Source: Cyanobium sp. Cruz-8D1 (GTDB lineage Bacteria; Cyanobacteriota; Cyanobacteriia; PCC-6307; Cyanobiaceae). Taken from it: a DNA stretch of 64,000 nt. Positions 1-64,000 of this stretch are shown piece by piece (position 1 is the first letter of the stretch; each line of letters starts with the position of its first letter). The position numbers and the translations under genes were made by a program. The stretch is from assembly GCF_024345975.1 (NCBI RefSeq), contig NZ_JAGQCD010000001.1:62001-126000 (forward strand), written 5' to 3'. A model generated the notes under the pieces. That model saw nothing but the letters and a program-made list of their open reading frames with translations, had not been told where the DNA came from and searched no databases.

Positions 1-669
1 CTGACGCCGGAGCGGTTTGTGGAGGAGGTGCTGGCCGAGCGGCTCCAGGCCCGGCGGATCGCCGTGGGGACCAACTTCCGCTTCGGGGTCGACCGCAGCG
101 GTGACGTCGACGATCTGGCCCGCATCGGCGCTGCCCTCGGCATCGACGTGCGGGTGCTGCCGATGCTGTGGGACGGGTCCGAGCGGGTGAGCAGCAGCCG
201 CATCCGGCGTGCCCTGGCGGCCGGCGACATCGAGGAGGCCGGGCGCCTGCTGGAGCGCCCCTACCGCTTCAGCGGCGCGGTGGTGCGGGGGCGGGGCCTG
301 GGCCGCCAGTTGGGCTGGCCCACCGCCAATCTGGCGGTGGACGGACGCAAGTTCCTGCCCCTGGAAGGGGTCTATGCGGCCCTGGCCTGGCGGGACGGCG
401 AGGACGAGGCGATGGCGGCGGTGATGAACCTCGGCCCCCAGCCCACGGTGGACCCCCTGGCTCCCTCGGCTGTTGAGGTGCACCTGCTGGAGCGAAAGCT
501 TGAGCTGGAGGGCTCCTGGTTGACCGTGCAGCCCTTGAAATTGTTACGGCGGCAGCAGGCGTTTGAGAGTCTCGAAGCCCTCAGCCGGCAGATCCGCCTG
601 GACGCCGACCGGGCTCTGGAGGATGGCCTCAGCCATGGCGGCCATGCATCGGCCCCGCCTCCCGGCTGA
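1..669 (+). CDS. ribF: Bifunctional riboflavin kinase / FAD synthetase, 3' part (5' end outside window)
   Basis: This is the C-terminal 222 residues of RibF, which phosphorylates riboflavin to FMN and adenylates FMN to FAD. The frame is open at base 1, so the first methionine at 19 is internal and the start lies upstream. The end of the FMN adenylyltransferase domain is visible, including the SSSRIR motif (fragment residues about 64-69). The riboflavin kinase barrel follows from about residue 86 with the GLGRQLGWPTANL motif (about 100-112) that binds flavin and nucleotide. It is cotranscribed in direction with thiE, so two cofactor pathways are adjacent. The family call is secure; only the missing 5' end is unknown. 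Confidence 0.93.
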   Translation: MTPERFVEEVLAERLQARRIAVGTNFRFGVDRSGDVDDLARIGAALGIDVRVLPMLWDGSERVSSSRIRRALAAGDIEEAGRLLERPYRFSGAVVRGRGLGRQLGWPTANLAVDGRKFLPLEGVYAALAWRDGEDEAMAAVMNLGPQPTVDPLAPSAVEVHLLERKLELEGSWLTVQPLKLLRRQQAFESLEALSRQIRLDADRALEDGLSHGGHASAPPPG

Positions 670-712
670 AGGACCCCTCCCATACCCTGGGAGCCCCGCC
701 TGTGCCGGTCCG

Positions 713-1816
713 GTGACGCCGCAGCCCCCAGTTCCGACGTCGTCCAACGGCAGCGAGCACGCCGCCATCGAACGGTTGCTGGATGCCAATCTCGATCGGG
801 CCCGGGAGGGGCTGCGGGTGCTGGAGGACTGGGCGCGCTTCGCCCTGGACCGTCCCGACCTGGTGGCCCGCAGCAAGGACCTGCGCCAGCGTCTGGGGCG
901 CCTCCACCAGACCCGCTACAAGCTGGCGCGGCACACCGCCACCGATTCCGCCGCCGGCATGGCCCATCCAGCCCAGGCCGAACGGCAGGACGGCGCCAGC
1001 GTGCTGGCCGCCAATGCGGGCCGGGTGCAGGAGGCCCTGCGGGTACTGGAGGAGTTCGGTCGGCTTGAGGATCCCCGGCTGGCGGCAGAGGCGGCGGCGA
1101 TCCGCTACGCCCTCTACGACCTGGAGGTGGATCTGCTCCAGGCCGGCCGCGGTGGCGACCAGCGCCGGGCCCTGCTGCGCCGCTGCCATCTGTATCTGGT
1201 CACCAGTCCGGTGGAGGGGCTGGAGTTGGTGGTGGCCGCTGCCCTGGCGGCGGGGGTGCGGCTGGTGCAGTATCGCGCCAAACCTGGGGACGGCCCCACC
1301 CCGGCAGGAGCCGCCCTCGATGACCGGAGCCGTTTTGCACAGGCGAGCGCCCTGCGCCAGCTCTGCCATCGCCATGGGGCCCTGTTTCTGGTCAATGACC
1401 GCATCGACCTCGCCTTGGCGGTAGGGGCCGATGGCGTGCACCTCGGTCAGGGCGACCTGCCGCCGGCCGTGGCCCGTCGCCTGCTGGGACCCGACCGGCT
1501 GATCGGTCGCAGCACCCACCGCCTCGAAGACCTTCGCCAGGCCGTCGCCGATGGTTGCGACTACGTCGGGGTGGGGCCCGTCAACGCCACGCCCACCAAG
1601 CCTGGCCGCGAGCCGGTGGGGCTGGCCTACGTGAGCCAGGCGGCGGCGGAGTGCCCCCTGCCCTTTTATGCCATCGGTGGCATCGATCGGGCCAACCTGG
1701 CTGTCGTACGCCAGGCCGGGGCGGAGCGTGTGGCCGTCGTGCGGGCGATCACCCAGGCAGGGGATCCCGGGGCCGCCGCGGCCGCCCTGCTGGCGGGGCT
1801 GGAGGCGCTGGCATGA
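713..1816 (+). CDS. thiE: Thiamine-phosphate synthase with cyanobacterial N-terminal extension
   Basis: The enzyme joins HMP pyrophosphate and hydroxyethylthiazole phosphate to make thiamine phosphate. The 367-residue protein has two parts. An N-terminal helical extension typical of cyanobacterial ThiE runs to about residue 155. The TIM-barrel ThiE domain begins near LYLVTS (160) and contains QYRAK (about 185), LVNDRIDLA, GVHLGQGDLP and GPVNATPTKPG (about 288). The GTG at 713 is chosen because it follows the ribF stop and precedes the conserved AIERLLDANLDRAREGLR segment. In-frame ATGs at 623, 635 and 644 overlap ribF and cannot be excluded. The stop overlaps the thiS start by four bases (ATGA), indicating translational coupling. 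Confidence 0.9.
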   Translation: MTPQPPVPTSSNGSEHAAIERLLDANLDRAREGLRVLEDWARFALDRPDLVARSKDLRQRLGRLHQTRYKLARHTATDSAAGMAHPAQAERQDGASVLAANAGRVQEALRVLEEFGRLEDPRLAAEAAAIRYALYDLEVDLLQAGRGGDQRRALLRRCHLYLVTSPVEGLELVVAAALAAGVRLVQYRAKPGDGPTPAGAALDDRSRFAQASALRQLCHRHGALFLVNDRIDLALAVGADGVHLGQGDLPPAVARRLLGPDRLIGRSTHRLEDLRQAVADGCDYVGVGPVNATPTKPGREPVGLAYVSQAAAECPLPFYAIGGIDRANLAVVRQAGAERVAVVRAITQAGDPGAAAAALLAGLEALA

Positions 1817-2052
1817 CGGAACCGGCAGCCGCGAAGGAGCCGGAGCCCCTGCTGCTGCGGGTCAACGGCGAAACGCGAGCCTGCCCGGCGGGCCTCTGCC
1901 TGGATGCTGTGCTGGTGTCCCTTGGCTACCAGCCGCGTCTGGTGGTGGTCGAGTTCAACGGCGAGATCCTGTCCAGGGAGCGCTGGGCCACCCAGTCTGT
2001 GGGGGAATCCGATGTGCTGGAGGTGGTCACCATCGTTGGGGGAGGTTCCTAG
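1813..2052 (+). CDS. thiS: Sulfur carrier protein ThiS
   Basis: ThiS is a ubiquitin-fold carrier that is adenylated and thiocarboxylated at its C-terminal glycine to deliver sulfur for the thiazole ring of thiamine. The 79-residue protein has the ThiS fold segments VVVEFNGEIL, RERWA and VGESDVLEVVTIVGG. It overlaps thiE by four bases. The C-terminus reads GGGS, with a serine after the glycines (codons GGA GGT TCC TAG). A canonical ThiS ends in the free diglycine, so processing or a variant mechanism would be needed. The N-terminus carries a short Glu/Pro-rich extension of about 13 residues. Confidence 0.9.
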   Translation: MTEPAAAKEPEPLLLRVNGETRACPAGLCLDAVLVSLGYQPRLVVVEFNGEILSRERWATQSVGESDVLEVVTIVGGGS

Positions 2053-2079
2053 ATTCCCGATATCAAAAGGTCACTGCAG

Positions 2080-3048
2080 ATGGGTTCCCGCTTGTTCAGG
2101 CGCCTGGCCGGTCTGATGGTCGTCCCCTTTCTGGTGGCGGGCCTGGTGATGGCGGCCCCCCAGCCGGCCCAGGCGGCCAGCGGCGGTCGGATCGGCGGCG
2201 GCAGCTTCCGATCTGCCCCTTCGATGCCCCGCAATTACGGCGGCGGTGGTGGCGGCTACCGGGGCAGCTATGGAGGCGGATACGGCGGCGGCTACCGGGG
2301 CGGCGGCATGGGTTTCCCCTTCATCGTGCCGATCTTCGGCTTCGGTGGCGGCGGGCTGTTCGGTTTCCTCATCCTGATGGCGGTGGCGGGCGTGGTGGTC
2401 AACGCCCTGCGCGGCGGGGGTGGTGGAGGTGGTGGGCCGGCCCTGGGCGGCTCCGGGTCTGGTCTGGCCTACAACCCCCGCCCCGACGGCCCTGTGGCGA
2501 TCGCCCAGATCCAGGTGGGTCTGCTGGCCTCCGCCCGCGACCTTCAGGACGATCTTCGCCGCCTGGCCAGCTCGTCCGATACCTCCAGCAGCTCCGGTCT
2601 TCAGCGGGTCCTGCAGGAAACCAGCCTCTCCCTGCTGCGCCACCCCGATCTCTGGGTGTACGCGAATGGCGAAGTCGGTCAGGTGCCTTTCGCCAGTGCC
2701 GAGTCCACCTTCAACCGGCTCTCGATGCAGGAACGCAGCAAGCTGGAGCGGGAACTCACGGCCAATGTGGCGGGGCGCCGTTTCAGCGAGCCGGCGCCCG
2801 TGGCCCCCGGGGCCAGTGACGCCGCCAGCGATTTCATTGTGGTCACCCTGTTGGTGGCCAGCCGTAAGGGGCTGGCGATCAAAGGGGCCCGCTCCGCCGA
2901 AGACCTGCGCGATTCGCTCCAGAAACTCGGCGCGCTCGGTGCGGATGACCTGATTGCCCTGGAGGTGATCTGGCAGCCGGAAGGGGCTGGAGAAGTGCTC
3001 AGCACCGAACAGGTGATCACCGCCTATCCGAATCTGCAGCACCTCTGA
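2080..3048 (+). CDS. DUF1517 family membrane protein
   Basis: This is a 322-residue cyanobacterial and plastid-lineage membrane protein of unknown function. A signal-like hydrophobic stretch (about residues 9-30) ends in AQAA. A Gly/Tyr/Arg-rich linker (about 32-80) follows, then a hydrophobic, glycine-rich membrane segment (about 82-110), and a soluble C-terminal domain rich in Ser and charged residues. This order of signal, glycine-rich linker, membrane helix and DUF1517 domain is standard for the family. ATG at 2080 lies 27 bases after thiS. A HIP1 palindrome occurs within the gene at 2496-2505. No enzymatic role can be assigned. Confidence 0.85.
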   Translation: MGSRLFRRLAGLMVVPFLVAGLVMAAPQPAQAASGGRIGGGSFRSAPSMPRNYGGGGGGYRGSYGGGYGGGYRGGGMGFPFIVPIFGFGGGGLFGFLILMAVAGVVVNALRGGGGGGGGPALGGSGSGLAYNPRPDGPVAIAQIQVGLLASARDLQDDLRRLASSSDTSSSSGLQRVLQETSLSLLRHPDLWVYANGEVGQVPFASAESTFNRLSMQERSKLERELTANVAGRRFSEPAPVAPGASDAASDFIVVTLLVASRKGLAIKGARSAEDLRDSLQKLGALGADDLIALEVIWQPEGAGEVLSTEQVITAYPNLQHL

Positions 3049-3080
3049 GCACCCCGCCTTGTCAGGCCGGATGCGGTGCT
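3048..3080 (+). other. Hairpin at the end of the DUF1517 gene
   Basis: AGCACC (3048-3053) can pair with GGTGCT (3075-3080), with a second short GCC/GGC helix around TTGTCA inside. No T-run follows, so this is at best a weak terminator or an attenuator. The likely GTG start of the next small ORF lies in the 3' arm. Confidence 0.35.
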
Positions 3081-3270
3081 TCACACTGCGCCTGATAAGC
3101 CGCAGGCACCGAGGCTTCCCCATCGGATCAACTGGATCAATACACCGATCCTGATCGAGGCGATTGAGTGCTACGAGCAGGGCCGTCTGCCCCGCTCTCT
3201 CACCCTGTGGCTCAAGACCTTGCTGGAAATCGAGGCCCCGCCGCCGGGGCCCCTGCTGGCAGGCGGCTGA
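3076..3270 (+). CDS. Small conserved-looking hypothetical protein
   Basis: This is a 64-residue ORF with a GTG start. The core, from RINWINTPILIEAIE to SLTLWLKTLLE, is a well-formed amphipathic helix pattern rather than the Arg/Pro/Ala composition of noise frames in this genome, which suggests a real gene. It resembles small uncharacterised picocyanobacterial proteins, but I cannot name a family. It sits tail to tail with larB, whose stop is the next base (3271). The start is uncertain because the GTG lies in a possible hairpin and no strong ribosome binding site is visible. Confidence 0.55.
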   Translation: MLHTAPDKPQAPRLPHRINWINTPILIEAIECYEQGRLPRSLTLWLKTLLEIEAPPPGPLLAGG

Positions 3271-3963
3271 TCAGTCGGCTCTTCCCAGCTGCAGGATCCG
3301 CAGGGCTGCCATGGCGGCTCCATAGCCGTTGTCGATGTTCACAACGGTGAGCCCTGGGGCGCAGCTGGCCAGCATGCCCATCAGGGCCGCCTGGCCCCCG
3401 GCACTGACCCCGTAGCCGACCGCCACCGGCACCCCGATCACCGGTTGGGGCAGCAGCCCCGCCAACACGGTGGGCAGGGCTCCCTCCATCCCGGCGCAGG
3501 CGATCAGCACCTTGGCCCGGCGCAGCCCCTCCAGCTCCGCCAACAGACGATGCAGCCCAGCCACGCCCACATCCAGCACGAGGTCGCTGGCCACCCCATG
3601 GCAGGCCAGGGCCAGCCGGGCCTCCGAGGCCACGGCCAGGTCGCTGCTGCCGCCGCTGAGCACCGCCACCCGCCCGAAGGCCGGATCGGCTGGCGGCGGC
3701 GTGGGCCAGGTGAGGCAGCGGGCCAGGGGATGGTGCTTCGGCAGCGGGACGTCCCCATCGCTGCCGAGCTGGTCCGCCAGCTGTCGCTCCACCGCCGCGG
3801 CCTTCTCCGCCGAGACCCGCGTGACCAGGGCCAGTTCGCCGGCCTGGCGCAGCCCCAGCAGCACGGCGGTGATCTGGTCGGCACTCTTGTGCTCGCCCCA
3901 CACCGCTTCCACCATGCCAAGCCGTTGGCGGCGGCCCAGGTCGAGCCGGACGTCCTCGCTCAC
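3271..3963 (-). CDS. larB: LarB-like / PurE-related carboxylase family protein
   Basis: This is a 230-residue protein whose C-terminal half is a PurE-like fold. Visible motifs are VLSGGSSDLAVASEA, ACAGMEGALPTVLAGL and GYGVSAGGQAALMGML, followed by the NIDNGYGAA tail seen in LarB. LarB carboxylates and hydrolyses nicotinic acid adenine dinucleotide on the way to the nickel-pincer cofactor of lactate racemase. No larC, larE or larA is present in the window, so the biochemical role here is open. The GTG start at 3963 gives a four-base GTGA overlap with the upstream TIGR03792 gene. An in-frame extension to 4137 is rejected because its residues are low-complexity Gly/Arg/Pro. Confidence 0.82.
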   Translation of the reverse strand: MSEDVRLDLGRRQRLGMVEAVWGEHKSADQITAVLLGLRQAGELALVTRVSAEKAAAVERQLADQLGSDGDVPLPKHHPLARCLTWPTPPPADPAFGRVAVLSGGSSDLAVASEARLALACHGVASDLVLDVGVAGLHRLLAELEGLRRAKVLIACAGMEGALPTVLAGLLPQPVIGVPVAVGYGVSAGGQAALMGMLASCAPGLTVVNIDNGYGAAMAALRILQLGRAD

Positions 3964-4463
3964 CGCAGCTCCTCGGCAGCCGCGGCCGGGGTCAGGCCCA
4001 CCCATTCCAGTTCGCCGGCGTAGAGCAGGGGAAAGGGGTTGGCGGCGGTCGGGCTCGCCTGGGCCAGGACCCGGCGCGCCGCGGCCTCGAACTGGCCCTG
4101 CACCACGTCGATGTCGCTTTTGGGAATGGCCAGCCACTGGCGGCGGCTGTGCCAGCGGATCAGCAGCAGGCCCTCCTCCCGTTCGGCGTCCCAGAGCAGA
4201 TCCCTGCCGAGGAAGCCGTCCTGGCGCCGCAGCCAGGGCCCCCAGCTCTCCTGCTCCGCCTGCAGCCAGGCCCTCTGGGTGCCGGCCGGCACCTTCAATC
4301 TGAGCTGTTCCACCACCACCGCTGCGGCAGCTTCGCTCCCGCCTTGGCCGCCGCGCTGGGGGCTGAGGGCGCCGGCATTGTCAGGAAGGCCGGCCAGCAC
4401 AAGAACCACCAGGCAGAAACTGGCCAGCAAGCTAGCCAGCTGGCTCAGGGGGGCACGGGTCAT
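3960..4463 (-). CDS. TIGR03792 family protein (exported, function unknown)
   Basis: This is a 167-residue cyanobacterial protein. It has an N-terminal signal or anchor (about residues 8-30, [18 protein letters not shown]) followed by a compact domain containing [46 protein letters not shown] and [13 protein letters not shown]. The domain resembles antibiotic-biosynthesis-monooxygenase-type dimeric barrels. That comparison is inference from spacing only. ATG at 4463 overlaps the ispF stop by four bases and its own stop overlaps larB, so it sits in the middle of a coupled operon. No enzymatic residues can be named. Confidence 0.75.
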
Positions 4464-4945
4464 GGCTGGTGCAGCAAGGCCACGGCATGGCAGGCGATGC
4501 CCTCCTCCCGTCCGGTGGGCCCGAGGCCCTCGTTGGTGGTCGCCTTGACGCCCACCTGCTCGGGAGCCAGGCCCAGGCGGCCGGCGATGGCCTCCCGCAT
4601 GGCGGCGATGTGGGGCTTGAGGCGGGGGCGCTCTGCCACCACCACCGTGTCGACATTGAGCACCTGCCAGCCCCGTTCCGTCACCAGCTCCATCACCTTC
4701 TCGAGCAGCACCAGGCTGTCGGCCCCGCGCCAGCGCTCGTCCTCCGGAGGGAAGTGGGTGCCGATGTCCCCGAGGCTGAGGGCCCCCAGCAGGGCATCCA
4801 TCAGGGCGTGCACGAGCACATCGGCGTCGCTGTGGCCCGCCAGCCCCAGGCTGTCCGGATGCTCCAGACGCACGCCACCCAGGATCAGGGGACGACCGGG
4901 TGCGAGCCGGTGGATGTCGTAGCCGTTGCCGATGCGCAGCTGCAT
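4460..4945 (-). CDS. ispF: 2-C-methyl-D-erythritol 2,4-cyclodiphosphate synthase
   Basis: IspF closes the cyclic diphosphate in the MEP isoprenoid pathway, which feeds chlorophyll side chains, carotenoids and quinones. The 161-residue protein has the family signature from the start: GNGYDIHRL with metal ligands Asp10 and His12, GGVRLEH, the [19 protein letters not shown] motif with the third metal-binding histidine, and DIGTHFPP. The C-terminal KATTNEGLG motif completes the set. ATG at 4945 gives the normal family length. An upstream in-frame methionine at 5023 would add 26 proline-rich residues and overlap trmD. Confidence 0.96.
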
Positions 4946-4998
4946 GGGGGGCCGTAGGGGCGGATCCAGTTTGGCCGGTCTGGGGGTGAGCGCGGGCG

Positions 4999-5694
4999 TC
5001 AGGGGTTCTGCTCCGCCTGCCACAGGGCCAGCAGGTCGGCGCGCCGCTCGCGGGTGCGGGCCACCTGCTGCTCCTGGCGCCAGCGGGCGATGGCGCCGTG
5101 GTCACCGCTGCGCAACACCTCCGGCACCGCCAGGCCGCGGAACTCCGCCGGCCGGGTGTAATGGGGGTGCTCGAGCAGCAGGCCACTGTGGCTTTCCGCT
5201 TCGAGGCAGTCCGGCGATCCCACGGTGCCCGGCAGCAGCCGCACCACGCCGCTGATCACCACCAGGGCGGGAAGTTCGCCGCCGGTAAGCACGAAGTCTC
5301 CCAGGGACACCTCCTCGTCCGCCAGGGGGCGAATGCGTTCATCAAAGCCCTCGTAGTGCCCACAGAGCAGCACCAGCTGGTCGTACTCGCTCGCCCAGCG
5401 GCGCAGGTCTCGCTGGTGCAGCGGCTGGCCCTGGGGGCTCATCAGCAGCACCCGACGCCGGGGCAGCACCGGAATCGCCTCGAAGGCGGCGTAGACAGGC
5501 TCGGGCTTGAGCACCATGCCGGCGCCGCCGCCATAGGGAACATCGTCCACCTTGCGGTAGCGATCCGTGGCGTGATCGCGGGGGTTGTGGGCGTGGACCT
5601 CGGCGATGCCGGCCGCGAAGGCACGGCCGATCACCCCCTGCCCCAGCAGGGGTGTGCAGGCGTCCGGCACCAGGCTGACCACGTCGAAGCGCAT
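4999..5694 (-). CDS. trmD: tRNA (guanine-N1)-methyltransferase
   Basis: TrmD methylates G37 of tRNAs reading codons that begin with C, preventing +1 frameshifts, and uses S-adenosylmethionine bound in a trefoil knot. The 231-residue protein begins MRFDVVSL and carries [22 protein letters not shown] and [27 protein letters not shown], which form the knot and catalytic region. ATG at 5694 is the family start. The longer frame back to 5970 overlaps cpcS and has no TrmD character. It lies 7 bases downstream of cpcS and 53 bases upstream of ispF, so it is probably cotranscribed with both. Confidence 0.96.
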
Positions 5695-5701
5695 GGTGGG
5701 C

Positions 5702-6235
5702 TCAGCCGGCAGGTCGGCTGAGCCGCCGGATCTCGGAGCTGAAGCTGGCCCGGCCCGGGCGGCCGTCGGGGTGGTGTTCCACGCTGCTGCGCAGACGCAG
5801 ATTCGCCTTGGTGAACCAGATCCTTTCCCGCACCGAGATCCCGGCCCGCGCACTGGTGAGCTCCAGGCTGCCATCCGGCCAGAGCTGCCAACGACCCGTG
5901 CTGACGGCCCCGTCCGGGGCCTGGCCCTCGAAGCCACCGTCGGGGTGAAACAGCAGCCGGTGGCGGCCACCGCTGGGCGGGGTGATCTCCAGCCCCCCAG
6001 GCCCCTCGATGTCCTCCGGAGTCAGGTAGGTCACCTGCAGGTCACCGCGCTCGGAACTGTGCCAGCTGACCTCCTCCTCCTCGGCCTGTCGGGCCTCGCC
6101 TGCGGCCTCCTCCAGGCTGAAGCGACTGCGCAGAGAAAGCCAGTCCCCGGCGCAGAAGGCCAGAAAGGCCGCGATCGTCTCGGGCGGGAAGCGGCCGATC
6201 GTCGCTGGGGTGGGAGGCTCGGTCGCGTTGGTCAC
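5702..6235 (-). CDS. cpcS: Phycobiliprotein lyase, CpcS/CpeS type
   Basis: Members of this family attach phycocyanobilin or related bilins to cysteine 84-type sites of phycobiliproteins and adopt a lipocalin-like barrel. The 177-residue length is normal. Typical features are the N-terminal FLAFCAGDWLSLRSRFSLEE, a middle strand set with GRWQLWPDGSLELTS, the RERIWFTKANLRLRSSV strand, and the C-terminal ASFSSEIRRLSRP ending. It shows that the host makes phycobilisomes. It lies between era and trmD in a minus-strand run. The exact subgroup (CpcS-I, CpcS-III or CpeS) and the bilin specificity cannot be set from sequence alone. Confidence 0.88.
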   Translation of the reverse strand: MTNATEPPTPATIGRFPPETIAAFLAFCAGDWLSLRSRFSLEEAAGEARQAEEEEVSWHSSERGDLQVTYLTPEDIEGPGGLEITPPSGGRHRLLFHPDGGFEGQAPDGAVSTGRWQLWPDGSLELTSARAGISVRERIWFTKANLRLRSSVEHHPDGRPGRASFSSEIRRLSRPAG

Positions 6236-6321
6236 GGCGGGGGCGGCGGGAGATCGGGGCCGGTGGACCCGGTTGGGATCTTCGCAAACCCCCAGCCAGC
6301 AGGTTCGGTGCGCCGGCGCCC

Positions 6322-7311
6322 TCAGTCGCCGCGGTAGCCCAGCTCCGCCAGCCGGCCTGGATGGCTGCGCCAGTTGGGCACCACCTTGACGAACAGTTCC
6401 AGGTACACCGGGCCGTCAAACACCTTCTGCATCTGCAGCCTTGCCCCCTGGCCGATGGCCTTGAGCATCTGACCGCCCTTGCCGATCAGGATTCCCTTCT
6501 GGCTGCTGCGCTCCACCAGCACGGTGGCCAGCACGGCGGTGCGCTCCTTGCCTTTGACCTTGCCCTCATCCTCCACGATCCGCTCGATCCGCACCGCCAC
6601 CGAGTGGGGCACCTCTTCCCGGGTGAGGGTCAGCACCTGTTCACGGATCAGCTCCGCCAGCAACAACTGCTCTGGCTGGTCACTGACCGTATCGGCCGGG
6701 TACAGCAGCGGCCCCGGGGGCAGATCGGCGGCCAGGGCCTCCACCAGGGCCTGGCAGCCGTCGCCGTTGAGGGCGCTGCAGGGGTGCAGGGGCCAGGCGA
6801 CGGGGCGATCGTCTGACGCCGCGAGCATCTCCCGGTAGGTGGCGGCCAGATCCTCGGCATCGGCCCCCACCCGGTCGCTCTTGTTGAGGGCCACATGCAC
6901 TGGAATCCTGCAGTGGCGCAGCAGGTCGACGATGAAGCCGTCGCCGCGCCCGGCTGGCTGGCTGGCGTCCACCAGCAGCAGCACCACATCCACCTCGCCG
7001 ATGGCTCCCCGGGCACTCTGCACCAGGCGCTCCCCCAGCAGATGGTGGGGTTTGTGGATGCCCGGGGTGTCCAGCAGGATCAGCTGGGCCGCGGGGGTGG
7101 TCAGGATGGCGCGCAGCCGGTTGCGGGTGGTCTGGGCCACGGGGGAGGTGATCGCCACCTTCTGGCCCACCAGCTGATTCAGCAGGGTGGACTTGCCCAC
7201 ATTGGGCCGTCCGATCAGGGCCACGAAGCCGGAGCGGAAGGGAGCTCCTTCCGTGCTGCCGTCGTCGGGCTGGGCGTCGCCGGGGCTGGCGGTCGGGGTG
7301 CTCGGGTCCAT
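6322..7311 (-). CDS. era: Ribosome-assembly GTPase Era
   Basis: Era binds the 3' end of 16S rRNA and helps mature the 30S subunit. The 329-residue protein has the G1 motif GRPNVGKST starting near residue 34, the switch region ending in TTRNRLRAI, the G3 motif DTPGIHKP, the G4 motif NKSD and a C-terminal KH domain with GKGGQMLKAIG. The ATG at 7311 starts a short acidic/Pro/Ser leader before the G domain. The in-frame extension to 7431 overlaps the divergent gene and is not Era-like. A 46-base gap separates it from the divergent plus-strand gene at 7358. Confidence 0.96.
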   Translation of the reverse strand: MDPSTPTASPGDAQPDDGSTEGAPFRSGFVALIGRPNVGKSTLLNQLVGQKVAITSPVAQTTRNRLRAILTTPAAQLILLDTPGIHKPHHLLGERLVQSARGAIGEVDVVLLLVDASQPAGRGDGFIVDLLRHCRIPVHVALNKSDRVGADAEDLAATYREMLAASDDRPVAWPLHPCSALNGDGCQALVEALAADLPPGPLLYPADTVSDQPEQLLLAELIREQVLTLTREEVPHSVAVRIERIVEDEGKVKGKERTAVLATVLVERSSQKGILIGKGGQMLKAIGQGARLQMQKVFDGPVYLELFVKVVPNWRSHPGRLAELGYRGD

Positions 7312-7357
7312 AGCCTCAACACTGCCAGTCCAAGGGCCGCGCCGCCCGCCTTTCGCC

Positions 7358-7963
7358 ATGACCGATGCCGCCCCCGTCAACGAGACCGCACAGCCCGTCT
7401 CCCCCCTGGCGCCAAGTTTTCCCCAGGCCATGGAGCTCGCCGCTCACTGGATCGGCCTCTGGGAGGGCGGGGAGCTCAGTGATGAAGTGCTGGCCGATCG
7501 GGTCGGGGAACTGGTGGCGAGCCGGGATGGCGCCCGCGGTTTCTTCGTGGTGAGCCTTACCGGCGAGGCCCCGTTGCTCGACCGTCTGCCGGAGGCCCTG
7601 GTGACCGCCCTGCGCCAGGCCGGGGCAGGGGTGGTGGATCTCACCGCCCGCAATCTGGCCATGAGTACGGCCATGGTCCTGCACCACCAGCGTTCGGGTG
7701 ATCAGGAACACCAGGCCGGCTCGGAACGGGTGCAGCAGCGCAGCACCGAACTGCTCCGGCACCTGGAACCCATCGCCGTGAAGCAACGGCTGGAAACCCT
7801 GCTGGCGGCTGCAGCGGAGCAGGCTGACAGCGATGAGGCCGTGCTGGAGGACCGGACCTTCCTCGATCGTTGGGGATATGACCTGGAACAGCGTCAGGCC
7901 ATTGCTGCCGCGATTGAGGCGGTGGCCGAGGCCGGTGCAGACCTTCTGGGGATCAGAACCTGA
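7358..7963 (+). CDS. Conserved-looking cyanobacterial hypothetical protein
   Basis: This is a 201-residue soluble protein, mostly helical, with an acidic N-terminal half (ELAAHWIGLWEGGELSDEVLADRVGELVA) and a helical C-terminal part rich in Ala, Glu and Gln. The segment GARGFFVVSLTGEAPLLDRLPEALVTALR looks like a conserved core. I do not recognise a named domain. ATG at 7358 is preferred over an upstream in-frame start at 7187, which would lie inside era. It is divergent from era and its last 11 bases overlap tail to tail with the outer-membrane gene at 7953. It marks the left border of the polysaccharide island. Confidence 0.75.
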   Translation: MTDAAPVNETAQPVSPLAPSFPQAMELAAHWIGLWEGGELSDEVLADRVGELVASRDGARGFFVVSLTGEAPLLDRLPEALVTALRQAGAGVVDLTARNLAMSTAMVLHHQRSGDQEHQAGSERVQQRSTELLRHLEPIAVKQRLETLLAAAAEQADSDEAVLEDRTFLDRWGYDLEQRQAIAAAIEAVAEAGADLLGIRT

Positions 7964-8627
7964 GGTAGAGCAGGGTCATGGCCTGGAGAGCATCGAAGGT
8001 GACCCCGTCCGGCAGGAAGACATAATTGACGTTGAAGCCCAGGGTCACGTTTTGGGTGACGTTGACATCGACGCCACCGGTGAGCATGGCGTTGGTCTGG
8101 CCGGTGGAATAGGTGTTGGTGGCGATGCCCCCGCCCAGATAGGGGGAGACCACCGAGCGGCGGAAGAGATCGAGGGTGAGGGGCAGCTGGAACGAGGTCT
8201 GGCCGTTGTAACGGCCAAGCACATCCCTGTTGCCGAAGATGACGCTTGGTCGTAGGGAGACCGCGAGAGTTTCGTTGAGTTTGTAACCCACCCGGCCTGT
8301 GAAAACACCGCTATTGGGAAGATCGCTGCCGAAATTGACACCGCCGCCGATTCCGTAGATGCCGACATTCTCAATGGGTTTGCCCTGGCGTGGAACGATC
8401 GCCAGTTCGGCTGGGTTGCGATTCGCAGGTATGGGCTGGTAATCCGGCGGCAGGGTGGCGGCGTCTGTCACGGGTTCCCAGCCGGCCGCGGCGGGCTCGG
8501 GCGCCACCGGTACCCAGGGCGCCGGACCGGCCGGAAGTGACTGGGCCCGAAGTGGTTGCAGCCCCAGGCCCAGGCATGTGAGGCCCATCAGGGCAAGGCC
8601 GCTGTGGTGGAGACCGTGACGCCTCAC
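7953..8627 (-). CDS. Small outer-membrane beta-barrel protein
   Basis: This is a 224-residue exported protein. The N-terminus (residues 1-29) is a signal peptide ending near LRAQS. A Pro/Ala linker (30-75) follows, then alternating strands with aromatic and small residues (GVFTGRVGYKL, LAVSLRPSVIF, TSFQLPLTLDLF, YLGGGIATN, MLTGGVDVNV, LGFNVNYVF) and the terminal LLYLRF. A C-terminal phenylalanine is the usual signal for outer-membrane assembly. The gene overlaps the upstream proline-rich gene by four bases and lies downstream of the Wza-type gene, so a role in polysaccharide export or surface attachment is plausible. No exact family is recognised. Confidence 0.75.
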   Translation of the reverse strand: MRRHGLHHSGLALMGLTCLGLGLQPLRAQSLPAGPAPWVPVAPEPAAAGWEPVTDAATLPPDYQPIPANRNPAELAIVPRQGKPIENVGIYGIGGGVNFGSDLPNSGVFTGRVGYKLNETLAVSLRPSVIFGNRDVLGRYNGQTSFQLPLTLDLFRRSVVSPYLGGGIATNTYSTGQTNAMLTGGVDVNVTQNVTLGFNVNYVFLPDGVTFDALQAMTLLYLRF

Positions 8628-9682
8628 TGCGGAGCCACCATGGAACCGCCGGCCCCTGCCGGCAACGGGGCGGCGGGCGGAACTTCGGCCGCGGGGGCTG
8701 CGGTAACCGGTGGGGGTGCGATCGGGGCACTCGCCACCGGCGCCACCTTGGCAGGGGCCGGTGTGGCCCGAATCTCAGCCGGGATCGGCTGCAGATTCAC
8801 CACCGTGGGGGTGACCGTTCCAGGGGCCTGGGCCGGCTGGCGCCTCGACCACTCCTTGATGTCCTCGATCACTGCGGGATCATCGGGTTTGCTGAGCACA
8901 TCCACGGTGCCATCCGCCTGAACGGCCAGCGGCACCTGGGTTGGTTTGCTGACACGGGTGGAGGGGACGTGGATCACGCGGCCCTGCTGAAGTTTGGCTG
9001 TCTTGGTGGGGGTCGGGGTCGGCAGGGTGCGGATGGCCTGGCGCATCGGCTCCCTCAGGCTCTGGGGCAGGGGGGCCATGGGATCTCCGCTTCTGGCCCA
9101 TCGGGCCCGCTCGGCCCTGGCCACCGGTGGCATGGCAGGGGCACCCAGGTCCTGAATGGTGAGCACGCCACCGAGCAGCTCGGAATTCGAGAAATTGCGT
9201 TGCAGCAGGGTCTTGGCGCTGCCCAGGCCGGTGGTGCCGAGAGAAGGGCCCTCGATGGTGAAGCTGGCCTTGGCGGTGCGGGCAGGGCTGGTGGTCCTGA
9301 GGGCGACGGCAGGGCGGCGACCCGGATCGGGCCTGGCTCGGGAGGAGTTGGAGGGACCGCTCAGGTCGAGACTGCGCGACAGCGGGGCATCCAGCAGCGA
9401 CCCGCTCTTCTCGGAGGCCGAACTGAGCACATGGCCAGTGGTAACGCCCAGATCCTCAAGCGGCGAAGGGGAGGCGCTGTCCGCCTTCTGGGCGGGTTCC
9501 TCGGGCAGCGAAGCGATCGCCTCAGCCGCGCCCTTGGGATCGGCGGGCTGGGGGATGGCCAGGTCCTTGATGGTGGCCTGCCAGCGATCGTGGGCATCGA
9601 TGGCCAGCAGGGGCAGCCAGATGGTGTGGCTCAGCAGAGCCCAGGCGATGGCCTTGCGGCTGATGGAGGGTTCGCGGTACAT
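8624..9682 (-). CDS. Membrane-anchored, proline/alanine-rich periplasmic protein
   Basis: This is a 352-residue protein with one likely N-terminal membrane segment (about residues 10-28, KAIAWALLSHTIWLPLLAI) and a long extracytoplasmic tail. The tail is rich in Pro, Ala, Ser and Thr, especially the last 60 residues, and has no catalytic motif I can see. The layout of a short cytoplasmic end, one helix and a long extended spacer resembles TonB-like or periplasm-spanning adaptors. This is a comparison of shape, not homology. The stop overlaps the start of the beta-barrel gene by four bases (ATGA). It lies 53 bases after the Wza-type gene, so the three are probably one operon. Confidence 0.65.
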   Translation of the reverse strand: MYREPSISRKAIAWALLSHTIWLPLLAIDAHDRWQATIKDLAIPQPADPKGAAEAIASLPEEPAQKADSASPSPLEDLGVTTGHVLSSASEKSGSLLDAPLSRSLDLSGPSNSSRARPDPGRRPAVALRTTSPARTAKASFTIEGPSLGTTGLGSAKTLLQRNFSNSELLGGVLTIQDLGAPAMPPVARAERARWARSGDPMAPLPQSLREPMRQAIRTLPTPTPTKTAKLQQGRVIHVPSTRVSKPTQVPLAVQADGTVDVLSKPDDPAVIEDIKEWSRRQPAQAPGTVTPTVVNLQPIPAEIRATPAPAKVAPVASAPIAPPPVTAAPAAEVPPAAPLPAGAGGSMVAPQ

Positions 9683-9735
9683 GGCTGTCGGTAGAGGCGG
9701 CTTTGGGTAGAAACAGGTGGCTGATGCAGCGGAGG

Positions 9736-10974
9736 TCAGCGGAAGTTGCTGTTTCTGTTGCCGTTGAATGTATCTCGGAAGAAATAATAGGAACTGGCGG
9801 CCTGACTGAGGGGAACGATGACCTGGTTGATGACGTCGATGGCCTCGGCGTAGAAGGTGCGGTTCACGATGATCGTGTCCCGGTCCCGCAGCGGAGGATT
9901 CAGCCCCTTGGAGACGCCGATCCCGTCCCTGTAACTGAACACTTCACGGGTGGTGGTGCCGTTGCGGTTGAGTCGGACGAGCTCGATATCGTTCTTGTTG
10001 GCCCGCCAGTTCTCAGCGCCTCCGGCCCGGAAAATGGCTTCCGCCAGGGGGGTGTTGGCGGGCACGCTGATGGTGCCGGGGCTCCTGACTTCACCGATCA
10101 CAGAAACACTGATAGTCGCCGGGGCCAGGTTCGTGGCGCCGATCTGAAGAATCTCCTCCGGAATCAGCTCTTCGGTGCGGCCGATGACGATCGTGTCGCC
10201 GTCGAAAAGGATGGGGTTCTGGCGTTGGTTGCCCGCCTGGAACACCTGGGCCAGGTTGAGCACGGTCTGTTTCTGGCTGCCATCCGGGCCAGCCAGACGC
10301 CGCAGCAGAATCTTGCGGATGTCGGCATTGAGGGTGACCCCCCCGGCCGTCTGTATCGCGGAAACCGGCGTGGAATAGCTAGGCAGCGGGTACAAACCCG
10401 GCCGGCCCACTTCGCCGATGATGGTCACCTTGACGGGGCGGGGCGCGGTCAGGCTGAGGATGAGCTCAGGACGTACGAGCTGCTTGGAGTACAGGGAGGT
10501 GAGCCAGCGGGTGGCCTGGCCGATGGTGAGACCGGTGAGCTGGACTGATCCCAGCAGCGACAGGGTGGAGGTGCCATCGGGAAGGATGACGACAGGGCCA
10601 CCGATGGCGGAGGCGGAGGGATCGGTGAAAGTGAGCTGCAGACCATCCCCGGGTCCGAGCACATAAAGATCGTTGTAGACCTCCGTTACCGAGAGGGGTA
10701 GTGGCGCCGAGGAGGAAGGGCCGCTGCCGGGGTTGGCACTGACGAAGGCACCCGATCCCCTCCAAGGGGTCTGGGGGGAGAGTTCCTGGGGTACCGAAGC
10801 CCTCAGGCCGGCCGGGGCGAACACCATACCGGTGAGACCCACAAGGCCCAGGGCGGAAAGACGTTTCCGGATCGCCCGACGTCGCAGAGCTGGAGAGGCG
10901 GACAACTGTTCAGTGGCCTGGCCCGAGCCGCCAGCGGCCCTCTGTTGTACAGATGATCTGGGATGGAAAGCCAC
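9736..10974 (-). CDS. Wza-type polysaccharide export protein (OPX family)
   Basis: OPX proteins form the outer-membrane or periplasmic channel for capsule and exopolysaccharide export and work with Wzc-type kinases. The 412-residue protein has a hydrophobic export signal (about 38-58). A Poly_export domain follows from about residue 100 (YVLGPGDGLQLTF, ILPDGTSTLSLLGSVQLTGLT). Two SLBB-type repeats follow (VTIIGEVGRPGLYPLP and VSVIGEVRSPGTISVP). A C-terminal region extends to YYFFRDTFNGN. There is no lipobox cysteine at the signal, unlike E. coli Wza. The start is GTG at 10974. It is divergent from the tyrosine kinase gene with a 100-base shared promoter region. Confidence 0.88.
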   Translation of the reverse strand: MAFHPRSSVQQRAAGGSGQATEQLSASPALRRRAIRKRLSALGLVGLTGMVFAPAGLRASVPQELSPQTPWRGSGAFVSANPGSGPSSSAPLPLSVTEVYNDLYVLGPGDGLQLTFTDPSASAIGGPVVILPDGTSTLSLLGSVQLTGLTIGQATRWLTSLYSKQLVRPELILSLTAPRPVKVTIIGEVGRPGLYPLPSYSTPVSAIQTAGGVTLNADIRKILLRRLAGPDGSQKQTVLNLAQVFQAGNQRQNPILFDGDTIVIGRTEELIPEEILQIGATNLAPATISVSVIGEVRSPGTISVPANTPLAEAIFRAGGAENWRANKNDIELVRLNRNGTTTREVFSYRDGIGVSKGLNPPLRDRDTIIVNRTFYAEAIDVINQVIVPLSQAASSYYFFRDTFNGNRNSNFR

Positions 10975-11074
10975 CGATGGTCATTAATCGGGCCCTCACC
11001 ATAGACGGCCTCGTCAAGGGGCGTTCTCGGGCGGTTGCCATTACGATCGGCACAAGTTTCTCCCCAGTTCATAC
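10975..11074. promoter_or_regulatory. Shared upstream region of the Wza-type and Wzc-type genes
   Basis: This 100-base gap separates two divergent GTG-started export genes and must hold both promoters unless they lie inside coding sequence. It contains an AT-rich patch (GTCATTAATC near 10980) and TTGCCATTACGATC near 11035. No consensus promoter or operator can be assigned confidently. Confidence 0.4.
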
Positions 11075-13660
11075 GTGACGACGACGGGTGCTCCTCCTGA
11101 GACCTTTCCGGGTGGAACGCCTCGCCCGCAGTCCCTTCCCCCCATGGCCGGTCCCGGGCCCAGCCTTCCCCAGGCTTTCGATCCGGCGCTCCAGAGTCCA
11201 CTGAGCCCGACGGGCGAGGGGCAGTCGGGGGGGGGAGGGGTGGGCGGTCTGGTCCGGACTGTCAAGCGGCGCCAATCCGTCTTCCTGGTCACCTTCGCCG
11301 TCGTTACCGGCGTCCTGGCGATCAACACCCTGAGGCAGCGCATCTTCTCACCCGTCTATAAGGGCGGGTTTCAGCTGCAGATCAGCAACCCCTTCGACAA
11401 TCCCGGCGACGGCGGCGGCGCTGGATCGGTGGAAAGCATCGCCCGTAGTGAAATCAAGACGGACGTGCCCAGCCTCATCGTTTTGATGCGCAGTCCCCTG
11501 TTGCTCGGACCTGTCGCCCAGCGTCAGGGTGTGCCGCTGGGCGACCTCGAAAGCAACCTCTCCATCGACCAGGCGTCTGCTCAGGTTGACAACGTTCTCA
11601 ATGTTTCCCTGCGCTGGCCCGATCCCGCCAAGGGCAAGGTGATTCTGCGTCAGCTGGCGAAGGATTACACCGCCTTCTCTCTCACCCAGCGCCAGGCTGC
11701 CGTCAACTCCGGTGTCCGATTCCTGGATCAACAGGCCCCGGCGATCGAGTCCCGGGTTCAGAAGCTCTCCCAGGAGATGCTCAAGTTCCGCCAACGCAAC
11801 AACTTCGTCGACCCCGCCACCGCGGCCGGTCAGATCCTCGGAGCCCGTGAAGGGCTGGTCAACCAGCTGCGCACCCTTCAGAACGAGCAGGTGCAACTGG
11901 ACAGCCAACTGACATCGATCCAGACCGGCAAGCTGCAGTTCACCCCCAGTGGCGCCCCTACCGCCCTCGAGCAGCTCGGCCGCAACAGCGTTCTCGTTCC
12001 GGGCCGGGCCTCCTCCTCCGGCGCCGAGGCCTCCAGGGAAACCACCACCCCCCTCGACCTGCTCAACCAGTTCGAGCAGGAGCTGGCCACCGCCAAAGGT
12101 ACGTACAAGGAGAATTCCCCGATCGTTCAGTCCCTGCTGGCGAGACGCAACCAACTGCTGCCCGTGGTCCAGCGCCAAGCCGCGGATGCCGTGAAGGCCA
12201 GGCTGCTCTCCAACGTGGCCCAGCAGGATGAAATCAACCGCCAGATCCTGCTTCTCAGTGAGAACTTCCGGAACAATCCGCGGAAGATGTCGGAGTTCGA
12301 AAACATCAACCAACGACTGGCCATCGCCAGAGAGCAGTACTCCTCCTACATCCAGGCCAGGGAGCGTTACCGGCTCGAGATCGCCCGTTCGATTTCACCC
12401 TGGGAAGTGATCGGCCCCCCCGATTTCGGCAGCAGCCCGGTGGAGCCCAACATCCAACGCAATCTGCTGCGCGCCATTATGCTCGGCCTGTTGGCCGGGC
12501 TCGGTGCAGCCATCCTCAGGGAGAAGACGGACAACGTCTTCCATACCCCCATGGAGGTGGAAAAGGAACTCCAGCTGCCCGTGTTGGGCCTGATTCCCTA
12601 TCTCCCCTTGGAGCCCGGTGTCGACATCGCCACCAGCATCTCCAAGATGTCCTCCAGCGAGCGCTTTGCGATCAAGGAGTCTCTCCGGAGCCTGTTCACC
12701 ACCTTCCGCCTGCTTCGCGCCGACAGCAACATCCGGATGGTTGGAGTCACCTCCTCCACCCAGGGGGAAGGTAAATCCACCGCTGTCGCGGTTTTTGCCC
12801 GAACCCTGGCCGACCTTGGCCTGAAGGTGCTCGTCGTCGATTCCGACATGCGTCTGCCGATGCAGGCCAGGTATCTGGGCGTGGAACAGGGGGATGGCCT
12901 GTCCACCCTGCTGTCCGATTCCGCTCGAAAGCCTACGGAGTTCATTCACACCGTTGCCGAGAACATGGATGTGCTTTCTGCCGGTCCGAAGCCGCCCGAT
13001 CCTGCCAAGCTGCTGAACTCCAGCCGGTGCAAGGATGTCATGATGGAAATTCGTGCGCTTCCCGGCTACGACATCATCGTCGTGGATGCGCCTCCCTGTC
13101 TGATGCTGGCCGATCCAATCCTCCTCGGTGAGAAACTGGATGGCATTTTGTTCCTTGTCGGACTGGGCAAAGTGAGCCGGGAGCTGGCCCCCCAGGCGAG
13201 CCGCCGCATCCGGGCTTCCGGGGTCGATGTGCTCGGCATCATCTGCAACCAGGTGAATTTCCCGAGCCGCCTCAACGATTACGGCTACGAATACGGTTAC
13301 TACTATCACTACGCCTATGCATCGGCGTCCGGCTACGCGAAGAGTGCCACCGAGCCCTCCTCTGGCGGTTTCGGCAGTTACGTCCAGCGCTATCGCGACA
13401 GCTACATGAAGGGTGCCGCCACCAATACCTATGTCAGCTCCCGCTACATCGAGGGAGAATCCGACGTCAAGACGTATTTCCGGGACGAGGCGGGTCAGCC
13501 CTCCGGGCCACCTGCCTCCAACGGGGGCAACCTCCCCAGCACCGGCAGCCGTTCCGTGCCTCCTGCCGAAAGGGTCCCATCCCGTCGCCATCGCCAGGAT
13601 GATGCCTCCGGTGATGGGCTGATCAGTTGGTTGAGGAAGCGATTCGGCAACAGGGGCTGA
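11075..13660 (+). CDS. Wzc/GumC-type chain-length regulator and tyrosine autokinase
   Basis: This is an 861-residue fused co-polymerase and BY-kinase that controls chain length and export through the Wza-type channel. The first membrane helix lies near residues 68-86 (VFLVTFAVVTGVLAI). A long periplasmic Wzz-like and coiled-coil region follows, then a second helix near 466-485 (AIMLGLLAGLGAAIL). The cytoplasmic kinase has Walker A GEGKS (564-568), Walker A' VVDSDMR (about 587) and Walker B IIVVDAP (about 665). A tyrosine-rich segment (about 734-752) provides the autophosphorylation cluster. A further 100 residues, poorly conserved and Ser/Gly-rich, close the protein. GTG 11075 is used; ATG 11144 is an alternative. 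Confidence 0.92.
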   Translation: MTTTGAPPETFPGGTPRPQSLPPMAGPGPSLPQAFDPALQSPLSPTGEGQSGGGGVGGLVRTVKRRQSVFLVTFAVVTGVLAINTLRQRIFSPVYKGGFQLQISNPFDNPGDGGGAGSVESIARSEIKTDVPSLIVLMRSPLLLGPVAQRQGVPLGDLESNLSIDQASAQVDNVLNVSLRWPDPAKGKVILRQLAKDYTAFSLTQRQAAVNSGVRFLDQQAPAIESRVQKLSQEMLKFRQRNNFVDPATAAGQILGAREGLVNQLRTLQNEQVQLDSQLTSIQTGKLQFTPSGAPTALEQLGRNSVLVPGRASSSGAEASRETTTPLDLLNQFEQELATAKGTYKENSPIVQSLLARRNQLLPVVQRQAADAVKARLLSNVAQQDEINRQILLLSENFRNNPRKMSEFENINQRLAIAREQYSSYIQARERYRLEIARSISPWEVIGPPDFGSSPVEPNIQRNLLRAIMLGLLAGLGAAILREKTDNVFHTPMEVEKELQLPVLGLIPYLPLEPGVDIATSISKMSSSERFAIKESLRSLFTTFRLLRADSNIRMVGVTSSTQGEGKSTAVAVFARTLADLGLKVLVVDSDMRLPMQARYLGVEQGDGLSTLLSDSARKPTEFIHTVAENMDVLSAGPKPPDPAKLLNSSRCKDVMMEIRALPGYDIIVVDAPPCLMLADPILLGEKLDGILFLVGLGKVSRELAPQASRRIRASGVDVLGIICNQVNFPSRLNDYGYEYGYYYHYAYASASGYAKSATEPSSGGFGSYVQRYRDSYMKGAATNTYVSSRYIEGESDVKTYFRDEAGQPSGPPASNGGNLPSTGSRSVPPAERVPSRRHRQDDASGDGLISWLRKRFGNRG
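11227..11235 (+). repeat. Homopolymeric G9 tract inside the tyrosine-kinase gene
   Basis: Nine consecutive G residues encode Gly codons at about residues 52-54 of the kinase, before the first membrane helix. Slippage by one base would truncate the protein. Phase variation is only a possibility. Confidence 0.6.
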
Positions 13661-13669
13661 GCCGCCGAT

Positions 13670-14221
13670 TCACCCCTGACGGACATCTGTCCTCCCAGGC
13701 CTGGAGGACAGGATGACATCCAGCATCACCAGGTGGTCGTAGATGGGCATGGCCATGGGGTGGCAGCGTCGGACCCAGGCCAGGGCAGCGAGCATGTCGA
13801 TGCCGCGCAGGCGGGCCGTGAGTCCCACGGCCAGCAAGGGTGAGCGTTCGTAACCCGCCATGCAATGCAGGTAGACGGGAGAGGCGTCGTTCACCAGGGC
13901 TTCGGCCCTGGCCAAGGCCAGGGCCAGCCTGGTTGCCTGCATCGGCTCCTGCTGCCGATGATCGGGAAGCGAGATCCGGTCGCTCGACCATCCGGGCGGC
14001 AGGATCAGTCCGGTTTCTTCTTCCGGGTAGCAGCAGCTGAAGCGGCTGCGGAAACCGGCCTGTGCCAGCTGCTGCCAGTGCCTGTCGGAGCGTGGCATCG
14101 GACCGACCGCCAGCCGATTGCTGAGTATCCAGCTGCAGGGCAGGGAGCGCTCCAGCAGCGGCTGGTCTGACCTTTCCGCCTCCCCTAGCCTCTGCAGAAT
14201 CCGCCGCAGGATGCCGACCAC
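13670..14221 (-). CDS. Dual-specificity-type protein phosphatase
   Basis: This is a 183-residue cysteine-based phosphatase. The active-site loop is HCMAGYERS, matching HCxxGxxRS, with the nucleophile Cys120 and Arg126. Asp87 in the segment LPDHR is about 33 residues upstream, where dual-specificity phosphatases place their general acid. The N-terminal part WILSNRLAVGPMPRSDRHWQQL has the usual start of this fold. The GTG start at 14221 is used. It lies tail to tail with the tyrosine autokinase, only 9 bases apart, so it is the natural candidate to reverse phosphorylation of the kinase. It replaces the low-molecular-weight phosphatase (Wzb) found in classical capsule loci, which is absent here. 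Confidence 0.83.
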   Translation of the reverse strand: MVGILRRILQRLGEAERSDQPLLERSLPCSWILSNRLAVGPMPRSDRHWQQLAQAGFRSRFSCCYPEEETGLILPPGWSSDRISLPDHRQQEPMQATRLALALARAEALVNDASPVYLHCMAGYERSPLLAVGLTARLRGIDMLAALAWVRRCHPMAMPIYDHLVMLDVILSSRPGRTDVRQG

Positions 14222-14388
14222 TAGACGATCACCTGAGCGCTTGTGCTGTCCTCAGGCTGCTGGGCGGCCCCAGGAAGGCAGTGGGTTGTGGGTGTGGGTG
14301 TGAGGGTGATGGGGTAAGGATGCGTCGGGAGATGGGAATCGGGAAGCTGGCGGGGCGGTTGCCGGTCTGGCAGGTGGTTCCCCCTGGC
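14222..14388. other. G-rich intergenic region upstream of the phosphatase
   Basis: This 167-base gap lies between the phosphatase start and the end of the exosortase-associated gene, both on the minus strand. It has no ORF. It contains a five-run G tract on the plus strand (14283-14314), described separately, and must hold the phosphatase promoter. Confidence 0.5.
14283..14314 (+). other. Potential G-quadruplex motif
   Basis: Five runs of at least three G occur at 14283-14285, 14290-14292, 14296-14298, 14304-14306 and 14311-14314, with loops of 4, 3, 5 and 4 bases. This fits the standard intramolecular G4 pattern. It lies in the template strand upstream of the phosphatase gene. Confidence 0.6.
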
Positions 14389-15057
14389 CTAGCCCTGGGA
14401 TCGAAGCACCGGCTCCACCAGGTCGAGCACCTGCCGCCACAGGCGATCAGAGGGTGGTTCCCCTTTGGGCCCGCGCAGACTGATCAAGGTGCAGGCATAG
14501 GTGCGGTTGGGCTCGAGTCCGATCACACGCGCGACAGCGGAATCGATGCCGCTGGAGAGTCGGTCGGCATTGGCGGCGAGTTGGTCTCGCGTCACCCCAA
14601 AGGAGCGAACCAAACCAGGTCCGCTCACCAGGCAGGTCTGGAAGACCGGTTGATCCTGAGCCAGTCCTGACGCCGTTGGTACCGGTGTGTCGATGAGGCG
14701 ACGCTTGCTCAGGTCCAGGCTTGGCTGCGCTCGTCCCATGGTGCTGGTCTGAAAGTTGAACCGCTGGCGCACGGTTCCATTCATCAGGGTGAGTTCAAAC
14801 CCTCCTTGCAGGGGGAAAACGAGTGGTGCGGAGGTGGCAAGTTCATAGCTGCGCTTTGCCGGCCAAGGGGGAGTGGAGGACGGGCGATGGGTTGGGGAGA
14901 GGAGCAGGGCTCCATGCAGCCCTGCTTCCAGCTGCTTGGCGGGCAGGGGGCCTGGAGCCGCTTGCCAACGTGGCAAAACGATCGCCTGGGTGGCCAGGAG
15001 TGCACTGACGGCGGCGAGTGTGCCGTACCACCGCACCAGCAGCCAAGGAGTGATCAT
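14389..15057 (-). CDS. Cyanoexosortase A system-associated protein
   Basis: This is a 222-residue protein with one N-terminal membrane helix (about 8-30, GTLAAVSALLATQAIVLP) and an extracytoplasmic domain. It matches the pattern of the EpsI-like partners encoded directly after cyanobacterial exosortases. Typical parts are a strand-rich middle (PLQGGFELTLMNGTVRQRFNFQ), a conserved cysteine segment FQTCLVSGPG, and a C-terminal NRTYACTLISL. Its exact role is unknown; EpsI-type proteins may help substrate handling. ATG at 15057 overlaps the exosortase stop by four bases, which supports the pairing. The family assignment rests mainly on this context and on the overall pattern. Confidence 0.78.
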   Translation of the reverse strand: MITPWLLVRWYGTLAAVSALLATQAIVLPRWQAAPGPLPAKQLEAGLHGALLLSPTHRPSSTPPWPAKRSYELATSAPLVFPLQGGFELTLMNGTVRQRFNFQTSTMGRAQPSLDLSKRRLIDTPVPTASGLAQDQPVFQTCLVSGPGLVRSFGVTRDQLAANADRLSSGIDSAVARVIGLEPNRTYACTLISLRGPKGEPPSDRLWRQVLDLVEPVLRSQG

Positions 15058-15992
15058 GTTCGGCCCTGCTGTGGTGGTGTGGCGGGAAGCGGAGGCAGTT
15101 CCCTTTCCAGCAGGCGCATGTAGACCATGCCGAACATGAGGACGGCCACGCCGGAAAAGATCAGGGATCCCGTGCTCTCGTGGAAGAAATCGAACCACCA
15201 GCTTCCCTTGGAGTGGCCATTGCCCGCGAAGACGGCCAGCAGGGCGATGCGGAAGGTGTTGCTGATCAGCCCGATCAGCGGCGCCATCACTAACAGCAGG
15301 CAGCGACTGGTCCAGGAACGGATCGGGAAGGCCAACAGGAAGATGACGCCGACGCAGAGGATCTGGGCCATCATGTCGAGACCGTTGCAAGGCCCGAGCA
15401 CCCTCACGCCCCCCCCTGGCAGCAGCACGCTGCGGGCGTTGACGATCACGTCTAGCCCCAGGATGCTCAGCCACAGGCCGGAGACCCGGGCGGTGACCAG
15501 GCTGATGGGCGCCTCTGGCAGGATTCGCATCAACAGGGCGAAGCCAGGCAACAGCATCAGGCAGAGCAGGGGATCGCGGAAACGGCCCAGGTTGGCTGGC
15601 TTCTCGGCCATCAGGCCCAGGGCGAGCCCACCAATGGGCGCGAGGCCGAACAGGAGGCCGTCCCAGTGCAGGATCACCGCCGAGCGGGTCAGTACCCACA
15701 CCAGGAGCACGGTGCCGATGATCAACCCCCAGGCGGCGGGCCGGGGTTCAAGGTCTTCAAACTGATCCTCCATGCAGATCACCGCTCCTCCCCACACCAG
15801 CAAAGCGAACACGGTGATGTGCTCACTCTGACTGCTCTGGAAGACGGCGATGTTCTGGACCGCCACGGCTGCGGACAGGGCCAGCCAGAGATTGCGGGGC
15901 GTCGGAGGGGGAATGGCAGGAATGGATGCCAGCCAGGATGGGGGAAGTTTCAGGAGCAGCGCCTTGGTCAGACGCTTGGCGATGTTGCTCAT
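15054..15992 (-). CDS. Cyanoexosortase (integral-membrane transpeptidase-like)
   Basis: Exosortases are polytopic membrane proteins that recognise PEP-CTERM tails, remove them and transfer the protein to a surface anchor. The 312-residue protein has about eight hydrophobic segments. The family triad is complete: Cys202 in GPCNGLDMM, Arg248 in NTFRIALLA and His271 in FFHESTGSL. The N-terminal about 35 residues are basic and cytoplasmic. It overlaps the sugar dehydratase upstream (ATGA) and its partner downstream (ATGA). No PEP-CTERM substrate is encoded in the window, so the clients must be elsewhere in the genome. Confidence 0.92.
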   Translation of the reverse strand: MSNIAKRLTKALLLKLPPSWLASIPAIPPPTPRNLWLALSAAVAVQNIAVFQSSQSEHITVFALLVWGGAVICMEDQFEDLEPRPAAWGLIIGTVLLVWVLTRSAVILHWDGLLFGLAPIGGLALGLMAEKPANLGRFRDPLLCLMLLPGFALLMRILPEAPISLVTARVSGLWLSILGLDVIVNARSVLLPGGGVRVLGPCNGLDMMAQILCVGVIFLLAFPIRSWTSRCLLLVMAPLIGLISNTFRIALLAVFAGNGHSKGSWWFDFFHESTGSLIFSGVAVLMFGMVYMRLLERELPPLPATPPQQGRT

Positions 15993-17926
15993 CGGGACAG
16001 GGCGTCGACCAGAGGTGCGGCAGGCAGACCTTCGTCTGGATCGTATTCCGGCACAAGCCGGCGCAGGAGCACAGCGGTCGTCGCCTCGTCCCAGTTGGCC
16101 AGGGCTTCATGCAGCTGCTGGATCAGGGGCAACAGTTGCTCGCTCTCGCGCCTGGGTTCGGTGGCCTTGCGGATCAGCGGGTGCTGGGTGGGTTGGTCGT
16201 CGGTGCCGATCAGCAGCTCTTCGTAGAGCTTTTCCCCTGGCCGCAGACCGGTGTAGTGGATGGCGATGTCGCCGTCACTGTTGTGGTCGTCCCGAACCCG
16301 CAAGCCCGACAGTTCAACCATCTGCCGGGCCAGGTCGGCGATCCTGACCGGTTCTCCCATGTCGAGAAGGAACAGATCGCCGCCGATGGCCATGCCCGTG
16401 GACTGGAGCACCAGCTGGACGGCCTCCGGAATGGTCATGAAGTAGCGGGTGATAGCCGGGTGGGTCACGGTGACGGGGCCGCCTGTGGAGATCTGCTGGT
16501 GGAACAGGGGGATCACCGAGCCAGATGAGCCCAGCACATTGCCGAATCTGACCATGGACAGGATCGGGCCGCCCGTTGCGATCTCGGCGGCGGCCGCCTG
16601 GATCAGCAGCTCGCAGATCCGCTTGCTGGCCCCCATGACATTGGTGGGTCGCACGGCCTTGTCGGTGGAGATCAGGGTGAGTCGGCTGACCCCAGAGGCG
16701 CGGGTGGCGGCGATCACGGCCTCCGTGGCGCCGATGTTGTTGGCAATGCCTGCGCAGAGATTGGCCTCCACGAGGGGGACGTGTTTGTAGGCGGCGGCAT
16801 GGAAGATGGTTTCCACACCGTGCTCCCGGCAGAGCAGGGTGAGGCGGGAGGCGTTGCAGGCATCGCCCAGGACGGCATGCAGTTCGACACCGCCCGGCTT
16901 GGAGCTCAGCTCCCGCTCAATGGCGTAGAGGGCGAACTCATTGCGTTCCAGCAGCAACAGCCGGGTGGCACCGAGTGCCACGACCTGGCGACAGAGTTCG
17001 CTGCCGATCGATCCACCGGCACCCGTCACCATCACCACCTTCCCTTTGACACCGGCCTTGAGCAGCACCGGGTCGGGGTTGGAGGGCTCCCGTCCAAGGA
17101 GATCTTCGATCGCCACGGCGTGCAGGTCGGAAACGATCCTCTGGCCACTGGCCATCTGGGCGAGTGAGGGGATCGAAAGCACTTCCAGACCCCTGTGGGT
17201 GAGCTGGTCGACCAGCAGACGCTTGCGGCGTCTGGACATGGCCGGCATGGCTAGCAGCACCTTGCGGACCCCGTGGCGTTCAATCAGCCGGGGCAGCCGC
17301 AGGGGGGTGTGGATGGCCATGTTCTGGAGTGTGCGGCCATGAATCCCCTCGTCGTCGTCCAGGAAACCAACAATGCGGAATCGGCGGTCGTTGCGCAGGG
17401 CCAGCAGCAGACCCATCCCGGCGGCCCCGGCCCCGTAGATGAGGGTGGCCTCACCCTGGGAGGCCCCCTGGGAGTGGTTGTCGCGCTGGTCAAGGTGATG
17501 GACCAGGACGTCGCGCAGGATGATGCGGCTGGCGATGGCCCCTCCGGTGAACAGCAGCCAGTAGAGAATCCAGAAGGATCGCGGTGGCTGGGGGCCCCCG
17601 ATCAGGGTGCTGATCAGCAGAAGGATCAGCACCATCGCGCCTGAGCGGGGCACGAGCCCGTAGAGAGAATGGCTGCCGGCGTAACGAGTGAGCCCACGGT
17701 ACCAACCAGAGACCACCAACACGGGCAGGCCCGTGATCACGGCGAGGGGCAGCAGCAGGATGGTTGAAGGTAGGAAACCCCTAAGAGATTCGGCGTCGGG
17801 TAAGCGCAGAATGAAAGCCCCAACGTAGGCCGTGATGATCATCAGACCATCAAAAACGACCAGAAGCAGCCTGCGGGCAAGCAGCTGCTTCTGGACATAT
17901 CGGAGGAATGAGAGTTTGGGAATCAA
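15989..17926 (-). CDS. WbpM/FlaA1-type nucleotide-sugar 4,6-dehydratase
   Basis: These inner-membrane enzymes remove water from UDP-GlcNAc to give 4-keto-6-deoxy sugars, the entry to QuiNAc, FucNAc, bacillosamine and similar residues. The 645-residue protein has four N-terminal membrane helices (within 15-140), a first Rossmann motif GAGAAG (165-170) and the catalytic SDR motif TGAGGSIG (301-308). The triad region reads STDK (420-423) with MGASK (431-435), a methionine in place of the usual tyrosine as in WbpM. The start is TTG at 17926, as no ATG fits before the first helix. It is the first gene of the exosortase operon. Confidence 0.92.
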   Translation of the reverse strand: MIPKLSFLRYVQKQLLARRLLLVVFDGLMIITAYVGAFILRLPDAESLRGFLPSTILLLPLAVITGLPVLVVSGWYRGLTRYAGSHSLYGLVPRSGAMVLILLLISTLIGGPQPPRSFWILYWLLFTGGAIASRIILRDVLVHHLDQRDNHSQGASQGEATLIYGAGAAGMGLLLALRNDRRFRIVGFLDDDEGIHGRTLQNMAIHTPLRLPRLIERHGVRKVLLAMPAMSRRRKRLLVDQLTHRGLEVLSIPSLAQMASGQRIVSDLHAVAIEDLLGREPSNPDPVLLKAGVKGKVVMVTGAGGSIGSELCRQVVALGATRLLLLERNEFALYAIERELSSKPGGVELHAVLGDACNASRLTLLCREHGVETIFHAAAYKHVPLVEANLCAGIANNIGATEAVIAATRASGVSRLTLISTDKAVRPTNVMGASKRICELLIQAAAAEIATGGPILSMVRFGNVLGSSGSVIPLFHQQISTGGPVTVTHPAITRYFMTIPEAVQLVLQSTGMAIGGDLFLLDMGEPVRIADLARQMVELSGLRVRDDHNSDGDIAIHYTGLRPGEKLYEELLIGTDDQPTQHPLIRKATEPRRESEQLLPLIQQLHEALANWDEATTAVLLRRLVPEYDPDEGLPAAPLVDALSR

Positions 17927-18214
17927 TCGTTCAGATCGACGAGGATCGATTAATCAGGTGATGAAGGTCTGAAGATTCAACCAATGAATCGAAAGATGAG
18001 GTTCAGCCTGAAATTTCTGGAAAAAGCAGAATAGCCAGGTCTGAGGCTAAGGGCGCTGGTCTGATTGAGAGGTTCATACATTGCTCCAATGGATGGAGTG
18101 ACGAATCGAGGTTAAGCAATGACGCTTGGATCGATGTTCTCATCCAACATTGATGTTATGGAGGAATGGATCATGGGCTGAGTATGAGCTTCTTCAGAGT
18201 AGGTTACCGCCATT
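17927..18214. other. AT-richer intergenic region before the dehydratase-exosortase operon
   Basis: This 288-base gap is clearly richer in A and T than its surroundings. It lies upstream of the dehydratase operon and downstream of the WecA-like gene, so it probably carries that operon's promoter. It holds an imperfect inverted repeat, ATCGATGTT / AACATTGAT (18130-18154), without a T-run on either strand. A short minus-strand ORF (18112-18306) has no protein-like features. Confidence 0.5.
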
Positions 18215-19153
18215 TTATGGAGAGAAGGGGACGGCGCGGTGCCGATCCAGCCAGAGGGCAACAACCAGTTCCGCTGATAGCAGGCCGAGTTCCAGGGCCA
18301 GGCCATGGACGAGAAGGGCCCAGCCCAGCAGGGCGGTGGCGCCGATGTAGAGGAGGGCTACCCGGTCGTGGGGCCAGCCGGCCTGATGCAGGCGCTGGTA
18401 GAGGTGCAGGCGGTGGGCCTGAAAGATCGGCTGGCCTGCCTGCCAGCGGCGCAGAACGCAGAGACAGGGGTCTCCCAGCAGGGGAAAGCCCGCCAGCAGC
18501 AGGCCCAGGGCCATGGCTGGTGTGGCCTGCTGCAGCACCATGCCGGCGATCACCGCCCCGAGGAACGTGCTGCCCACATCCCCCATGAACACCCGGGCCG
18601 GGCTCCAGTTCCAGACCAGGAAGCTCAGCAGGGCCCCGATCAGGGGGAGCAGGCCGTTGCCGCCGGTGGGAGCCATCGCCAGAACGGCAACGCCCAGCAG
18701 CACCGAGGCGCAGCCGGCGACGAGTCCATCGAGGCCATCGCTGAAGTTGACGAAATTGATCACCGCCGTGACCGCGAACCAGGCCACGGGCAGCAGCCAC
18801 CACGCCACGGTCAGGGGGGTGATCGCCACCAGGGCCAGGGCCGTGGTGATCTGAATGCCGTAGCGCCCTGCGGCCGGCAGGTCGAGTCGGTCGTCCAGCA
18901 GGCCCACCAGGGCCAGTGGCAGGCAGAGCAGCGGAATCCAGGCCGGCCAGCCTCCGCCCGCCAGGGGAGCCAGGGCGCTGCCGACCAGCACAAAGGCCAG
19001 GCCGCCGCCCCGGGGGGTGGGCCGTTGGTGGGAGCTGCGGGCGTTGGGCTGATCCACCAGAGCGCGCCGCAGCAACGGCAGGAGAAGGTGAAGGAGCAAG
19101 GCGCCCAGTCCACTCCCCAGCAGCAGCACAGCGGGGGTGTGCAGGGCGGTCAT
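18215..19153 (-). CDS. WecA/WbpL-type polyprenyl-phosphate sugar-1-phosphate transferase
   Basis: This family starts glycan repeats by transferring a HexNAc-1-phosphate from UDP to undecaprenyl phosphate in the cytoplasmic membrane. The 312-residue protein has about ten hydrophobic segments and the family's metal and substrate motifs: LLDDRLDLP, NFVNFSDGLDGL, and VFMGDVGST. The HRLHLYQRLHQAGW segment matches the histidine-rich loop that selects the sugar. It is the only initiating transferase seen in the island and therefore probably sets the first sugar, perhaps the product of the WbpM-type dehydratase. ATG at 19153 overlaps the stop of the upstream gene by four bases. Confidence 0.93.
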   Translation of the reverse strand: MTALHTPAVLLLGSGLGALLLHLLLPLLRRALVDQPNARSSHQRPTPRGGGLAFVLVGSALAPLAGGGWPAWIPLLCLPLALVGLLDDRLDLPAAGRYGIQITTALALVAITPLTVAWWLLPVAWFAVTAVINFVNFSDGLDGLVAGCASVLLGVAVLAMAPTGGNGLLPLIGALLSFLVWNWSPARVFMGDVGSTFLGAVIAGMVLQQATPAMALGLLLAGFPLLGDPCLCVLRRWQAGQPIFQAHRLHLYQRLHQAGWPHDRVALLYIGATALLGWALLVHGLALELGLLSAELVVALWLDRHRAVPFSP

Positions 19154-20094
19154 CGCGCCAGCGGGAGCACAGGGAACGGTTCGGGAGGTCCCCCCAGGAT
19201 GCGATGGGCTGGTGTGAACCCGGCCAGGTCGGCACTCATCCGCAGAAGCGCCTCGAAGTTCTTCGGGGAGAGCAACAGCAGTGGCGCGGCGAGGGACTGG
19301 AAGAGGCGCGGCGGCAGGGCCAGCAGCCGACAGCGTCGGGCCGCATCGCCTGGCGCGCTTGCGTCCTGCAGGCGCCGCAGCATGGTGGCGTAGGCGAGGG
19401 TCTCATCGCCACCGAGGGGCAGGTGTACTTGATGCGAAGGGTCGCCTCCGGCCAGGGGCAGGCGGTCGGCCAGGTGCAGGGCCACGGCGGCCAACTGGCG
19501 GCAGTGGATGGGCTGCCGCAGGCCACCCTGGCCAGGCAGGGGCAGCAGGGGCAGGCGCCGCAGCAGCTGGCGCAGTTTGCTCAGGTTGCGATCGCCCAGG
19601 GGACCGGCCTGGCCGTAGATCAAGGTGGGCGCGAGGATATGCAGCGGGCGGGCGTGGCTGGTGCAGGTCAGGGTCAACTGATCTTCCGCCTGCCCCAGCC
19701 GTTGCACCAGATCCCGGTCGAAGCGATTGGCAGCGAACCGTTTGGTGATCACCGAGGAGGAGGAGCAGGCGATCACCCCCTGCAGGGCGGCGAAGCCGGC
19801 TGGGTTGTCACCGGCAAAACGGGCCAGCCAGGGGGCAAACGTCCAGATGGGGGCAAAGCTCACCAGCACCCCCTTCGGCGCCCTGCTCTCCCCGCAGGCG
19901 TCCTCCAGATCGCAGGGCAGGAATGGCGGTGGATCGCCGCCACCGGCCGGCGGCAGCGCTGGACGTCGGCCGGCCACCACCAGCGAGCGCCCCCTGGCCA
20001 GCTCGATCAGGGCCTGACCGCTTGTGCTTGTGGCACCGAAGAGCGTGATCGGGACGGGGGAGGGGAGGGCCAAGGGGGGATCACATGCAGTCAT
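19150..20094 (-). CDS. NAD(P)-dependent epimerase/reductase-like SDR protein
   Basis: This is a protein of 314 residues (320 if the ATG at 20112 is used). The N-terminal Rossmann motif is LFGATSTSGQAL, a GxxxxxG version of the extended SDR dinucleotide site. A later SSSSVITKR segment stands where the catalytic Ser and Tyr are normally found. The usual YxxxK pair is not clear, so activity is uncertain. Similar enzymes next to WecA/WbpL-type transferases act as 4-keto reductases that make the initiating sugar (as WbpV or FnlB do). That role is inferred from position. It overlaps the WecA-like gene by four bases and the upstream YdcF gene by 14. Confidence 0.72.
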   Translation of the reverse strand: MTACDPPLALPSPVPITLFGATSTSGQALIELARGRSLVVAGRRPALPPAGGGDPPPFLPCDLEDACGESRAPKGVLVSFAPIWTFAPWLARFAGDNPAGFAALQGVIACSSSSVITKRFAANRFDRDLVQRLGQAEDQLTLTCTSHARPLHILAPTLIYGQAGPLGDRNLSKLRQLLRRLPLLPLPGQGGLRQPIHCRQLAAVALHLADRLPLAGGDPSHQVHLPLGGDETLAYATMLRRLQDASAPGDAARRCRLLALPPRLFQSLAAPLLLLSPKNFEALLRMSADLAGFTPAHRILGGPPEPFPVLPLAR

Positions 20095-20827
20095 TTCTAT
20101 CGAGGCGACCATCCCACCCCGTCAGTCTCCAGAGGGAGGCGCGCAGCTGGTCGCGCCAAAGCCGCAGCTGGGATTCGGGCCGCAGATCCCCGGTCTGGGC
20201 GTCGGCCCCTTCCACCTGCCAGCCGGTGCCGGCGTAGACGATCCGGGCGATGGCCAGGGTACGGGCCATGTGGGTTCCGGCTGTTACGAAGGTGAGCTGT
20301 CCCGGTCCGGGCCTGGTCTCCAGGATTCGGGCCAGGGCGGTCACCTGGCCGACGGTGTCGCAACCGGGAAGCAGGCGCAACAGATTCGAGGTGTCCTGCG
20401 GCCAGAGCCTTCGGTTGCGGAGGTGGTTGTAGGTGATGGCCTGGTACTCGGCGTTGCCCTGCAGTACGAGCAGCGCCCCAGGTCGCTCCCGCCAGAGCAG
20501 CAGGGCCGACTGGCTCCGCCAGGGATCCTCGATGAAGGCGGAGATCACCTGGGTCCCCTGGCCGGTCCCCGCCTGCAAAGACTTGGCAGCCTTGCTGGAG
20601 GGCCGGGGTGCGCTGCCCCGGGTCCCCTGCCAGGCGGGTGCGAAAAACCAGGCGACCATGGCCGCGCTGCCCAGGGCCACGGCCCCGAGGCGGGCTCGGC
20701 GGCTGGCCCAGAAGCGTTGCAGGGGGGAACCCTGGATTCTCCGGGGAGCGTTGCGCCGCACCCGTTGCCGCTGCCGTGTCCGCTCTGCCCCGGAAGGCCC
20801 GCTCTCCTCTGGCAAGGGAATTGACAC
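20081..20827 (-). CDS. YdcF/DUF218 family membrane-anchored protein
   Basis: This is a 248-residue protein with a basic N-terminal tail, a single membrane helix (about 47-62, LGAVALGSAAMVAWFF) and a DUF218 domain. Diagnostic parts are LLVLQGNAEYQAITYNHL, the conserved CDTVGQVTALARIL helix (usually xEA/D-T) and VTAGTHMARTLAIARIVY, where YdcF proteins have a Y/T-H-M-x-R motif. Relatives such as ElyC and SanA affect envelope integrity and undecaprenyl-carrier use, but the biochemical function is unknown. The start is GTG at 20827. It lies between glycosyltransferase and sugar-reductase genes, consistent with a role in glycan assembly. Confidence 0.8.
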   Translation of the reverse strand: MSIPLPEESGPSGAERTRQRQRVRRNAPRRIQGSPLQRFWASRRARLGAVALGSAAMVAWFFAPAWQGTRGSAPRPSSKAAKSLQAGTGQGTQVISAFIEDPWRSQSALLLWRERPGALLVLQGNAEYQAITYNHLRNRRLWPQDTSNLLRLLPGCDTVGQVTALARILETRPGPGQLTFVTAGTHMARTLAIARIVYAGTGWQVEGADAQTGDLRPESQLRLWRDQLRASLWRLTGWDGRLDRNDCM

Positions 20828-20843
20828 GCAGGCTCAAATTAGC

Positions 20844-21710
20844 TTATCTGCCCTGTTCCGTTACTTTCCAGTGCCTGCCCGGCGACGGCAGCCGACTCCA
20901 GAGACGCCTGATGTAGCGCAGGCTGAAGGGGATCCCCCAGAGCCAGCCGAAGGCCCGGTGATAGGCCAGCCTGACCTCCTGAAGCCGGCGGCGGGTCTGC
21001 TGGCCGCTGACACCCGCCTCGCCCATGTGCACCAGCTCCAGATCCAGTCCCCGCGCCGAGAGGCCAGCGCAGGTGCTCAGGCGGAGGAAGTAGTCGAGGT
21101 CGGCGGAGAGCCGGAAGAGTGCGGCGAACTGATCGACGCGGCGGCGGGCCCCCGGCCCGATCAGGGTGGCCTGGTGGGGTGGGGTGGAGCCCAGAAACAG
21201 GCGGAGGCGATAGGTCCCGCAGCTCGAGAAGGCCGTGCGGCGTCCCAGTTGCATGGCTCCGTCCTGCCCGGCCCCCGCGTAACGCCCACGGCAGACCACC
21301 AGATTCGGCGGCTGGCCGCTGCGGGGCCCCGGCTGGGTCGCCGCCATGGCCTCCTCGAGCACGGTTGGGCCGGCCGCCCAGTCATCGCTGCCCCAGAACA
21401 GCAGCCAGTGCTCCAAGGGCGTGGCGAGGATGCCCTGGTTCATGGCACCGAAGATGCCCGGAAACGCCGGATCCTGGGGCTGCCAGGTGAAGCGCTTGTC
21501 CCGGTGGCAGAGGGCCTCCAGCCAGGCTCGATGCTCGGGGCCGCTGGGGCCGTCGATGAACAGCACCCGCCAGTGGGGCCAGCTCTGGCGCTGCAGGGAG
21601 GTGACCAGTCGGGGCAGCAGAGCGTAGGAATCGAGGGTGGGAACGATCAGGCTGAGCCCGGTGGCGGCTCCGGGGGGCAACGGGGCGCCTGGGACAGCGG
21701 AGGCGCTCAC
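20844..21710 (-). CDS. Family 2 glycosyltransferase
   Basis: This is a 288-residue GT-A enzyme. The N-terminal LSLIVPTLDSYALLPRLVTSL and LFIDGPSGP are typical of WcaA-type family 2 enzymes that use a nucleotide sugar. The DxD-like motif is the WGSDDW segment after GIFGAMNQGI. No membrane helix is present apart from a hydrophobic C-terminal patch. The GTG start at 21710 gives a GTGA overlap with the carbamoyltransferase stop. Donor and acceptor cannot be deduced. Confidence 0.88.
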   Translation of the reverse strand: MSASAVPGAPLPPGAATGLSLIVPTLDSYALLPRLVTSLQRQSWPHWRVLFIDGPSGPEHRAWLEALCHRDKRFTWQPQDPAFPGIFGAMNQGILATPLEHWLLFWGSDDWAAGPTVLEEAMAATQPGPRSGQPPNLVVCRGRYAGAGQDGAMQLGRRTAFSSCGTYRLRLFLGSTPPHQATLIGPGARRRVDQFAALFRLSADLDYFLRLSTCAGLSARGLDLELVHMGEAGVSGQQTRRRLQEVRLAYHRAFGWLWGIPFSLRYIRRLWSRLPSPGRHWKVTEQGR

Positions 21711-23458
21711 CCCTGCCGGCGGATCAGCACGTCACCCAGCACCAGCAGGTCCATGCGGGTGCGCAGGAAGCAGTCGAGGGCCTGGGCGGGAGTGCAGACG
21801 ATCGGCTCGTTTTCGTTGAACGAGGTGTTCAGCACCATTGGCACGCCCGTCTGATCGGCGAAGGCTCGGATCAGGCGGTAGTAGCGGCCATTGTCCGCCG
21901 CGTTCACGGTCTGGAGACGGCCGCTGCCATCCACATGGGTGACGGCCGGGATGCGGGCGCGCTGCTCCTCACGGATCGGGTAGACCTGCATCATGAAGGG
22001 AACTTCCCCTTCAAGGCTGAACCAGTCGCCGACCGCCTCCTCCAGCACCGAAGGGGCGAAGGGACGGAACGATTCCCTCCGCTTGATCTTGAGGTTGAGG
22101 ATGTCCTTCATGTCGGCGCGACGGGGGTCACCGAGGATCGAACGGTGGCCCAGGGCCCTGGGTCCCCATTCCATGCGGCCATCGAACCAGCCGATCACCA
22201 ACCCCTCGGCGATCGCCGCCGCCACCTGCTCACAGAGGGCCCCTTCCTCCGGTCGCTCCAGGCTGCACTGGGCCTGCTCCAGGGCTGTGCGGGTGGTGGG
22301 ACTGGCCAGCAGCTCCTCCACCTCTCCAGGTGCCGGCTGGCTGCCCAGGTAGGCATGGCGCATCGGTGCGGAGCGGGTCCGCCCCAGCCCGTGCCACACC
22401 GCGAGGGCAGCGCCGAGGGCGCCCCCGGCGTCACCGGCGGCCGCCTGGACGTAGACCCGCTGGAAGGGGGTGGCCAGGGTCACCTTGCCGTTGGCCACCG
22501 AGTTGGCACCGCAGCCGCCGGCGATGCAGAGCTGGTCGCTGGGGTGGTTGCGGTGCAGGGCCCGCAGCAGGTGGAAGAAGGCCTCCTCATACATTGCCTG
22601 GGCCGAACGGGCGATGTCCATGTGGTGCTGCTGGAGCGGCTCCTCCGCCTGGCGCGCAGGGCCGAGCAGGGATTCCAGCTCCGGGCTCCAGTGGCCGCCC
22701 ACCACCGGGGCCCCGTTGCTCCACTGGTGCGGCAGCTTCTGGGTGGCGTGCAGGAAGTAGCGCAGATCCAGGCGATAGGTGCCGTCGGATTGGAGCCGCA
22801 CGATGCGGCGCATGGCCTCCATCCGGGTGGGCTGGCCATAGGGCGCCAGTCCCATCACTTTGTATTCGTCGCCGTAGTTGGGGAAGCCCAGGTACTGGGT
22901 GATCGCCGTGTAGAAGGCGCCGAGGGAATGGGGGAACCAGATCTGGCCATCCAGGCTGAGTTGGTTACCGTGGCCATGGCCCCAGGCGCCGCTGGCGAAG
23001 TCGCCGAAGCCATCGACCGAGATCACGGCCGCCTCCTGGAAGGGGGAGGCGAAGAAGGCCGAGGCCAGGTGGGCCCGGTGGTGCTCCACGAAGTGCAGTC
23101 GTGCCCCGATCTCGGCCCCTGGAAAGGCCAGGGCCAGCTGCTGGGCCAGGCCCGCCCGTTCGCGCTTGTTGCGCCACCGCGCCACCAGGAAGCGGGGATC
23201 GGGGCGGTGCCCCAGGGTGTACGCCACCTTGCGCCAGCGGTGGGCCCCCGGCTGGGAGTTGATGGCGATGTGGTCGAGCTCGGCCGGCCCGACGCCGGCA
23301 TCGGCCAGGCACCAGGCGATGGCCTCGGTGGGGAAGCCGGCCCAGTGCTTGATGCGGCGGAAGCGCTCCTCCTCGGCGGCGGCCACGATCACCCCATCCC
23401 GGATCAGGGCGGCGGCCGCATCGGCGTGGAAGGCATTGATGCCCAGGATGAGCGTCAT
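21707..23458 (-). CDS. NodU/CmcH-family O-carbamoyltransferase
   Basis: These enzymes use carbamoyl phosphate and ATP to carbamoylate hydroxyl groups of sugars or other scaffolds. The 583-residue protein has the two-domain layout. The N-terminal Kae1-like domain holds GINAFHADAAAALI and the metal-binding HHRAHLASAF motif. The C-terminal domain has GWFDGRMEWGPRALGHRSILGDPR, SFRPFAPSVLEE and VLNTSFNENEPIV. All the expected parts are present, so it should be active. In this island the likely acceptor is a polysaccharide sugar, which is inference. The gene is preceded by a 198-base gap. Confidence 0.93.
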   Translation of the reverse strand: MTLILGINAFHADAAAALIRDGVIVAAAEEERFRRIKHWAGFPTEAIAWCLADAGVGPAELDHIAINSQPGAHRWRKVAYTLGHRPDPRFLVARWRNKRERAGLAQQLALAFPGAEIGARLHFVEHHRAHLASAFFASPFQEAAVISVDGFGDFASGAWGHGHGNQLSLDGQIWFPHSLGAFYTAITQYLGFPNYGDEYKVMGLAPYGQPTRMEAMRRIVRLQSDGTYRLDLRYFLHATQKLPHQWSNGAPVVGGHWSPELESLLGPARQAEEPLQQHHMDIARSAQAMYEEAFFHLLRALHRNHPSDQLCIAGGCGANSVANGKVTLATPFQRVYVQAAAGDAGGALGAALAVWHGLGRTRSAPMRHAYLGSQPAPGEVEELLASPTTRTALEQAQCSLERPEEGALCEQVAAAIAEGLVIGWFDGRMEWGPRALGHRSILGDPRRADMKDILNLKIKRRESFRPFAPSVLEEAVGDWFSLEGEVPFMMQVYPIREEQRARIPAVTHVDGSGRLQTVNAADNGRYYRLIRAFADQTGVPMVLNTSFNENEPIVCTPAQALDCFLRTRMDLLVLGDVLIRRQG

Positions 23459-23656
23459 GAAGCTGGTGAACCGGTAAGCGCGTGCACAGTCATGGAGCCG
23501 GCAGTGTGACTCTCAGGATCCGATCGGCTTGGATCTCCCTGAATGGAAGGTCGGCACCACGGCGCCGACAACCGGGAGGGAGGGACATCCAGTGGCAGGC
23601 GGATCTTAGGGGAGATTTCCGCAGGCAGCCCAGGCACGCATGGTGGCGGGGGGCGA
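23459..23656. other. Intergenic region between carbamoyltransferase and asparagine synthase
   Basis: This 198-base gap is upstream of the carbamoyltransferase and downstream of asnB, both minus strand. It probably carries the promoter for the block from the carbamoyltransferase to the WecA-like gene. Short self-complementary patches are present, but no terminator with a T-run was seen. Confidence 0.4.
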
Positions 23657-25483
23657 TCACGGGCGAGGGGCCGTGGCTGCGCAGAGGCTGACGTCGAGGT
23701 GCACCTCCAGCCAGTGCTGCAGCACCATCAGGCTCCAGCGCCGGTACCAGGGGGCCAGGTCGATTCCCCGGGGTGTCGAGGGCAGCCGCAGGGCCAGGGG
23801 TGAGGCCGGGTCGTCGAGCCACAGCTGGAACGGGAAGCGGAACCCCTGCTTGGGGCGGTTGAGGAACCAGCCGGGCAGCTCCGGCAGGCTGTCTGCCAGG
23901 AGTTGTTTGCCCTCCGCCAGCCGCAGGGCGGCGGGGATCGGCGCCAGCCGGCGCTGCAGCTGGGCATCCACCAGGGGCAGGCGCAGTTCCAGACCGGCGG
24001 CCATGGCCATCACGTCGCTGTCCGGCAGCAGCTGGTTGCGCAGGTAGCGGGTGCCCTCCAGCCAGGCCACCCCTTCACGCCCGCCCGGTGTCTCCCCCCC
24101 GGAGGCCACACCGGCCGCAGCAGCGCCAGTAGACGCACAGAGCCCCCAGTGCTCCAGCAGGCGCTCGGTTTCGGTGGGGGAGAACAGGCCCCGGAAACAT
24201 CCGTAGGCCCGGCCCAGGGAGGCAGGCGCCTCCAGCAGCCCCGTGATCCGCTGCAGCCGGGCGCGGCGCCCCTGGGGCAGGCGGTGCAGGATCCAGGCCG
24301 CCGGCGGGCCGGCCGGGCCGATCCGGCGACGCCAGTGGCACAGCTTCGGCACCATCCGGAAGCTGGGATAGCCCCCGAACAGTTCATCGCCGCCAAGCCC
24401 GGAGAGGGCCACCTTGAGCCCGTGCTCCGTGGCCAGCCGGGCCACGCACCAGGTGTTGTACCCGTCGATGGAGGGCTGGTCCTGGCTGGCCAGGAAGGAA
24501 GGCAGCCACTGGCGGGCCTGGTCGGCCGTGAGGTTCAGGGGCGTGTGATGGGCCCCGAAGTGGCTGGCGATGCGGGCCGCCGGCTCCGACTCGTCGAAGC
24601 CGGCGGCCCCTGCCGCCTCAAACCCGATCGTGAAGGTGTGCAGGCCCCGGGGGGCCAGCGCCAGCAGGGAGGCGGAGTCGAGTCCGGCGCTGAGGAACAG
24701 ACCCACCGGCACATCGCTCACCATGTGGGCGGCCACGGAGTCCTGGAGCGCCGAGCGGGTGAGGGCCACGGCCTCGGCCGCCGTGATCTTGGTGTCGCTT
24801 TTGGCGCCCGCGAGGCTCTCCGGCAGGGCCCCCCACGGATGCACGCGCAGCTCACCCTGTCGCCAGGTGGCGGCGTGGCCGCTGGGCAGGCGTTGCACGC
24901 CCTGCACCAGGGTGGCGGGCTCGGGCACCGATCCGGTGGCCAGGTAGCGAGCCAGGGACTGGCGATCCAGGCTGGGCCGGTCCGCCTCGGCCGCCAGCAG
25001 AGCCCGCAGTTCCGAGGCGAAGGCGAGCGATCCCCCCGGCCCGCTGCGCAGGTACAGGGGCTTGATGCCATGGGGATCGCGGGCGAGCAGGGCGCTGCGC
25101 TCGCGAGTGTCGTAGAGGCAGAAGGCGAACATGCCCCGCAACGCCGCCAGCCCGTCCCGCCCCCAGCGGATCAGCCAGGCCAGCAGCACCTCGGTGTCGC
25201 CGCTGCCCCGGAAGCGCTGCCCCTCCGCTTCCAGCCGGCGGCGCAGCTCGGCGTGGTTGTAGATCTCGCCGTTGAAGACCAGTTGCCAGCGGCCGCACCG
25301 GGAGGCCATCGGCTGGTGGCCAAGGGGAGAGAGATCCAGAATCGCCAGGCGCCTGTGGACCAGGCAGGCCCTGTCGTCCTGCCAGATGCCGGCATCATCC
25401 GGTCCCCGGTGGGCGAGGCGTGGGCCGACCCTGGCGGCGAAGGCTCCCGGTTCTTTGCCCAGCTGGCCCGCGATGCCGCACAT
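23657..25483 (-). CDS. asnB: Glutamine-hydrolysing asparagine synthase, cluster paralogue
   Basis: This is a 608-residue AsnB-type amidotransferase. The mature N-terminal nucleophile is Cys2 (MCGIAG). The glutaminase domain continues with HRGPDD (25-30), RRLAILDLS and FNGEIYNH. The synthetase domain carries the pyrophosphate loop, written SAGLDS (265-270) instead of SGGLDS, and LSGLGGDELFGGY. Both halves look functional. In polysaccharide clusters such enzymes often amidate uronic acids or other carboxylates rather than make free asparagine. That is the inference here, supported by its place between a glycosyltransferase and a carbamoyltransferase. The next gene ends 5 bases upstream. Confidence 0.92.
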   Translation of the reverse strand: MCGIAGQLGKEPGAFAARVGPRLAHRGPDDAGIWQDDRACLVHRRLAILDLSPLGHQPMASRCGRWQLVFNGEIYNHAELRRRLEAEGQRFRGSGDTEVLLAWLIRWGRDGLAALRGMFAFCLYDTRERSALLARDPHGIKPLYLRSGPGGSLAFASELRALLAAEADRPSLDRQSLARYLATGSVPEPATLVQGVQRLPSGHAATWRQGELRVHPWGALPESLAGAKSDTKITAAEAVALTRSALQDSVAAHMVSDVPVGLFLSAGLDSASLLALAPRGLHTFTIGFEAAGAAGFDESEPAARIASHFGAHHTPLNLTADQARQWLPSFLASQDQPSIDGYNTWCVARLATEHGLKVALSGLGGDELFGGYPSFRMVPKLCHWRRRIGPAGPPAAWILHRLPQGRRARLQRITGLLEAPASLGRAYGCFRGLFSPTETERLLEHWGLCASTGAAAAGVASGGETPGGREGVAWLEGTRYLRNQLLPDSDVMAMAAGLELRLPLVDAQLQRRLAPIPAALRLAEGKQLLADSLPELPGWFLNRPKQGFRFPFQLWLDDPASPLALRLPSTPRGIDLAPWYRRWSLMVLQHWLEVHLDVSLCAATAPRP

Positions 25484-25488
25484 CCGCT

Positions 25489-26670
25489 CTAGGCCTCCAG
25501 GTGGGACAGGAAGGTGCGTCGGGCCGCCTCCGGGCTGGCCTGCTGCCGCACCCAGGCCAGGGCCCCGGCGGAGAGGCGGTCGCGCTGGCCCCGATCGGCG
25601 CAGATGGCCGCGATCGCCACCGCCATGGCGCTGGGCTCGCTGGCCACCAGCTGGCCCGTGAGGCCGTCGATCACGTAGTCCTCAGGGCCGCCGCAGCGGG
25701 TGCTGACGACCGGGACCCCGCAGGCCATCGCCTCGAGGGCCGCAATGCACAGGCCCTCCTGGTGGGAGGGGATGACGAACAGATCCAGGCCCTGCAGCAG
25801 CTCCGCCAGGGCGCTGGGGCCAAGGCAGGGGTGGCACTGCACTTGTCCTTCGAGTCCCATCGCCGCCAGGGGGCCCTGGAGTCGGTGGACGTCCTGCTCA
25901 CCGGCGAGGACGAGCTGCACCGGTCGCCCCTGCGCCACCAGCCGGCCCACGGCCTCCAGCAGCAGGGTGATCTGCTTGCGTGGGTCGGCGTAGCGGCCGG
26001 CGAAGCCGATGCGCCAGGGCACCAGCCGTTCAGGGGCAGGAAAGAAGATGGCGGGATTCACCGGCATGCGCATCACCCCGTCCATGGGGCGGTGGGCGAT
26101 GGAGGCCAAGGCGGTGGCCGTGTAGCCGCTCAATGCCAGGATCCGCCCCCGGGGGGCCTGGAGCACCTGGCGTTCCAGCCGTTGCAGCACCGGGCCGTTG
26201 AGGCCCCGGTCGAGCAGCCGCCGTGGCCTGGAGAAGCGCTTGACACGGTCGACCCGGTCGTCCTGCCAGGGGGTGGCCACCCAGGCAAGAAAGGGGATCC
26301 CCAGCCTGGCGAAGGGGGTGGCGCAGAGGGGATTGCCGGTGACCGACAGGTGCAGGTCGCAGCCGGTGATCAGCTGCCGCCAGGCGCGCCTGGGCAGGTA
26401 ATGGGTGAACTCCAGCTCCGGCAGCCAGGCCCCCAGGCCATGGCCTTCGTGGTCGCCGTAGACCCGGCGCTGCATCTGGCCGGGCCGCCGGCCGCTGGGG
26501 AGGGCATGGAGGGGAACCGACAGCTTCGGATGGGTGCTCCAGGGGGCATACCAGGCGAAGACGGGCTCGATGCCGAGCTCCTCCAGCATCCTGGCGACGC
26601 AGGCGGTCATGGCGGGAACCCCCCCATCCACGGGCTCGATGGTGCTGATCAGGGCCCTCGGCCGTTTCAT
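25489..26670 (-). CDS. Family 4-type glycosyltransferase
   Basis: This is a 393-residue GT-B enzyme. The N-terminal half starts STIEPVDGGVPAMTACVARML, with a loop for the acceptor. The C-terminal donor-binding domain has IGFAGRYADPRKQITLLLEAV, LVLAGEQD, then DLFVIPSHQEGLCIAALEAMACGVPVVSTRCGGPED. The E-x7-E motif there (EGLCIAALE) is the retaining family 4 signature. The ATG at 26670 overlaps the epimerase stop (ATGA). Sugar specificity cannot be read from the sequence. Confidence 0.9.
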   Translation of the reverse strand: MKRPRALISTIEPVDGGVPAMTACVARMLEELGIEPVFAWYAPWSTHPKLSVPLHALPSGRRPGQMQRRVYGDHEGHGLGAWLPELEFTHYLPRRAWRQLITGCDLHLSVTGNPLCATPFARLGIPFLAWVATPWQDDRVDRVKRFSRPRRLLDRGLNGPVLQRLERQVLQAPRGRILALSGYTATALASIAHRPMDGVMRMPVNPAIFFPAPERLVPWRIGFAGRYADPRKQITLLLEAVGRLVAQGRPVQLVLAGEQDVHRLQGPLAAMGLEGQVQCHPCLGPSALAELLQGLDLFVIPSHQEGLCIAALEAMACGVPVVSTRCGGPEDYVIDGLTGQLVASEPSAMAVAIAAICADRGQRDRLSAGALAWVRQQASPEAARRTFLSHLEA

Positions 26671-27701
26671 TGCTTCAGCCAGCCGAACAGGTCCCGGTTG
26701 TCACGGACCCAGCGGATCAGATGGCGCACGCCCACATCGACGCTGATCTCCGGTGTCCAGCCCAGCTGCTTGGCGGCCTTGCTGACGTCGCAGATGAACA
26801 CCGGCTGGTCGCCGGGCCGGGACTGGCCGCTGAGGGGGCTGAGCGTGATCGCCAGCTCTTCTTCGAGGAAGCGCAGCAGGTCGCGCAGGCAGAGGGTGTT
26901 GACGGGGCCGCCGCCGATGTTGAAGGCCTGGCCGCTGATTGTGTCGCGATGGTCCCAGGCGGCTGCGTAGGCCCGGGCCAGGTCGCGCACGTCGAGCACG
27001 TCCCGGGTCTGCCAGCCGTCGCCGTAGAGGGTGATCGGCCGCTCCAGCAGGGCGGCGATGCTGAACCAGGCCACCCAGCCCTGGTCCTCGATGCCGAACT
27101 GGCGGGTGCCGTAGATGCAGGACTGGCGGAAGGCGCAGGTGTGCAGGCCGTAGATGCGGGCGTAGTCGATGGTGTACTGGTCGGCGACCCCCTTGGAGCA
27201 GCCGTAGGGCGAGTGGAAGTCGAGGGGCTGGCTCTCCGGCACTCCGGCGGGCAGATCCCGGAAGCGATAGCCGTGGGGTGTCATCTCCACCGCCACGGTT
27301 TCCATGCCGCCATACACCTTGTTGGTGGAGGCGAAAAGCACGAAGCTTTCGGGGGAATGGAGCCTGACCGCCTCCATCACGTTGAAGGTGCCGAGGGCGT
27401 TGATCTCGAAGTCTTCCCGTGGGTTGGTGTAGGAGGTGGTGACCGCCACCTGGGCCGCCAGGTGCAGCAGCATCGAGGGGCGCAGGCTGGCCACGACCTC
27501 GGCGAGGGCCTCCGCCTGGCGGAGGTCGACACGATGGAAGGCGATGGCGGGATGCTGATCGAGCAGCCAGCGGAGGTTGTCCTCGGTGCCCCGGCGGGAG
27601 AGGTTGTCGAGAATCGCCACCTCCCACCCCAGGCAGGCGAAGTGCTGGGCGGCGTTGACGCCGATGAAACCGGCGCCGCCGGTGATCAGGATCGAAGGCA
27701 T
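26667..27701 (-). CDS. CDP-paratose-2-epimerase-like NAD-dependent sugar epimerase
   Basis: This is a 344-residue extended SDR enzyme with the dinucleotide motif GGAGFIG (8-14), the catalytic serine/threonine region FASTNKVYGG and YGCSKG (SPYGCSKGVADQY) for Tyr and Lys. The T-N-K-VYG variant, with asparagine and lysine before VYG, is characteristic of CDP-paratose 2-epimerase (RfbE) and close relatives rather than GalE. No CDP-sugar biosynthesis genes (rfbF, rfbG, rfbH) are in the window, so the true nucleotide sugar may differ. It is followed by the glycosyltransferase gene with a four-base overlap and preceded by a 154-base gap. Confidence 0.85.
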   Translation of the reverse strand: MPSILITGGAGFIGVNAAQHFACLGWEVAILDNLSRRGTEDNLRWLLDQHPAIAFHRVDLRQAEALAEVVASLRPSMLLHLAAQVAVTTSYTNPREDFEINALGTFNVMEAVRLHSPESFVLFASTNKVYGGMETVAVEMTPHGYRFRDLPAGVPESQPLDFHSPYGCSKGVADQYTIDYARIYGLHTCAFRQSCIYGTRQFGIEDQGWVAWFSIAALLERPITLYGDGWQTRDVLDVRDLARAYAAAWDHRDTISGQAFNIGGGPVNTLCLRDLLRFLEEELAITLSPLSGQSRPGDQPVFICDVSKAAKQLGWTPEISVDVGVRHLIRWVRDNRDLFGWLKQ

Positions 27702-27855
27702 CGAATAGTTGGAGGCGGGGGAAACGTCGGGGACTGGGCGGGCGAGGGAGCCTTCCGATCGCGAAGGAGGTGGTTGAGCGGTGGAGCGGGAACGCCTCCG
27801 TCAGTCAGGGCGGACCTTAATGCAACATCCAGATCCTGCGGAATCGCGTGTCCTG
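27702..27855. other. Intergenic region dividing two island transcription blocks
   Basis: This 154-base gap is one of very few breaks in the long minus-strand island. It should hold the promoter for the epimerase-glycosyltransferase-asnB block. A short perfect stem CCTTC/GAAGG (27751-27755 with 27763-27767) is present without a T-run. Confidence 0.4.
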
Positions 27856-28659
27856 TCAAGGCGGAGTTGACAGGCTGGGGTGATCTTCCAGAAGCATCAG
27901 ATGCAGCAGCAGTTCGGCATACATGCGTTGCTGGGCGTAGGCCCAGCCGCGCCAGCCCTCCAGCACGCCCCCCTTCCAGAGCAGGCAGAACAGCAGCGCG
28001 GCGAAGGGGGCCAGCGGGGTGTGCTTGCGCAGGCGATCCGCCAGCGACAGCTCGCTTGACGAAGTGGCGCGCAGTTTGGCCGCCTCGATCGCCAGGTAGG
28101 TCCCCTGGGAGGCCAGCCAGCGCTGCAGGGGTTTGCGGTCGTCGTGGAAGATCGGCTGCCGCAGTTGTTTGACGGGGCCCGACAGGACGATGCGATGCCC
28201 ATGGCCGTCGTTGCGGTAGCGGCCCAGACCCCGGCGGTAAAGGCTGACCCGGGGCGGCAGCAGCCCGCTGCGCAGGGGACGGCCGCCGATGCAGTAGCGG
28301 AATGGGATGGCGAACCCCGCCACCGTCGCGTTGCCAGGATCCCGAATCACTGTCTGGATTTCGGTAGCCAGGGACGGCGGGATCAGGTAATCCGCATCGA
28401 GGCTCAGGATCCAGGGGGTGTCGATCTGATCCAGGCCGAAATTGCACTGGTCAGCGAAGCTGTCGAAGGGTCGATGCAGCACCTGCACCGCGGCATGGTT
28501 GGCGAGGATCGAAAGGGTGGCGTCACTGCTGCCACTGTCGATCACCAGGATGGAATCCAGCCAGCGCAGGTGGTCAAGGGTGCGGGCAATATTGGCCTCT
28601 TCGTTGTAAGTAAGGATCAGGGCGCTCAGCTGACCACCTGCAGCCTCGGGCAGGCTCAT
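27856..28659 (-). CDS. Family 2 glycosyltransferase, WaaE/KdtX-like
   Basis: This is a 267-residue GT-A protein. It begins with the family motif LSALILTYNEEANIARTLDHL, followed by ILVIDSGSSDATLSIL and SLDADYLIPPSL, where SLDAD is the metal-binding DxD. The segments RYCIGGRPLRSG and VSLYRRGLGRY with DGHGHRIVLSGPV fit the WaaE group that adds glucose to lipopolysaccharide core. The C-terminal part contains a hydrophobic helix (LFCLLWKGGVLEGW) that may associate with the membrane. It ends the long operon; its start overlaps the polymerase-like gene by four bases. Confidence 0.88.
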   Translation of the reverse strand: MSLPEAAGGQLSALILTYNEEANIARTLDHLRWLDSILVIDSGSSDATLSILANHAAVQVLHRPFDSFADQCNFGLDQIDTPWILSLDADYLIPPSLATEIQTVIRDPGNATVAGFAIPFRYCIGGRPLRSGLLPPRVSLYRRGLGRYRNDGHGHRIVLSGPVKQLRQPIFHDDRKPLQRWLASQGTYLAIEAAKLRATSSSELSLADRLRKHTPLAPFAALLFCLLWKGGVLEGWRGWAYAQQRMYAELLLHLMLLEDHPSLSTPP

Positions 28660-30113
28660 GCCAGGGGTTGGGAGCGTTGCTCCAGAAGGATCTGGCGCTG
28701 CTGCTGCTGCTGTTGCCAGAGGGCCCGCTGCTCCTGCTGCTGGGACACCAGGGTGGGAATGGCCAGAAACGACCCCAGCGACAGACTCATCAGAATCAGC
28801 ACGAAGGGGTCGCCGTAGAGCTGGGCGGCGGAGAAGAACGCCGGCACGTTGGCCAGGGCGAAGGACATGAGCCCCATCAACAGAGAGGCGGTGGACTGGG
28901 GCAGTTGCTTGAGCAGCCGGAAGTTGCGCAGCAGCACCAGGCCCAGCAGCACCAGGATCACCCCGAGGATCACCATGCCGGGCACGCCAAGTTCCAGGAT
29001 CAGACGTCCGCCACCACCCTCGGAGACAAAACCCACACTCCGGATGGCCTCGCGGGCGGCATTGCGGATGAGGCCGCCCGTGCTGGCACCGGCACCCACC
29101 CCCATGCCGATGCCATCGGACACCTCAATGGCCCTGAGGGTGGCGCCGATGCCCTGGGAGTCGAAGCGCTCGACCAGATCCTGCTGGATAGTGAGCGAGC
29201 GGTTGGTGTATTCGCCGAAGTTCTCGCCGAGATTCTCCGAGAGAATGAAGGCATAGAGGGGGTAGGAGATGCCTGCCACGCCGAGCACACTGGTGATCAC
29301 CCGCTCCTTGGAGGCGGGGCTGGCCCGGCGGCTGAACAGCAGCAGATAAATGGCCACGAACGCCAGGATCAGCACCTGGGCTTTGCGACGACCGGTAAGG
29401 ATGGTGAGGAAGGCAAACCCTGCCGCCAGCAGCAACAGTCCGAACTGGGTGGTCGGCTTCTGGCTGGCAATGCCCATCGCTGCGGCAATGCAGGCGGCGG
29501 CCGACAGCTGCCAGGAGGCGATTTCACTGGTTCGCCAGAACCCCGAGGCCCCCTTGGCCGAGAACCCGTAGCGGAAGGTAATCAGAAGTCCTTCGCCCAC
29601 CTCCTTGAGGGTGGGATGGTCGACGCCCTGGAAGCTGAGGTACACGGTGACCGCCATCACCGCCGAGCCGACCAGATAGACCGTCAGCAGACGTCTCAGT
29701 AAGGGCAGGTTGCATCCCACCTGGAAGCCCACCCAGAGCCCGAAGGCCGGCGCCAGGTAGAAGGCGGCGCCGATCGCAGTGAGCCGGATGTCGGAGAAGC
29801 GGGCGAAGCTGTTGAGGCTCTGGAGTGCGATCAGGCTGAAGTAGAGCGTCACCCAGCCATCGAATTGCGGCACGGTCCAGAACATCGCCCGCAGGTTGAA
29901 GCGCCCTGCACGCTCCAGGAGCACCACGCCGCACAGGGCGAAGCCGATCAGCACCAGGCCGACCATGTAGGTGGGTTGGTCCGGCGTGATCTTGCGCAGG
30001 GGATCCTGGGCGAAGCCGATGAGCAGGGTGACCATCAGCCCGGTGCGCCAGTCCCCGTCGAGGAGCACGGCGGCGAGAGCTCCGAAGAGCACGATCAGCA
30101 GCAGGATGGTCAT
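28656..30113 (-). CDS. O-antigen polymerase/ligase-like membrane protein (Wzy-like)
   Basis: This is a 485-residue polytopic protein with at least ten hydrophobic segments. It has a large extracytoplasmic loop in the C-terminal half, containing NRSLTIQQDLVERFDSQGIGATLRAIEVSDGI. Such loops and a low level of motif conservation are usual for Wzy polymerases and WaaL ligases, which act on polyprenyl-linked glycans in the periplasm. The C-terminus is unusual: a cytoplasmic Gln-rich stretch (QQQEQRALWQQQQQQRQ) follows the last helix. It is encoded among glycosyltransferases with ATGA overlaps at both ends. Polymerase versus ligase cannot be decided from sequence. Confidence 0.8.
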   Translation of the reverse strand: MTILLLIVLFGALAAVLLDGDWRTGLMVTLLIGFAQDPLRKITPDQPTYMVGLVLIGFALCGVVLLERAGRFNLRAMFWTVPQFDGWVTLYFSLIALQSLNSFARFSDIRLTAIGAAFYLAPAFGLWVGFQVGCNLPLLRRLLTVYLVGSAVMAVTVYLSFQGVDHPTLKEVGEGLLITFRYGFSAKGASGFWRTSEIASWQLSAAACIAAAMGIASQKPTTQFGLLLLAAGFAFLTILTGRRKAQVLILAFVAIYLLLFSRRASPASKERVITSVLGVAGISYPLYAFILSENLGENFGEYTNRSLTIQQDLVERFDSQGIGATLRAIEVSDGIGMGVGAGASTGGLIRNAAREAIRSVGFVSEGGGGRLILELGVPGMVILGVILVLLGLVLLRNFRLLKQLPQSTASLLMGLMSFALANVPAFFSAAQLYGDPFVLILMSLSLGSFLAIPTLVSQQQEQRALWQQQQQQRQILLEQRSQPLA

Positions 30114-31288
30114 CGGCTGGCGGGGGAGGTCAGCACCTGGCGGTAAGCGGTACGGAGCTGCAGGGCGATCGTGCTCCAGGAAAAGTCCATCTGCGCCAGG
30201 TTAAGGGCGGACGCCTGCATTGACAGAGAAGGCCGCTCCAGGGCGGTGGCCAGGGTCAGAGCCAGGGCTTCCGGGTCGCTGGCGCTGACCAGACCGGCGC
30301 CGGCACGGGCCACGTCGGCAGCCACAGCCACCTCGGGGGACAGAATCACGGGGGTCCCGGCGGCGAGAGCTTCGACGGCCGCGATGCCGAAATTCTCCGC
30401 CGCCGATGGCAGGACATACCAGTCGGCCGCCTCCAGGGCCCGCCACTTGGCTTCCCCCGCCACGAACCCCAGCCAGCGGCAGCGCTCCCCAAGGCCCAGC
30501 CCCCTGGCCCGCTCCTGCAGGGCGGCGACGTAGCGGGGATCCCCATCCCCGGCGATGGCCAGTTCCCAGTTCGCTTCGGGCCGGTGCCGCTGCAGCAGGG
30601 CCAGCGCCTCCAGGAGGTTCTCCAGCTGCTTCTTCGGGTGCAGCCGGGACAGGAACAGGAAGCGGACCGGCGCTAGAGCGTTCGATGAACCCGTCGGCTG
30701 GGCTTGGGAGTCGGGGCCGCGCACCCCCAGGGGCAGCACCAGGCTGGGCGCGGTCAGGCCCAGGGCGGCGGCTTCATCCCGTTCGGCTGCGCTGGTGAAG
30801 TGCAGGGCGGCCGCCTGCTGCAGGTTGCGCCGTTCGATCAGGCGTAGCAGCAGGCGTTTGCGGCCACGGCTCTGGGCCAGGCTCCACGGGCTCAGCTGGC
30901 CGATGCTGCGCAGGATGTAAGGAACACCGGCCCAGCGGGCCTGGACCATGGCACTGGTGCAGGGAAAGGAGAACAGGGCATGGATGTGGAGCAGGTCGTA
31001 CTGCTTCAGGTGCCCGGCCAGCCACAGACTGAGCTCGGGACTGATGGTGAATTCCCTCAGCGCCGCCACGGGCGGGCTCCAGCGGGAAAAGGCCAGCACC
31101 GGCACCCCCTGGTGCCACTGCCAGCGCCCGGTGACCAGATCAGGATGCAAGCCCGGGCCATGGTCGTTGGTGGTGAGGATGGTGGCGTCCACGTCCTGGA
31201 GGCGCAGGGCCGCCACCATGTCGATCACGGCCCGGCTGGGACCGCCCCGCAGCGGGCTGATCGAGGGGATGACATGCAGGACCCTCAT
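30110..31288 (-). CDS. Family 4-type glycosyltransferase
   Basis: This is a 392-residue GT-B enzyme. The N-terminus VLHVIPSISPLRGGPSRAVIDM is the classic glycine-rich acceptor loop. The donor domain has FLFLSRLHPKKQLENLLEAL, LAIAGDGDPRYV and WYVLPSAAENFGIAAVEALAAGTPVILSPEVA, with the E-x7-E motif in ENFGIAAVE. A His-rich patch (LLHIHALFSF) follows the fold. It overlaps both neighbours by four bases. The donor is unknown. Confidence 0.92.
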   Translation of the reverse strand: MRVLHVIPSISPLRGGPSRAVIDMVAALRLQDVDATILTTNDHGPGLHPDLVTGRWQWHQGVPVLAFSRWSPPVAALREFTISPELSLWLAGHLKQYDLLHIHALFSFPCTSAMVQARWAGVPYILRSIGQLSPWSLAQSRGRKRLLLRLIERRNLQQAAALHFTSAAERDEAAALGLTAPSLVLPLGVRGPDSQAQPTGSSNALAPVRFLFLSRLHPKKQLENLLEALALLQRHRPEANWELAIAGDGDPRYVAALQERARGLGLGERCRWLGFVAGEAKWRALEAADWYVLPSAAENFGIAAVEALAAGTPVILSPEVAVAADVARAGAGLVSASDPEALALTLATALERPSLSMQASALNLAQMDFSWSTIALQLRTAYRQVLTSPASR

Positions 31289-32583
31289 GGCAAGGGACGA
31301 GCCGCCAGGAAGCGATCGAAGGCCGTGCCCCAGGCCCTGGCCACCCGGGGGGCGGCGTAGGCGCCGATGGCGTCTGGGTTGTGGCGCTGGTGGTCCCGGT
31401 AGGAGCCGGCCTGGCGTTGCAACGTGACCAGGGCGTCGAAGATGGCCGCGCTGCTTTCGATGTCGCAGTAGAGGCCCTTGTGCAGGTCGTCGAGGATGGC
31501 CTGCAGGGGGTTGCCCGCCGGTCCGGCCACCAATACTGGGGTGGTGTGGGGGAGATACTCGAAGAATTTCGAGGGCAGGTTGTCCGTGTGGCGCGGTCCG
31601 ATCAGAACCAGCAGCGCATCGGCGGCCTCGGCGAGCTGGTGGGAGCGTTCATGACTCACCGCGGCATGGACCCTGAAGATGGGGCGCAGGCTGGCGTCAG
31701 TGCGGATGGCCGTTCGGGCCGCTTCGTAGAGGTAGCCGTAGAGAAGAATCCGCAGCGGGCCCTGGCCACTCTTCTGCCAGTGACGCACGGCTTCCAGCAG
31801 GGGTTCGATCGGCCGCCATGGCCCCAGGTTGCCTGGGTGAAACAGGGTCAGTGTGCGGGCTGCGGCCGTTGGCTCCGCGGGGGCCGCCGGGCCTGTCCCG
31901 GCCGTTGGTGGGGAGGCTTCGCCGACCTCGAAGGAGTCCGGCAGGAAGCTGGCTGGGGTGGCTCCCAGCAGGCCCTGCTCCCGGTAGCGCTCGAGGGTGA
32001 GGGGTGAGGCGAACACGGCCCCCGCCGCTCCGGCCAGCACGGCCCGCTGGCGCTCGGGGTGGGCCGGGTGAAACAGGCCCTTCTCCCGATGGCCACAGGG
32101 ATCGTCGTAGATGGCGATGAAGGGTTGGCCGAGTTGCCTGGCCACGTCCCGGGCCACCTCGAGCACGCGGAAATCCGGGCAGATGCCGGCCACCAGATCG
32201 AACGGGATCGTCGCTGCCGTCTCCAGGGCCGTGGCCCTGAGGCCCTCAAGGGTGTGGCTCTGGGGGTCGTGGCCGATCAGCCGCTCCAACTGGCCATGGA
32301 TCAGCTGCCGCAGGCCGAACCACAGATGGATTGGGGTGCCGGTCCGGCGGCGGTTCTTGCGGATGGAGCAGCGATGGGAGCGGGAGACCCGCTGGCTGTA
32401 GTGGCAGAACCGGTCCTGGCCGGGGCAGGGCTCCGGTGTGACGGCATCCAGCCGGGGGTCGGGACCGACGACATGGAACTCCCAGCCTGCCGCTGGCAGA
32501 TGGGGCAGCAGCTTGGCGTAGCGACGGGCCTGGACGCCGCTGCCCCCCGGGGGTTGCAGAGAGAGGATCAGGGCCTTGGGCAT
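31285..32583 (-). CDS. GT-B-type glycosyltransferase
   Basis: This is a 432-residue protein that starts with the family-like ALILSLQPPGGSGVQARRYAKLL. It has a C-terminal domain with LFHPGNLGPWRPIEPLLEAV, LLYGYLYEAA, ADALLVLIGP and DNLPSKFFEYLPHTTPVLVAG. The SKFFEYL motif resembles the donor-site helix of WbuB-type and family 4 enzymes. The usual E-x7-E motif is not obvious. A Pro/Ala/Thr-rich linker occurs near residues 225-245. One base separates it from the upstream double-domain gene. The assignment to a glycosyltransferase is good, but the exact family is open. Confidence 0.82.
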   Translation of the reverse strand: MPKALILSLQPPGGSGVQARRYAKLLPHLPAAGWEFHVVGPDPRLDAVTPEPCPGQDRFCHYSQRVSRSHRCSIRKNRRRTGTPIHLWFGLRQLIHGQLERLIGHDPQSHTLEGLRATALETAATIPFDLVAGICPDFRVLEVARDVARQLGQPFIAIYDDPCGHREKGLFHPAHPERQRAVLAGAAGAVFASPLTLERYREQGLLGATPASFLPDSFEVGEASPPTAGTGPAAPAEPTAAARTLTLFHPGNLGPWRPIEPLLEAVRHWQKSGQGPLRILLYGYLYEAARTAIRTDASLRPIFRVHAAVSHERSHQLAEAADALLVLIGPRHTDNLPSKFFEYLPHTTPVLVAGPAGNPLQAILDDLHKGLYCDIESSAAIFDALVTLQRQAGSYRDHQRHNPDAIGAYAAPRVARAWGTAFDRFLAARPLP

Positions 32584-32584
32584 T

Positions 32585-34648
32585 TCAGCGCTGCTCCAGC
32601 AGGGCCAGCCCTGCCAGGATTCCCTCGGTGGCGTTGCGCACGCTGTAGTGGCTGTTGACCAACTCCCTTGCCGTTGCCCCCATGCGGGCGGCGGCGACGG
32701 GATCGGCGGCCATCCGGCCCATGGCCACGGCCAGGGCCGCTGGCTGGCCGACGGGGCTCACCAGGCCCGTGCGGCCCTCGAGCACCAGATCCTCGGCGCA
32801 TCCCACCTGGTCGCTCACGATCGCCGGCAGCCCGCAGGCCATGGCCTCGTTCACCACCAGGCCCCAGGTTTCGCCGTGGTCGGAGGGCAGTACGAGGCTG
32901 TCGGCCACCGCGTAGGCCGACGGCATGGCGGACTGGTTCAGGAAGCCGGCGAAGCTCACCGGCAGGCCTTGCTGGCTGGCCAGCGCCCTGCAGGCCTCCT
33001 CCAGGGGGCCTGTGCCCACGATCAACAGATGCACCGGGTGGGACAGGGGCTCCATCACCAGCTGCCGCAGCGCTTCGAGCAGGTCGAGCGGACGTTTCTT
33101 GGGCTGCAGCTTGCCGGCGAACAGAAAGCAGAAGGCCTCCTGGGGGATGGCCCAGTCCTGGCGCAGCTCCTCCCGGCGCGGGCGCAGGGCGCCGGCCCTG
33201 TCGCTGAAGTAGGCGTTGTCGACGAAGTGGGGCGAGGGCACCAACCGCTTCTGGGGGACACCGAACTGGCGGTACCAGCGGGCATTGGCCGTGCCGACGG
33301 GAAGACCGACGTCGACCCCCCGGAACAGCAACCAGTAGGCGAGTGTCAGGGGCCAGGGTCTGGGGCGGAAGGCATTGGAATCCATTCGCAGCAGCACCGG
33401 CAGGCCCTGCAGGCGGGCGGCGATGAACAGCTGCACCATGCCCAGGAAGTGCCAGCCGGTCAGCAGCAGGGCATCGGGCCGCTCCCGGCTTGGACCGAAC
33501 CCCAGCTCCGCCAGGGGGCGTGCCAGCCAGACACCCCGGTAGCCGGAGGTGATGCCGCGGCCCCGGCCGCTGGTGGCTTCGTGCCAGGCGTAGCCCTCCA
33601 GCAGCGGCACGTCCCACTCGAAGGCAACCCCGAATCCCAGCCCCTGGGTCCGGGCGTCCGGAAGGGTGAGATAGAGCACGTCGCTGCGCACACCGGGGGC
33701 CTTGGCGAGGGTCTGGAACAGGGGTGTCTGGTATTGCACCGGATGGCTGCCGGCGATCAGCAGCCGGCGCCGGCGCGTCGGCAGCAGGGCCGGACCCCGC
33801 TTCTGCAGGCGCAAAGCCCAGACCAGGCCCCGTCCTTCGGCGACCAGCGTGGGAGGGATCCACCAGGGATGGCGCAGGTGGTGCCGGCTGCGCACCGACC
33901 CCAACCAGCCGCGCAGGCAGGCCGCCAGAGCCACGGTCAGGGGCTGGGTGCGCAGCTGGAAGTAGTAGCGCCCCACGGCGTGGTCGGGCTTCACCGTGGT
34001 GAGGTGCTTGCCGTAGCTGCGGGTTCCGCCCCGCTCGGCCCTGAGGTGGTGGATCAGGGCGCCGGGCACATACTGAATCGGATGGCCGGCCTGGCGCCAG
34101 CGGTGGGCGAATTCGGCTTCAAAGCGGTAAGCCACCCGCACGAAGTTCTGGTCGAACCCCCCCAGCTCCAGGGCCAGCTGGCGGGGGATGGCCACGTTGC
34201 CCCCCATGAATTCCGCCACCGTGCGGGGCCGCAGGCTGTTGAACAGGAAGGGTCCCTCTTCCGGATCGCTGCAGCCCTGGTGCCAGGGCTGCAGCACCCG
34301 GCCGGCGAGCATGGCCTCGCTGCTGGCAGCTCCGGCCCGTGCATGGGCGTTGAGCAGCTCAAGGCCAGGCAGGATGTCGTCGTCGAGGAACAGCACCCTG
34401 TCGCCGCGGGCCTCCTGCAGGGCCACGTTCATGGCGCCGGTGATCGAGGGAGTCGGCAGCCGCAGCCACTGAATCTTTCCCTGCGCCTGCCAGACGCTCA
34501 GCTGGGCTTCGCACTCCGGGTCGTGGCGGGGCGTCTGGTCGACGACCAGCAGCTCAAAGGGGGGGGGATCCAGGGCCAGCAGGGCGGCGACGCTGTCGAT
34601 CAGCACCTGATCGCGGCCGTAGGTGGGGATCGCGACGCTGAGGGTCAT
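32585..34648 (-). CDS. Double-domain glycosyltransferase: family 2 fused to family 4
   Basis: This is a 687-residue single reading frame with two complete catalytic modules. Residues 1 to about 280 form a family 2 GT-A domain: LSVAIPTYGRDQVLIDSV, LLVVDQTP, and the metal site FLDDDILPG. Residues from about 297 on form a GT-B domain: LLIAGSHPVQYQTPLFQTLA, FLFAGKLQPKKRPLDLLEAL, LLIVGTGPLEEACRAL and VLPSDHGETWGLVVNEAMACGLPAIVSD. The linker contains a run of basic residues (LPTRRRRLL). There is no internal stop or frameshift. A C9 tract encodes Pro28-30. Two successive transfers by one polypeptide are plausible but not shown. Confidence 0.9.
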   Translation of the reverse strand: MTLSVAIPTYGRDQVLIDSVAALLALDPPPFELLVVDQTPRHDPECEAQLSVWQAQGKIQWLRLPTPSITGAMNVALQEARGDRVLFLDDDILPGLELLNAHARAGAASSEAMLAGRVLQPWHQGCSDPEEGPFLFNSLRPRTVAEFMGGNVAIPRQLALELGGFDQNFVRVAYRFEAEFAHRWRQAGHPIQYVPGALIHHLRAERGGTRSYGKHLTTVKPDHAVGRYYFQLRTQPLTVALAACLRGWLGSVRSRHHLRHPWWIPPTLVAEGRGLVWALRLQKRGPALLPTRRRRLLIAGSHPVQYQTPLFQTLAKAPGVRSDVLYLTLPDARTQGLGFGVAFEWDVPLLEGYAWHEATSGRGRGITSGYRGVWLARPLAELGFGPSRERPDALLLTGWHFLGMVQLFIAARLQGLPVLLRMDSNAFRPRPWPLTLAYWLLFRGVDVGLPVGTANARWYRQFGVPQKRLVPSPHFVDNAYFSDRAGALRPRREELRQDWAIPQEAFCFLFAGKLQPKKRPLDLLEALRQLVMEPLSHPVHLLIVGTGPLEEACRALASQQGLPVSFAGFLNQSAMPSAYAVADSLVLPSDHGETWGLVVNEAMACGLPAIVSDQVGCAEDLVLEGRTGLVSPVGQPAALAVAMGRMAADPVAAARMGATARELVNSHYSVRNATEGILAGLALLEQR
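34559..34567 (-). repeat. Homopolymeric C9 tract near the start of the double-domain glycosyltransferase
   Basis: Nine G on the plus strand read as CCC CCC CCC (Pro28-Pro30) in the minus-strand gene. A one-base slip would end translation early. Its position near the 5' end of a glycan gene resembles contingency loci; no variation can be shown from one sequence. Confidence 0.6.
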
Positions 34649-35580
34649 GGCAGGGTGGCTAGCTTGAGTCGGGCCTTGAGGTGCCAGGGGTTGAGGCTTA
34701 GGGCCTGGCGCAGATAGTGGCGGGCCAGGTCAGGCCGCTCGCCGCTGAGGCAGGCGCCGATGAAGTAGGCCCCATCGGCTTGCCGGCGGGGTTGGGCCCG
34801 CAAGCCGCGGCAGCGATCGCTCAGGGCCTCCGCCTCGGCCAGGACGGGGGTCTCCGGCTGCCCGCCGCGGCGCGCCTGGGTGGCCGCCACGATCAGGGCG
34901 TGGAAGGCCTCCTGCTCCTGGCGCCGTGACCCGCTGATCGATCCGGGGGAGAGGGTGGCCTCGTAAAGCACCTCCGGCACCACCAGGTGGCTGCCGACCT
35001 CCACCATGCGGCTCCACAGATCGATGTCCTGGGCGAAGTAGAACATCGGTCGGTAGCCTCCGGCCCGTTCATAGGCGCTGCGGCGCAGCATCACCGAGCC
35101 GTGGATGGCGGGTCCGGTGAGGCCATCGGCGAGCTCCTCTGGCTGCGGCGCGTTCACCCGCACGGTGGCTCCCTCGGGCACCACCAGGCGCACATGGGTG
35201 GAGCAGAGGCTGGCGTCGGGGTTCTCCTGCAGGCAGCGCAGCTGGCGTTGCAGCCTGCCGGGAAGGGAGATGTCGCCGGCGTCCTGGCGGGCGATGAAGC
35301 AGCCGCGGGCCACCTGGCAGCCTTCGATCAGCGAGCGGGTGAGGCCCCGTCCCTGCCGTTCCAGTACCCGCAGGCGCGGCTCACTGGCGCCGCGGGCTGC
35401 CAGCAGCGCGCCGGTGTCGTCGCTGGAGCCGTCGTTGATCACCACGATCTCCAGATTCACCCCCTCCTGGCTGGTGAGGGAATCAAGGCTGGCGGCGAGG
35501 CTGGCGCCGCCATTGCGAACGCCCATCACCACCGAGACCAGCGGCGCCGTGCCGGTTTCAAGCTCCACAGGCTTCTGCAT
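34645..35580 (-). CDS. Family 2 glycosyltransferase
   Basis: This is a 311-residue GT-A enzyme. It starts after a short acidic leader with VSVVMGVRNGGASLAASLDSLTSQ and IVVINDGSSDDTGALL. The conserved ARQDAGDISLPGRLQRQL segment carries the DAGD metal-site variant. HGSVMLRRSAYERAGGYRPMF and AQDIDLWSRM complete the catalytic part. The last 70 residues form helices that resemble a tetratricopeptide-like tail (LARHYLRQALSLNPWHLKARLKLA). The ATG overlap with the next gene is four bases and the upstream gene ends 4 bases before the start. Confidence 0.92.
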   Translation of the reverse strand: MQKPVELETGTAPLVSVVMGVRNGGASLAASLDSLTSQEGVNLEIVVINDGSSDDTGALLAARGASEPRLRVLERQGRGLTRSLIEGCQVARGCFIARQDAGDISLPGRLQRQLRCLQENPDASLCSTHVRLVVPEGATVRVNAPQPEELADGLTGPAIHGSVMLRRSAYERAGGYRPMFYFAQDIDLWSRMVEVGSHLVVPEVLYEATLSPGSISGSRRQEQEAFHALIVAATQARRGGQPETPVLAEAEALSDRCRGLRAQPRRQADGAYFIGACLSGERPDLARHYLRQALSLNPWHLKARLKLATLP

Positions 35581-35584
35581 CAGC

Positions 35585-37606
35585 TCAGGTCATGTTCCTC
35601 CCTGGGCGGGGGCCTTGCTGCAGCCGTGTCCGGAACCCCATGCTCAGGCGGGCCGCCCGGCTCCAGCCCAGCACGGCGGCCAGCAGCCGGTAGGCCAGGA
35701 ATTCCACCCTTCGGCGCCGTTGCCAGGAACCGGTGTGTCGTGCGAGCTGGAACAGCCGCTCTGAGGCCTGCTCCGCACCGGCGGCGCCACACTGGCGGCT
35801 GAGCAGGAAGGCGGAGCGGGAGAAGCGCGCCATCTCGGGACTGCGGCGGTCGACGCCGGCGGCCAGGGCGCTGCGCAGCAGGGACTCCTGCGCCCTGGCC
35901 CGGTCCGCCAGCTTGCGGGGGTCCAGGTGGCCGCGGTCGCTGAGGTGGTCGTCGCCCATGTGGATCCGCCGCACCGACACCGGCACCGGCACCCACACCA
36001 GGGGCGCCCCGGTCGCGCCGGCCCGGCCGTCGTACTCCCAGTCCTCCTCATTGATCCATGGCTGCCAGGGGCCGATGCGGTCGAGCAGGTCGCGCCGATA
36101 GAGCGGACAGCTGGTGGTCCACCAGCGCTCCAGCAGCAGCAGGGGGAACAGGCGCTCCAGGGGTCGGCCGGTGGCCCGCATCGGGCCGCGGCGCTGGATG
36201 GGGTGCTGGGAATGGTCCTCCTCCAGGCTGGGGCCGTAGGCGATCCGGGCGTCGGGGGAGCGCGTCAGGGCCCCCACTTGGGCGCTGAACTTGCCGGGCA
36301 GCAGCAGGTCGTCACTGTCGAGGTATTGAACGAACTCGCCGCGGCTGTGGTCCAGGCCCCGCTGGCGGGCGGCGCCGGGTCCGCTGTTGGGCTGGTGGAT
36401 CACCCGGATGAGGTCCGGATGGGCGGCGGCCAGGCCGTCGGCCACCTCGACGGTGTCGTCGCTGGAGCCGTCGTCGACGATGACGATCTCGATCGGCCGG
36501 TGGTCCTGCTCAAGCACGCTGGCTACCGCTTCGCGCAGCAGGGCGGCGCGGTTGTGCACCGGGATGATCGTGCTGACCAGGCCGGGCACCGGGGCGGGCC
36601 GCAGGGCGGCGATGCGCTCGAGGGCGGGGCGTTGCATCACGGCCCGGGCCCGCTCCAGGTTGGGGTTGTCCCGCTGGTGCTTGAGGGGCTGGCCGCGGTG
36701 CCAGAGGTGCACGATCGGCTCATAGCCCCAGATCCAGGTGGGCCGGGTGAGGCAGCGGTCCCAGAACTCGTTGTCTTCGCCGCCCCAGCCGACGAAGCCC
36801 TCGTCCATGCCACCGATGGCGGCATAGGCCTCGGCCGTGATCGCCATCGAGCCCCCCGCCTCCAGGTTCTGGACAATCGCCTCGGCGGGCCGCGCCGTGT
36901 AGTCGTCGGAGCCGGCCAGCACCGAGGCGCTGTGGACCTCGTTGAGGTAGAAAACGAACCGCTTGGGGTTCACCACCGCGTAGCCGCGGGCGATCTTCTC
37001 CAGCAGGCGGCGGGCGTAGCCGGCCGGCACGAGCATGTCGTTGTCGTGCAGGAGCAGCACGGGCGCGCGGGCCTCGCGGGCGCCGAGGTTGAAGGTGTGG
37101 GAGCGGTTGTAGGGGGCGGTGGGGTCGGGCAGGGGCCCATGGACGTGGCGCACCCAGGGCGGTAGTCGGTCGGCGATGCGGGGTTCGCTGTCCTGCTCGA
37201 TCACCAGGCATTCCAGCCGCACGTTCTCCTGGGCGGCCAGGGACTCCAGGGTGGCCAGCAGCAGGGGCAGCCGCTCAAGGCCCCGGTGGCCGATCAGCAC
37301 GCTCAGCTGCGGCGGCCCCTCGCCCCAGAGGGGGGCGCCGCGGCGGCGGATCGGCGCGGCCACCAGGCAGCGCTCCAGCAGGCGCCGGCCCAGTTCCGGC
37401 TGCAGCCGGGGCGCATGCAGGCGGGAGGTGAAGCGCCACAGACAGGCCTGGCCACCGCCATCGGGGGCCGCCTCCAGCCGCTCGTCGCGGTTGGCGATCG
37501 CCAGGTGAGCTGGCGCGGGCCGGCGCAGCAACCACTCGTAGCGCAGTCGCTCCTTCAGCCAGACGCCCAACCACTCCTTCCGGGAGGGTCTTGTCGGTTC
37601 AGCCAT
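35585..37606 (-). CDS. Tandem family 2 glycosyltransferase (two GT-A domains)
   Basis: This is a 673-residue protein with two family 2 domains in one frame. The first (about 98-320) has LSVLIGHRGLERLPLLLATL, LLLHDNDMLVPAG and the GalNAc-transferase-like GGMDEGFVGWGGEDNEFWDRC. The second (about 348-600) has VSTIIPVHNRAALLREAV, IVIVDDGSSDDTVEV and FVQYLDSDDLLLPG. Such pairs occur in chain-synthesising enzymes of chondroitin or hyaluronan type, but specificity is unknown. ATG at 37606 is chosen because the upstream in-frame part to 37753 overlaps the next gene and is not conserved-looking. It overlaps the upstream gene by 8 bases. Confidence 0.9.
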   Translation of the reverse strand: MAEPTRPSRKEWLGVWLKERLRYEWLLRRPAPAHLAIANRDERLEAAPDGGGQACLWRFTSRLHAPRLQPELGRRLLERCLVAAPIRRRGAPLWGEGPPQLSVLIGHRGLERLPLLLATLESLAAQENVRLECLVIEQDSEPRIADRLPPWVRHVHGPLPDPTAPYNRSHTFNLGAREARAPVLLLHDNDMLVPAGYARRLLEKIARGYAVVNPKRFVFYLNEVHSASVLAGSDDYTARPAEAIVQNLEAGGSMAITAEAYAAIGGMDEGFVGWGGEDNEFWDRCLTRPTWIWGYEPIVHLWHRGQPLKHQRDNPNLERARAVMQRPALERIAALRPAPVPGLVSTIIPVHNRAALLREAVASVLEQDHRPIEIVIVDDGSSDDTVEVADGLAAAHPDLIRVIHQPNSGPGAARQRGLDHSRGEFVQYLDSDDLLLPGKFSAQVGALTRSPDARIAYGPSLEEDHSQHPIQRRGPMRATGRPLERLFPLLLLERWWTTSCPLYRRDLLDRIGPWQPWINEEDWEYDGRAGATGAPLVWVPVPVSVRRIHMGDDHLSDRGHLDPRKLADRARAQESLLRSALAAGVDRRSPEMARFSRSAFLLSRQCGAAGAEQASERLFQLARHTGSWQRRRRVEFLAYRLLAAVLGWSRAARLSMGFRTRLQQGPRPGRNMT

Positions 37607-38924
37607 GGGGAGCACTGGGATGGTCGAGCCGGCCCGCCGCAGCCAGCAATGCCGCTTCCGCCGCCCCATCGCTCGCGCCGCTGGAATGGGGCCACTCGCT
37701 GCCGGCGCTGTGGTGGCGGAAGCGCTGCCCCAGCAGTCGGCGCAGATCCTCACCGCGGCGGCGGCCCAGCCAGCGATCCAGCCGCCCGGCGGGGGCCGGA
37801 TCCGGTTCAGGGGGGATCTCTGGGAGCCAGGGAAGCTCCATCACCTGTGTGAGGGCCCGTCGCCAGGCCGCCAGGGAGGCACTCCCGCTGTAGCGCCTGG
37901 CCACCAGGGCGTGGCCGGCCCGGGACAGCCGCTGCAGCAGGGCGCCCTGCCGCAGCCGTGCCAGTTGGGCGGCGGCGGCGGCGACATCGCCGCAGGGGAA
38001 GAGCAGGGCCGTGGCGTCGTGCTCCAGGGCCCCCTCCAGGCCCGACCCCACATAGCGGCTGCTGACCACCGCCATGCCACTGGCCATGGCCTGCCAGGCC
38101 ACGATCGGGCCCGTTTCCCAGGCCGAGGTGATCACCAGGGCATGGTGATCTCCATAGATTTCTTTGGCCAGGCGGGGCTGGTCGACGTGGCCGAGCATCC
38201 GCACGCTGCCCCGCCCGATCCAGGGCGCCAGGGATCGCTCCAGGGACGGACGCTCCTCGCCGTCGCCGGCAATGTTGAGCTGCAGATTGAGGCCCAGGGC
38301 CTCGAGAGCTGTCAGCAGCGGCGGCAGATCGTGCACCCGTTTCTGGGCCTGCTCCAGCCGGCCCACCCAGGCCAGTTTCAAAGTGGCGGCCGGATCGCCT
38401 TCGGGGGCCTGCCAGGGCGGCACCGGCACGCCATAGGGGGCATAGAGCACCCTGCCGGGATCCATCCCGCCCAGCTCGCTCGCCAGCCGGCAGGCCAGCC
38501 GATTGGTGGCGATCACCGCGTCGATGCCGTCGCCGTGGCGCCGCAGGTCGTCGAAGTACTCCGCCTGCAGCGCGTGCAACGTCATCACCACCCGTCCGTG
38601 GAAGCGACCCTGGCGACGGGCCCGTTGGGCCGCGGGATAGAGATCGACCAGGTTGACGCCGAGCACGAGCTGGGGATTGAGCCCTCCCAGCAGGTCGGCG
38701 ATGGCACGAATCCTGCCTTCGGCGCTGCCACTGGGGTTGGCGAGCGGTTGGGCTGAAAGCGCCGGATAGGCCTGGTCGTAGGGGCCATGGCGGTGGTGGT
38801 CGCCATTGGGAACCGCCACCGTCACCTCGTGCCCGCCGGCCCGCAGGCCCGGAACCAGGCTGGCCAGCCAGTCCTGGACCCCGCCGAGCAGATAGGCGGA
38901 GGGGGCGAGCACCAGGACCCTCAT
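37599..38924 (-). CDS. Family 4-type glycosyltransferase
   Basis: This is a 441-residue GT-B enzyme. ATG at 38924 begins VLVLAPSAYLLGGVQDWLASL, the usual N-terminal fold with a glycine-rich loop. The donor domain contains LAWVGRLEQAQKRVHDLPPLL, LNIAGDGEERPSLE, LVITSAWETGPIVAWQAMASGMAVVSS and GSGLEGALEHD. The E-x7-E helix is represented by ETGPIVAWQ, in which the second Glu is replaced by Gln. The C-terminal 70 residues are Pro/Arg-rich and probably disordered. It overlaps both neighbours. Confidence 0.88.
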   Translation of the reverse strand: MRVLVLAPSAYLLGGVQDWLASLVPGLRAGGHEVTVAVPNGDHHRHGPYDQAYPALSAQPLANPSGSAEGRIRAIADLLGGLNPQLVLGVNLVDLYPAAQRARRQGRFHGRVVMTLHALQAEYFDDLRRHGDGIDAVIATNRLACRLASELGGMDPGRVLYAPYGVPVPPWQAPEGDPAATLKLAWVGRLEQAQKRVHDLPPLLTALEALGLNLQLNIAGDGEERPSLERSLAPWIGRGSVRMLGHVDQPRLAKEIYGDHHALVITSAWETGPIVAWQAMASGMAVVSSRYVGSGLEGALEHDATALLFPCGDVAAAAAQLARLRQGALLQRLSRAGHALVARRYSGSASLAAWRRALTQVMELPWLPEIPPEPDPAPAGRLDRWLGRRRGEDLRRLLGQRFRHHSAGSEWPHSSGASDGAAEAALLAAAGRLDHPSAPHG

Positions 38925-39805
38925 GGTGTCCGATCCAGGTGCATGATCCCTGGCCCGGCGGCGTTCAGGGGCGGCACGGGCAGGGGCGGCAGGGGGGCGA
39001 CGGGCCGCACGTGCTGGCCGAGCTGGCGGATGTAGGTGCCCTCCGGCTCCGGGCAGCGCTCCCACTTGCGGAAGAACGCCTCCTGGTTGGCGGAGGTGTA
39101 CTTGCCCCAGACCCGTTCCGACTGGCCGTCGAAGGAGGTGGTGTCGGGCTGGTCGTTCGCATGGTGCAGGTAGGGACAGGCCACACCCCCGATCCGCACC
39201 CGCGCGAGGGAGGCCCGGGCGGTGTAGTCCATGTCCTCGAAGCCGATGCCACTGAAGCTCTGGTCGAAGGCGCCGATCCGCTGCCAGCAGTGGCGGCCGA
39301 TGGCGAAGTGGGACCAGGTGTTGTTCAGCAGGCTGAGGTCCACCGACTCCCAGTCCATGGCTTCGGCCCAGCGCCGCAGGAAGGGGTCGATGCGCAGATC
39401 GTCGTTGAGCACCAGGGTGGTGGCCGTCGGGCTGGCCTGGAGCAGTTCATTCCAGAGCTGGCAGAGCCCCACCACCCGATCGTGCAGCAGGAAGCGTCGA
39501 TGGGGTGGCTCGCCGCTGGCCAACTCGCGGCAGATCCGTTCCAGATAGCGGCTCTGGCTGGCGGGATCGCCATGGCCGTTGACGGCCACCAGGATCGGCA
39601 CCTCGGGAAAGCTGCGTCGCAACGCGATGTACAGCGGGCGGAAGTAGGTCTCGTAGCGGGCCTCAAAGGTGGTGATCGCGATCGTGAAGCGATCCCCCAG
39701 GGGCCGCCGCGCCGGCACTAGGGCCCGCGGGATGCGGCGACGGCTGCCGTGCACCACGGCCCTGGCGGCAAGGTAAAGGCGCAGGTTGAGGCTGGAGCGG
39801 TTCAT
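38921..39805 (-). CDS. GT-A-like glycosyltransferase
   Basis: This is a 294-residue protein with a basic N-terminus. It has FTIAITTFEARYETYFRPLYIAL, a strand followed by VAVNGHGDP, then TTLVLNDDLRIDPFLRRW with NDD at the position of a DxD. GAFDQSFSGIGFEDMDYTAR is a family 2-type acceptor segment. The final 50 residues are proline-rich. The gene overlaps the next one downstream by four bases, and 22 bases separate its start from the preceding gene. It is distant from typical family 2 proteins, so the family is given only as GT-A-like. Confidence 0.78.
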   Translation of the reverse strand: MNRSSLNLRLYLAARAVVHGSRRRIPRALVPARRPLGDRFTIAITTFEARYETYFRPLYIALRRSFPEVPILVAVNGHGDPASQSRYLERICRELASGEPPHRRFLLHDRVVGLCQLWNELLQASPTATTLVLNDDLRIDPFLRRWAEAMDWESVDLSLLNNTWSHFAIGRHCWQRIGAFDQSFSGIGFEDMDYTARASLARVRIGGVACPYLHHANDQPDTTSFDGQSERVWGKYTSANQEAFFRKWERCPEPEGTYIRQLGQHVRPVAPLPPLPVPPLNAAGPGIMHLDRTP

Positions 39806-39827
39806 GGCGTTGGTGGTGGCTCCCGCC

Positions 39828-40949
39828 TCAGGGGCGCCCGAGGGTGCCGATGGCCTCGACCAGGCCGCGGTAGCGCTCCTGGGGGCGGATGTGGTCGTGG
39901 AAGCAGCGGGCACAGTCCTCCCTCCGGGCGTCCAGGTCGGCCCCGAGGTGGTGGGCCGCCGCCAGAAAACCAGCGCCATCGTCCACCATCACGCCGCAGC
40001 CGAAGTCCTCGACGAACTGAAAACTGGGCTGGCGGCTGCAGATCACCGGCACCCCCATGGCCAGGTACATGCACAGCCGATTCGAGCTGACCCCCATGGC
40101 CTGGAACTGGGGCGCCGGATTGGTGTAGATGGCCAGGCCGATGTCGTAGCCGACGGTTGATCGCCAGGCCTCCTGCCAGGACAGCCGACCCGTCTCGATG
40201 TGGAGCCGGCCACCCAGACTCAGGCGCCGCAGCAGGTAGAGAGCCAGGGGGTCCACCCCCAGGGGTTGGATCACGGCGCAGAGGGAGGGGTCCTCGTGCA
40301 GGGCGTCGAGCAGCCAGTCGGCGCCGGCGGTGAGGTTGAAGCCCCCGGAGATGGCCAGGGTGAGGGCGTCGGGCCCGATCCCCCAGCTCTGGCGCAGCCG
40401 CTGCCGCAGGGTCGGATCCCGCTCCGGCGGGTGGCGAAAGCAGCCCGGATAGACCAGCACCGGCTGGGCCGGCGGCAGGCCGGCGTAGTCGCGCACCAGC
40501 GGTACCCGGTGGGTGTCGTTGACGATCGTGAAGCGCGCCCGCCGGTAGGCGTCCAGGCAGAGCTGCTTCCAGCGTTTTGAGCGGGGCCCCCGGTAGCTGC
40601 CGGCGCGGATCTCGTCCCCCAGGATGAAGGAGGGACGGCGGTGCAGACGGGCCAGGAGGCCCACCACAGCGATCGGATCCTCAGTAGTGCCGGAAAAGCA
40701 GCTGTAGCGGTGCCAGCGGGGGCGCCAGGCCTGACCGAGTAGCCAGCGCATGGCATAGGACACCGGGTGGGTGGTGACCCTTTCTCCGTAGGGGGCGGTG
40801 CTGCCACAGGGCCCGGGGGCGTAGACGTGGACATCAAAGCCGTTCTCCAGCAGGGCCGAGATGATCGCCTCATTGGGGGGCGAATGCAGCAGCTCCGGCA
40901 CCAGCAGGAAGTGGGCGGCGATCGGCCGTGGTGGCGAAGGACCGGTCAT
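39828..40949 (-). CDS. Putative GT-B glycosyltransferase
   Basis: This is a 373-residue protein. The N-terminal part, AAHFLLVPELLHSPPNEAIISALLENGFDVHVYAPG, resembles the acceptor domain of GT-B enzymes. The C-terminal part has LAISGGFNLTAGADWLLDAL, LHIETGRLSWQEAW, GYDIGLAIYTNP, SSNRLCMYLAMGVPVICSRQPSF and VEDFGCGVMVDDGAGFLAAA, which look like a donor domain including SNRLCMYLAMG as the sugar-nucleotide helix. No strict E-x7-E is present. It lies between other glycosyltransferase genes, with short gaps of 22 and 16 bases. Confidence 0.78.
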   Translation of the reverse strand: MTGPSPPRPIAAHFLLVPELLHSPPNEAIISALLENGFDVHVYAPGPCGSTAPYGERVTTHPVSYAMRWLLGQAWRPRWHRYSCFSGTTEDPIAVVGLLARLHRRPSFILGDEIRAGSYRGPRSKRWKQLCLDAYRRARFTIVNDTHRVPLVRDYAGLPPAQPVLVYPGCFRHPPERDPTLRQRLRQSWGIGPDALTLAISGGFNLTAGADWLLDALHEDPSLCAVIQPLGVDPLALYLLRRLSLGGRLHIETGRLSWQEAWRSTVGYDIGLAIYTNPAPQFQAMGVSSNRLCMYLAMGVPVICSRQPSFQFVEDFGCGVMVDDGAGFLAAAHHLGADLDARREDCARCFHDHIRPQERYRGLVEAIGTLGRP

Positions 40950-40965
40950 GGAGGAAGGGATGGGG

Positions 40966-41850
40966 CTAGAGCGCCTTGGGGGTGCGGGTGGTGCTGAGGT
41001 CGGTGGGCAGCTCCAGCCTGCCGGCGCCGTAGTCCTCCAGCAGGCGCTGGGTGTAGGAGCGGATGAACTCCACTGGAAAATCCTTGCGGCCCGTGGTCGG
41101 CGCCGTTTCGCTCTTCTCCCGGGCGACGATCCGGTCGTACCAGTTGTGGTAGTGGGTGATCGTGCCGTCGAGGCCGTAGAAGTTGCCGAGTCCGTAGCGC
41201 AGATAGGCCAGTTCGTCGCTCCAGACCGCCGGTGGGGAGGTCGGTGTGAACAGCGGTTCGCTGGCCCGGTTGGAGACGTAGACGTCCATGGGCACCCAGG
41301 TAAGCCGGCGGCGCTTCAGCTCCTGCGGCAGGTGGTGGGTGATGTGGGGGCCGTGGAAGTCGACCTCAAGCCGCGGTCGCGGCCAGCGTCCCTTGCGTCG
41401 CCAGTGGAGGCGCCGGCAGCGGCGGAACCGCTGCGTGTGCATCAGCAGGAAGGAGCTCTCCGGCATGCCGGCACCGAAGGGACGGGTGAGCGGTCCGCAG
41501 CCGATGTCCTGTGGCGACACCAGCGCCACCCCATCGGTAAGCCGGGAACGGCAGATGTGGAACCACTGCGGTGACAGCAGGATCACATCCGCATGCAGCA
41601 GCAGGGTGTACGGGGAGCGGGATCGGCGCAGCAGGGCATTGAGCGCGTCCGGCTGGCTGCAGCGGCGCTGCACCACCTCGGCCCCGCGCTCGCTGGCGAT
41701 CGCCACGGAGTGGTCGGTGGAGCCGTTATCCAGCACGCAGACGTGGGTTTCCAGGCCCCGGGTGGTGGCCTGGAGCGCCTCCAGACAGTGGGGAAGGAAC
41801 AGCGCGCTGTTCCAGCTGGTGATGCCCACGAACAGTTCGGGTGTACTCAT
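40966..41850 (-). CDS. Family 2 glycosyltransferase
   Basis: This is a 294-residue GT-A enzyme. It begins ELFVGITSWNSALFLPHCLEAL and continues with VCVLDNGSTDHSVAIA and LLLHADVILLSPQWF, where HADV is the DxD-like site. Later segments include VDFHGPHITHHLPQEL and LGNFYGLDGTITHYHNWYDRIV, rich in histidine. ATG at 41850 is the start; the longer in-frame stretch to 42120 lies inside the preceding gene. It overlaps that gene by four bases. Confidence 0.87.
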   Translation of the reverse strand: MSTPELFVGITSWNSALFLPHCLEALQATTRGLETHVCVLDNGSTDHSVAIASERGAEVVQRRCSQPDALNALLRRSRSPYTLLLHADVILLSPQWFHICRSRLTDGVALVSPQDIGCGPLTRPFGAGMPESSFLLMHTQRFRRCRRLHWRRKGRWPRPRLEVDFHGPHITHHLPQELKRRRLTWVPMDVYVSNRASEPLFTPTSPPAVWSDELAYLRYGLGNFYGLDGTITHYHNWYDRIVAREKSETAPTTGRKDFPVEFIRSYTQRLLEDYGAGRLELPTDLSTTRTPKAL

Positions 41851-42758
41851 GCTCTGGGGAGGAGCCGCAGCCGCCGCAACAGCCGCACCGGCAGTTGTTG
41901 TTCCAGGGCCTGGAGGCGCTCGCCGAGGGCGGATTTCTCCTTCAGCAGGCGTTGCACCAGCCGCTCCAGCGGCTCGCTGGCCCCATAGCGGGCATAGATG
42001 GTGGCCAGTTCGGACGGAAAGCGTTCCCCCTGGCGTCGGGTCTTCACGGTGGAGTAGTAGCGCATCGCCCCCAGTTTCTCCTGGGTGACGATGCCGGAGC
42101 AGCGCTGCGAGAAGCGCCACCAGAGGTCGTAATCCATCAACAGGCTCAGGCCCTCGTCCACCTGGCCCCCGGCCTCCTGCCAGAGCGAGGCGCTCCAGAA
42201 GCAGCTCTGCTGCAGCAGGAAGCAGCCGTTCTCAATGGCCAGGAGGGTCTCGGCCGAACCCTCGCGGGCGGGCACGTGGCGCAGGAAGTGCTGGTCGGCG
42301 CTGATGATGTCGCCGCTGCCGATCACCCAGCGGCGGCCGGGCTGGGCGGCGAAGCAGGCCAGCACGGTGTGGAAGGCACCAGGAAGGTAGAAGTCGTCGG
42401 AGTTGAGCCAGGCCAGAATCGAACCGCTGGCCCGGCGGAACCCCTTGTTGATGGCGTCCGACTGGCCCCGGTCGGGCTCGCTGATCAACACCGAGATCCA
42501 GGGGCGGTAGCGCTCCAGCACCGCCGGGGTTTCGTCGGTACTGCCCCCGTCCACCACAATGATTTCGACGTTGTCATAGCCCTGCCAGAGGATCGAGAGC
42601 AGGGTGTCCTCGATGTAGGGCCCCTGGTTGAGGGTGGGGATGACGATGGAGAAGAGCGGTCGAGCTGGATCGGCATTGGACCATTCGGGCACGGCGATCG
42701 CCTCACTCCCGGGCCAGCCGTAGAGACGGTGGGAGCTGGGAAGGGGCAGCTCAACCAC
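41847..42758 (-). CDS. Family 2 glycosyltransferase, WcaA-like
   Basis: This is a 303-residue enzyme. The motifs are textbook: FSIVIPTLNQGPYIEDTLLSI, EIIVVDGGSTDETPAVL, the acceptor-side GQSDAINKGFRRASGSILAWLNSDDFYLPG with NSDD as metal site, and a later MDYDLWWRFSQR. The C-terminal 50 residues are a basic coiled-coil-like helix (RLVQRLLKEKSALGERLQAL). The start is GTG at 42758, overlapping the next gene upstream by 8 bases. Confidence 0.92.
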   Translation of the reverse strand: MVELPLPSSHRLYGWPGSEAIAVPEWSNADPARPLFSIVIPTLNQGPYIEDTLLSILWQGYDNVEIIVVDGGSTDETPAVLERYRPWISVLISEPDRGQSDAINKGFRRASGSILAWLNSDDFYLPGAFHTVLACFAAQPGRRWVIGSGDIISADQHFLRHVPAREGSAETLLAIENGCFLLQQSCFWSASLWQEAGGQVDEGLSLLMDYDLWWRFSQRCSGIVTQEKLGAMRYYSTVKTRRQGERFPSELATIYARYGASEPLERLVQRLLKEKSALGERLQALEQQLPVRLLRRLRLLPRA

Positions 42759-43968
42759 GGCGGGCTCCTGCCGCCACGGCCCGTTGCATGCACGCGAGCA
42801 GCTGGGGCGCTACCGCATCGATGCTGGACTCCTGCAGCACCCTGGCCCGGCTGCGTTCCCCCAGGTGTCGGCGCGTTTCCGGGTCGATGCTGAGCCGGTG
42901 CAGGGCGGTTGCGAAGGCCTCCAGGTCGAGATAGTCAACCGCCACTCCGCAGCCATCGGCCACGAAATCAGCGATGCCACCCCCGTCGCGGAAGCACACG
43001 GTGGGTACCGCCGAGACGGCCGCCTCAAGGGCGACCACGGGGTAAGGATCCTCCCTTGAGAGCAGCCCATGAACCGCATACCGACGGATCACGTCGATGC
43101 CCGTGGGCATCGGCGGCAGCAGCAAAGCGCGGTGTTCCAGCTGCAACAGACGCAGATCGCGTTGGGCCATCATCACCTCTTCCTGAGCCGGAGCGGCCCC
43201 GAGCCAGACCGCAAGGAAGGACGTTCCGGCGAAAACCCGCTCGCATTCCCTGACCAGCTGGGGTAAGAGGTCGAACCCCTTGCGGGCGATCGCCTGGCCG
43301 GCGAACCCGAACACGAAGGTGCCGTTCTCGAGGGCCATCTCAAGGCGCTCCAGGCATGGATCCCTGGCCTCCCCCTCCAAAGGGACAGGTGGCTCCGCAG
43401 TTGGACCATGGCCCTGAGCAGAGAAAGGAACGAACTCCGGAATCACCGAGCAGCGTTCCAGGGGGAGACCGTGCTGGAGGTGCAGGGATTGCCTGACCCC
43501 TGCGGCGCAGGCCACCACTTCGCTGGAGAGGGCCAGCTGGCGGGCCACAGCCTCCGGGGTGCTCATGGTGGCGAGGGTGGTTTCGAGTTCATGGACGTGG
43601 CTGAGACAGGCCGGCCGCGCGGAGTCGGCGCTGAGGCCCTTCAGGTGCTGGCCCAGCACCAGGGTGTTGAGGTAAATCAGGTCGGGCTGGTGGTGCTGCA
43701 CCGCCGCCTCCAGCAGGCCGGCGGGACTGCTGGGCTGTCCCCGGCCCAGCCTGGCGGCGAGGCGCTTGATCAGGGGCTGAAACAGGGGCTGGCTCCAGGC
43801 CGTGGTGGGGGCCAGCGCTTCGAACTCGGGCCGCAGGGGCCCATCGCTGAGCAGGACCACGGCTGGGTCGATGCCGCACTCGTGTTGCATCAGCCAGCGC
43901 ACCAGCCAGAGCAGCAGCAGGGGGGCCCCACTGCGGCTGGCCATGTGGGAGACGAACAGCACCCTCAT
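42751..43968 (-). CDS. Family 4-type glycosyltransferase
   Basis: This is a 405-residue GT-B enzyme beginning VLFVSHMASRSGAPLLLLWLV, a GAP-type N-terminal loop seen in many capsule glycosyltransferases. The donor domain has FVFGFAGQAIARKGFDLLPQLV, FLAVWLGAAP, GIDVIRRYAVHGLLSREDPYPVVALEAAVSAVPTVCFRDGGG and FVADGCGVAVDYLDLEAF. The E-x7-E motif is in EDPYPVVALE. It overlaps the AsnB-like gene upstream by four bases. Specificity is unknown. Confidence 0.9.
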   Translation of the reverse strand: MRVLFVSHMASRSGAPLLLLWLVRWLMQHECGIDPAVVLLSDGPLRPEFEALAPTTAWSQPLFQPLIKRLAARLGRGQPSSPAGLLEAAVQHHQPDLIYLNTLVLGQHLKGLSADSARPACLSHVHELETTLATMSTPEAVARQLALSSEVVACAAGVRQSLHLQHGLPLERCSVIPEFVPFSAQGHGPTAEPPVPLEGEARDPCLERLEMALENGTFVFGFAGQAIARKGFDLLPQLVRECERVFAGTSFLAVWLGAAPAQEEVMMAQRDLRLLQLEHRALLLPPMPTGIDVIRRYAVHGLLSREDPYPVVALEAAVSAVPTVCFRDGGGIADFVADGCGVAVDYLDLEAFATALHRLSIDPETRRHLGERSRARVLQESSIDAVAPQLLACMQRAVAAGARRG

Positions 43969-45515
43969 GGGGTGATCACCTGCTTCCAGTAGATCAGGGT
44001 CAGCAGGAAGGCCAGGGTTCGGGTCCTGTCGATGCCGTTGCGATGGGCGTCCAGAATCCGGCTGAGCAGGTCCGGATCCACCAGATCCTCGATCAGCCCG
44101 CCGTGCTCCAGCAGGAAGGCATGCATGCGGGGGTCGCGGTACCAGTCGGCGCTGAGGTCGTAGCTCACGTAACGGGCTCGCCTCAGGGGAGGTGTCCAGT
44201 AGAGGGGCGGGGCCTTGGCCAGCATGCGGCTCTTGTCGAAGCCGTTCTCCTCTGGAAACGCGAGCAGCTCAGGGCAGTTGCGGGCAATGGCGTGGCGGTG
44301 CCAGTTGGAGCCCAGCTTCCAGCCATCGGGGAGATTCCAGATCGCCTCGATCCAGCGACGATCGTGGAAGGGGGATCGCCAGGCGCTGGAGGCCCGGTAC
44401 ATGCGGATGCCATTGGCGTAGAAGTTGGGCACCCGTTGCTCGAAGTAGTAGCGGGTGAGGCCTTCGAGGAACCCTCCCCGACAGAAGCCGGCAAGCTTGG
44501 CGGCGCGCTGGCCGCGACCCTCCGGCATCAACTGGGCGGCCAGCGGTGGGGCCACATGACGTAGTTCCTCGGCTGAGAAGCTGAGGTGACGATCCACCTT
44601 CATCCGCCAGAACTGGCCCAGGGCGGCTTCAGGGGCCACCGACGCCAAGCGGCCGAGCCAGCCCCGGTCGAAGTAATAGGTACGGGCGAATTCCCCCAGG
44701 GTGCCAACGAAGAACGTGGCATCGGCGGGAATCGCGGCCTTCAGGGGGTAGAGGAAGGTGTGCCAGTGGCAGGCGGTCTTGGTGCCGTTGGTGAGGCTGG
44801 AGATGCTGGGACCGTGGGCGAAGAATTCCTCCAGGTCCAGGTTGATCAGCTGATGGGGTAGATCGAAGCGCCGGGCGATGTGGCGGGCCACCTGGACGTC
44901 GGTGGCCTCCTCCCGTCCCATGGTGATCAGATGGGGGCGCAGTCCCTGGCGCAGCATCGACGCCAGGATCACCCTGGAATCGAATCCGCCCGACAGGGAC
45001 AGGTAGGGGTTGTCCCCTGCCAGCCTGAGGACGGAGGCATTGAGCGCCTCGACGGCGGCGTCCGGGTCAGCGGGGGCCGCCGGGATCCTGTCCAGGACCG
45101 ACTCGGAGCGCAGCGCCACGCGGCCGTCGGTGAAATGCAGGATGCTGCCCGGCGGAACCCGATGGATGTCCGGATGGAGCGTCTGGTTGTCCGTCAGGTT
45201 CTCCAGCTGGCAGAGATCGCCGAGGGCCTGCCAGTTCCAGCGCCACTCCAGGCCGCTGCGACGCAGGATCTCCGCCACCTGATCGCCATGGATGAGACGG
45301 CCACTGTGTTCGGCGTAGTAATAGTGCGTGGCCCCGACGGGTGAGGTGACCACCGTCACATCCCCAGCGTCGGTCTCGATCACCAGCGTGTATTCCCCTT
45401 CCCTGTTCGCCAGAGCGCGGCTTCCCTGGCGCAGGAAGCGTCCCAGTAGGTCCGCCTCCGTGCTGTCGCAGTAGCCGATGCAGGTGAGTCGGTGGTCGCC
45501 GAGCTGGACGGTCAT
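43965..45515 (-). CDS. AsnB-like amidotransferase lacking the glutaminase nucleophile
   Basis: This is a 516-residue homologue of asparagine synthase. The C-terminal synthetase domain is intact, with LSGGFDSRVILASML (SGGFDS at 175-180) as the pyrophosphate loop and HDRRWIEAIWNLPDGWKLG later. The N-terminal domain is shorter (about 150 residues) and begins MTVQLGDHRL. There is no Cys2 and no HRGPDD motif, so it cannot use glutamine in the normal way. It may use ammonia, work with another amidotransferase, or form a different bond, as in beta-lactam synthetase and lasso-peptide cyclase relatives. It is coupled to a glycosyltransferase gene by overlap. Confidence 0.85.
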   Translation of the reverse strand: MTVQLGDHRLTCIGYCDSTEADLLGRFLRQGSRALANREGEYTLVIETDAGDVTVVTSPVGATHYYYAEHSGRLIHGDQVAEILRRSGLEWRWNWQALGDLCQLENLTDNQTLHPDIHRVPPGSILHFTDGRVALRSESVLDRIPAAPADPDAAVEALNASVLRLAGDNPYLSLSGGFDSRVILASMLRQGLRPHLITMGREEATDVQVARHIARRFDLPHQLINLDLEEFFAHGPSISSLTNGTKTACHWHTFLYPLKAAIPADATFFVGTLGEFARTYYFDRGWLGRLASVAPEAALGQFWRMKVDRHLSFSAEELRHVAPPLAAQLMPEGRGQRAAKLAGFCRGGFLEGLTRYYFEQRVPNFYANGIRMYRASSAWRSPFHDRRWIEAIWNLPDGWKLGSNWHRHAIARNCPELLAFPEENGFDKSRMLAKAPPLYWTPPLRRARYVSYDLSADWYRDPRMHAFLLEHGGLIEDLVDPDLLSRILDAHRNGIDRTRTLAFLLTLIYWKQVITP

Positions 45516-45521
45516 GGATTT

Positions 45522-46442
45522 TTAGGGCCTCAGCTTGCCGAGCATCCGCTTGCCCGCACGCTTGATCTGGGAGCGAAATGTCCTGAGGCGGTCGCCCGGG
45601 GACGGGATCGGGACCCCCTCCAGGGGCAGGCCTGCCCAGGGGGTCTGCTGGCGGATCTCCAGGTAGCGCTGGCGCCAGGGATGGGTGCACCGATGGTGCC
45701 AGGGCTTGGCCACTCCTGAACCAGCGAAGTGGATCACGGCGGGGTTGGCCCGGGTCGCCTCAGCTTGCCGGCCGTTGGGGGTGCTGGCATCGGTGTACTC
45801 CGGGTGCATCCAGAGGTGGGGAAGGGCATTGAAGCGCCAGTCGAGGGACCGCCAGCGGGCTTCGAGCAGGGAGTTGAGCACGTCCTGGTCCCAGTGTTTG
45901 ATGCGCTCGGGATGGGTGCGGGCGAACTCCAGTCCCGTGGCCAGGATGTTGTCCCTGCGCCAGCGGCCCAGGTCGATCAGCATCGCGCCCGCATTGAACA
46001 CCATGGACCCCTCAGCCAGGCCAAGGCGGTTGCGGTCGAACTCCTGGTTGTGATCCTCCACGGCACCAATGCTGTTCTCCTCGAGAGCCGACTCCCAGAG
46101 TTCACGGATCGAGTCCACCACGATCAGATCGGAATCCAGATAAAGAACCTTCTCCACCGCATGGGGAAGCGCCGCCGGCAGCAACAGCCGGAAGTAGGTG
46201 GCCAGGGTGATGTGGCCGAAAACTGGAAAACCGGAAAGCATCTCCTCGTCCAGTTGGATGAAGGAGACCGAAGGCAGAAACTCGCCTAGATAGGCCGCCA
46301 GACGGGCACGCTCATCGGCATCAATGACACCGTGAAGGATGTAGACGCTGATGGATTCAGTCGGATTGGACAGCTGCAGCGACTTCAGCATCACGGCGCA
46401 GTGCCGGATGTAGTTGTTGTCGATCGTGCAGGCAATGATCAT
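45522..46442 (-). CDS. Family 8 glycosyltransferase
   Basis: This is a 306-residue retaining GT-A enzyme of the LgtC/WaaJ family. The N-terminus IIACTIDNNYIRHCAVMLKSL is the nucleotide-binding start. KVLYLDSDLIVVDSIRELW holds the metal-binding DSD. FNAGAMLIDLGRWRR and HWDQDVLNSLL are conserved substrate segments, and VIHFAGSGVAKPWHH is the C-terminal family motif. The last 40 residues are basic and may bind membrane. It lies 6 bases before the AsnB-like gene and 61 bases after the ABC transporter gene. Confidence 0.94.
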   Translation of the reverse strand: MIIACTIDNNYIRHCAVMLKSLQLSNPTESISVYILHGVIDADERARLAAYLGEFLPSVSFIQLDEEMLSGFPVFGHITLATYFRLLLPAALPHAVEKVLYLDSDLIVVDSIRELWESALEENSIGAVEDHNQEFDRNRLGLAEGSMVFNAGAMLIDLGRWRRDNILATGLEFARTHPERIKHWDQDVLNSLLEARWRSLDWRFNALPHLWMHPEYTDASTPNGRQAEATRANPAVIHFAGSGVAKPWHHRCTHPWRQRYLEIRQQTPWAGLPLEGVPIPSPGDRLRTFRSQIKRAGKRMLGKLRP

Positions 46443-46503
46443 CTTTAATGTTCCATCGGATTGTGGCGATCGTGGCTGTGCATGCTTATGAGCTTGGGGT
46501 GTA

Positions 46504-48423
46504 TCAGACAGATTTCGCCGCCATGGATATCTGCTGGGGATGCTTCGATTGATCGCTCCAGAGCTTGGCGTATAGACCGGACTGGGCCAGTAACTCGTGG
46601 TGACGGCCCCGCTCCAAGATCCTTCCCTCCGACATCACGCAAATGATATCGGCGTTGACGATCGTACTGAGGCGGTGGGCGATCACCAGGACGGTGTGCT
46701 GACGTTCGAACTGCTCGATGGCCTGCTGTACCAGCCGTTCACTCTGGCTGTCGAGGGCACTGGTGGCCTCATCGAGGATCAGCAGTTCAGGCCTTCTCAG
46801 AATCGCTCTGGCCAAGGAAATCCTCTGACGTTGGCCGCCGCTGAGTCGGTAGCCGCGTTCGCCGATCTTGGTGTCGTAGCCCTCAGGCATGTTGGCGATG
46901 AAGCCAGCGGCCTGGGCTTTGGCAGCCGCCTCCATGATGTCCTCAAGAGTCGCGCTCTCGACGCCGAAACCGATATTGCTGGCGATGCTGGCATTGAAAA
47001 GGAAGGTGTCCTGGCTGACGACCCCAAGCCGTTGCTGCCAGCTGGCAAGGTTGATGCCGCGAAAGTCGACACCGTCGATGAGAATTCTCCCGCCGGTTGG
47101 GTCATAGAGACCGACCAGCAGATCGGCGATGGAGCTCTTGCCGGCGCCACTGGAGCCGACCAGGGCGACAGTCTGGCCGCGCCCAATGCTGAGCTGGATG
47201 GACGAAAGAGCCTCTGGGAGGTCGCGGCTATAGCGCATAGAGACGTGATCCAGTTCGATCCCCGCATGAAGCGCCGTGAAGGGAATACCTCCTGTGCGGA
47301 TGAATTGCTTGTCGTCATCGCGCAGAATGTCGTTGAGCCGTTCCACATTGGCGCTGTTGGCGGCGTAGCTTGTGGCGAGTCCTGTTAAGCTCCCGACCCG
47401 CTGGTTGAGTCTCTGCAAGGCGATGATGAAGGTCACCAGACTCGGAAGTACCCCGCTGGTGCGATCTTTGAACACCAAGAGGCTGAGCGCTGCGATCACG
47501 GCGATGGAGATGATCGGCAGCATGTTGGAAATGGGCTGCACCATGTTGGACAGTTTGCTCTGCCGGATCGACAGCCTCTTGCTTTCGGTGAGCAACCTTT
47601 TCAGTTTGGTTCTGGAGCTTTCCAGCTGGCCCATGCTGTGCAGCAACCGGAGGCCTTGAATCTGTTCGTTCTGGTGGCTGGAGAGCTCCACATTCACGCT
47701 CTGTTGCTCCCGTGAGTTCCTGCGTATGCGGGGTAGCAGTAGCTTCTGGACCGTCTGCATGACGCCGGCCATCGCGATGGCCACGAGAAGCAGCCATGGG
47801 GAGATGGCCACCAGGATGACCAGATAGATCAACAGCTGCAGGCTGTTCATCAAGAGCCCGCTGGCCAGGGAGATCTCTTGCTGAACGGTGCCGCCGCCGG
47901 AGCCGACGTAGTTCAGCAGGTCGCCGATGCGGTACCGGCTGGCACAGGCGAAACTCAGTGACAGCACACGATCGTTCAGCTTTGCGGTAATTTCCGTGCC
48001 CATCCGTGCCCCCATCACGGCTGTGCTGATGCTGTTCACATAGCTGGTCAGTGCCATGAGGGCTTGCAGGGCCACGGCCGTGGCCAAGAGCAGCACAAAG
48101 ATCCCGTCGCGCCCTGTGCGGGTGCTGAGGGCGCTATTGAGCCAGCCTTGCAGCCAAGGAAAATGATTAAGGGATCCCAGGGCCGAAATTTGGCTCCAAT
48201 CACTGTTTTCGGGAGCACTGATGAGGCTGACTGAAAGGAAAATGATCCCGAGCGTGGCGCCTTCGCTGAGGCTGGCGGCCAGGCTGGTGGAAAAGTTGAG
48301 TACCAGTAACTTCCAGTATTTCTTCGCCGAATGCCGAATCAGGCGAGCTGCGGGTCTCTGATCGGTGAGGGGAGCAACAAGGGAGGCTGGGAGTCGTCTG
48401 GCGATACGATGGAGAATTGGCAT
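46504..48423 (-). CDS. ABC transporter with fused membrane and ATPase domains (MsbA/PglK-like)
   Basis: This is a 639-residue half-transporter. Six membrane helices fall between about 38 and 330. The ATPase domain has Walker A GSSGAGKS (423-430), signature LSGGQ (527-531), Walker B LLILDE (547-552) and the HRLST switch. Homologues flip lipid A (MsbA) or lipid-linked oligosaccharide (PglK). Because no Wzx-type flippase was found, this is the best flippase candidate in the island; that is inference. ATG at 48423 is preferred to the TTG one codon earlier. As the first gene of the 20-kb minus-strand chain it may define the operon start. Confidence 0.9.
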   Translation of the reverse strand: MPILHRIARRLPASLVAPLTDQRPAARLIRHSAKKYWKLLVLNFSTSLAASLSEGATLGIIFLSVSLISAPENSDWSQISALGSLNHFPWLQGWLNSALSTRTGRDGIFVLLLATAVALQALMALTSYVNSISTAVMGARMGTEITAKLNDRVLSLSFACASRYRIGDLLNYVGSGGGTVQQEISLASGLLMNSLQLLIYLVILVAISPWLLLVAIAMAGVMQTVQKLLLPRIRRNSREQQSVNVELSSHQNEQIQGLRLLHSMGQLESSRTKLKRLLTESKRLSIRQSKLSNMVQPISNMLPIISIAVIAALSLLVFKDRTSGVLPSLVTFIIALQRLNQRVGSLTGLATSYAANSANVERLNDILRDDDKQFIRTGGIPFTALHAGIELDHVSMRYSRDLPEALSSIQLSIGRGQTVALVGSSGAGKSSIADLLVGLYDPTGGRILIDGVDFRGINLASWQQRLGVVSQDTFLFNASIASNIGFGVESATLEDIMEAAAKAQAAGFIANMPEGYDTKIGERGYRLSGGQRQRISLARAILRRPELLILDEATSALDSQSERLVQQAIEQFERQHTVLVIAHRLSTIVNADIICVMSEGRILERGRHHELLAQSGLYAKLWSDQSKHPQQISMAAKSV

Positions 48424-48833
48424 CAACGGCGCTGCATGATGGGGGCTGAAAATGTCAAGTCAGGAATCAAGGGTTTGACTGATGGAGACCCCTGATTGGC
48501 ACCTGCCTGGCATCGGCGCATCTGATAAGTAAATCTGATCAAAGACTTTGGCCGGGGAATCGAAACAGAGGTAGTTGATGACCAAGGAACAGCAAGGCGG
48601 TCTTCACCAAATTCTAAGTTGTCTCCGGGTGTCTGCGCGAAGGTGGTTTTGGCGATCCATCGCCAGTGTGGGAGGCTGGGATTTGGGCTTGGGCCATCGT
48701 CCAATGGGCTCTGACTCAGCTCCAGACGAGCTCCAGGTCAGCTGTTTCTTCTGTCGACTGCCCCTGAAGTTACATCGATACGGCCAAGGCGACGGTTCCT
48801 CGGAGGCCGGGGAGAACAGCTGTCAGCTCTCCC
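48424..48833. promoter_or_regulatory. Long divergent intergenic region
   Basis: This 410-base region lies between the ABC transporter (minus) and the TIGR03790 gene (plus) and holds no convincing gene. Two short frames (plus 48575-48844, minus 48423-48704) look like noise by composition. The region should carry the promoter of the long glycosyltransferase operon. A nested hairpin with a T-rich 3' side occurs at 48711-48741. Confidence 0.5.
48711..48741 (+). other. Nested hairpin in the divergent region
   Basis: AGCTC (48718-48722) pairs with GAGCT (48728-48732) around a 5-base loop, and CTGAC (48711-48715) pairs with GTCAG (48737-48741) outside it. CTGTTTCTTCTG follows, so a weak plus-strand terminator or leader structure is possible. 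Confidence 0.35.
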
Positions 48834-49982
48834 ATGGCCTCTGAGTCTTCCAGAGGGCTTCGGCTGTCTCCCCGATGCCGCTGGCTGCCCACACTGCTTG
48901 CACCACTGGTGCTGTTGGCCCTGACGTCCAGCCAGAGCCTCCCGCGCGGGTCACGGGTCTCCAGGGTCGGGACATTGTCGCAAGGTCCCCTTGACCATCG
49001 CCACCTCGCGATCATCATCAATGCCGCCGATCCCCTCAGCGAGAGCATCGGCCGGACCTACCAGGCCGCCCGCCTGATCCCCCCGGACCAGGTGATCCGC
49101 GTGCGCTTCCCCCCCGGGGAAGTGGCGCTGAGCCCGGCTGTGTTCCGCCGCCTCAAGCGCACGGTGGACAGCCGGACTCCAGGCCATGTCCAGGTCTATG
49201 CCCTGGCCTGGGCGGCTCCTTATCGGGTCGGCTGCCAGTCGATCACCAGTGCCTTCAGCTTCGGCCTGGACGCACGCTTCTGCGCCACCGGTTGCCGGAC
49301 CACCGCCTTGAGTCCCCTGTTTGCCCGCGGCGATGTGCGCCGTCCCTGGGATCAGCTGGGGGTTCGGCCCAGCATGATGCTGGCCGCCACAAGCCCGGCG
49401 ATGGCCAGGCGCCTGATTCAGCAGGGTGTGGCCGCGGACGGAACGGCACCGCCGGGAACGGCCTACCTCTTGAGCACCAGGGACGCCAAACGCAACAGCC
49501 GTTCCCCAGGCTATGGCCGGGTCGTGGCCGCCATGGGATCACGGTTCCAGGTGAGGGTCATCGCTTCCGATGCCCTTGTGGGAGCTCAGGATGTCATGGC
49601 CTATTTCACCGGGCTGGCCTTCCCTGCCGGGATTCGCACCAACCGCTACCGGCCGGGAGCCGTTGCCGATCACCTCACCTCCCTGGGGGGACAGCTGACC
49701 GACAGTCCGCAGATGAGTGCGCTTCGCTGGCTCGAGGCCGGTGCCACCGGCAGTTATGGAACGGTGGTGGAGCCGTGCAACTTTCCAGCCAAGTTTCCCG
49801 ATCCCGGACTGCTGCTCAGCTTTTACCGGCGCGGCGACACCTTGATCGAGAGCTACTGGCGCAGTGTGGCCATGCCCGGCCAAGGTGTGTTCATCGGGGA
49901 GCCCTTGGCCAGGCCCTGGCCGGTCAGCGGGGCCCTCAGCCCTGGTAACGCCTCTGGTGCCAGGCCCAGGCATGCTCGATGA
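48834..49982 (+). CDS. TIGR03790 family protein (exosortase-associated, function unknown)
   Basis: This is a 382-residue exported protein. A basic N-terminus and a hydrophobic signal (about 18-32) precede the mature domain. Conserved-looking parts are LAIIINAADPLSESIGRTYQAARLIP, VYALAWAAPYRVGC, then a C-terminal AYFTGLAFPAG, LGGQLTDSPQMSALRWLEAGATGSYGTVVEPCNFPAKFPDP and SYWRSVAMPGQGVFIGEPLARPW. This last stretch is the best family signature. The family is described as restricted to species that carry exosortase, and one is encoded 33 kb away. Its last 47 bases overlap the end of galE tail to tail. Confidence 0.82.
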   Translation: MASESSRGLRLSPRCRWLPTLLAPLVLLALTSSQSLPRGSRVSRVGTLSQGPLDHRHLAIIINAADPLSESIGRTYQAARLIPPDQVIRVRFPPGEVALSPAVFRRLKRTVDSRTPGHVQVYALAWAAPYRVGCQSITSAFSFGLDARFCATGCRTTALSPLFARGDVRRPWDQLGVRPSMMLAATSPAMARRLIQQGVAADGTAPPGTAYLLSTRDAKRNSRSPGYGRVVAAMGSRFQVRVIASDALVGAQDVMAYFTGLAFPAGIRTNRYRPGAVADHLTSLGGQLTDSPQMSALRWLEAGATGSYGTVVEPCNFPAKFPDPGLLLSFYRRGDTLIESYWRSVAMPGQGVFIGEPLARPWPVSGALSPGNASGARPRHAR

Positions 49983-50982
49983 TCGTTTCCAGTTCGGGGA
50001 AACGGGGCCTCCAACCCAGTTCCTGGTGGGCCCGGCTAGCCCCGGCCACCAGTTGGGGAGGATCGCCATCCCGCCGCTTGGCCATGTGGGCGAGCAAGCC
50101 CCGGCCGGTCACGGCTTTGGCAGTTTCGATCACCTGCTGAACCGAGTAGCCGGTGCCGTTGCCAAGGTTGTAGATGAGGGGCTTGCGCTCGGACTCCTCC
50201 CGTTCCCGCAGCCGCAGCAGCCTTTCCAGGCCCAAGACGTGGGCATCGGCCAGATCGGCCACGTGGATGTAATCACGGATGCAGGTGCCGTCAGGGGTGG
50301 GGTAATCGTCGCCGAAGATCTGCAGATAGGGTTCCCGACCGCTCATGGTGTCCAGCACCCTTGGGATCAGATGGGTTTCAGGGTCGTGGTCTTCACCCAG
50401 GTCGCCCTCAGGATCGGCACCGGCAGCATTGAAGTAGCGGAAGATCACACTGGGCAGGCCGTAGGCCGCCGCGAAGTCGGTGAGCAACTGCTCCACCATC
50501 CACTTGCTGCGTCCGTAGGGGTTGATCGGAGCCTGGGGATGGTCTTCGGTGATCGGCACCTGCTGGGGGATCCCGTAGGTGGCACAAGTGGAGGAGAAAA
50601 CGATCGGCAACGGGCGCTCGGTGGCCACCAGGGCCTCCAGCAGGGTGAGGGTATCGCCCAGGTTGTTGCGGTAGTACTTGGCAGGATCGCTGACCGATTC
50701 GCCCACGTAGGCATAGGCGGCGAAATGGAGCACCGCCTCAATGGGCTTGCCTTCCAGGGGGGTCCCGTCGAGGGCGGGGTGGCGGCCGCGCAGCAGCGGC
50801 TCCAGCACTTCACGGTCGCCCACCTGACCCAGAACCAGGGGAACCTTCAGGGTCTTCTCGACGATGTCGGCATGGCCGTAGACAAGGTTGTCCAGCACCA
50901 CGGGTTGATGACCTGCCCGGGTCAGGGCCCTGACGGCATGGCTGCCGATATAACCGGCTCCGCCGGTGACCAGGATCCTCAC
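49936..50982 (-). CDS. galE: UDP-glucose 4-epimerase
   Basis: GalE interconverts UDP-glucose and UDP-galactose (or the N-acetyl forms) using bound NAD. The 348-residue protein has GGAGYIGSH (6-14), the catalytic serine in FSSTCATYG, and YGRSKWM (NPYGRSK) for Tyr and Lys. FRYFNAAGADPEGDLGEDH and CIRDYIHVADLADAH are GalE-specific segments. It follows the GDP-fucose synthase gene with an ATGA-type overlap, so sugar-nucleotide supply genes form one unit at the right end of the island. Confidence 0.96.
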   Translation of the reverse strand: MRILVTGGAGYIGSHAVRALTRAGHQPVVLDNLVYGHADIVEKTLKVPLVLGQVGDREVLEPLLRGRHPALDGTPLEGKPIEAVLHFAAYAYVGESVSDPAKYYRNNLGDTLTLLEALVATERPLPIVFSSTCATYGIPQQVPITEDHPQAPINPYGRSKWMVEQLLTDFAAAYGLPSVIFRYFNAAGADPEGDLGEDHDPETHLIPRVLDTMSGREPYLQIFGDDYPTPDGTCIRDYIHVADLADAHVLGLERLLRLREREESERKPLIYNLGNGTGYSVQQVIETAKAVTGRGLLAHMAKRRDGDPPQLVAGASRAHQELGWRPRFPELETIIEHAWAWHQRRYQG

Positions 50983-51947
50983 AGCCGCACCTCGGCGCCG
51001 CTGGCCCGCTCACTCACGAATTCCGCCACGGTGCGTCGCAATCCATCCTGCAGAGGGATCGCGGATCGCCAGCCGAGGCCGGCCAGGCGGCTGACATCCA
51101 GCAGTTTGCGGGGTGTGCCGTCCGGTTTGGAGGTGTCCCAGGCGATCCGGCCGCGGAATCCCACCGCTTCGGCCACCATCGTGGCCAGCTCCTGAATGCT
51201 CACGTCCGTTCCTGTTCCCACATTGATGTGCTGAAGATCCTCAACACCCGGTTGCCAATGGCGCAGGCAGAACAGGGCCGCAGCCGCCAGATCATCGACG
51301 TGCAGGAATTCACGCCGTGGCCGGCCGCTGCCCCAGCAGACCACTTCCTCGGAGCCAGCTTCGCGGGCCTCCTGGAAACGGCGGATCAGACCGGGCAGCA
51401 CATGGCTGTTGGTGGGGTGGTAGTTATCGCCTGGGCCATAGAGGTTGGTGGGCATCAGGCTGATCGCGTCGAAGCCATGCTGCTGGCGCAGGGCGCGGCA
51501 CAGCTGGATGCCGGTGATCTTGGCGATGGCATACCACGCGTTGGTGGGCTCCAGCGGCCCCCCGAGCAGGGCCTCCTCCCGGATCGGTTGGTCGGCCAAT
51601 TTGGGGTAGATGCAGCTACTGCCAAGGAACAGCAGGCGTCGTGCCCCTTGCCGCCAGGCGTTCTCGATCACGTTCTGCTGGATCTTGAGGTTGTCGAGCA
51701 GGAAGTCGGCGGGATAGCTGGCATTGGCCAGAATCCCCCCCACCCGCGCCGCCGCCAGCACCACCACATCGGGTCGCTGATCGGCGAACCACGCCGCCAC
51801 CGCAGGGCTGTCCATCAGGTCGAGGTCGGCTCGCCCCACGGTGAGCAGGTGCTGGTGGCCCTCCTGCTTGAGGCGTCGGGTGATGGCCGAGCCGGCCATG
51901 CCGCGATGGCCGGCAATGAAGATCCGGTCGTTGGGTGAGATCAGCAT
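50979..51947 (-). CDS. fcl: GDP-L-fucose synthase
   Basis: This is a bifunctional epimerase/reductase that turns GDP-4-keto-6-deoxymannose into GDP-L-fucose. The 322-residue protein has GHRGMAGSAI at the dinucleotide site, AAARVGGILAN, LFLGSSCIYPK with the catalytic Ser, and YAIAKITGIQ with Tyr and Lys. SLMPTNLYGPGDNYHPTNSHVLPGLI and WGSGRPRREFLHVDDLA are typical of the family. It is downstream of gmd in the pathway and on the chromosome, with a 130-base gap between them. The stop overlaps the galE start. Confidence 0.97.
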   Translation of the reverse strand: MLISPNDRIFIAGHRGMAGSAITRRLKQEGHQHLLTVGRADLDLMDSPAVAAWFADQRPDVVVLAAARVGGILANASYPADFLLDNLKIQQNVIENAWRQGARRLLFLGSSCIYPKLADQPIREEALLGGPLEPTNAWYAIAKITGIQLCRALRQQHGFDAISLMPTNLYGPGDNYHPTNSHVLPGLIRRFQEAREAGSEEVVCWGSGRPRREFLHVDDLAAAALFCLRHWQPGVEDLQHINVGTGTDVSIQELATMVAEAVGFRGRIAWDTSKPDGTPRKLLDVSRLAGLGWRSAIPLQDGLRRTVAEFVSERASGAEVRL

Positions 51948-52077
51948 GGGAAAAGCCTCAGGCCCCTGCGCTGCTGCAAGGGGTGGCGGACCGCTGGAGC
52001 AGGGGTCGCTCCAGCGGAGATCCGCTGCGATGAGAAAGGGTCACAGCTGCGACAATAGCGGCGTTTTTGGCGTGTTC

Positions 52078-53202
52078 TCACGGCGCGGCCTTCAGTCCGA
52101 CCTGGGGAGGATTCTCCATCGAACCGACGACGCTGAAACCCTCGCGGCGCAAGGTGGCCTCCTTGGCGGCTTCCTCCTTATCGGTGGCGACCATTTCGGC
52201 CACAAGCTCTTCCAAAGTGGTGGTGGGTGTCCATCCCAACCGTTCCCGCGCGCGGGTCGGGTCCCCGAGCAGGGTCTCCACCTCCGCAGGGCGGAAGTAA
52301 CGCCGGTCGATGCGCACCACGGTGGCACCGGTGTCACGACGGGCGCCCGTCTCCTCAATGCCGCTGCCCTGCCAGACAATCCCCCCCCAGCCGAGTTCTT
52401 CGGCGGTGAGTTCGATGAACCGCCGCACCGACTCCTGCCGGCCCGTGGCGATCACGAAGTCTTCGGGATGGTCCTGCTGCAGCATCCGCCACTGCATCTC
52501 CACGTAATCCCTGGCGTGACCCCAGTCGCGCAGGGAATCCAGGTTGCCCATGAACAGTCCCTGGTCAAGGCCGGCATCGATGCGGGCCATGCCTCTAGTT
52601 ATTTTCCTGGTTACGAAGGTTTCGCCCCGTCGGGGGCTTTCGTGGTTGAACAGGATGCCGTTGCAGGCATACATGCCATAGGCTTCGCGGTAATTCACCG
52701 TGATCCAATAGGCATAGAGCTTGGCCACGCCGTAGGGACTGCGGGGGTAGAACGGTGTTGTTTCTTTCTGGGGGATCTCCTGCACCAAGCCATAAAGTTC
52801 GCTGGTGCTGGCCTGATAGATGCGGGTCTTTTCCGTCAACCCCAGAATTCGGACGGCTTCCAGGATGCGTAGGGTCCCGAGAGCGTCTGAGTTGGCTGTG
52901 TATTCGGGACTTTCAAAACTCACGGCCACGTGGCTCTGGGCCCCGAGGTTGTAAATCTCATCCGGTTGGATCTGCTGAACGATCCGGATCAGATTGGTGG
53001 AGTCCGTCAGATCTCCATAGTGCAGGACAAGCCGAGGATCCCGTTCATGGGGATCCTGGTAAAGGTGGTCGATGCGGTCGGTGTTGAAGCTGCTGGCCCG
53101 CCGCTTGATTCCGTGCACCACATACCCTTTCTCCAGGAGCAACTCCGTCAGGTAGGAACCGTCTTGACCGGTGATCCCGGTGATCAGAGCTGTTTTTGGC
53201 AT
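52078..53202 (-). CDS. gmd: GDP-mannose 4,6-dehydratase
   Basis: Gmd makes GDP-4-keto-6-deoxy-D-mannose, the precursor of GDP-fucose and related sugars. The 374-residue protein starts [22 protein letters not shown] with the Rossmann site. It contains [24 protein letters not shown] with the catalytic Thr-Ser, [12 protein letters not shown] with Tyr and Lys, and [29 protein letters not shown] completes the signature. ATG at 53202 is used because the earlier in-frame ATG at 53223 only adds seven atypical residues. A C8/G8 homopolymer lies within the gene near 52381. Together with fcl it commits the island to fucose or a similar deoxyhexose. Confidence 0.97.
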
Positions 53203-53433
53203 GGGATTTCCAGTGCATTCCATGGGGTGAAGGGCGGGCGTTGGCTGTTCAGACGTCCTTGGCGCCCAGCAGTGGCTCCCAGCAGTGGCGCCATGCCTGC
53301 CGTGTGGGGTCGAGATCGCAGGGAGCTTAGCCGGACGAACGCATGACGTCAGAAAGCCCTGATCCGATCGGCGCCAAGGCCCTAGGGGGAGATGGTCTCA
53401 TGCCAGGCTCGCGACTGACGTTTTCGCCAGATC
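53203..53433. promoter_or_regulatory. Intergenic region upstream of gmd with long-range inverted repeat
   Basis: This region is between gmd and the end of the Bax-inhibitor gene. It contains a perfect 10-base inverted repeat, CCTTGGCGCC (53257-53266) and GGCGCCAAGG (53370-53379), 103 bases apart. A direct repeat CCCAGCAGTGGC begins at 53265 and 53278. No ORF is convincing. A gmd leader or promoter is the simplest reading. Confidence 0.45.
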
Positions 53434-53470
53434 AAAAAAAGAATGAACCCATCCAGAATAGGATAGGTTC
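53434..53470 (-). terminator. Rho-independent terminator of the Bax-inhibitor-1 gene
   Basis: On the minus strand a 10-base stem (GAACCTATCC with GGATGGGTTC, one G-T type mismatch) closes a 6-base loop. It is followed by ATTCTTTTTTT. The stem occupies 53445-53470 and the T-run 53434-53440. It lies 36 bases past the stop of the Bax-inhibitor gene, exactly where its transcript should end, and separates the housekeeping block from the island. Confidence 0.85.
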
Positions 53471-53505
53471 ATGTGATGGTAGCACGATTTGATTAGGGCC
53501 GATAC

Positions 53506-54246
53506 TCAATCGCGACGGCCACCGCCCTGGAGAGCAATGATCAGCCTCAGGATGAAGATGAAGAGGTTGATATAGGTGAGGTACATGCCTAAAGCGCCGG
53601 CCAGATATTGGTCGTCGTTGTAGGTGCGGGGCATCGTGTAGAAGTCGAGGAAGGCGGCTCCCACGAACAGCACGGTGCCGAACCCGGCAATCAACAATTC
53701 AAAGGTACCACCAGTAAACATGCCAGGCGCAAAAATGCCGCCCACCAACTGCACCACCATGGCGATCAACAGACCGATGATGCCGAGGCCGACCACACCG
53801 CTGAGGGCTTGGCCAACGTTGTCGCTCATGCGACGACCGAAGAAGGAGGCAATCACGAAGGTGATGCCTGTGGCCAGAGCCGCTGTGCCCACGGCACCGA
53901 CACTTCCAGTCGATTGAATCGCATAGTTGACGATCCCGCTGAGGGTGAAGCCGGTGATCAGGCTGTAGGTGGCCAGGATGGGCAGGGCTGTGCCGCTGTT
54001 GCCCTTCATGGCGGCGTTCTGCGCCACGAAGAACAGGATGAAGTTGCCGATCAGGGCCACCCAGAACAGGGGCATGAACAAGGTGGGGGAGGTGGTCATC
54101 AGGGACAGGCCCCCAAGAACCCCGGCCGCCGTGAGCACCATGCCGCCGCCCACGTAAGGCAGAGCCCTGTTGACGACATTCGGGCCGATCAGGGCGCTGG
54201 ACTGGGCCTCGCGGATCGCTTCCTGGAAATTGCTTCTGGCCGGCAT
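53506..54246 (-). CDS. Bax inhibitor-1 / YccA family membrane protein
   Basis: This is a 246-residue polytopic protein with seven hydrophobic segments after a short polar N-terminus. Family features are the evenly spaced helices, LFFVAQNAAMKGNSG in the second loop, GFTLSGIVNYAI, and the C-terminal AAFLDFYTMPRTYNDDQYLAGALGMYLTYINLFIFILRLI. In this tail the acidic residues sit in the position of the Asp pair that gates the BI-1/BsYetJ calcium leak. The physiological role in cyanobacteria is unknown. It lies 103 bases after the FUSC gene and is followed by a clear terminator. Confidence 0.93.
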   Translation of the reverse strand: MPARSNFQEAIREAQSSALIGPNVVNRALPYVGGGMVLTAAGVLGGLSLMTTSPTLFMPLFWVALIGNFILFFVAQNAAMKGNSGTALPILATYSLITGFTLSGIVNYAIQSTGSVGAVGTAALATGITFVIASFFGRRMSDNVGQALSGVVGLGIIGLLIAMVVQLVGGIFAPGMFTGGTFELLIAGFGTVLFVGAAFLDFYTMPRTYNDDQYLAGALGMYLTYINLFIFILRLIIALQGGGRRD

Positions 54247-54349
54247 GGCGCTGGCATTTCAAACTGGTTCTATCTTGCCAGCGGCCCCATGGTTACGGCG
54301 AGGAGGGCGGTTCGGATCTCCCCATGCGGGCCCGTCAGGCAGACAGGCT

Positions 54350-54856
54350 TCAGGCGTCGCCCCCCGGCTGGCTGCGGGAACCAGGCCACAGCCACACCGC
54401 CAGCAGGGCGACGCCCGTGCCGATGCAGGATTCCAGAAAGCGCAGCAGGGCGTTCACACCCGGACTCAGGGCGGGATCCAGGCTGCCGGTGACCATCACG
54501 ACGATCACCGTGATCGCCGCCAGACGGCCGTGGCTGGGCACGTTGATCGCCGCGCAGATCATCACCGTGGCGAAGATCGCCGCGGCCATGCCGAGGGGGT
54601 GAAAGGGCAGCAACGTCAGGTACACCGCACTGGTGATGGCGCCGATCGCCGATCCCAGAATCCGCAGCGAGGCGGAGGAGGCCGCATCCTTGCGGGTGAC
54701 CTGGGTCACGACGACGGCGGAGATCGCCGACCAGAGCCCGCCGATCTTGGGCAGATAGCCCGGGAACAGGCTCGTGAACCAGAAGCCCAGTAGGTAGGCC
54801 ACCAGGGCGGCCAACGCGATCTGGGCCGGGATGCGCAGTCGTTCGGCGCTGTTCAT
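54350..54856 (-). CDS. FUSC-type membrane protein, putative aromatic-acid or inner-membrane transporter
   Basis: This is a 168-residue protein with about five hydrophobic segments. Its layout resembles the N-terminal membrane half of FUSC/YccS/AaeB proteins: LAALVAYLLGFWFTSLFPGY, GGLWSAISAVVVTQVTRKDAASSASLRILGSAIGAI, and SHGRLAAITVIVVMVTGSL. The WSAISAVVVTQ segment is the most diagnostic. It lacks the soluble C-terminal domain of longer family members. The ATG overlaps the phoH stop by four bases, indicating coupling. Substrate is unknown. Confidence 0.8.
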   Translation of the reverse strand: MNSAERLRIPAQIALAALVAYLLGFWFTSLFPGYLPKIGGLWSAISAVVVTQVTRKDAASSASLRILGSAIGAITSAVYLTLLPFHPLGMAAAIFATVMICAAINVPSHGRLAAITVIVVMVTGSLDPALSPGVNALLRFLESCIGTGVALLAVWLWPGSRSQPGGDA

Positions 54857-55869
54857 GGTTCCGATCGGACGGGGGTGCTATCCATCCGCTTCCTGGCCGG
54901 GGGGGCCGGTGGGCGGGCATCGCGTCGGGCGTAGGCCTGCACCAGACGCTGGACCAGGGGGTGGCGCACCACATCCGCATCGCTGAACTGGCAGATGGCC
55001 ACGCCCTCCACCCCCTGCAGCACCTGCTCCGCCTCCACCAGGCCGCTCAGCTGGCCCGGGGGAAGATCGATCTGGGTGGTGTCTCCCGTCACGACCATGC
55101 GGGAATTTTCCCCCAGCCGGGTGAGCACCATCCGCATCTGGGCGCAGGTGGTGTTCTGGGCCTCATCGAGGATCACGAAGGCGTCGGCCAACGTGCGGCC
55201 GCGCATGAAGGCCAGGGGCGCCACCTCGATCACCCCCTTCTCCAGGAGCTGGGTGGTCCGTTCCTGGCCCAGCAGCCCATGCAGGGCGTCATAGAGGGGA
55301 CGCAGATAGGGATCCACCTTCTGTTGCAGGTCACCGGGCAGGAAGCCGAGCCGTTCGCCCGCTTCCACCGCCGGTCGTGTGAGCACAAGCCGCTCCACCT
55401 TGCGCTCTTGCAACATCCGCACGGCCAGGATCGTGGCGAGGAACGTCTTGCCGGTGCCGGCCGGGCCGATCGCCAGGGTCAGGTCGTGGCGTTCGATCGC
55501 CTCAACGTAGCTGTTCTGCCGCAGAGTGCGGGGCCGCAGCGGCCGGCCGGTGATGCTGGTGGCCAGCACCTGGAGCCCCATGCGGCGGTGCTGGTCGGAG
55601 CGGCCGGTGTCCAGGGCCGCCATGGCGGCCTGGATGTCCACCGGGCCGATGGACTCCCCCCGTTGCCAGAGGGGCTCAAGCAACTGGATCAAAGCCTGCA
55701 GTCGCTCCACTTGGGCCGTTCGGCCCCTGATCTGAAGGTCGAGACCCCGCAACACAATCTGGGCGCCTGTGAGGGCTTCAAGCCGCCGCAGGGAGGCCCC
55801 ATCCGCCCCGGCCAGGGCAACGGCAGCACCGCTGTCAGGCAGGGAAAACGTGGAGGAGAGTTCGCTCAG
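54853..55869 (-). CDS. phoH: PhoH-family ATPase, apparent CTG start
   Basis: This is a P-loop ATPase of the PhoH/YbeZ family, linked to ribosome and RNA maturation with YbeY. Walker A is GPAGTGKT (residues 135-142) and Walker B ILDEAQN (about 233-239); GDTTQIDLP is the helicase-type motif. No ATG, GTG or TTG lies between the upstream stop at 55894-55896 and GTG 55755. Yet the frame there encodes the usual N-terminal PhoH segment ([17 protein letters not shown]). CTG at 55867-55869 makes a CTGA overlap with the rpsP stop, the same four-base geometry used by many genes here. GTG 55755 would remove 38 residues of the domain. Confidence 0.9.
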
Positions 55870-56291
55870 GCCTCGGCGGTGGCAGGGTCGGCTTCAGCGG
55901 CAGCGGCGGCTTCAACGGCGGCAGCGGCTTCCTCAGCCAGCTTGGCCGCAGCCGCTTGCTTGGCGGCTTCCGCTTCCTTGACGGCGGCGGCAGCGGCGGC
56001 CTCGCGGGCCGCGGCCTGCTTGAGCTTGCCGACGGTTTCGGCGGGCCGGATGGTCTTCTCGATCAGGCCGCCCTTCTCAAGCAGGGTGCGCACGGTGTCG
56101 GTGGGTTGGGCTCCCTGGCCGAGGCGGAGCCGGATGGCCTCCGTGTCCAGGCGGGTTTCCTTGGTGCGGGGGTTGTAGAAGCCCAGCTCCTCGAGCGGAC
56201 GGCCATCGCGGCGGGAGGTGCTGTTGGTGGCCACCAGACGGAAACTCGCTTCCCGTTTCTTGCCGAACCGCTTCAGCCGGAGCTTGATCAT
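55866..56291 (-). CDS. rpsP: Ribosomal protein bS16 with alanine-rich C-terminal extension
   Basis: This is a small-subunit ribosomal protein. Residues 1-85 carry the S16 fold: [20 protein letters not shown], a variable loop with [17 protein letters not shown] and [17 protein letters not shown]. The following 55 residues are an Ala/Glu/Lys helix ([20 protein letters not shown]) not found in E. coli S16, but similar tails occur in picocyanobacteria. The tail is encoded by GCG/GCC-rich DNA and is a likely recombination-prone stretch. Its stop codon overlaps the proposed CTG start of phoH. It is followed by phoH and preceded by ffh on the same strand. Confidence 0.97.
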
Positions 56292-56336
56292 CTGGAAATG
56301 GTGCTCGAAATGCAGCTCACAATCTTACAGGGGTGG

Positions 56337-57815
56337 TCAGAGCTGACCAAACCCCTTGCGTTTTTTGGCCGGCTTGGGGGGCCTGGGTGGCTTGCCACCG
56401 CCGCGGCCGCCGGGACCACCCATTCCGGGCATGCCACCAGCCATTCCGGGCATCCCGCCCATGCCCGGCATACCACCCATCCCAGGAAAGCCACCCATGC
56501 CCGGCAGGCCTGGCATGCCACCGCGGGTCATCTGCTGCATGAAGCCGCGCATCTTCTGGAAGTCGGCGAGAACCTTGTCCACGTCAGCCGATGTATGGCC
56601 ACTGCCGGCGGCGATGCGGCGCCGACGGGAGGGCTGGGAGGCGAGCAGTTCGGGCTGACGGCGTTCGGCCTCGGTCATCGATCCGATCATGGCCTCGATG
56701 CGCTTCAGCTGGCTCTCGCCCTGCCTCAGCATGCCGTCATCGATCTTGTTCATCCCCGGGATCAGCTTCATCAGCCCGCCCAGGGAGCCCATGCGCTTGA
56801 TCAGGCGCATCTGCTGGACGAAATCGGAGAAATCGAAGCTGGCTTCCTGCAGCTTGCGCTGCATCTTCTCCACATCGGCCAGCTCCACCTCCTTGGTGGC
56901 CTTCTCCACCAGGGTGAGCACATCGCCCATCCCCAGGATCCGGCTCGCCATCCGCTCCGGGTGGAACGGCTGCAGCGCCTCCACCTTCTCGCCGGTGCCG
57001 ATGAACTTGATCGGCGCGCCGCTCACCTTGCGGATCGAGAGCGCCGCACCGCCCCGGGAATCCCCATCCAGCTTGGTGAGCACGGCGCCGGTGATGCCCA
57101 CCTGCTCATGGAAGGCGCGGGTGAGTTCGGCGGCCTCCTGGCCGATCATCGAATCCACCACCAGCAGCACCTCATCCGGGGCCGCCGCCTCCCGGATCCG
57201 AACCATCTCCTCCATCATCGCGGTGTCGATCTGGAGCCGACCGGCGGTATCCACCAGCACGGTGTCGAAGCCCTCGTCCCGTCCCTTGGCCACGCCGGCG
57301 GCAGCGATCGCTTCGGGCTTGGCGTCACTGCCGAGGCTGAACACCTCCACGCCGATCTGGCGGCCCAGGGTCTGCAGCTGGTCAATGGCAGCCGGCCGGT
57401 AGACGTCGGCGGCCACCAGCAGGGGACGCCGACCCTGCTCCTTGAGGTGCAGGCCCAGCTTGGCGGTGGCGGTGGTCTTGCCGGCCCCCTGCAGACCGGC
57501 CATCAGGATCACCGTGGGGCCGTCCGTCGCTCGGGCCAGGGGGGCGTTTGCACCGCCCATGGTGTCGACGAGCTGCTCGTGGACCAGCTGGATGAACTTC
57601 TGATCCGGGCTCACCCCGCGCACCACCTCGGACCCCACGGCCTTGCGCCGCACCTCTTCGACGAACTCCTTCACCACCGACAGGCTCACGTCGGCCTCCA
57701 GCAGCGCCCGTCTCACTTCCTTGAGGGCGCCATCGACGTTCGTTTCCGAAATGGCCGCCTGGCCGCGCAGTCCTTTGACGGCGTCTTCGAAGCGCTGGGA
57801 GAGTTCGTCGAACAT
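56337..57815 (-). CDS. ffh: Signal recognition particle protein Ffh
   Basis: Ffh binds signal sequences and SRP RNA and targets nascent membrane and exported proteins to FtsY. The 492-residue protein has the N domain (1-90), the GTPase with GLQGAGKTT (107-115), DTAGRLQ and TKLDGDSRGGAAL, and the methionine-rich M domain (from about 320, with MRLIKRMGSLGGLMKLIPGM). The C-terminus is extended by Gly/Met/Pro repeats and a basic end (KKRKGFGQL). ATG at 57815 forms TGATG with the ftn2 stop. The larger frame to 58382 overlaps ftn2 and is rejected. Confidence 0.97.
   Translation of the reverse strand: MFDELSQRFEDAVKGLRGQAAISETNVDGALKEVRRALLEADVSLSVVKEFVEEVRRKAVGSEVVRGVSPDQKFIQLVHEQLVDTMGGANAPLARATDGPTVILMAGLQGAGKTTATAKLGLHLKEQGRRPLLVAADVYRPAAIDQLQTLGRQIGVEVFSLGSDAKPEAIAAAGVAKGRDEGFDTVLVDTAGRLQIDTAMMEEMVRIREAAAPDEVLLVVDSMIGQEAAELTRAFHEQVGITGAVLTKLDGDSRGGAALSIRKVSGAPIKFIGTGEKVEALQPFHPERMASRILGMGDVLTLVEKATKEVELADVEKMQRKLQEASFDFSDFVQQMRLIKRMGSLGGLMKLIPGMNKIDDGMLRQGESQLKRIEAMIGSMTEAERRQPELLASQPSRRRRIAAGSGHTSADVDKVLADFQKMRGFMQQMTRGGMPGLPGMGGFPGMGGMPGMGGMPGMAGGMPGMGGPGGRGGGKPPRPPKPAKKRKGFGQL
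56396..56525 (-). repeat. Gly-Met-Pro-rich repeat in the Ffh C-terminus
   Basis: About ten degenerate copies of a GMPGMGG-like unit are encoded by repeated CCCGGCATGCC-type DNA. It is a normal feature of cyanobacterial Ffh but could vary in copy number. Confidence 0.75.
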
Positions 57816-59791
57816 CAGTTGAAGGATTGGGTGGCCGCCAGGCGCCAGCTGTCGCCGTCGCGTCCGAATACATAACCATTGCGCAGTTGCAGCGGCGCCG
57901 TGGTCTCCACCACCTTTCCGCTTGCATCGAGGCGCCGGTCGCTGTAGCGGAGCCGGACGACGGCGACGATGCGCTGGGGGCCGCTTTCGGACAGGCTGAG
58001 ATCGGTGATCCGCACGTCCAGCTGCTGGCTCTGGCCTCGGGCGGCATCGCTGCGGCGCTCCTTGGCGAGCAGGGCGATCGGCCCCTCCCGGGCGATGCGA
58101 TCCAGATCCTGCGGGATCGGTTCGCCCGCCAGCACGCCACTTTTCACCGTCAGCCAGTTCTCCAGCAGGCGGCGGACCTGGGCCGCATCGGGCCGACTGG
58201 CGGTGAGCGGGGTGATCCTCAGCCCCGTCGCGGCCCTCGGGGCCGGCGTCGGTGCGGTGGGGGCCGGGGAGGTGACCGGTGGTGCTGGCGGTGGAGCCGG
58301 TGGGGGTGAACTCTGGCGCTGCCGCAGCACCCAGGCCGCGGCCAGCACCAGCACCAGAACGGCGCCGCCCCCCAGCAGCCATGGCCTGGTGGGCACCGGC
58401 CAGCGCAAGGGAACCTCGTCATCGAGCTCCCCGTCATCCTCGGGACCCGGGGCCATGCCGGATGCAGGCAGCGGGGCGAAGCCGCCGGCGGTGGCCCCCT
58501 CCAGGGTCAGGGCTGCAGGGGGCGACATCGTCCCCGGGAAGCGGAGGTCGTCGAAGGGAGGGAAGACCGTGCTGTCCGCACCCTCCACGGCTGCCGGGGA
58601 GGTGAGATAGGCCCGGCCCCTGCGCTGATCCTCCCGTTCGACATAGGCCACCACGTCCCGGTCACTGAAGTAGGCCACCAGATCGGGCTCGGCTTCCAGG
58701 TCCCGGTAGCCCGGCAGCACATCCCGCACCAGCCAGTCGCTGCAATAGGCGCAGAGTTGACCCAGGGGATCAACACTTTTACCGGCGGCCCAGTCCTTCA
58801 GGTCCTGGCTGGCCCCCTGGTCGAAGCAGGCCCGCGCCGTGTCGGCCTCACCCAGCAGCAGATGCAGGTTGGCGAGCAGCGGTTCGATGCCCTCCCGGCC
58901 ACTGCGCTGCAGGCGGTGTCTGGCCTCGGCGATGCGCTCGGGCTTGCGCTGGGCGAAACCGGAGGCGGTCAGGGCGATGGTGGCCAGGAAGTCGGCGGCG
59001 TCGGAGCCGGTGGCCGCCCAGCGGCTGAACAGATCCACCTGCTCCTGAACCGTGAGAAAGGCGCGGATCTGGTGGAAGAAGGGCTGGAAGTCCTGGCTGG
59101 GGAACTGGGGATCGCCATCGCCCTCGAGGCCCCCGCGCCGCTGCACCAGCTGTTCGAGCAGCGCCAGACCTTCCTGCCGCTCCACGCCGGCCACCAGATC
59201 CCGGCTCAGCAGGTCGAGCACCCGGTAGGGCGTGAGGTGGTCCAGCTGGCTATGCATGGTTTCTCTGAGGTCGGGTTGCCGGCCCAGGCGTTGCAGCAGC
59301 TGCAGACCCTGCTGCAGGGTGCGGGCGGCGGCTTCGAAGCGTCGCTGTTCCTCCAGTTCGCTGGCGGCCGCGAGGCAGGCCAACCCCGCCAGGAGCGTGA
59401 GATCGCCTTCGCGGCCGCTGCCGAGGGTGGGTGACTGGGGTGGCTGCAGCGAACGGCTGGCGAGCTCAAAGGCCTCCAGGGGCTGGCCCCCCTCCATCAG
59501 CAACACCAGCCCGCCCACCTGCCGGGCCGTGGCAATCTCCAGGGCCGGCTGCAGGGTGCCGTCGGTGTTGGCCAGGCTCGTCAGTTCCGCCTCGTAGGCA
59601 GCGCGCCGATCGGCATCGGAGAGCAGGTCGGCGCTGGCCCGAAGCAACTCCGCACGCGCCTGCAGGGTTTCGGGGCTGAACCCTCCGTGGGGCAGACGGT
59701 CCAGGCGCGACTGCAGGGTGCGCAGGACCCCCTGGGCATCGGCGGACGAAGGCACACCCAGCAAGCGGAAATGATCGATCGGCAGGTCCAA
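57815..59791 (-). CDS. ftn2: Cell division protein Ftn2/ZipN (ARC6-like)
   Basis: This is the cyanobacterial counterpart of chloroplast ARC6, which tethers FtsZ to the membrane and recruits other divisome proteins. The 658-residue protein begins with a J-like domain (DLPIDHFRLLGVPSSADAQGVLRTLQ, about 1-75). A long helical central part follows. A proline-rich hinge and one membrane helix (about 470-488, LLGGGAVLVLVLAAAWVL) lead to a C-terminal IMS-type domain (about 530-655, ending in SWRLAATQSFN). The start is TTG at 59791, in the sequence TTG GAC CTG CCG, where relatives have a Met before the same motif. It is divergent from pdhA. Confidence 0.9.
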   Translation of the reverse strand: MDLPIDHFRLLGVPSSADAQGVLRTLQSRLDRLPHGGFSPETLQARAELLRASADLLSDADRRAAYEAELTSLANTDGTLQPALEIATARQVGGLVLLMEGGQPLEAFELASRSLQPPQSPTLGSGREGDLTLLAGLACLAAASELEEQRRFEAAARTLQQGLQLLQRLGRQPDLRETMHSQLDHLTPYRVLDLLSRDLVAGVERQEGLALLEQLVQRRGGLEGDGDPQFPSQDFQPFFHQIRAFLTVQEQVDLFSRWAATGSDAADFLATIALTASGFAQRKPERIAEARHRLQRSGREGIEPLLANLHLLLGEADTARACFDQGASQDLKDWAAGKSVDPLGQLCAYCSDWLVRDVLPGYRDLEAEPDLVAYFSDRDVVAYVEREDQRRGRAYLTSPAAVEGADSTVFPPFDDLRFPGTMSPPAALTLEGATAGGFAPLPASGMAPGPEDDGELDDEVPLRWPVPTRPWLLGGGAVLVLVLAAAWVLRQRQSSPPPAPPPAPPVTSPAPTAPTPAPRAATGLRITPLTASRPDAAQVRRLLENWLTVKSGVLAGEPIPQDLDRIAREGPIALLAKERRSDAARGQSQQLDVRITDLSLSESGPQRIVAVVRLRYSDRRLDASGKVVETTAPLQLRNGYVFGRDGDSWRLAATQSFN

Positions 59792-59899
59792 TCCGATGGT
59801 GACGCTGGGGCGCGACTGTAGTCAGTGGCAGTGGTTTTGACTGTCACCAGGGAACGGACCCCGTACAGTCGGGGCCACGAATCGCCTTGCCTTCCTGCC
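59792..59899. promoter_or_regulatory. Divergent promoter region of ftn2 and pdhA with GACTGT repeats
   Basis: This 108-base region has GACTGT at 59814 (within palindrome GACTGTAGTC, 59814-59823), again at 59839, and ACAGTC at 59865-59870. TTTTGACT near 59835-59842 resembles a -35 element. No clear -10 at standard spacing was found. An operator for a divergent promoter pair is possible but unproven. Confidence 0.4.
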
Positions 59900-61009
59900 A
59901 TGACTCAGGAATTGATTGCGGCGCGGGCAGCCCAGCCCTCTGGCTCCGGGGCAGCCGCGTCTTCCGAGCAGGCCGGCAGCCACGCGGTGCGCTTGGAAGG
60001 TCTGGTTCCGGCGGAGCGGGCCAGTGTCAGCCGGGAGGAGGGCCTGATGCTTTATCGGGACATGACCCTGGGGCGCCGCTTCGAGGACAAGTGCGCCGAG
60101 ATGTACTACCGCGGCAAGATGTTTGGCTTTGTGCATCTGTACAACGGTCAGGAAGCCGTCTCCACCGGGGTGATCCGGGCGATGCGCCTGCAGCACGACT
60201 GGTTCTGCAGCACCTACCGCGACCACGTGCACGCCCTGAGCTGCGGTGTACCGGCCCGGGAGGTCATGAGTGAGCTGTTCGGCAAAGCCACGGGCTGCAG
60301 TAAGGGCCGTGGAGGTTCCATGCACCTGTTTTCCCGTGAGCACCATCTGCTCGGTGGCTATGCCTTCATCGGCGAGGGCATCCCGGTGGCCCTGGGAGCG
60401 GCCTTCACCAGCCGCTACAAGCGTGACGCCCTCGGCCAGGCGGACAGTGATGCCGTCACGGCTGCGTTCTTCGGGGATGGCACCTGCAACATCGGCCAGT
60501 TCTACGAATGCCTGAACATGGCGTCGCTGTGGAAGCTGCCGATCCTGTTCGTGGTGGAGAACAACCGCTGGGCCATCGGCATGGACCACAACCGGGCCAC
60601 CAGCGAGCCGGAAATCTGGCGCAAGGCGGCGGGCTTCGGCATGGTCGGCGAGGAAGTGGATGGTATGGATGTGCTGGCCGTGAGGGCCGCTGCCCAGCGG
60701 GCCATCGAGAGGGCCAGGGCCGGGGAAGGTCCCACCCTGTTGGAGTGCCTCACCTACCGGTTCCGCGGCCATTCCCTGGCGGATCCTGATGAGCTGCGCG
60801 AAGCGGCCGAGAAGGAGTTCTGGGCCAAGCGCGATCCGATCAAGCAACTGGCGTTGCGCCTGACGGACATGGGGCTGGCCACGGCCGAGGAGCTCAAGGC
60901 GATCGACAAGGAGATCGACGCCGAAGTGGCCGATTGCGTCGAGTTCGCCCTCGCGGCGCCCGAGCCCGATGCCAGCGAACTCACCCGCTACATCTGGGCC
61001 GAAGACTGA
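59900..61009 (+). CDS. pdhA: Pyruvate dehydrogenase E1 component, alpha subunit
   Basis: E1 decarboxylates pyruvate with thiamine diphosphate in the complex that makes acetyl-CoA. The 369-residue protein contains [37 protein letters not shown]-like [17 protein letters not shown] and the ThDP-binding [18 protein letters not shown]...VENN motif (about 192-222). Length is normal for a two-subunit E1 alpha. ATG at 59900 is chosen; the in-frame ATG at 59825 would add 25 unusual residues. pdhB is not adjacent. Adjacent thiamine genes at the left end of the window are a coincidence of spacing, not an operon. Confidence 0.95.
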
Positions 61010-61076
61010 GTCAGTGCAGGGGCCTTTGAGTTGTCCTCCTTAAGATCATTCAATTGCCCTACAGGGAACCTCTCAT

Positions 61077-61949
61077 ATGTCCAAACGTGTCCTCGTCACT
61101 TTCACTGACAGCCGCATGAAGGCGGCCCGGCTTCGGATATGTCGCCAGGCGGAAGAGATGGGGGTCTACACGGATATCTTTGGGGCTTCGGAGCAGGATC
61201 TCAATCCTGATTTCAGGCGGCGCTTCAAGGACTATCTAAGACCGGAACACCGAGGCTTCGGCTACTACGCCTGGAAGCCCCAGATCGTTCTTCAGACCCT
61301 TGAGCGGCTGCAGGATGGCGACCAGGTGCACTGGATCGATTCCGGCTGCCATCTCAACCCAGCCGGGCGCCTGCGGCTGCAGGAGTTGTTCGCCATGAAC
61401 GTGGAGGCGCCGTCGGGAATTCAGGGTTTCGAGTGCCTGCCTCCCAATGGATCCTTGGTGTACGAGGGTCGCCAGTTCCCCGATCAGGGGGAGTACAAGT
61501 GGACGAAGGGGGATCTGCTCGATCGGCTGGGCGTTCGTGAAAAACCGGAGATCACCGGCACCCAGCAGCTGGGGGCCACCACCTTCTTCTTGCGCAAATG
61601 CCCAGCCACCATGGACTTCATGCGCCACTGGATCAGGGTGTTCAGCGAGGATTTCTCCATGATTGATGATTCACCCTCGCGGGCGCCCAACCTCGATGGC
61701 TTCGTTGAGCATCGCCATGATCAGTCGATTTTTTCGATCCTTGCCAAGTTGCTGCCCATCTCAAAGAGCACCGTCTTTGAGTTCTGGTTTCCGCGGGCCG
61801 ATGACTGCTGGCAGCCAGACTGGGAGATGGTCGGTGACGCTCCGATCCAAATCCGACGTGATCGCGGCATCAAAAGAGAGAGCAGACTGAAGATCGCTTA
61901 CCTCCAGGCCAAGGGAAGGGTCAAGCGGTTGCTGGAAGGATCGCTCTAA
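61077..61949 (+). CDS. Uncharacterised glycosyltransferase-like protein
   Basis: This is a 290-residue protein. It begins KRVLVTFTDSRMKAARLRICRQAEEMG and has the GYYAWKPQIVLQTLERLQDGDQVHWIDSGCHLN segment, which resembles the YYAWKP and DxG-like core of a family of GT-A-type surface-glycan proteins. FEHRHDQ-like and YVEHRHDQSIFSILAKLLPI segments occur later. The last 40 residues are basic (RDRGIKRESRLKIAYL). It has an ATG start with no overlap with pdhA (67-base gap). It lies outside the main island among housekeeping genes, so it could be a moved or remnant island gene. No named family is certain. Confidence 0.6.
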   Translation: MSKRVLVTFTDSRMKAARLRICRQAEEMGVYTDIFGASEQDLNPDFRRRFKDYLRPEHRGFGYYAWKPQIVLQTLERLQDGDQVHWIDSGCHLNPAGRLRLQELFAMNVEAPSGIQGFECLPPNGSLVYEGRQFPDQGEYKWTKGDLLDRLGVREKPEITGTQQLGATTFFLRKCPATMDFMRHWIRVFSEDFSMIDDSPSRAPNLDGFVEHRHDQSIFSILAKLLPISKSTVFEFWFPRADDCWQPDWEMVGDAPIQIRRDRGIKRESRLKIAYLQAKGRVKRLLEGSL

Positions 61950-61978
61950 AGGCCTGACCGATCAGGACTGGGCGTTTC

Positions 61979-62908
61979 TCAATCCAGGGGTGCCGTCCTG
62001 CTCGACAGGCTGCGCAGTTTGCGCAGGGCCTTGAGCTCAATCTGCCGAACCCTCTCCCTTGAAACATCCAACTGCCGGCCGATCTCGGCCAGGGTGTGGC
62101 GCTCCAATCCGTTGAGGCCGAAGCGCAGGGCCAGGACCTCCTTTTCCTGGGCGGACAGGTGGCCCAACAGCTCGGCCAGCTGCTCCTGATGCATGCCTCG
62201 CTCGATGCGGTCGAGGGGTTCTTCGGCGGAAGCATCGGCGATCAGATCACCCAGGAAGCTGCGACCGCCCTCCGCATGAATGGGGGCATCCAGGCTGGAG
62301 ATGGTGAGGGCCTGGCGCAGCAGGGAGTCGAGTTCCTCAACCGGAATGGCCATGGCTTCGGAGATCTCGCGACGGCTGGGCATGGCGCCGAGCTTGTGGG
62401 CCAGCTCAAGGCTCACCTTACGGATCGTGCTGAGCCGCTCGCTCAGGTGGACCGGCAGCCGGATCGCCCGGGACTGGCAGGCAATGGCTCGCGTCATGCT
62501 CTGGCGGATCCACCAGAAGGCGTAGGTGGAGAACTTGTAACCGCGGGTGGGGTCGAACTTTTCGACGGCGCGTTCCAGACCGAGGGAGCCCTCCTGGATC
62601 AGATCGAGCAGCTCCAGACCCTTGCCCTGGTACTTCTTCGCCACGCTCACCACAAGCCGAAGATTGGCGCGCATCATCCGCTCCTTGGAGCGCCGGCCCA
62701 CCTTGATCGTCTTGTTCTCCTGCACCGAGTAGCCGTTTTTCGACTCCTCCAGAAGGTGCATCATCGCCTGAACCTGATTGCCGAGCTGGATCTCTTCGGC
62801 TGGTGTCAGCAGCGGCTCTCTGCCGATCGAGGTGAGATACCAGGTGATGGAATCACCCCCTCTGCGGCTGGAGCCCTCCCTTCTCGTCGCGACGGCAGAG
62901 GCGGTCAT
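61979..62908 (-). CDS. Group 2 sigma-70-family RNA polymerase sigma factor
   Basis: This is a 309-residue sigma factor with regions 1.2, 2, 3 and 4. Region 2 is well conserved: [55 protein letters not shown]. Region 3 reads [15 protein letters not shown]. Region 4.2 is [37 protein letters not shown] in outline, with the usual helix-turn-helix. It lacks the long N-terminal region of the primary sigma factor, so it is a group 2 (SigB-E type) protein that may govern stress, circadian or nutrient responses. It is convergent with the glycosyltransferase-like gene, 29 bases apart. Confidence 0.93.
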
Positions 62909-63161
62909 AGGAGGGGGCGAAGTGGCGCCATTGAGTGTGTTATGGAATTACCTTTAGCAAGTCAGGAAAGTGTCTGGAACAACTTTTAAGGAATTGCTTT
63001 TGAAACCACACACAATTGCTTGTTTGGCGATTGTCTTCGCTTGGATGAGCAAATGGCTAATTTCCCAGTTGATGGATCGGATAATTCTGAGGCTTGCCAC
63101 ATCGGAACGTGGCCTCGCTGTCCTTGATCCATAGGCGCTGAATCTTCAACGCGGGCTCCCA
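62909..63161. promoter_or_regulatory. AT-richer intergenic region upstream of the sigma factor gene
   Basis: This 253-base gap carries the sigma-factor promoter on the minus strand and lies downstream of nnrD. It is more AT-rich than the coding sequence. A bulged hairpin pairs GAGG (63089-63092) with CCTC (63113-63116) and CCAC (63097-63100) with GTGG (63109-63112), without a T-run. No ORF or RNA gene was recognised. Confidence 0.4.
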
Positions 63162-64000
63162 TCACCCGGTTCCGGGTTCTCGTTGGGACAGGGCTTCGGC
63201 CACAGCGAGCGGCGTGACGCCACCGACACCGTTGAGCTCCCGGCAGTGGAGACCGGCGAGGGCATGGTCGAGGACGGCGGCCGCCAGCCAGGCCCCATCG
63301 GCGCTGGAGCCACGTACAGGTGCCAGTCCTGCGGCCGCCAGTGCCATCGCCCCTCGCCCCGCGGCATAGCCGGCAAGCACATCACCGAGCCCGGCCCTGG
63401 CCGCATCCGGGCAGGCCGAGAGCAGTTGCCAGCGGCGTCCGTCAGGTGTCGCCACGACGCTGCGCGCTCCCTTGAGCAGCACGCAGGCGCCAGAACGGCG
63501 GGCCGCCGCCAGCGCCGCCTCTGGCCGGGGCAGCGGGGCCAGATCGGGAAAGAGTCTGCGGAACTCCCCCTCGTGGGGGGTGATCCAGGTGGGGCCCCGG
63601 CGCGCTTGGAGCCAGCCCGTGCCCATGGCCGCCAGGCGGTTCAGGCCATCGGCATCGAGCACCAGCAGTCCTTCGAAGGCGCCCAGCTCCTGCCAGCGCC
63701 GCCGTTCCCGGGCTTCGATCGCCGCCGCCACCGGCACACCGGCATTGCCCAGCCCGCCCAGGCCCGGCCCCAGCAGCACCGCATCCAGCCGGTTCAGCCA
63801 GCCCTCGCCCAGATCTCCCAGGGCCAGGCCGCCGGCCGGGGTGGCCCCAAGGCCGGGCTCGAGCACCACGTGGGGATGGATCTGCCAGAGCTGGGGGGCG
63901 ATCTGCCGTGGCGGAGCGGCCCTGAGGCTGCCGCATCCCGACGCCGTGGCGCCCGCCAGGGCCAAGTGGGCGGCGCCCCTGAACCGGCGGCTGCCGGCGA
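63162..64000 (-). CDS. nnrD: ADP-dependent NAD(P)H-hydrate dehydratase domain (5' end outside window)
   Basis: This enzyme repairs hydrated NADH and NADPH with ADP or ATP. About 279 codons are present and the frame runs off the right edge, so the protein starts upstream and may carry the NnrE epimerase domain, as bifunctional Nnr proteins do. Visible parts are GSRRFRGAAHLALAGATASGCG at the window edge, DAVLLGPGLGG, LLVLDADGLNRLA, TWITPHEGEFRRLFPDL and the catalytic-Asp motif GLGDVLAGYAAG. The GLGD is a variant of the usual GTGD or GSGD. A start at 63965 is not real, because the family sequence continues beyond it. Confidence 0.9.
   Translation of the reverse strand, partial: AGSRRFRGAAHLALAGATASGCGSLRAAPPRQIAPQLWQIHPHVVLEPGLGATPAGGLALGDLGEGWLNRLDAVLLGPGLGGLGNAGVPVAAAIEARERRRWQELGAFEGLLVLDADGLNRLAAMGTGWLQARRGPTWITPHEGEFRRLFPDLAPLPRPEAALAAARRSGACVLLKGARSVVATPDGRRWQLLSACPDAARAGLGDVLAGYAAGRGAMALAAAGLAPVRGSSADGAWLAAAVLDHALAGLHCRELNGVGGVTPLAVAEALSQREPGTG

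Follow-up and report, generated by a model that had tools for sequence, protein, structure and literature searches.

A candidate CTG start codon of phoH in a four-base overlap with rpsP, retained across most of a Cyanobium-like genus

CTG start codons are known in bacterial genes yet rare. An analysis quoted in the available part of PMC11983097 gave 20 of nearly 85,000 genes (0.024%) annotated with a CTG start, and a reconstruction reported in the accessible portion of PMC5622118 recovered 2 of 61,358 AUG starts switched to CUG. According to the same excerpts of PMC11983097, the rep gene of FIB replicons possesses a CTG initiator, while most database records set the beginning of the gene 14 codons further on, at a GTG; a CTC mutation abolishes function, ATG or TTG substitutions are harmless, and a GTG substitution inactivated one replicon, an effect ascribed to a hairpin. 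The authors suggested selection for just enough expression. Four-base overlaps of adjacent genes form a second point of reference: as described in the sections available from PMC10666635, reinitiation requires very short distances, 4-nt and 1-nt overlaps are by far the commonest, and in the four-base-overlap pairs the start overlaps the upstream TGA as NTGA. The third is the rpsP-phoH pair of other picocyanobacteria, in which phoH has an ATG or GTG 8-17 nt downstream of rpsP.

The phoH gene described herein shares features with each of these systems. Like FIB rep, it has a CTG as its putative initiator and a GTG downstream at which the start is easily placed, but FIB rep resides on a plasmid, has a good ribosome-binding site and owes the proof of its CTG start to experiment, and no stop/start overlap is described for it in the excerpted text. 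The NTGA arrangement is that of the overlapping pairs in PMC10666635, in the text of which, unlike at rpsP-phoH, a word search found neither CTG nor CUG. With the other picocyanobacterial pairs the gene order is shared and the rpsP ending is mostly the same; those pairs differ in that their canonical start is preceded by a short leader, the length of which need not preserve the frame. This phoH would probably add a chromosomal, genus-wide case, located in a 4-nt overlap, to the few CTG starts described.

The window, that is, the whole stretch of DNA analyzed, comprises 64,000 nucleotides of Cyanobium sp. Cruz-8D1. On its minus strand, rpsP (55866-56291) encodes 30S ribosomal protein S16, the tail of which is rich in Ala (TIGR00002, 3.3e-28; PF00886, 2.6e-18) and ends in GAG GCC TGA, the stop codon occupying 55866-55868. 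The phoH gene (54853-55869, minus strand) reads 338 codons plus a stop from a candidate CTG start at 55867-55869, and its product is a PhoH family protein, matching PF02562 (1.4e-93) over residues 111-313 with 312.5 bits against a cut-off of 27. The last Ala codon of rpsP supplies, as its third base, the C of this CTG, and the CTG shares bases with the rpsP stop as CTGA (55866-55869), which constitutes a 4-nt start/stop overlap on one strand provided that the CTG is the start. According to a gene heuristic, seven more four-base overlaps (six ATGA and one GTGA) occur on the minus strand of the window, in keeping with an earlier sequence-only reading that had regarded such junctions as common here; the ATGA overlap at 38921 also has an earlier in-frame GTG. 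Upstream of rpsP, the ORF list gives a gene that we take to be ffh-like (window 56337-58382) a long extension beginning with ATG, and the conserved part of its product seems to start at MFDELSQRF. A second PF02562 match (G000:C2:81965-82576, L002) lies in a 582-residue open frame and represents a different PhoH-domain protein.

The phoH frame is closed within rpsP by an in-frame TGA at 55894-55896 and remains open from there down to the stop at 54853. The claim that no ATG, GTG or TTG occurs in this frame before the GTG at 55753-55755 (codon 39) was borne out. Approximately 47 codons of GC-rich DNA devoid of a canonical start are unremarkable alone; the stretch counts as real because it encodes conserved PhoH sequence, the 38 codons upstream of the GTG differing from those of one relative by 3/1/19 changes at codon positions 1/2/3, as expected from the proposal that they encode the PhoH N-terminus.

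Orthologues from the genus numbered 41, one of the 42 genomes (G009) having no match beyond a paralogue-like stretch; named members of the genus include Cyanobium sp. Aljojuca 7A6, the PhoH of which is 98% identical, and N5-Cardenillas. In 30 of the 41, the frame contained no ATG, GTG or TTG after its upstream stop and before the conserved LPD motif, and CTGA occurred in the phoH frame in 38, the exceptions being G008, G040 and G031. With L029 and L033 left out, the distance from the CTG to the motif was a multiple of three in 38 of the 39 remaining loci, in spite of nine different lengths ranging from 24 to 189 nt. Some canonical codon preceded the motif in the remaining 11 orthologues: in L013 and L023 it lay within two codons of the motif, eight others (L021, L026, L035-L038, L041 and L042) had the in-frame CTGA plus a canonical codon further downstream, which in L035-L038 and L041 is a +17 codon falling within the first beta strand (beta1) according to the alignment, and the last, L033, is described below. 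A sequencing error at the CTG was judged very unlikely, because the same in-frame CTGA occurs in the 38 orthologues, among them that of the single-contig genome G002. The CTG initiator was thus well supported by the genus-wide comparison, the start-codon alignment keeping the CTG in frame, and we consider it quite probable that phoH is translated from CTG 55867-55869.

Codon-position bias extended close to the junction. Among 17 close genomes, changes in phoH codons 2-9 were distributed 5/1/9 over codon positions 1/2/3, although these counts are small, and those in the last 24 nt of rpsP were distributed 10/9/1. Controls in which the canonical start lies at +14, 28 in number, exhibited no such period in their leaders (13/21/20 changes over 3/4/4 sites), and in a second clade of nine genomes the periodicity of codons 2-17 was weak (12/9/16). 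An AlphaFold2 model of PhoH built from 37 sequences (mean pLDDT 82) predicted beta1 at residues 4-9 (55843-55860, minus strand), the first strand of the N-terminal domain, and a second strand at residues 37-41. P11, A16, A18 and G21, all before codon 39, were invariant in the 37 sequences, and L27 and G35, also upstream of GTG 55755, were invariant as well. Over codons 1-39, just two near-cognate codons, CTG1 and CTG27, were invariant throughout the 17 close genomes; ACG7, CTG10 and CTG19 varied. Given the strands predicted at 4-9 and 37-41, initiation at codon 7, 10 or 39 would truncate the fold, and the predicted position of beta1 would leave codon 1 as the sole near-cognate start in the close clade.

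The sequence-only reading had also taken the exact position of the CTG at the overlap as evidence for the start, an argument that turned out to be weak. In 49 loci of other genera of the family, picked among the best-scoring matches listed, rpsP ended in CTGA (36) or TTGA (13), and the overlap codon was in the phoH frame in 45; 43 of the 49 nevertheless have an ATG or GTG 8-17 nt past the rpsP stop, so that an in-frame CTGA may be present without being a start. In four of these the leader was out of frame (+15 in L058, L072 and L079; +10 in L090), which agrees with the leader being untranslated there. The evidence that counts is the outcome where the downstream ATG is missing.

Such outcomes, with their exceptions, were found in several places. 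The comparison also took in 80 named loci, some of which come from the same genomes as the other sets. In genus g30, a TTG (GCT TGA) occupied the identical codon in five of seven sampled loci and was the only canonical start before the motif in four of these five; as in the Cyanobium-like genus, the ATG at +14 is absent and the overlap codon is a start candidate, the difference being a TTGA overlap and TTG instead of CTG. L054 carried ACG where its relatives carry the ATG at +14, leaving only TTGA, and L147, a Synechococcus sp. BS30m-G31 MAG of another lineage, had CTGATC at the rpsP stop and no canonical start, the latter apparently reflecting an independent loss of the canonical phoH start. 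The overlap codon thus seems to be the fallback once the ATG is lost. Within the genus, L033 (G008:C1:1292571-1293571, from a single-contig genome) was the sole member with the phoH motif 0.33 kb past the rpsP stop, and in-frame ATGs at +196 and +232 are available there among other canonical codons. In L028 (G040) and L029 (G031), phoH shares a frame with the old rpsP TGA and not with the former overlap CTG; the two loci have in common a CTGAGC about 17 nt downstream, the CTG of which is the shared candidate nearest the stop. The rpsP frame of G031 appears shifted, possibly owing to an assembly error.

A history may be proposed in which the ancestral rpsP ended in GCC TGA and phoH began some 14 nt further on, at an ATG that shared the frame of this CTG. 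Once the ATG had disappeared from the Cyanobium-like genus, the overlap codon, being in frame, would have served as the start instead. A tree of 89 loci, based on part of rpsP plus phoH and drawn with support values not shown, placed the genus in one group with g23, L034 pairing with g23 and the other members forming the rest. Since g23 retains the ATG at +14, this tree fits two losses of the ATG within the genus as well as a single loss and its regain in g23.

Ribosomes ending rpsP at the overlapping TGA may reinitiate at once on the CTG, where initiation would employ the ordinary initiator tRNA, and such termination-reinitiation, the most economical mechanism, would likely couple phoH to rpsP. 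PhoH output would in this manner be tied to S16 synthesis and kept low. Complexes on CUG are less stable than those on AUG, GUG or UUG (PMC11497404, in the part available), and a low output of phoH should follow. A search of the genome for an initiator tRNA with its anticodon or GGG/CCC stem altered in favour of CUG revealed none, the one exact match of GGGCTCATAACCC lying in a tRNA-Met with anticodon cat. Three 101-nt folds of the junction RNA gave z values of 0.60, 1.87 and 1.11 and were no more stable than shuffles. A Shine-Dalgarno sequence driving the CTG directly was rejected, because the GAGG at the rpsP end (55871-55874, minus strand) is one base away from the CTG, a spacing too short for a normal site. 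AGG stood directly before NTGA in 31 of 41 overlap-only loci and in 5 of the 47 that possess a canonical start further downstream, a comparison confounded by phylogeny, in which the overlap-only class took in four loci with TTG at +17, three (L013, L023 and L063) with a canonical codon 1-2 codons before the motif, and L028 with its overlap CTG out of frame.

The identity of the first base of the CTG bears on whether a weak start is itself selected. Given its place in the rpsP Ala codon, this C could be replaced by A, G or T without altering S16, and an ATG, GTG or TTG would result. In 39 genus loci ending in GCN-TGA, it underwent no Fitch change, whereas 33 fourfold-degenerate sites of the same genes changed 6.5 times on average; only two of these were unchanged, both with a G majority, and none of the 27 C-majority sites was unchanged, the two slowest having one change. 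Outside the genus, the same base changed four times (32 C and 13 T of 45), vs a mean of 11.3 changes at 25 C-majority sites, three of which had four or fewer. Judging from these counts, the constraint on the C is stronger inside the genus, yet not absent outside, and the rpsP stop context may thus add to it.

It is accordingly a tentative proposal that selection keeps the chromosomal phoH at a deliberately weak, termination-coupled start with a fixed low PhoH:S16 ratio, the CTG having been reached after loss of the ATG because the upstream stop already gave an in-frame NTG; we grade it as possible only, since the constraint exists outside the genus as well. The CTG could equally be the start with its C kept merely by rpsP stop-codon context or a preference for GCC rather than by selected weak initiation, an explanation that we take seriously while stopping short of calling it probable. 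GCC accounts for 569 of the 1044 Ala codons of these tails, more than any other, the C is slow outside the genus too, and in FIB rep the CTG could be raised to ATG or TTG without harm (PMC11983097, as far as the excerpts go); against it stand the absence of any unchanged site among the 27 other C-majority fourfold sites in the genus and the tolerance of T in 13 of 45 loci outside.

The remaining alternatives place the start elsewhere than at CTG 55867-55869. Initiation at another non-canonical codon near the junction, namely ACG7, CTG10 or, in part of the genus, an ATC at codon 2, is improbable as an explanation. The ACG sits near the position of the ancestral ATG, the ATC is present at codon 2 in all nine second-clade genomes, 4 nt after GAGG in seven of them, and G040 and G031 must use something besides the overlap CTG; close relatives, however, turn ACG7 into ACA or ACC and CTG10 into CTC or CTT, codon 2 is AGC in all 17 close-clade genomes, and codons 7 and 10 fall within or beyond the predicted beta1. 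More doubtful still is a programmed -1 frameshift at the rpsP end that would yield an S16-PhoH fusion and dispense with a separate start. While phoH does occupy the -1 frame with respect to rpsP, with the 24 nt between the upstream stop and the CTG open, GAG GCC TGA offers no good -1 slip as judged by eye, the phoH-frame residues upstream of the CTG are not conserved, a TTG occupies the same codon in g30, the two genes are separated in G008, where ATGs can be used, and G040 has a different relative frame. A 300-residue PhoH starting at GTG 55753-55755 with incidental conservation upstream, for which it speaks that this is the first canonical start in the frame and the one software is expected to pick, was rejected as very improbable on account of its non-conservation (GTG in just 12 of 40 orthologues, and among the 17 close ones in 5) and the predicted structure, as the preceding 38 codons evolve as coding sequence (3/1/19), the six invariant residues named above lie upstream, and the codon falls within the predicted strand 37-41, so that beta1 and two helices would be removed.

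With CTG 55867-55869 as the preferred start, the singularity of the case was assessed by a survey of a 288-kb contig for other non-canonical starts, in which 100 coding ORFs were compared with two relatives, within the portion spanned by the relatives' contigs. The survey flagged 40 of the 100 ORFs, extensions under 15 codons being too short to judge; an earlier version had flagged 32 of 104 genes, many of them wrong-frame or upstream-gene artefacts by eye. phoH (38 codons, 3/1/19) provided the only extension longer than 15 codons with more than 70% of its differences at third positions. Weaker third-position bias was seen in short aligned ORFs (67-104 codons) at 8672 (3/3/9), 9041 (3/3/12) and 105559 (4/4/12), and also at 59136 (3/1/5). 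On these alignments, none of the other ORFs among the 100 compared shows as clear a long conserved extension ahead of its first canonical codon as phoH does. Literature searches returned no paper on phoH, rpsP and Synechococcus together and none joining 'CUG start codon' and cyanobacteria, and nothing concerning this gene was among the matches listed.

To our knowledge, common gene callers do not offer CTG, and CTG starts are therefore easily missed. If the first canonical codon is used, phoH would be annotated 38 residues short in this genome, GTG 55753-55755 being the likely site of such mis-annotation. The CTGA, TTGA, ATG+14 and separated versions of this one gene pair provide a system for the trade-off between start strength and reinitiation.
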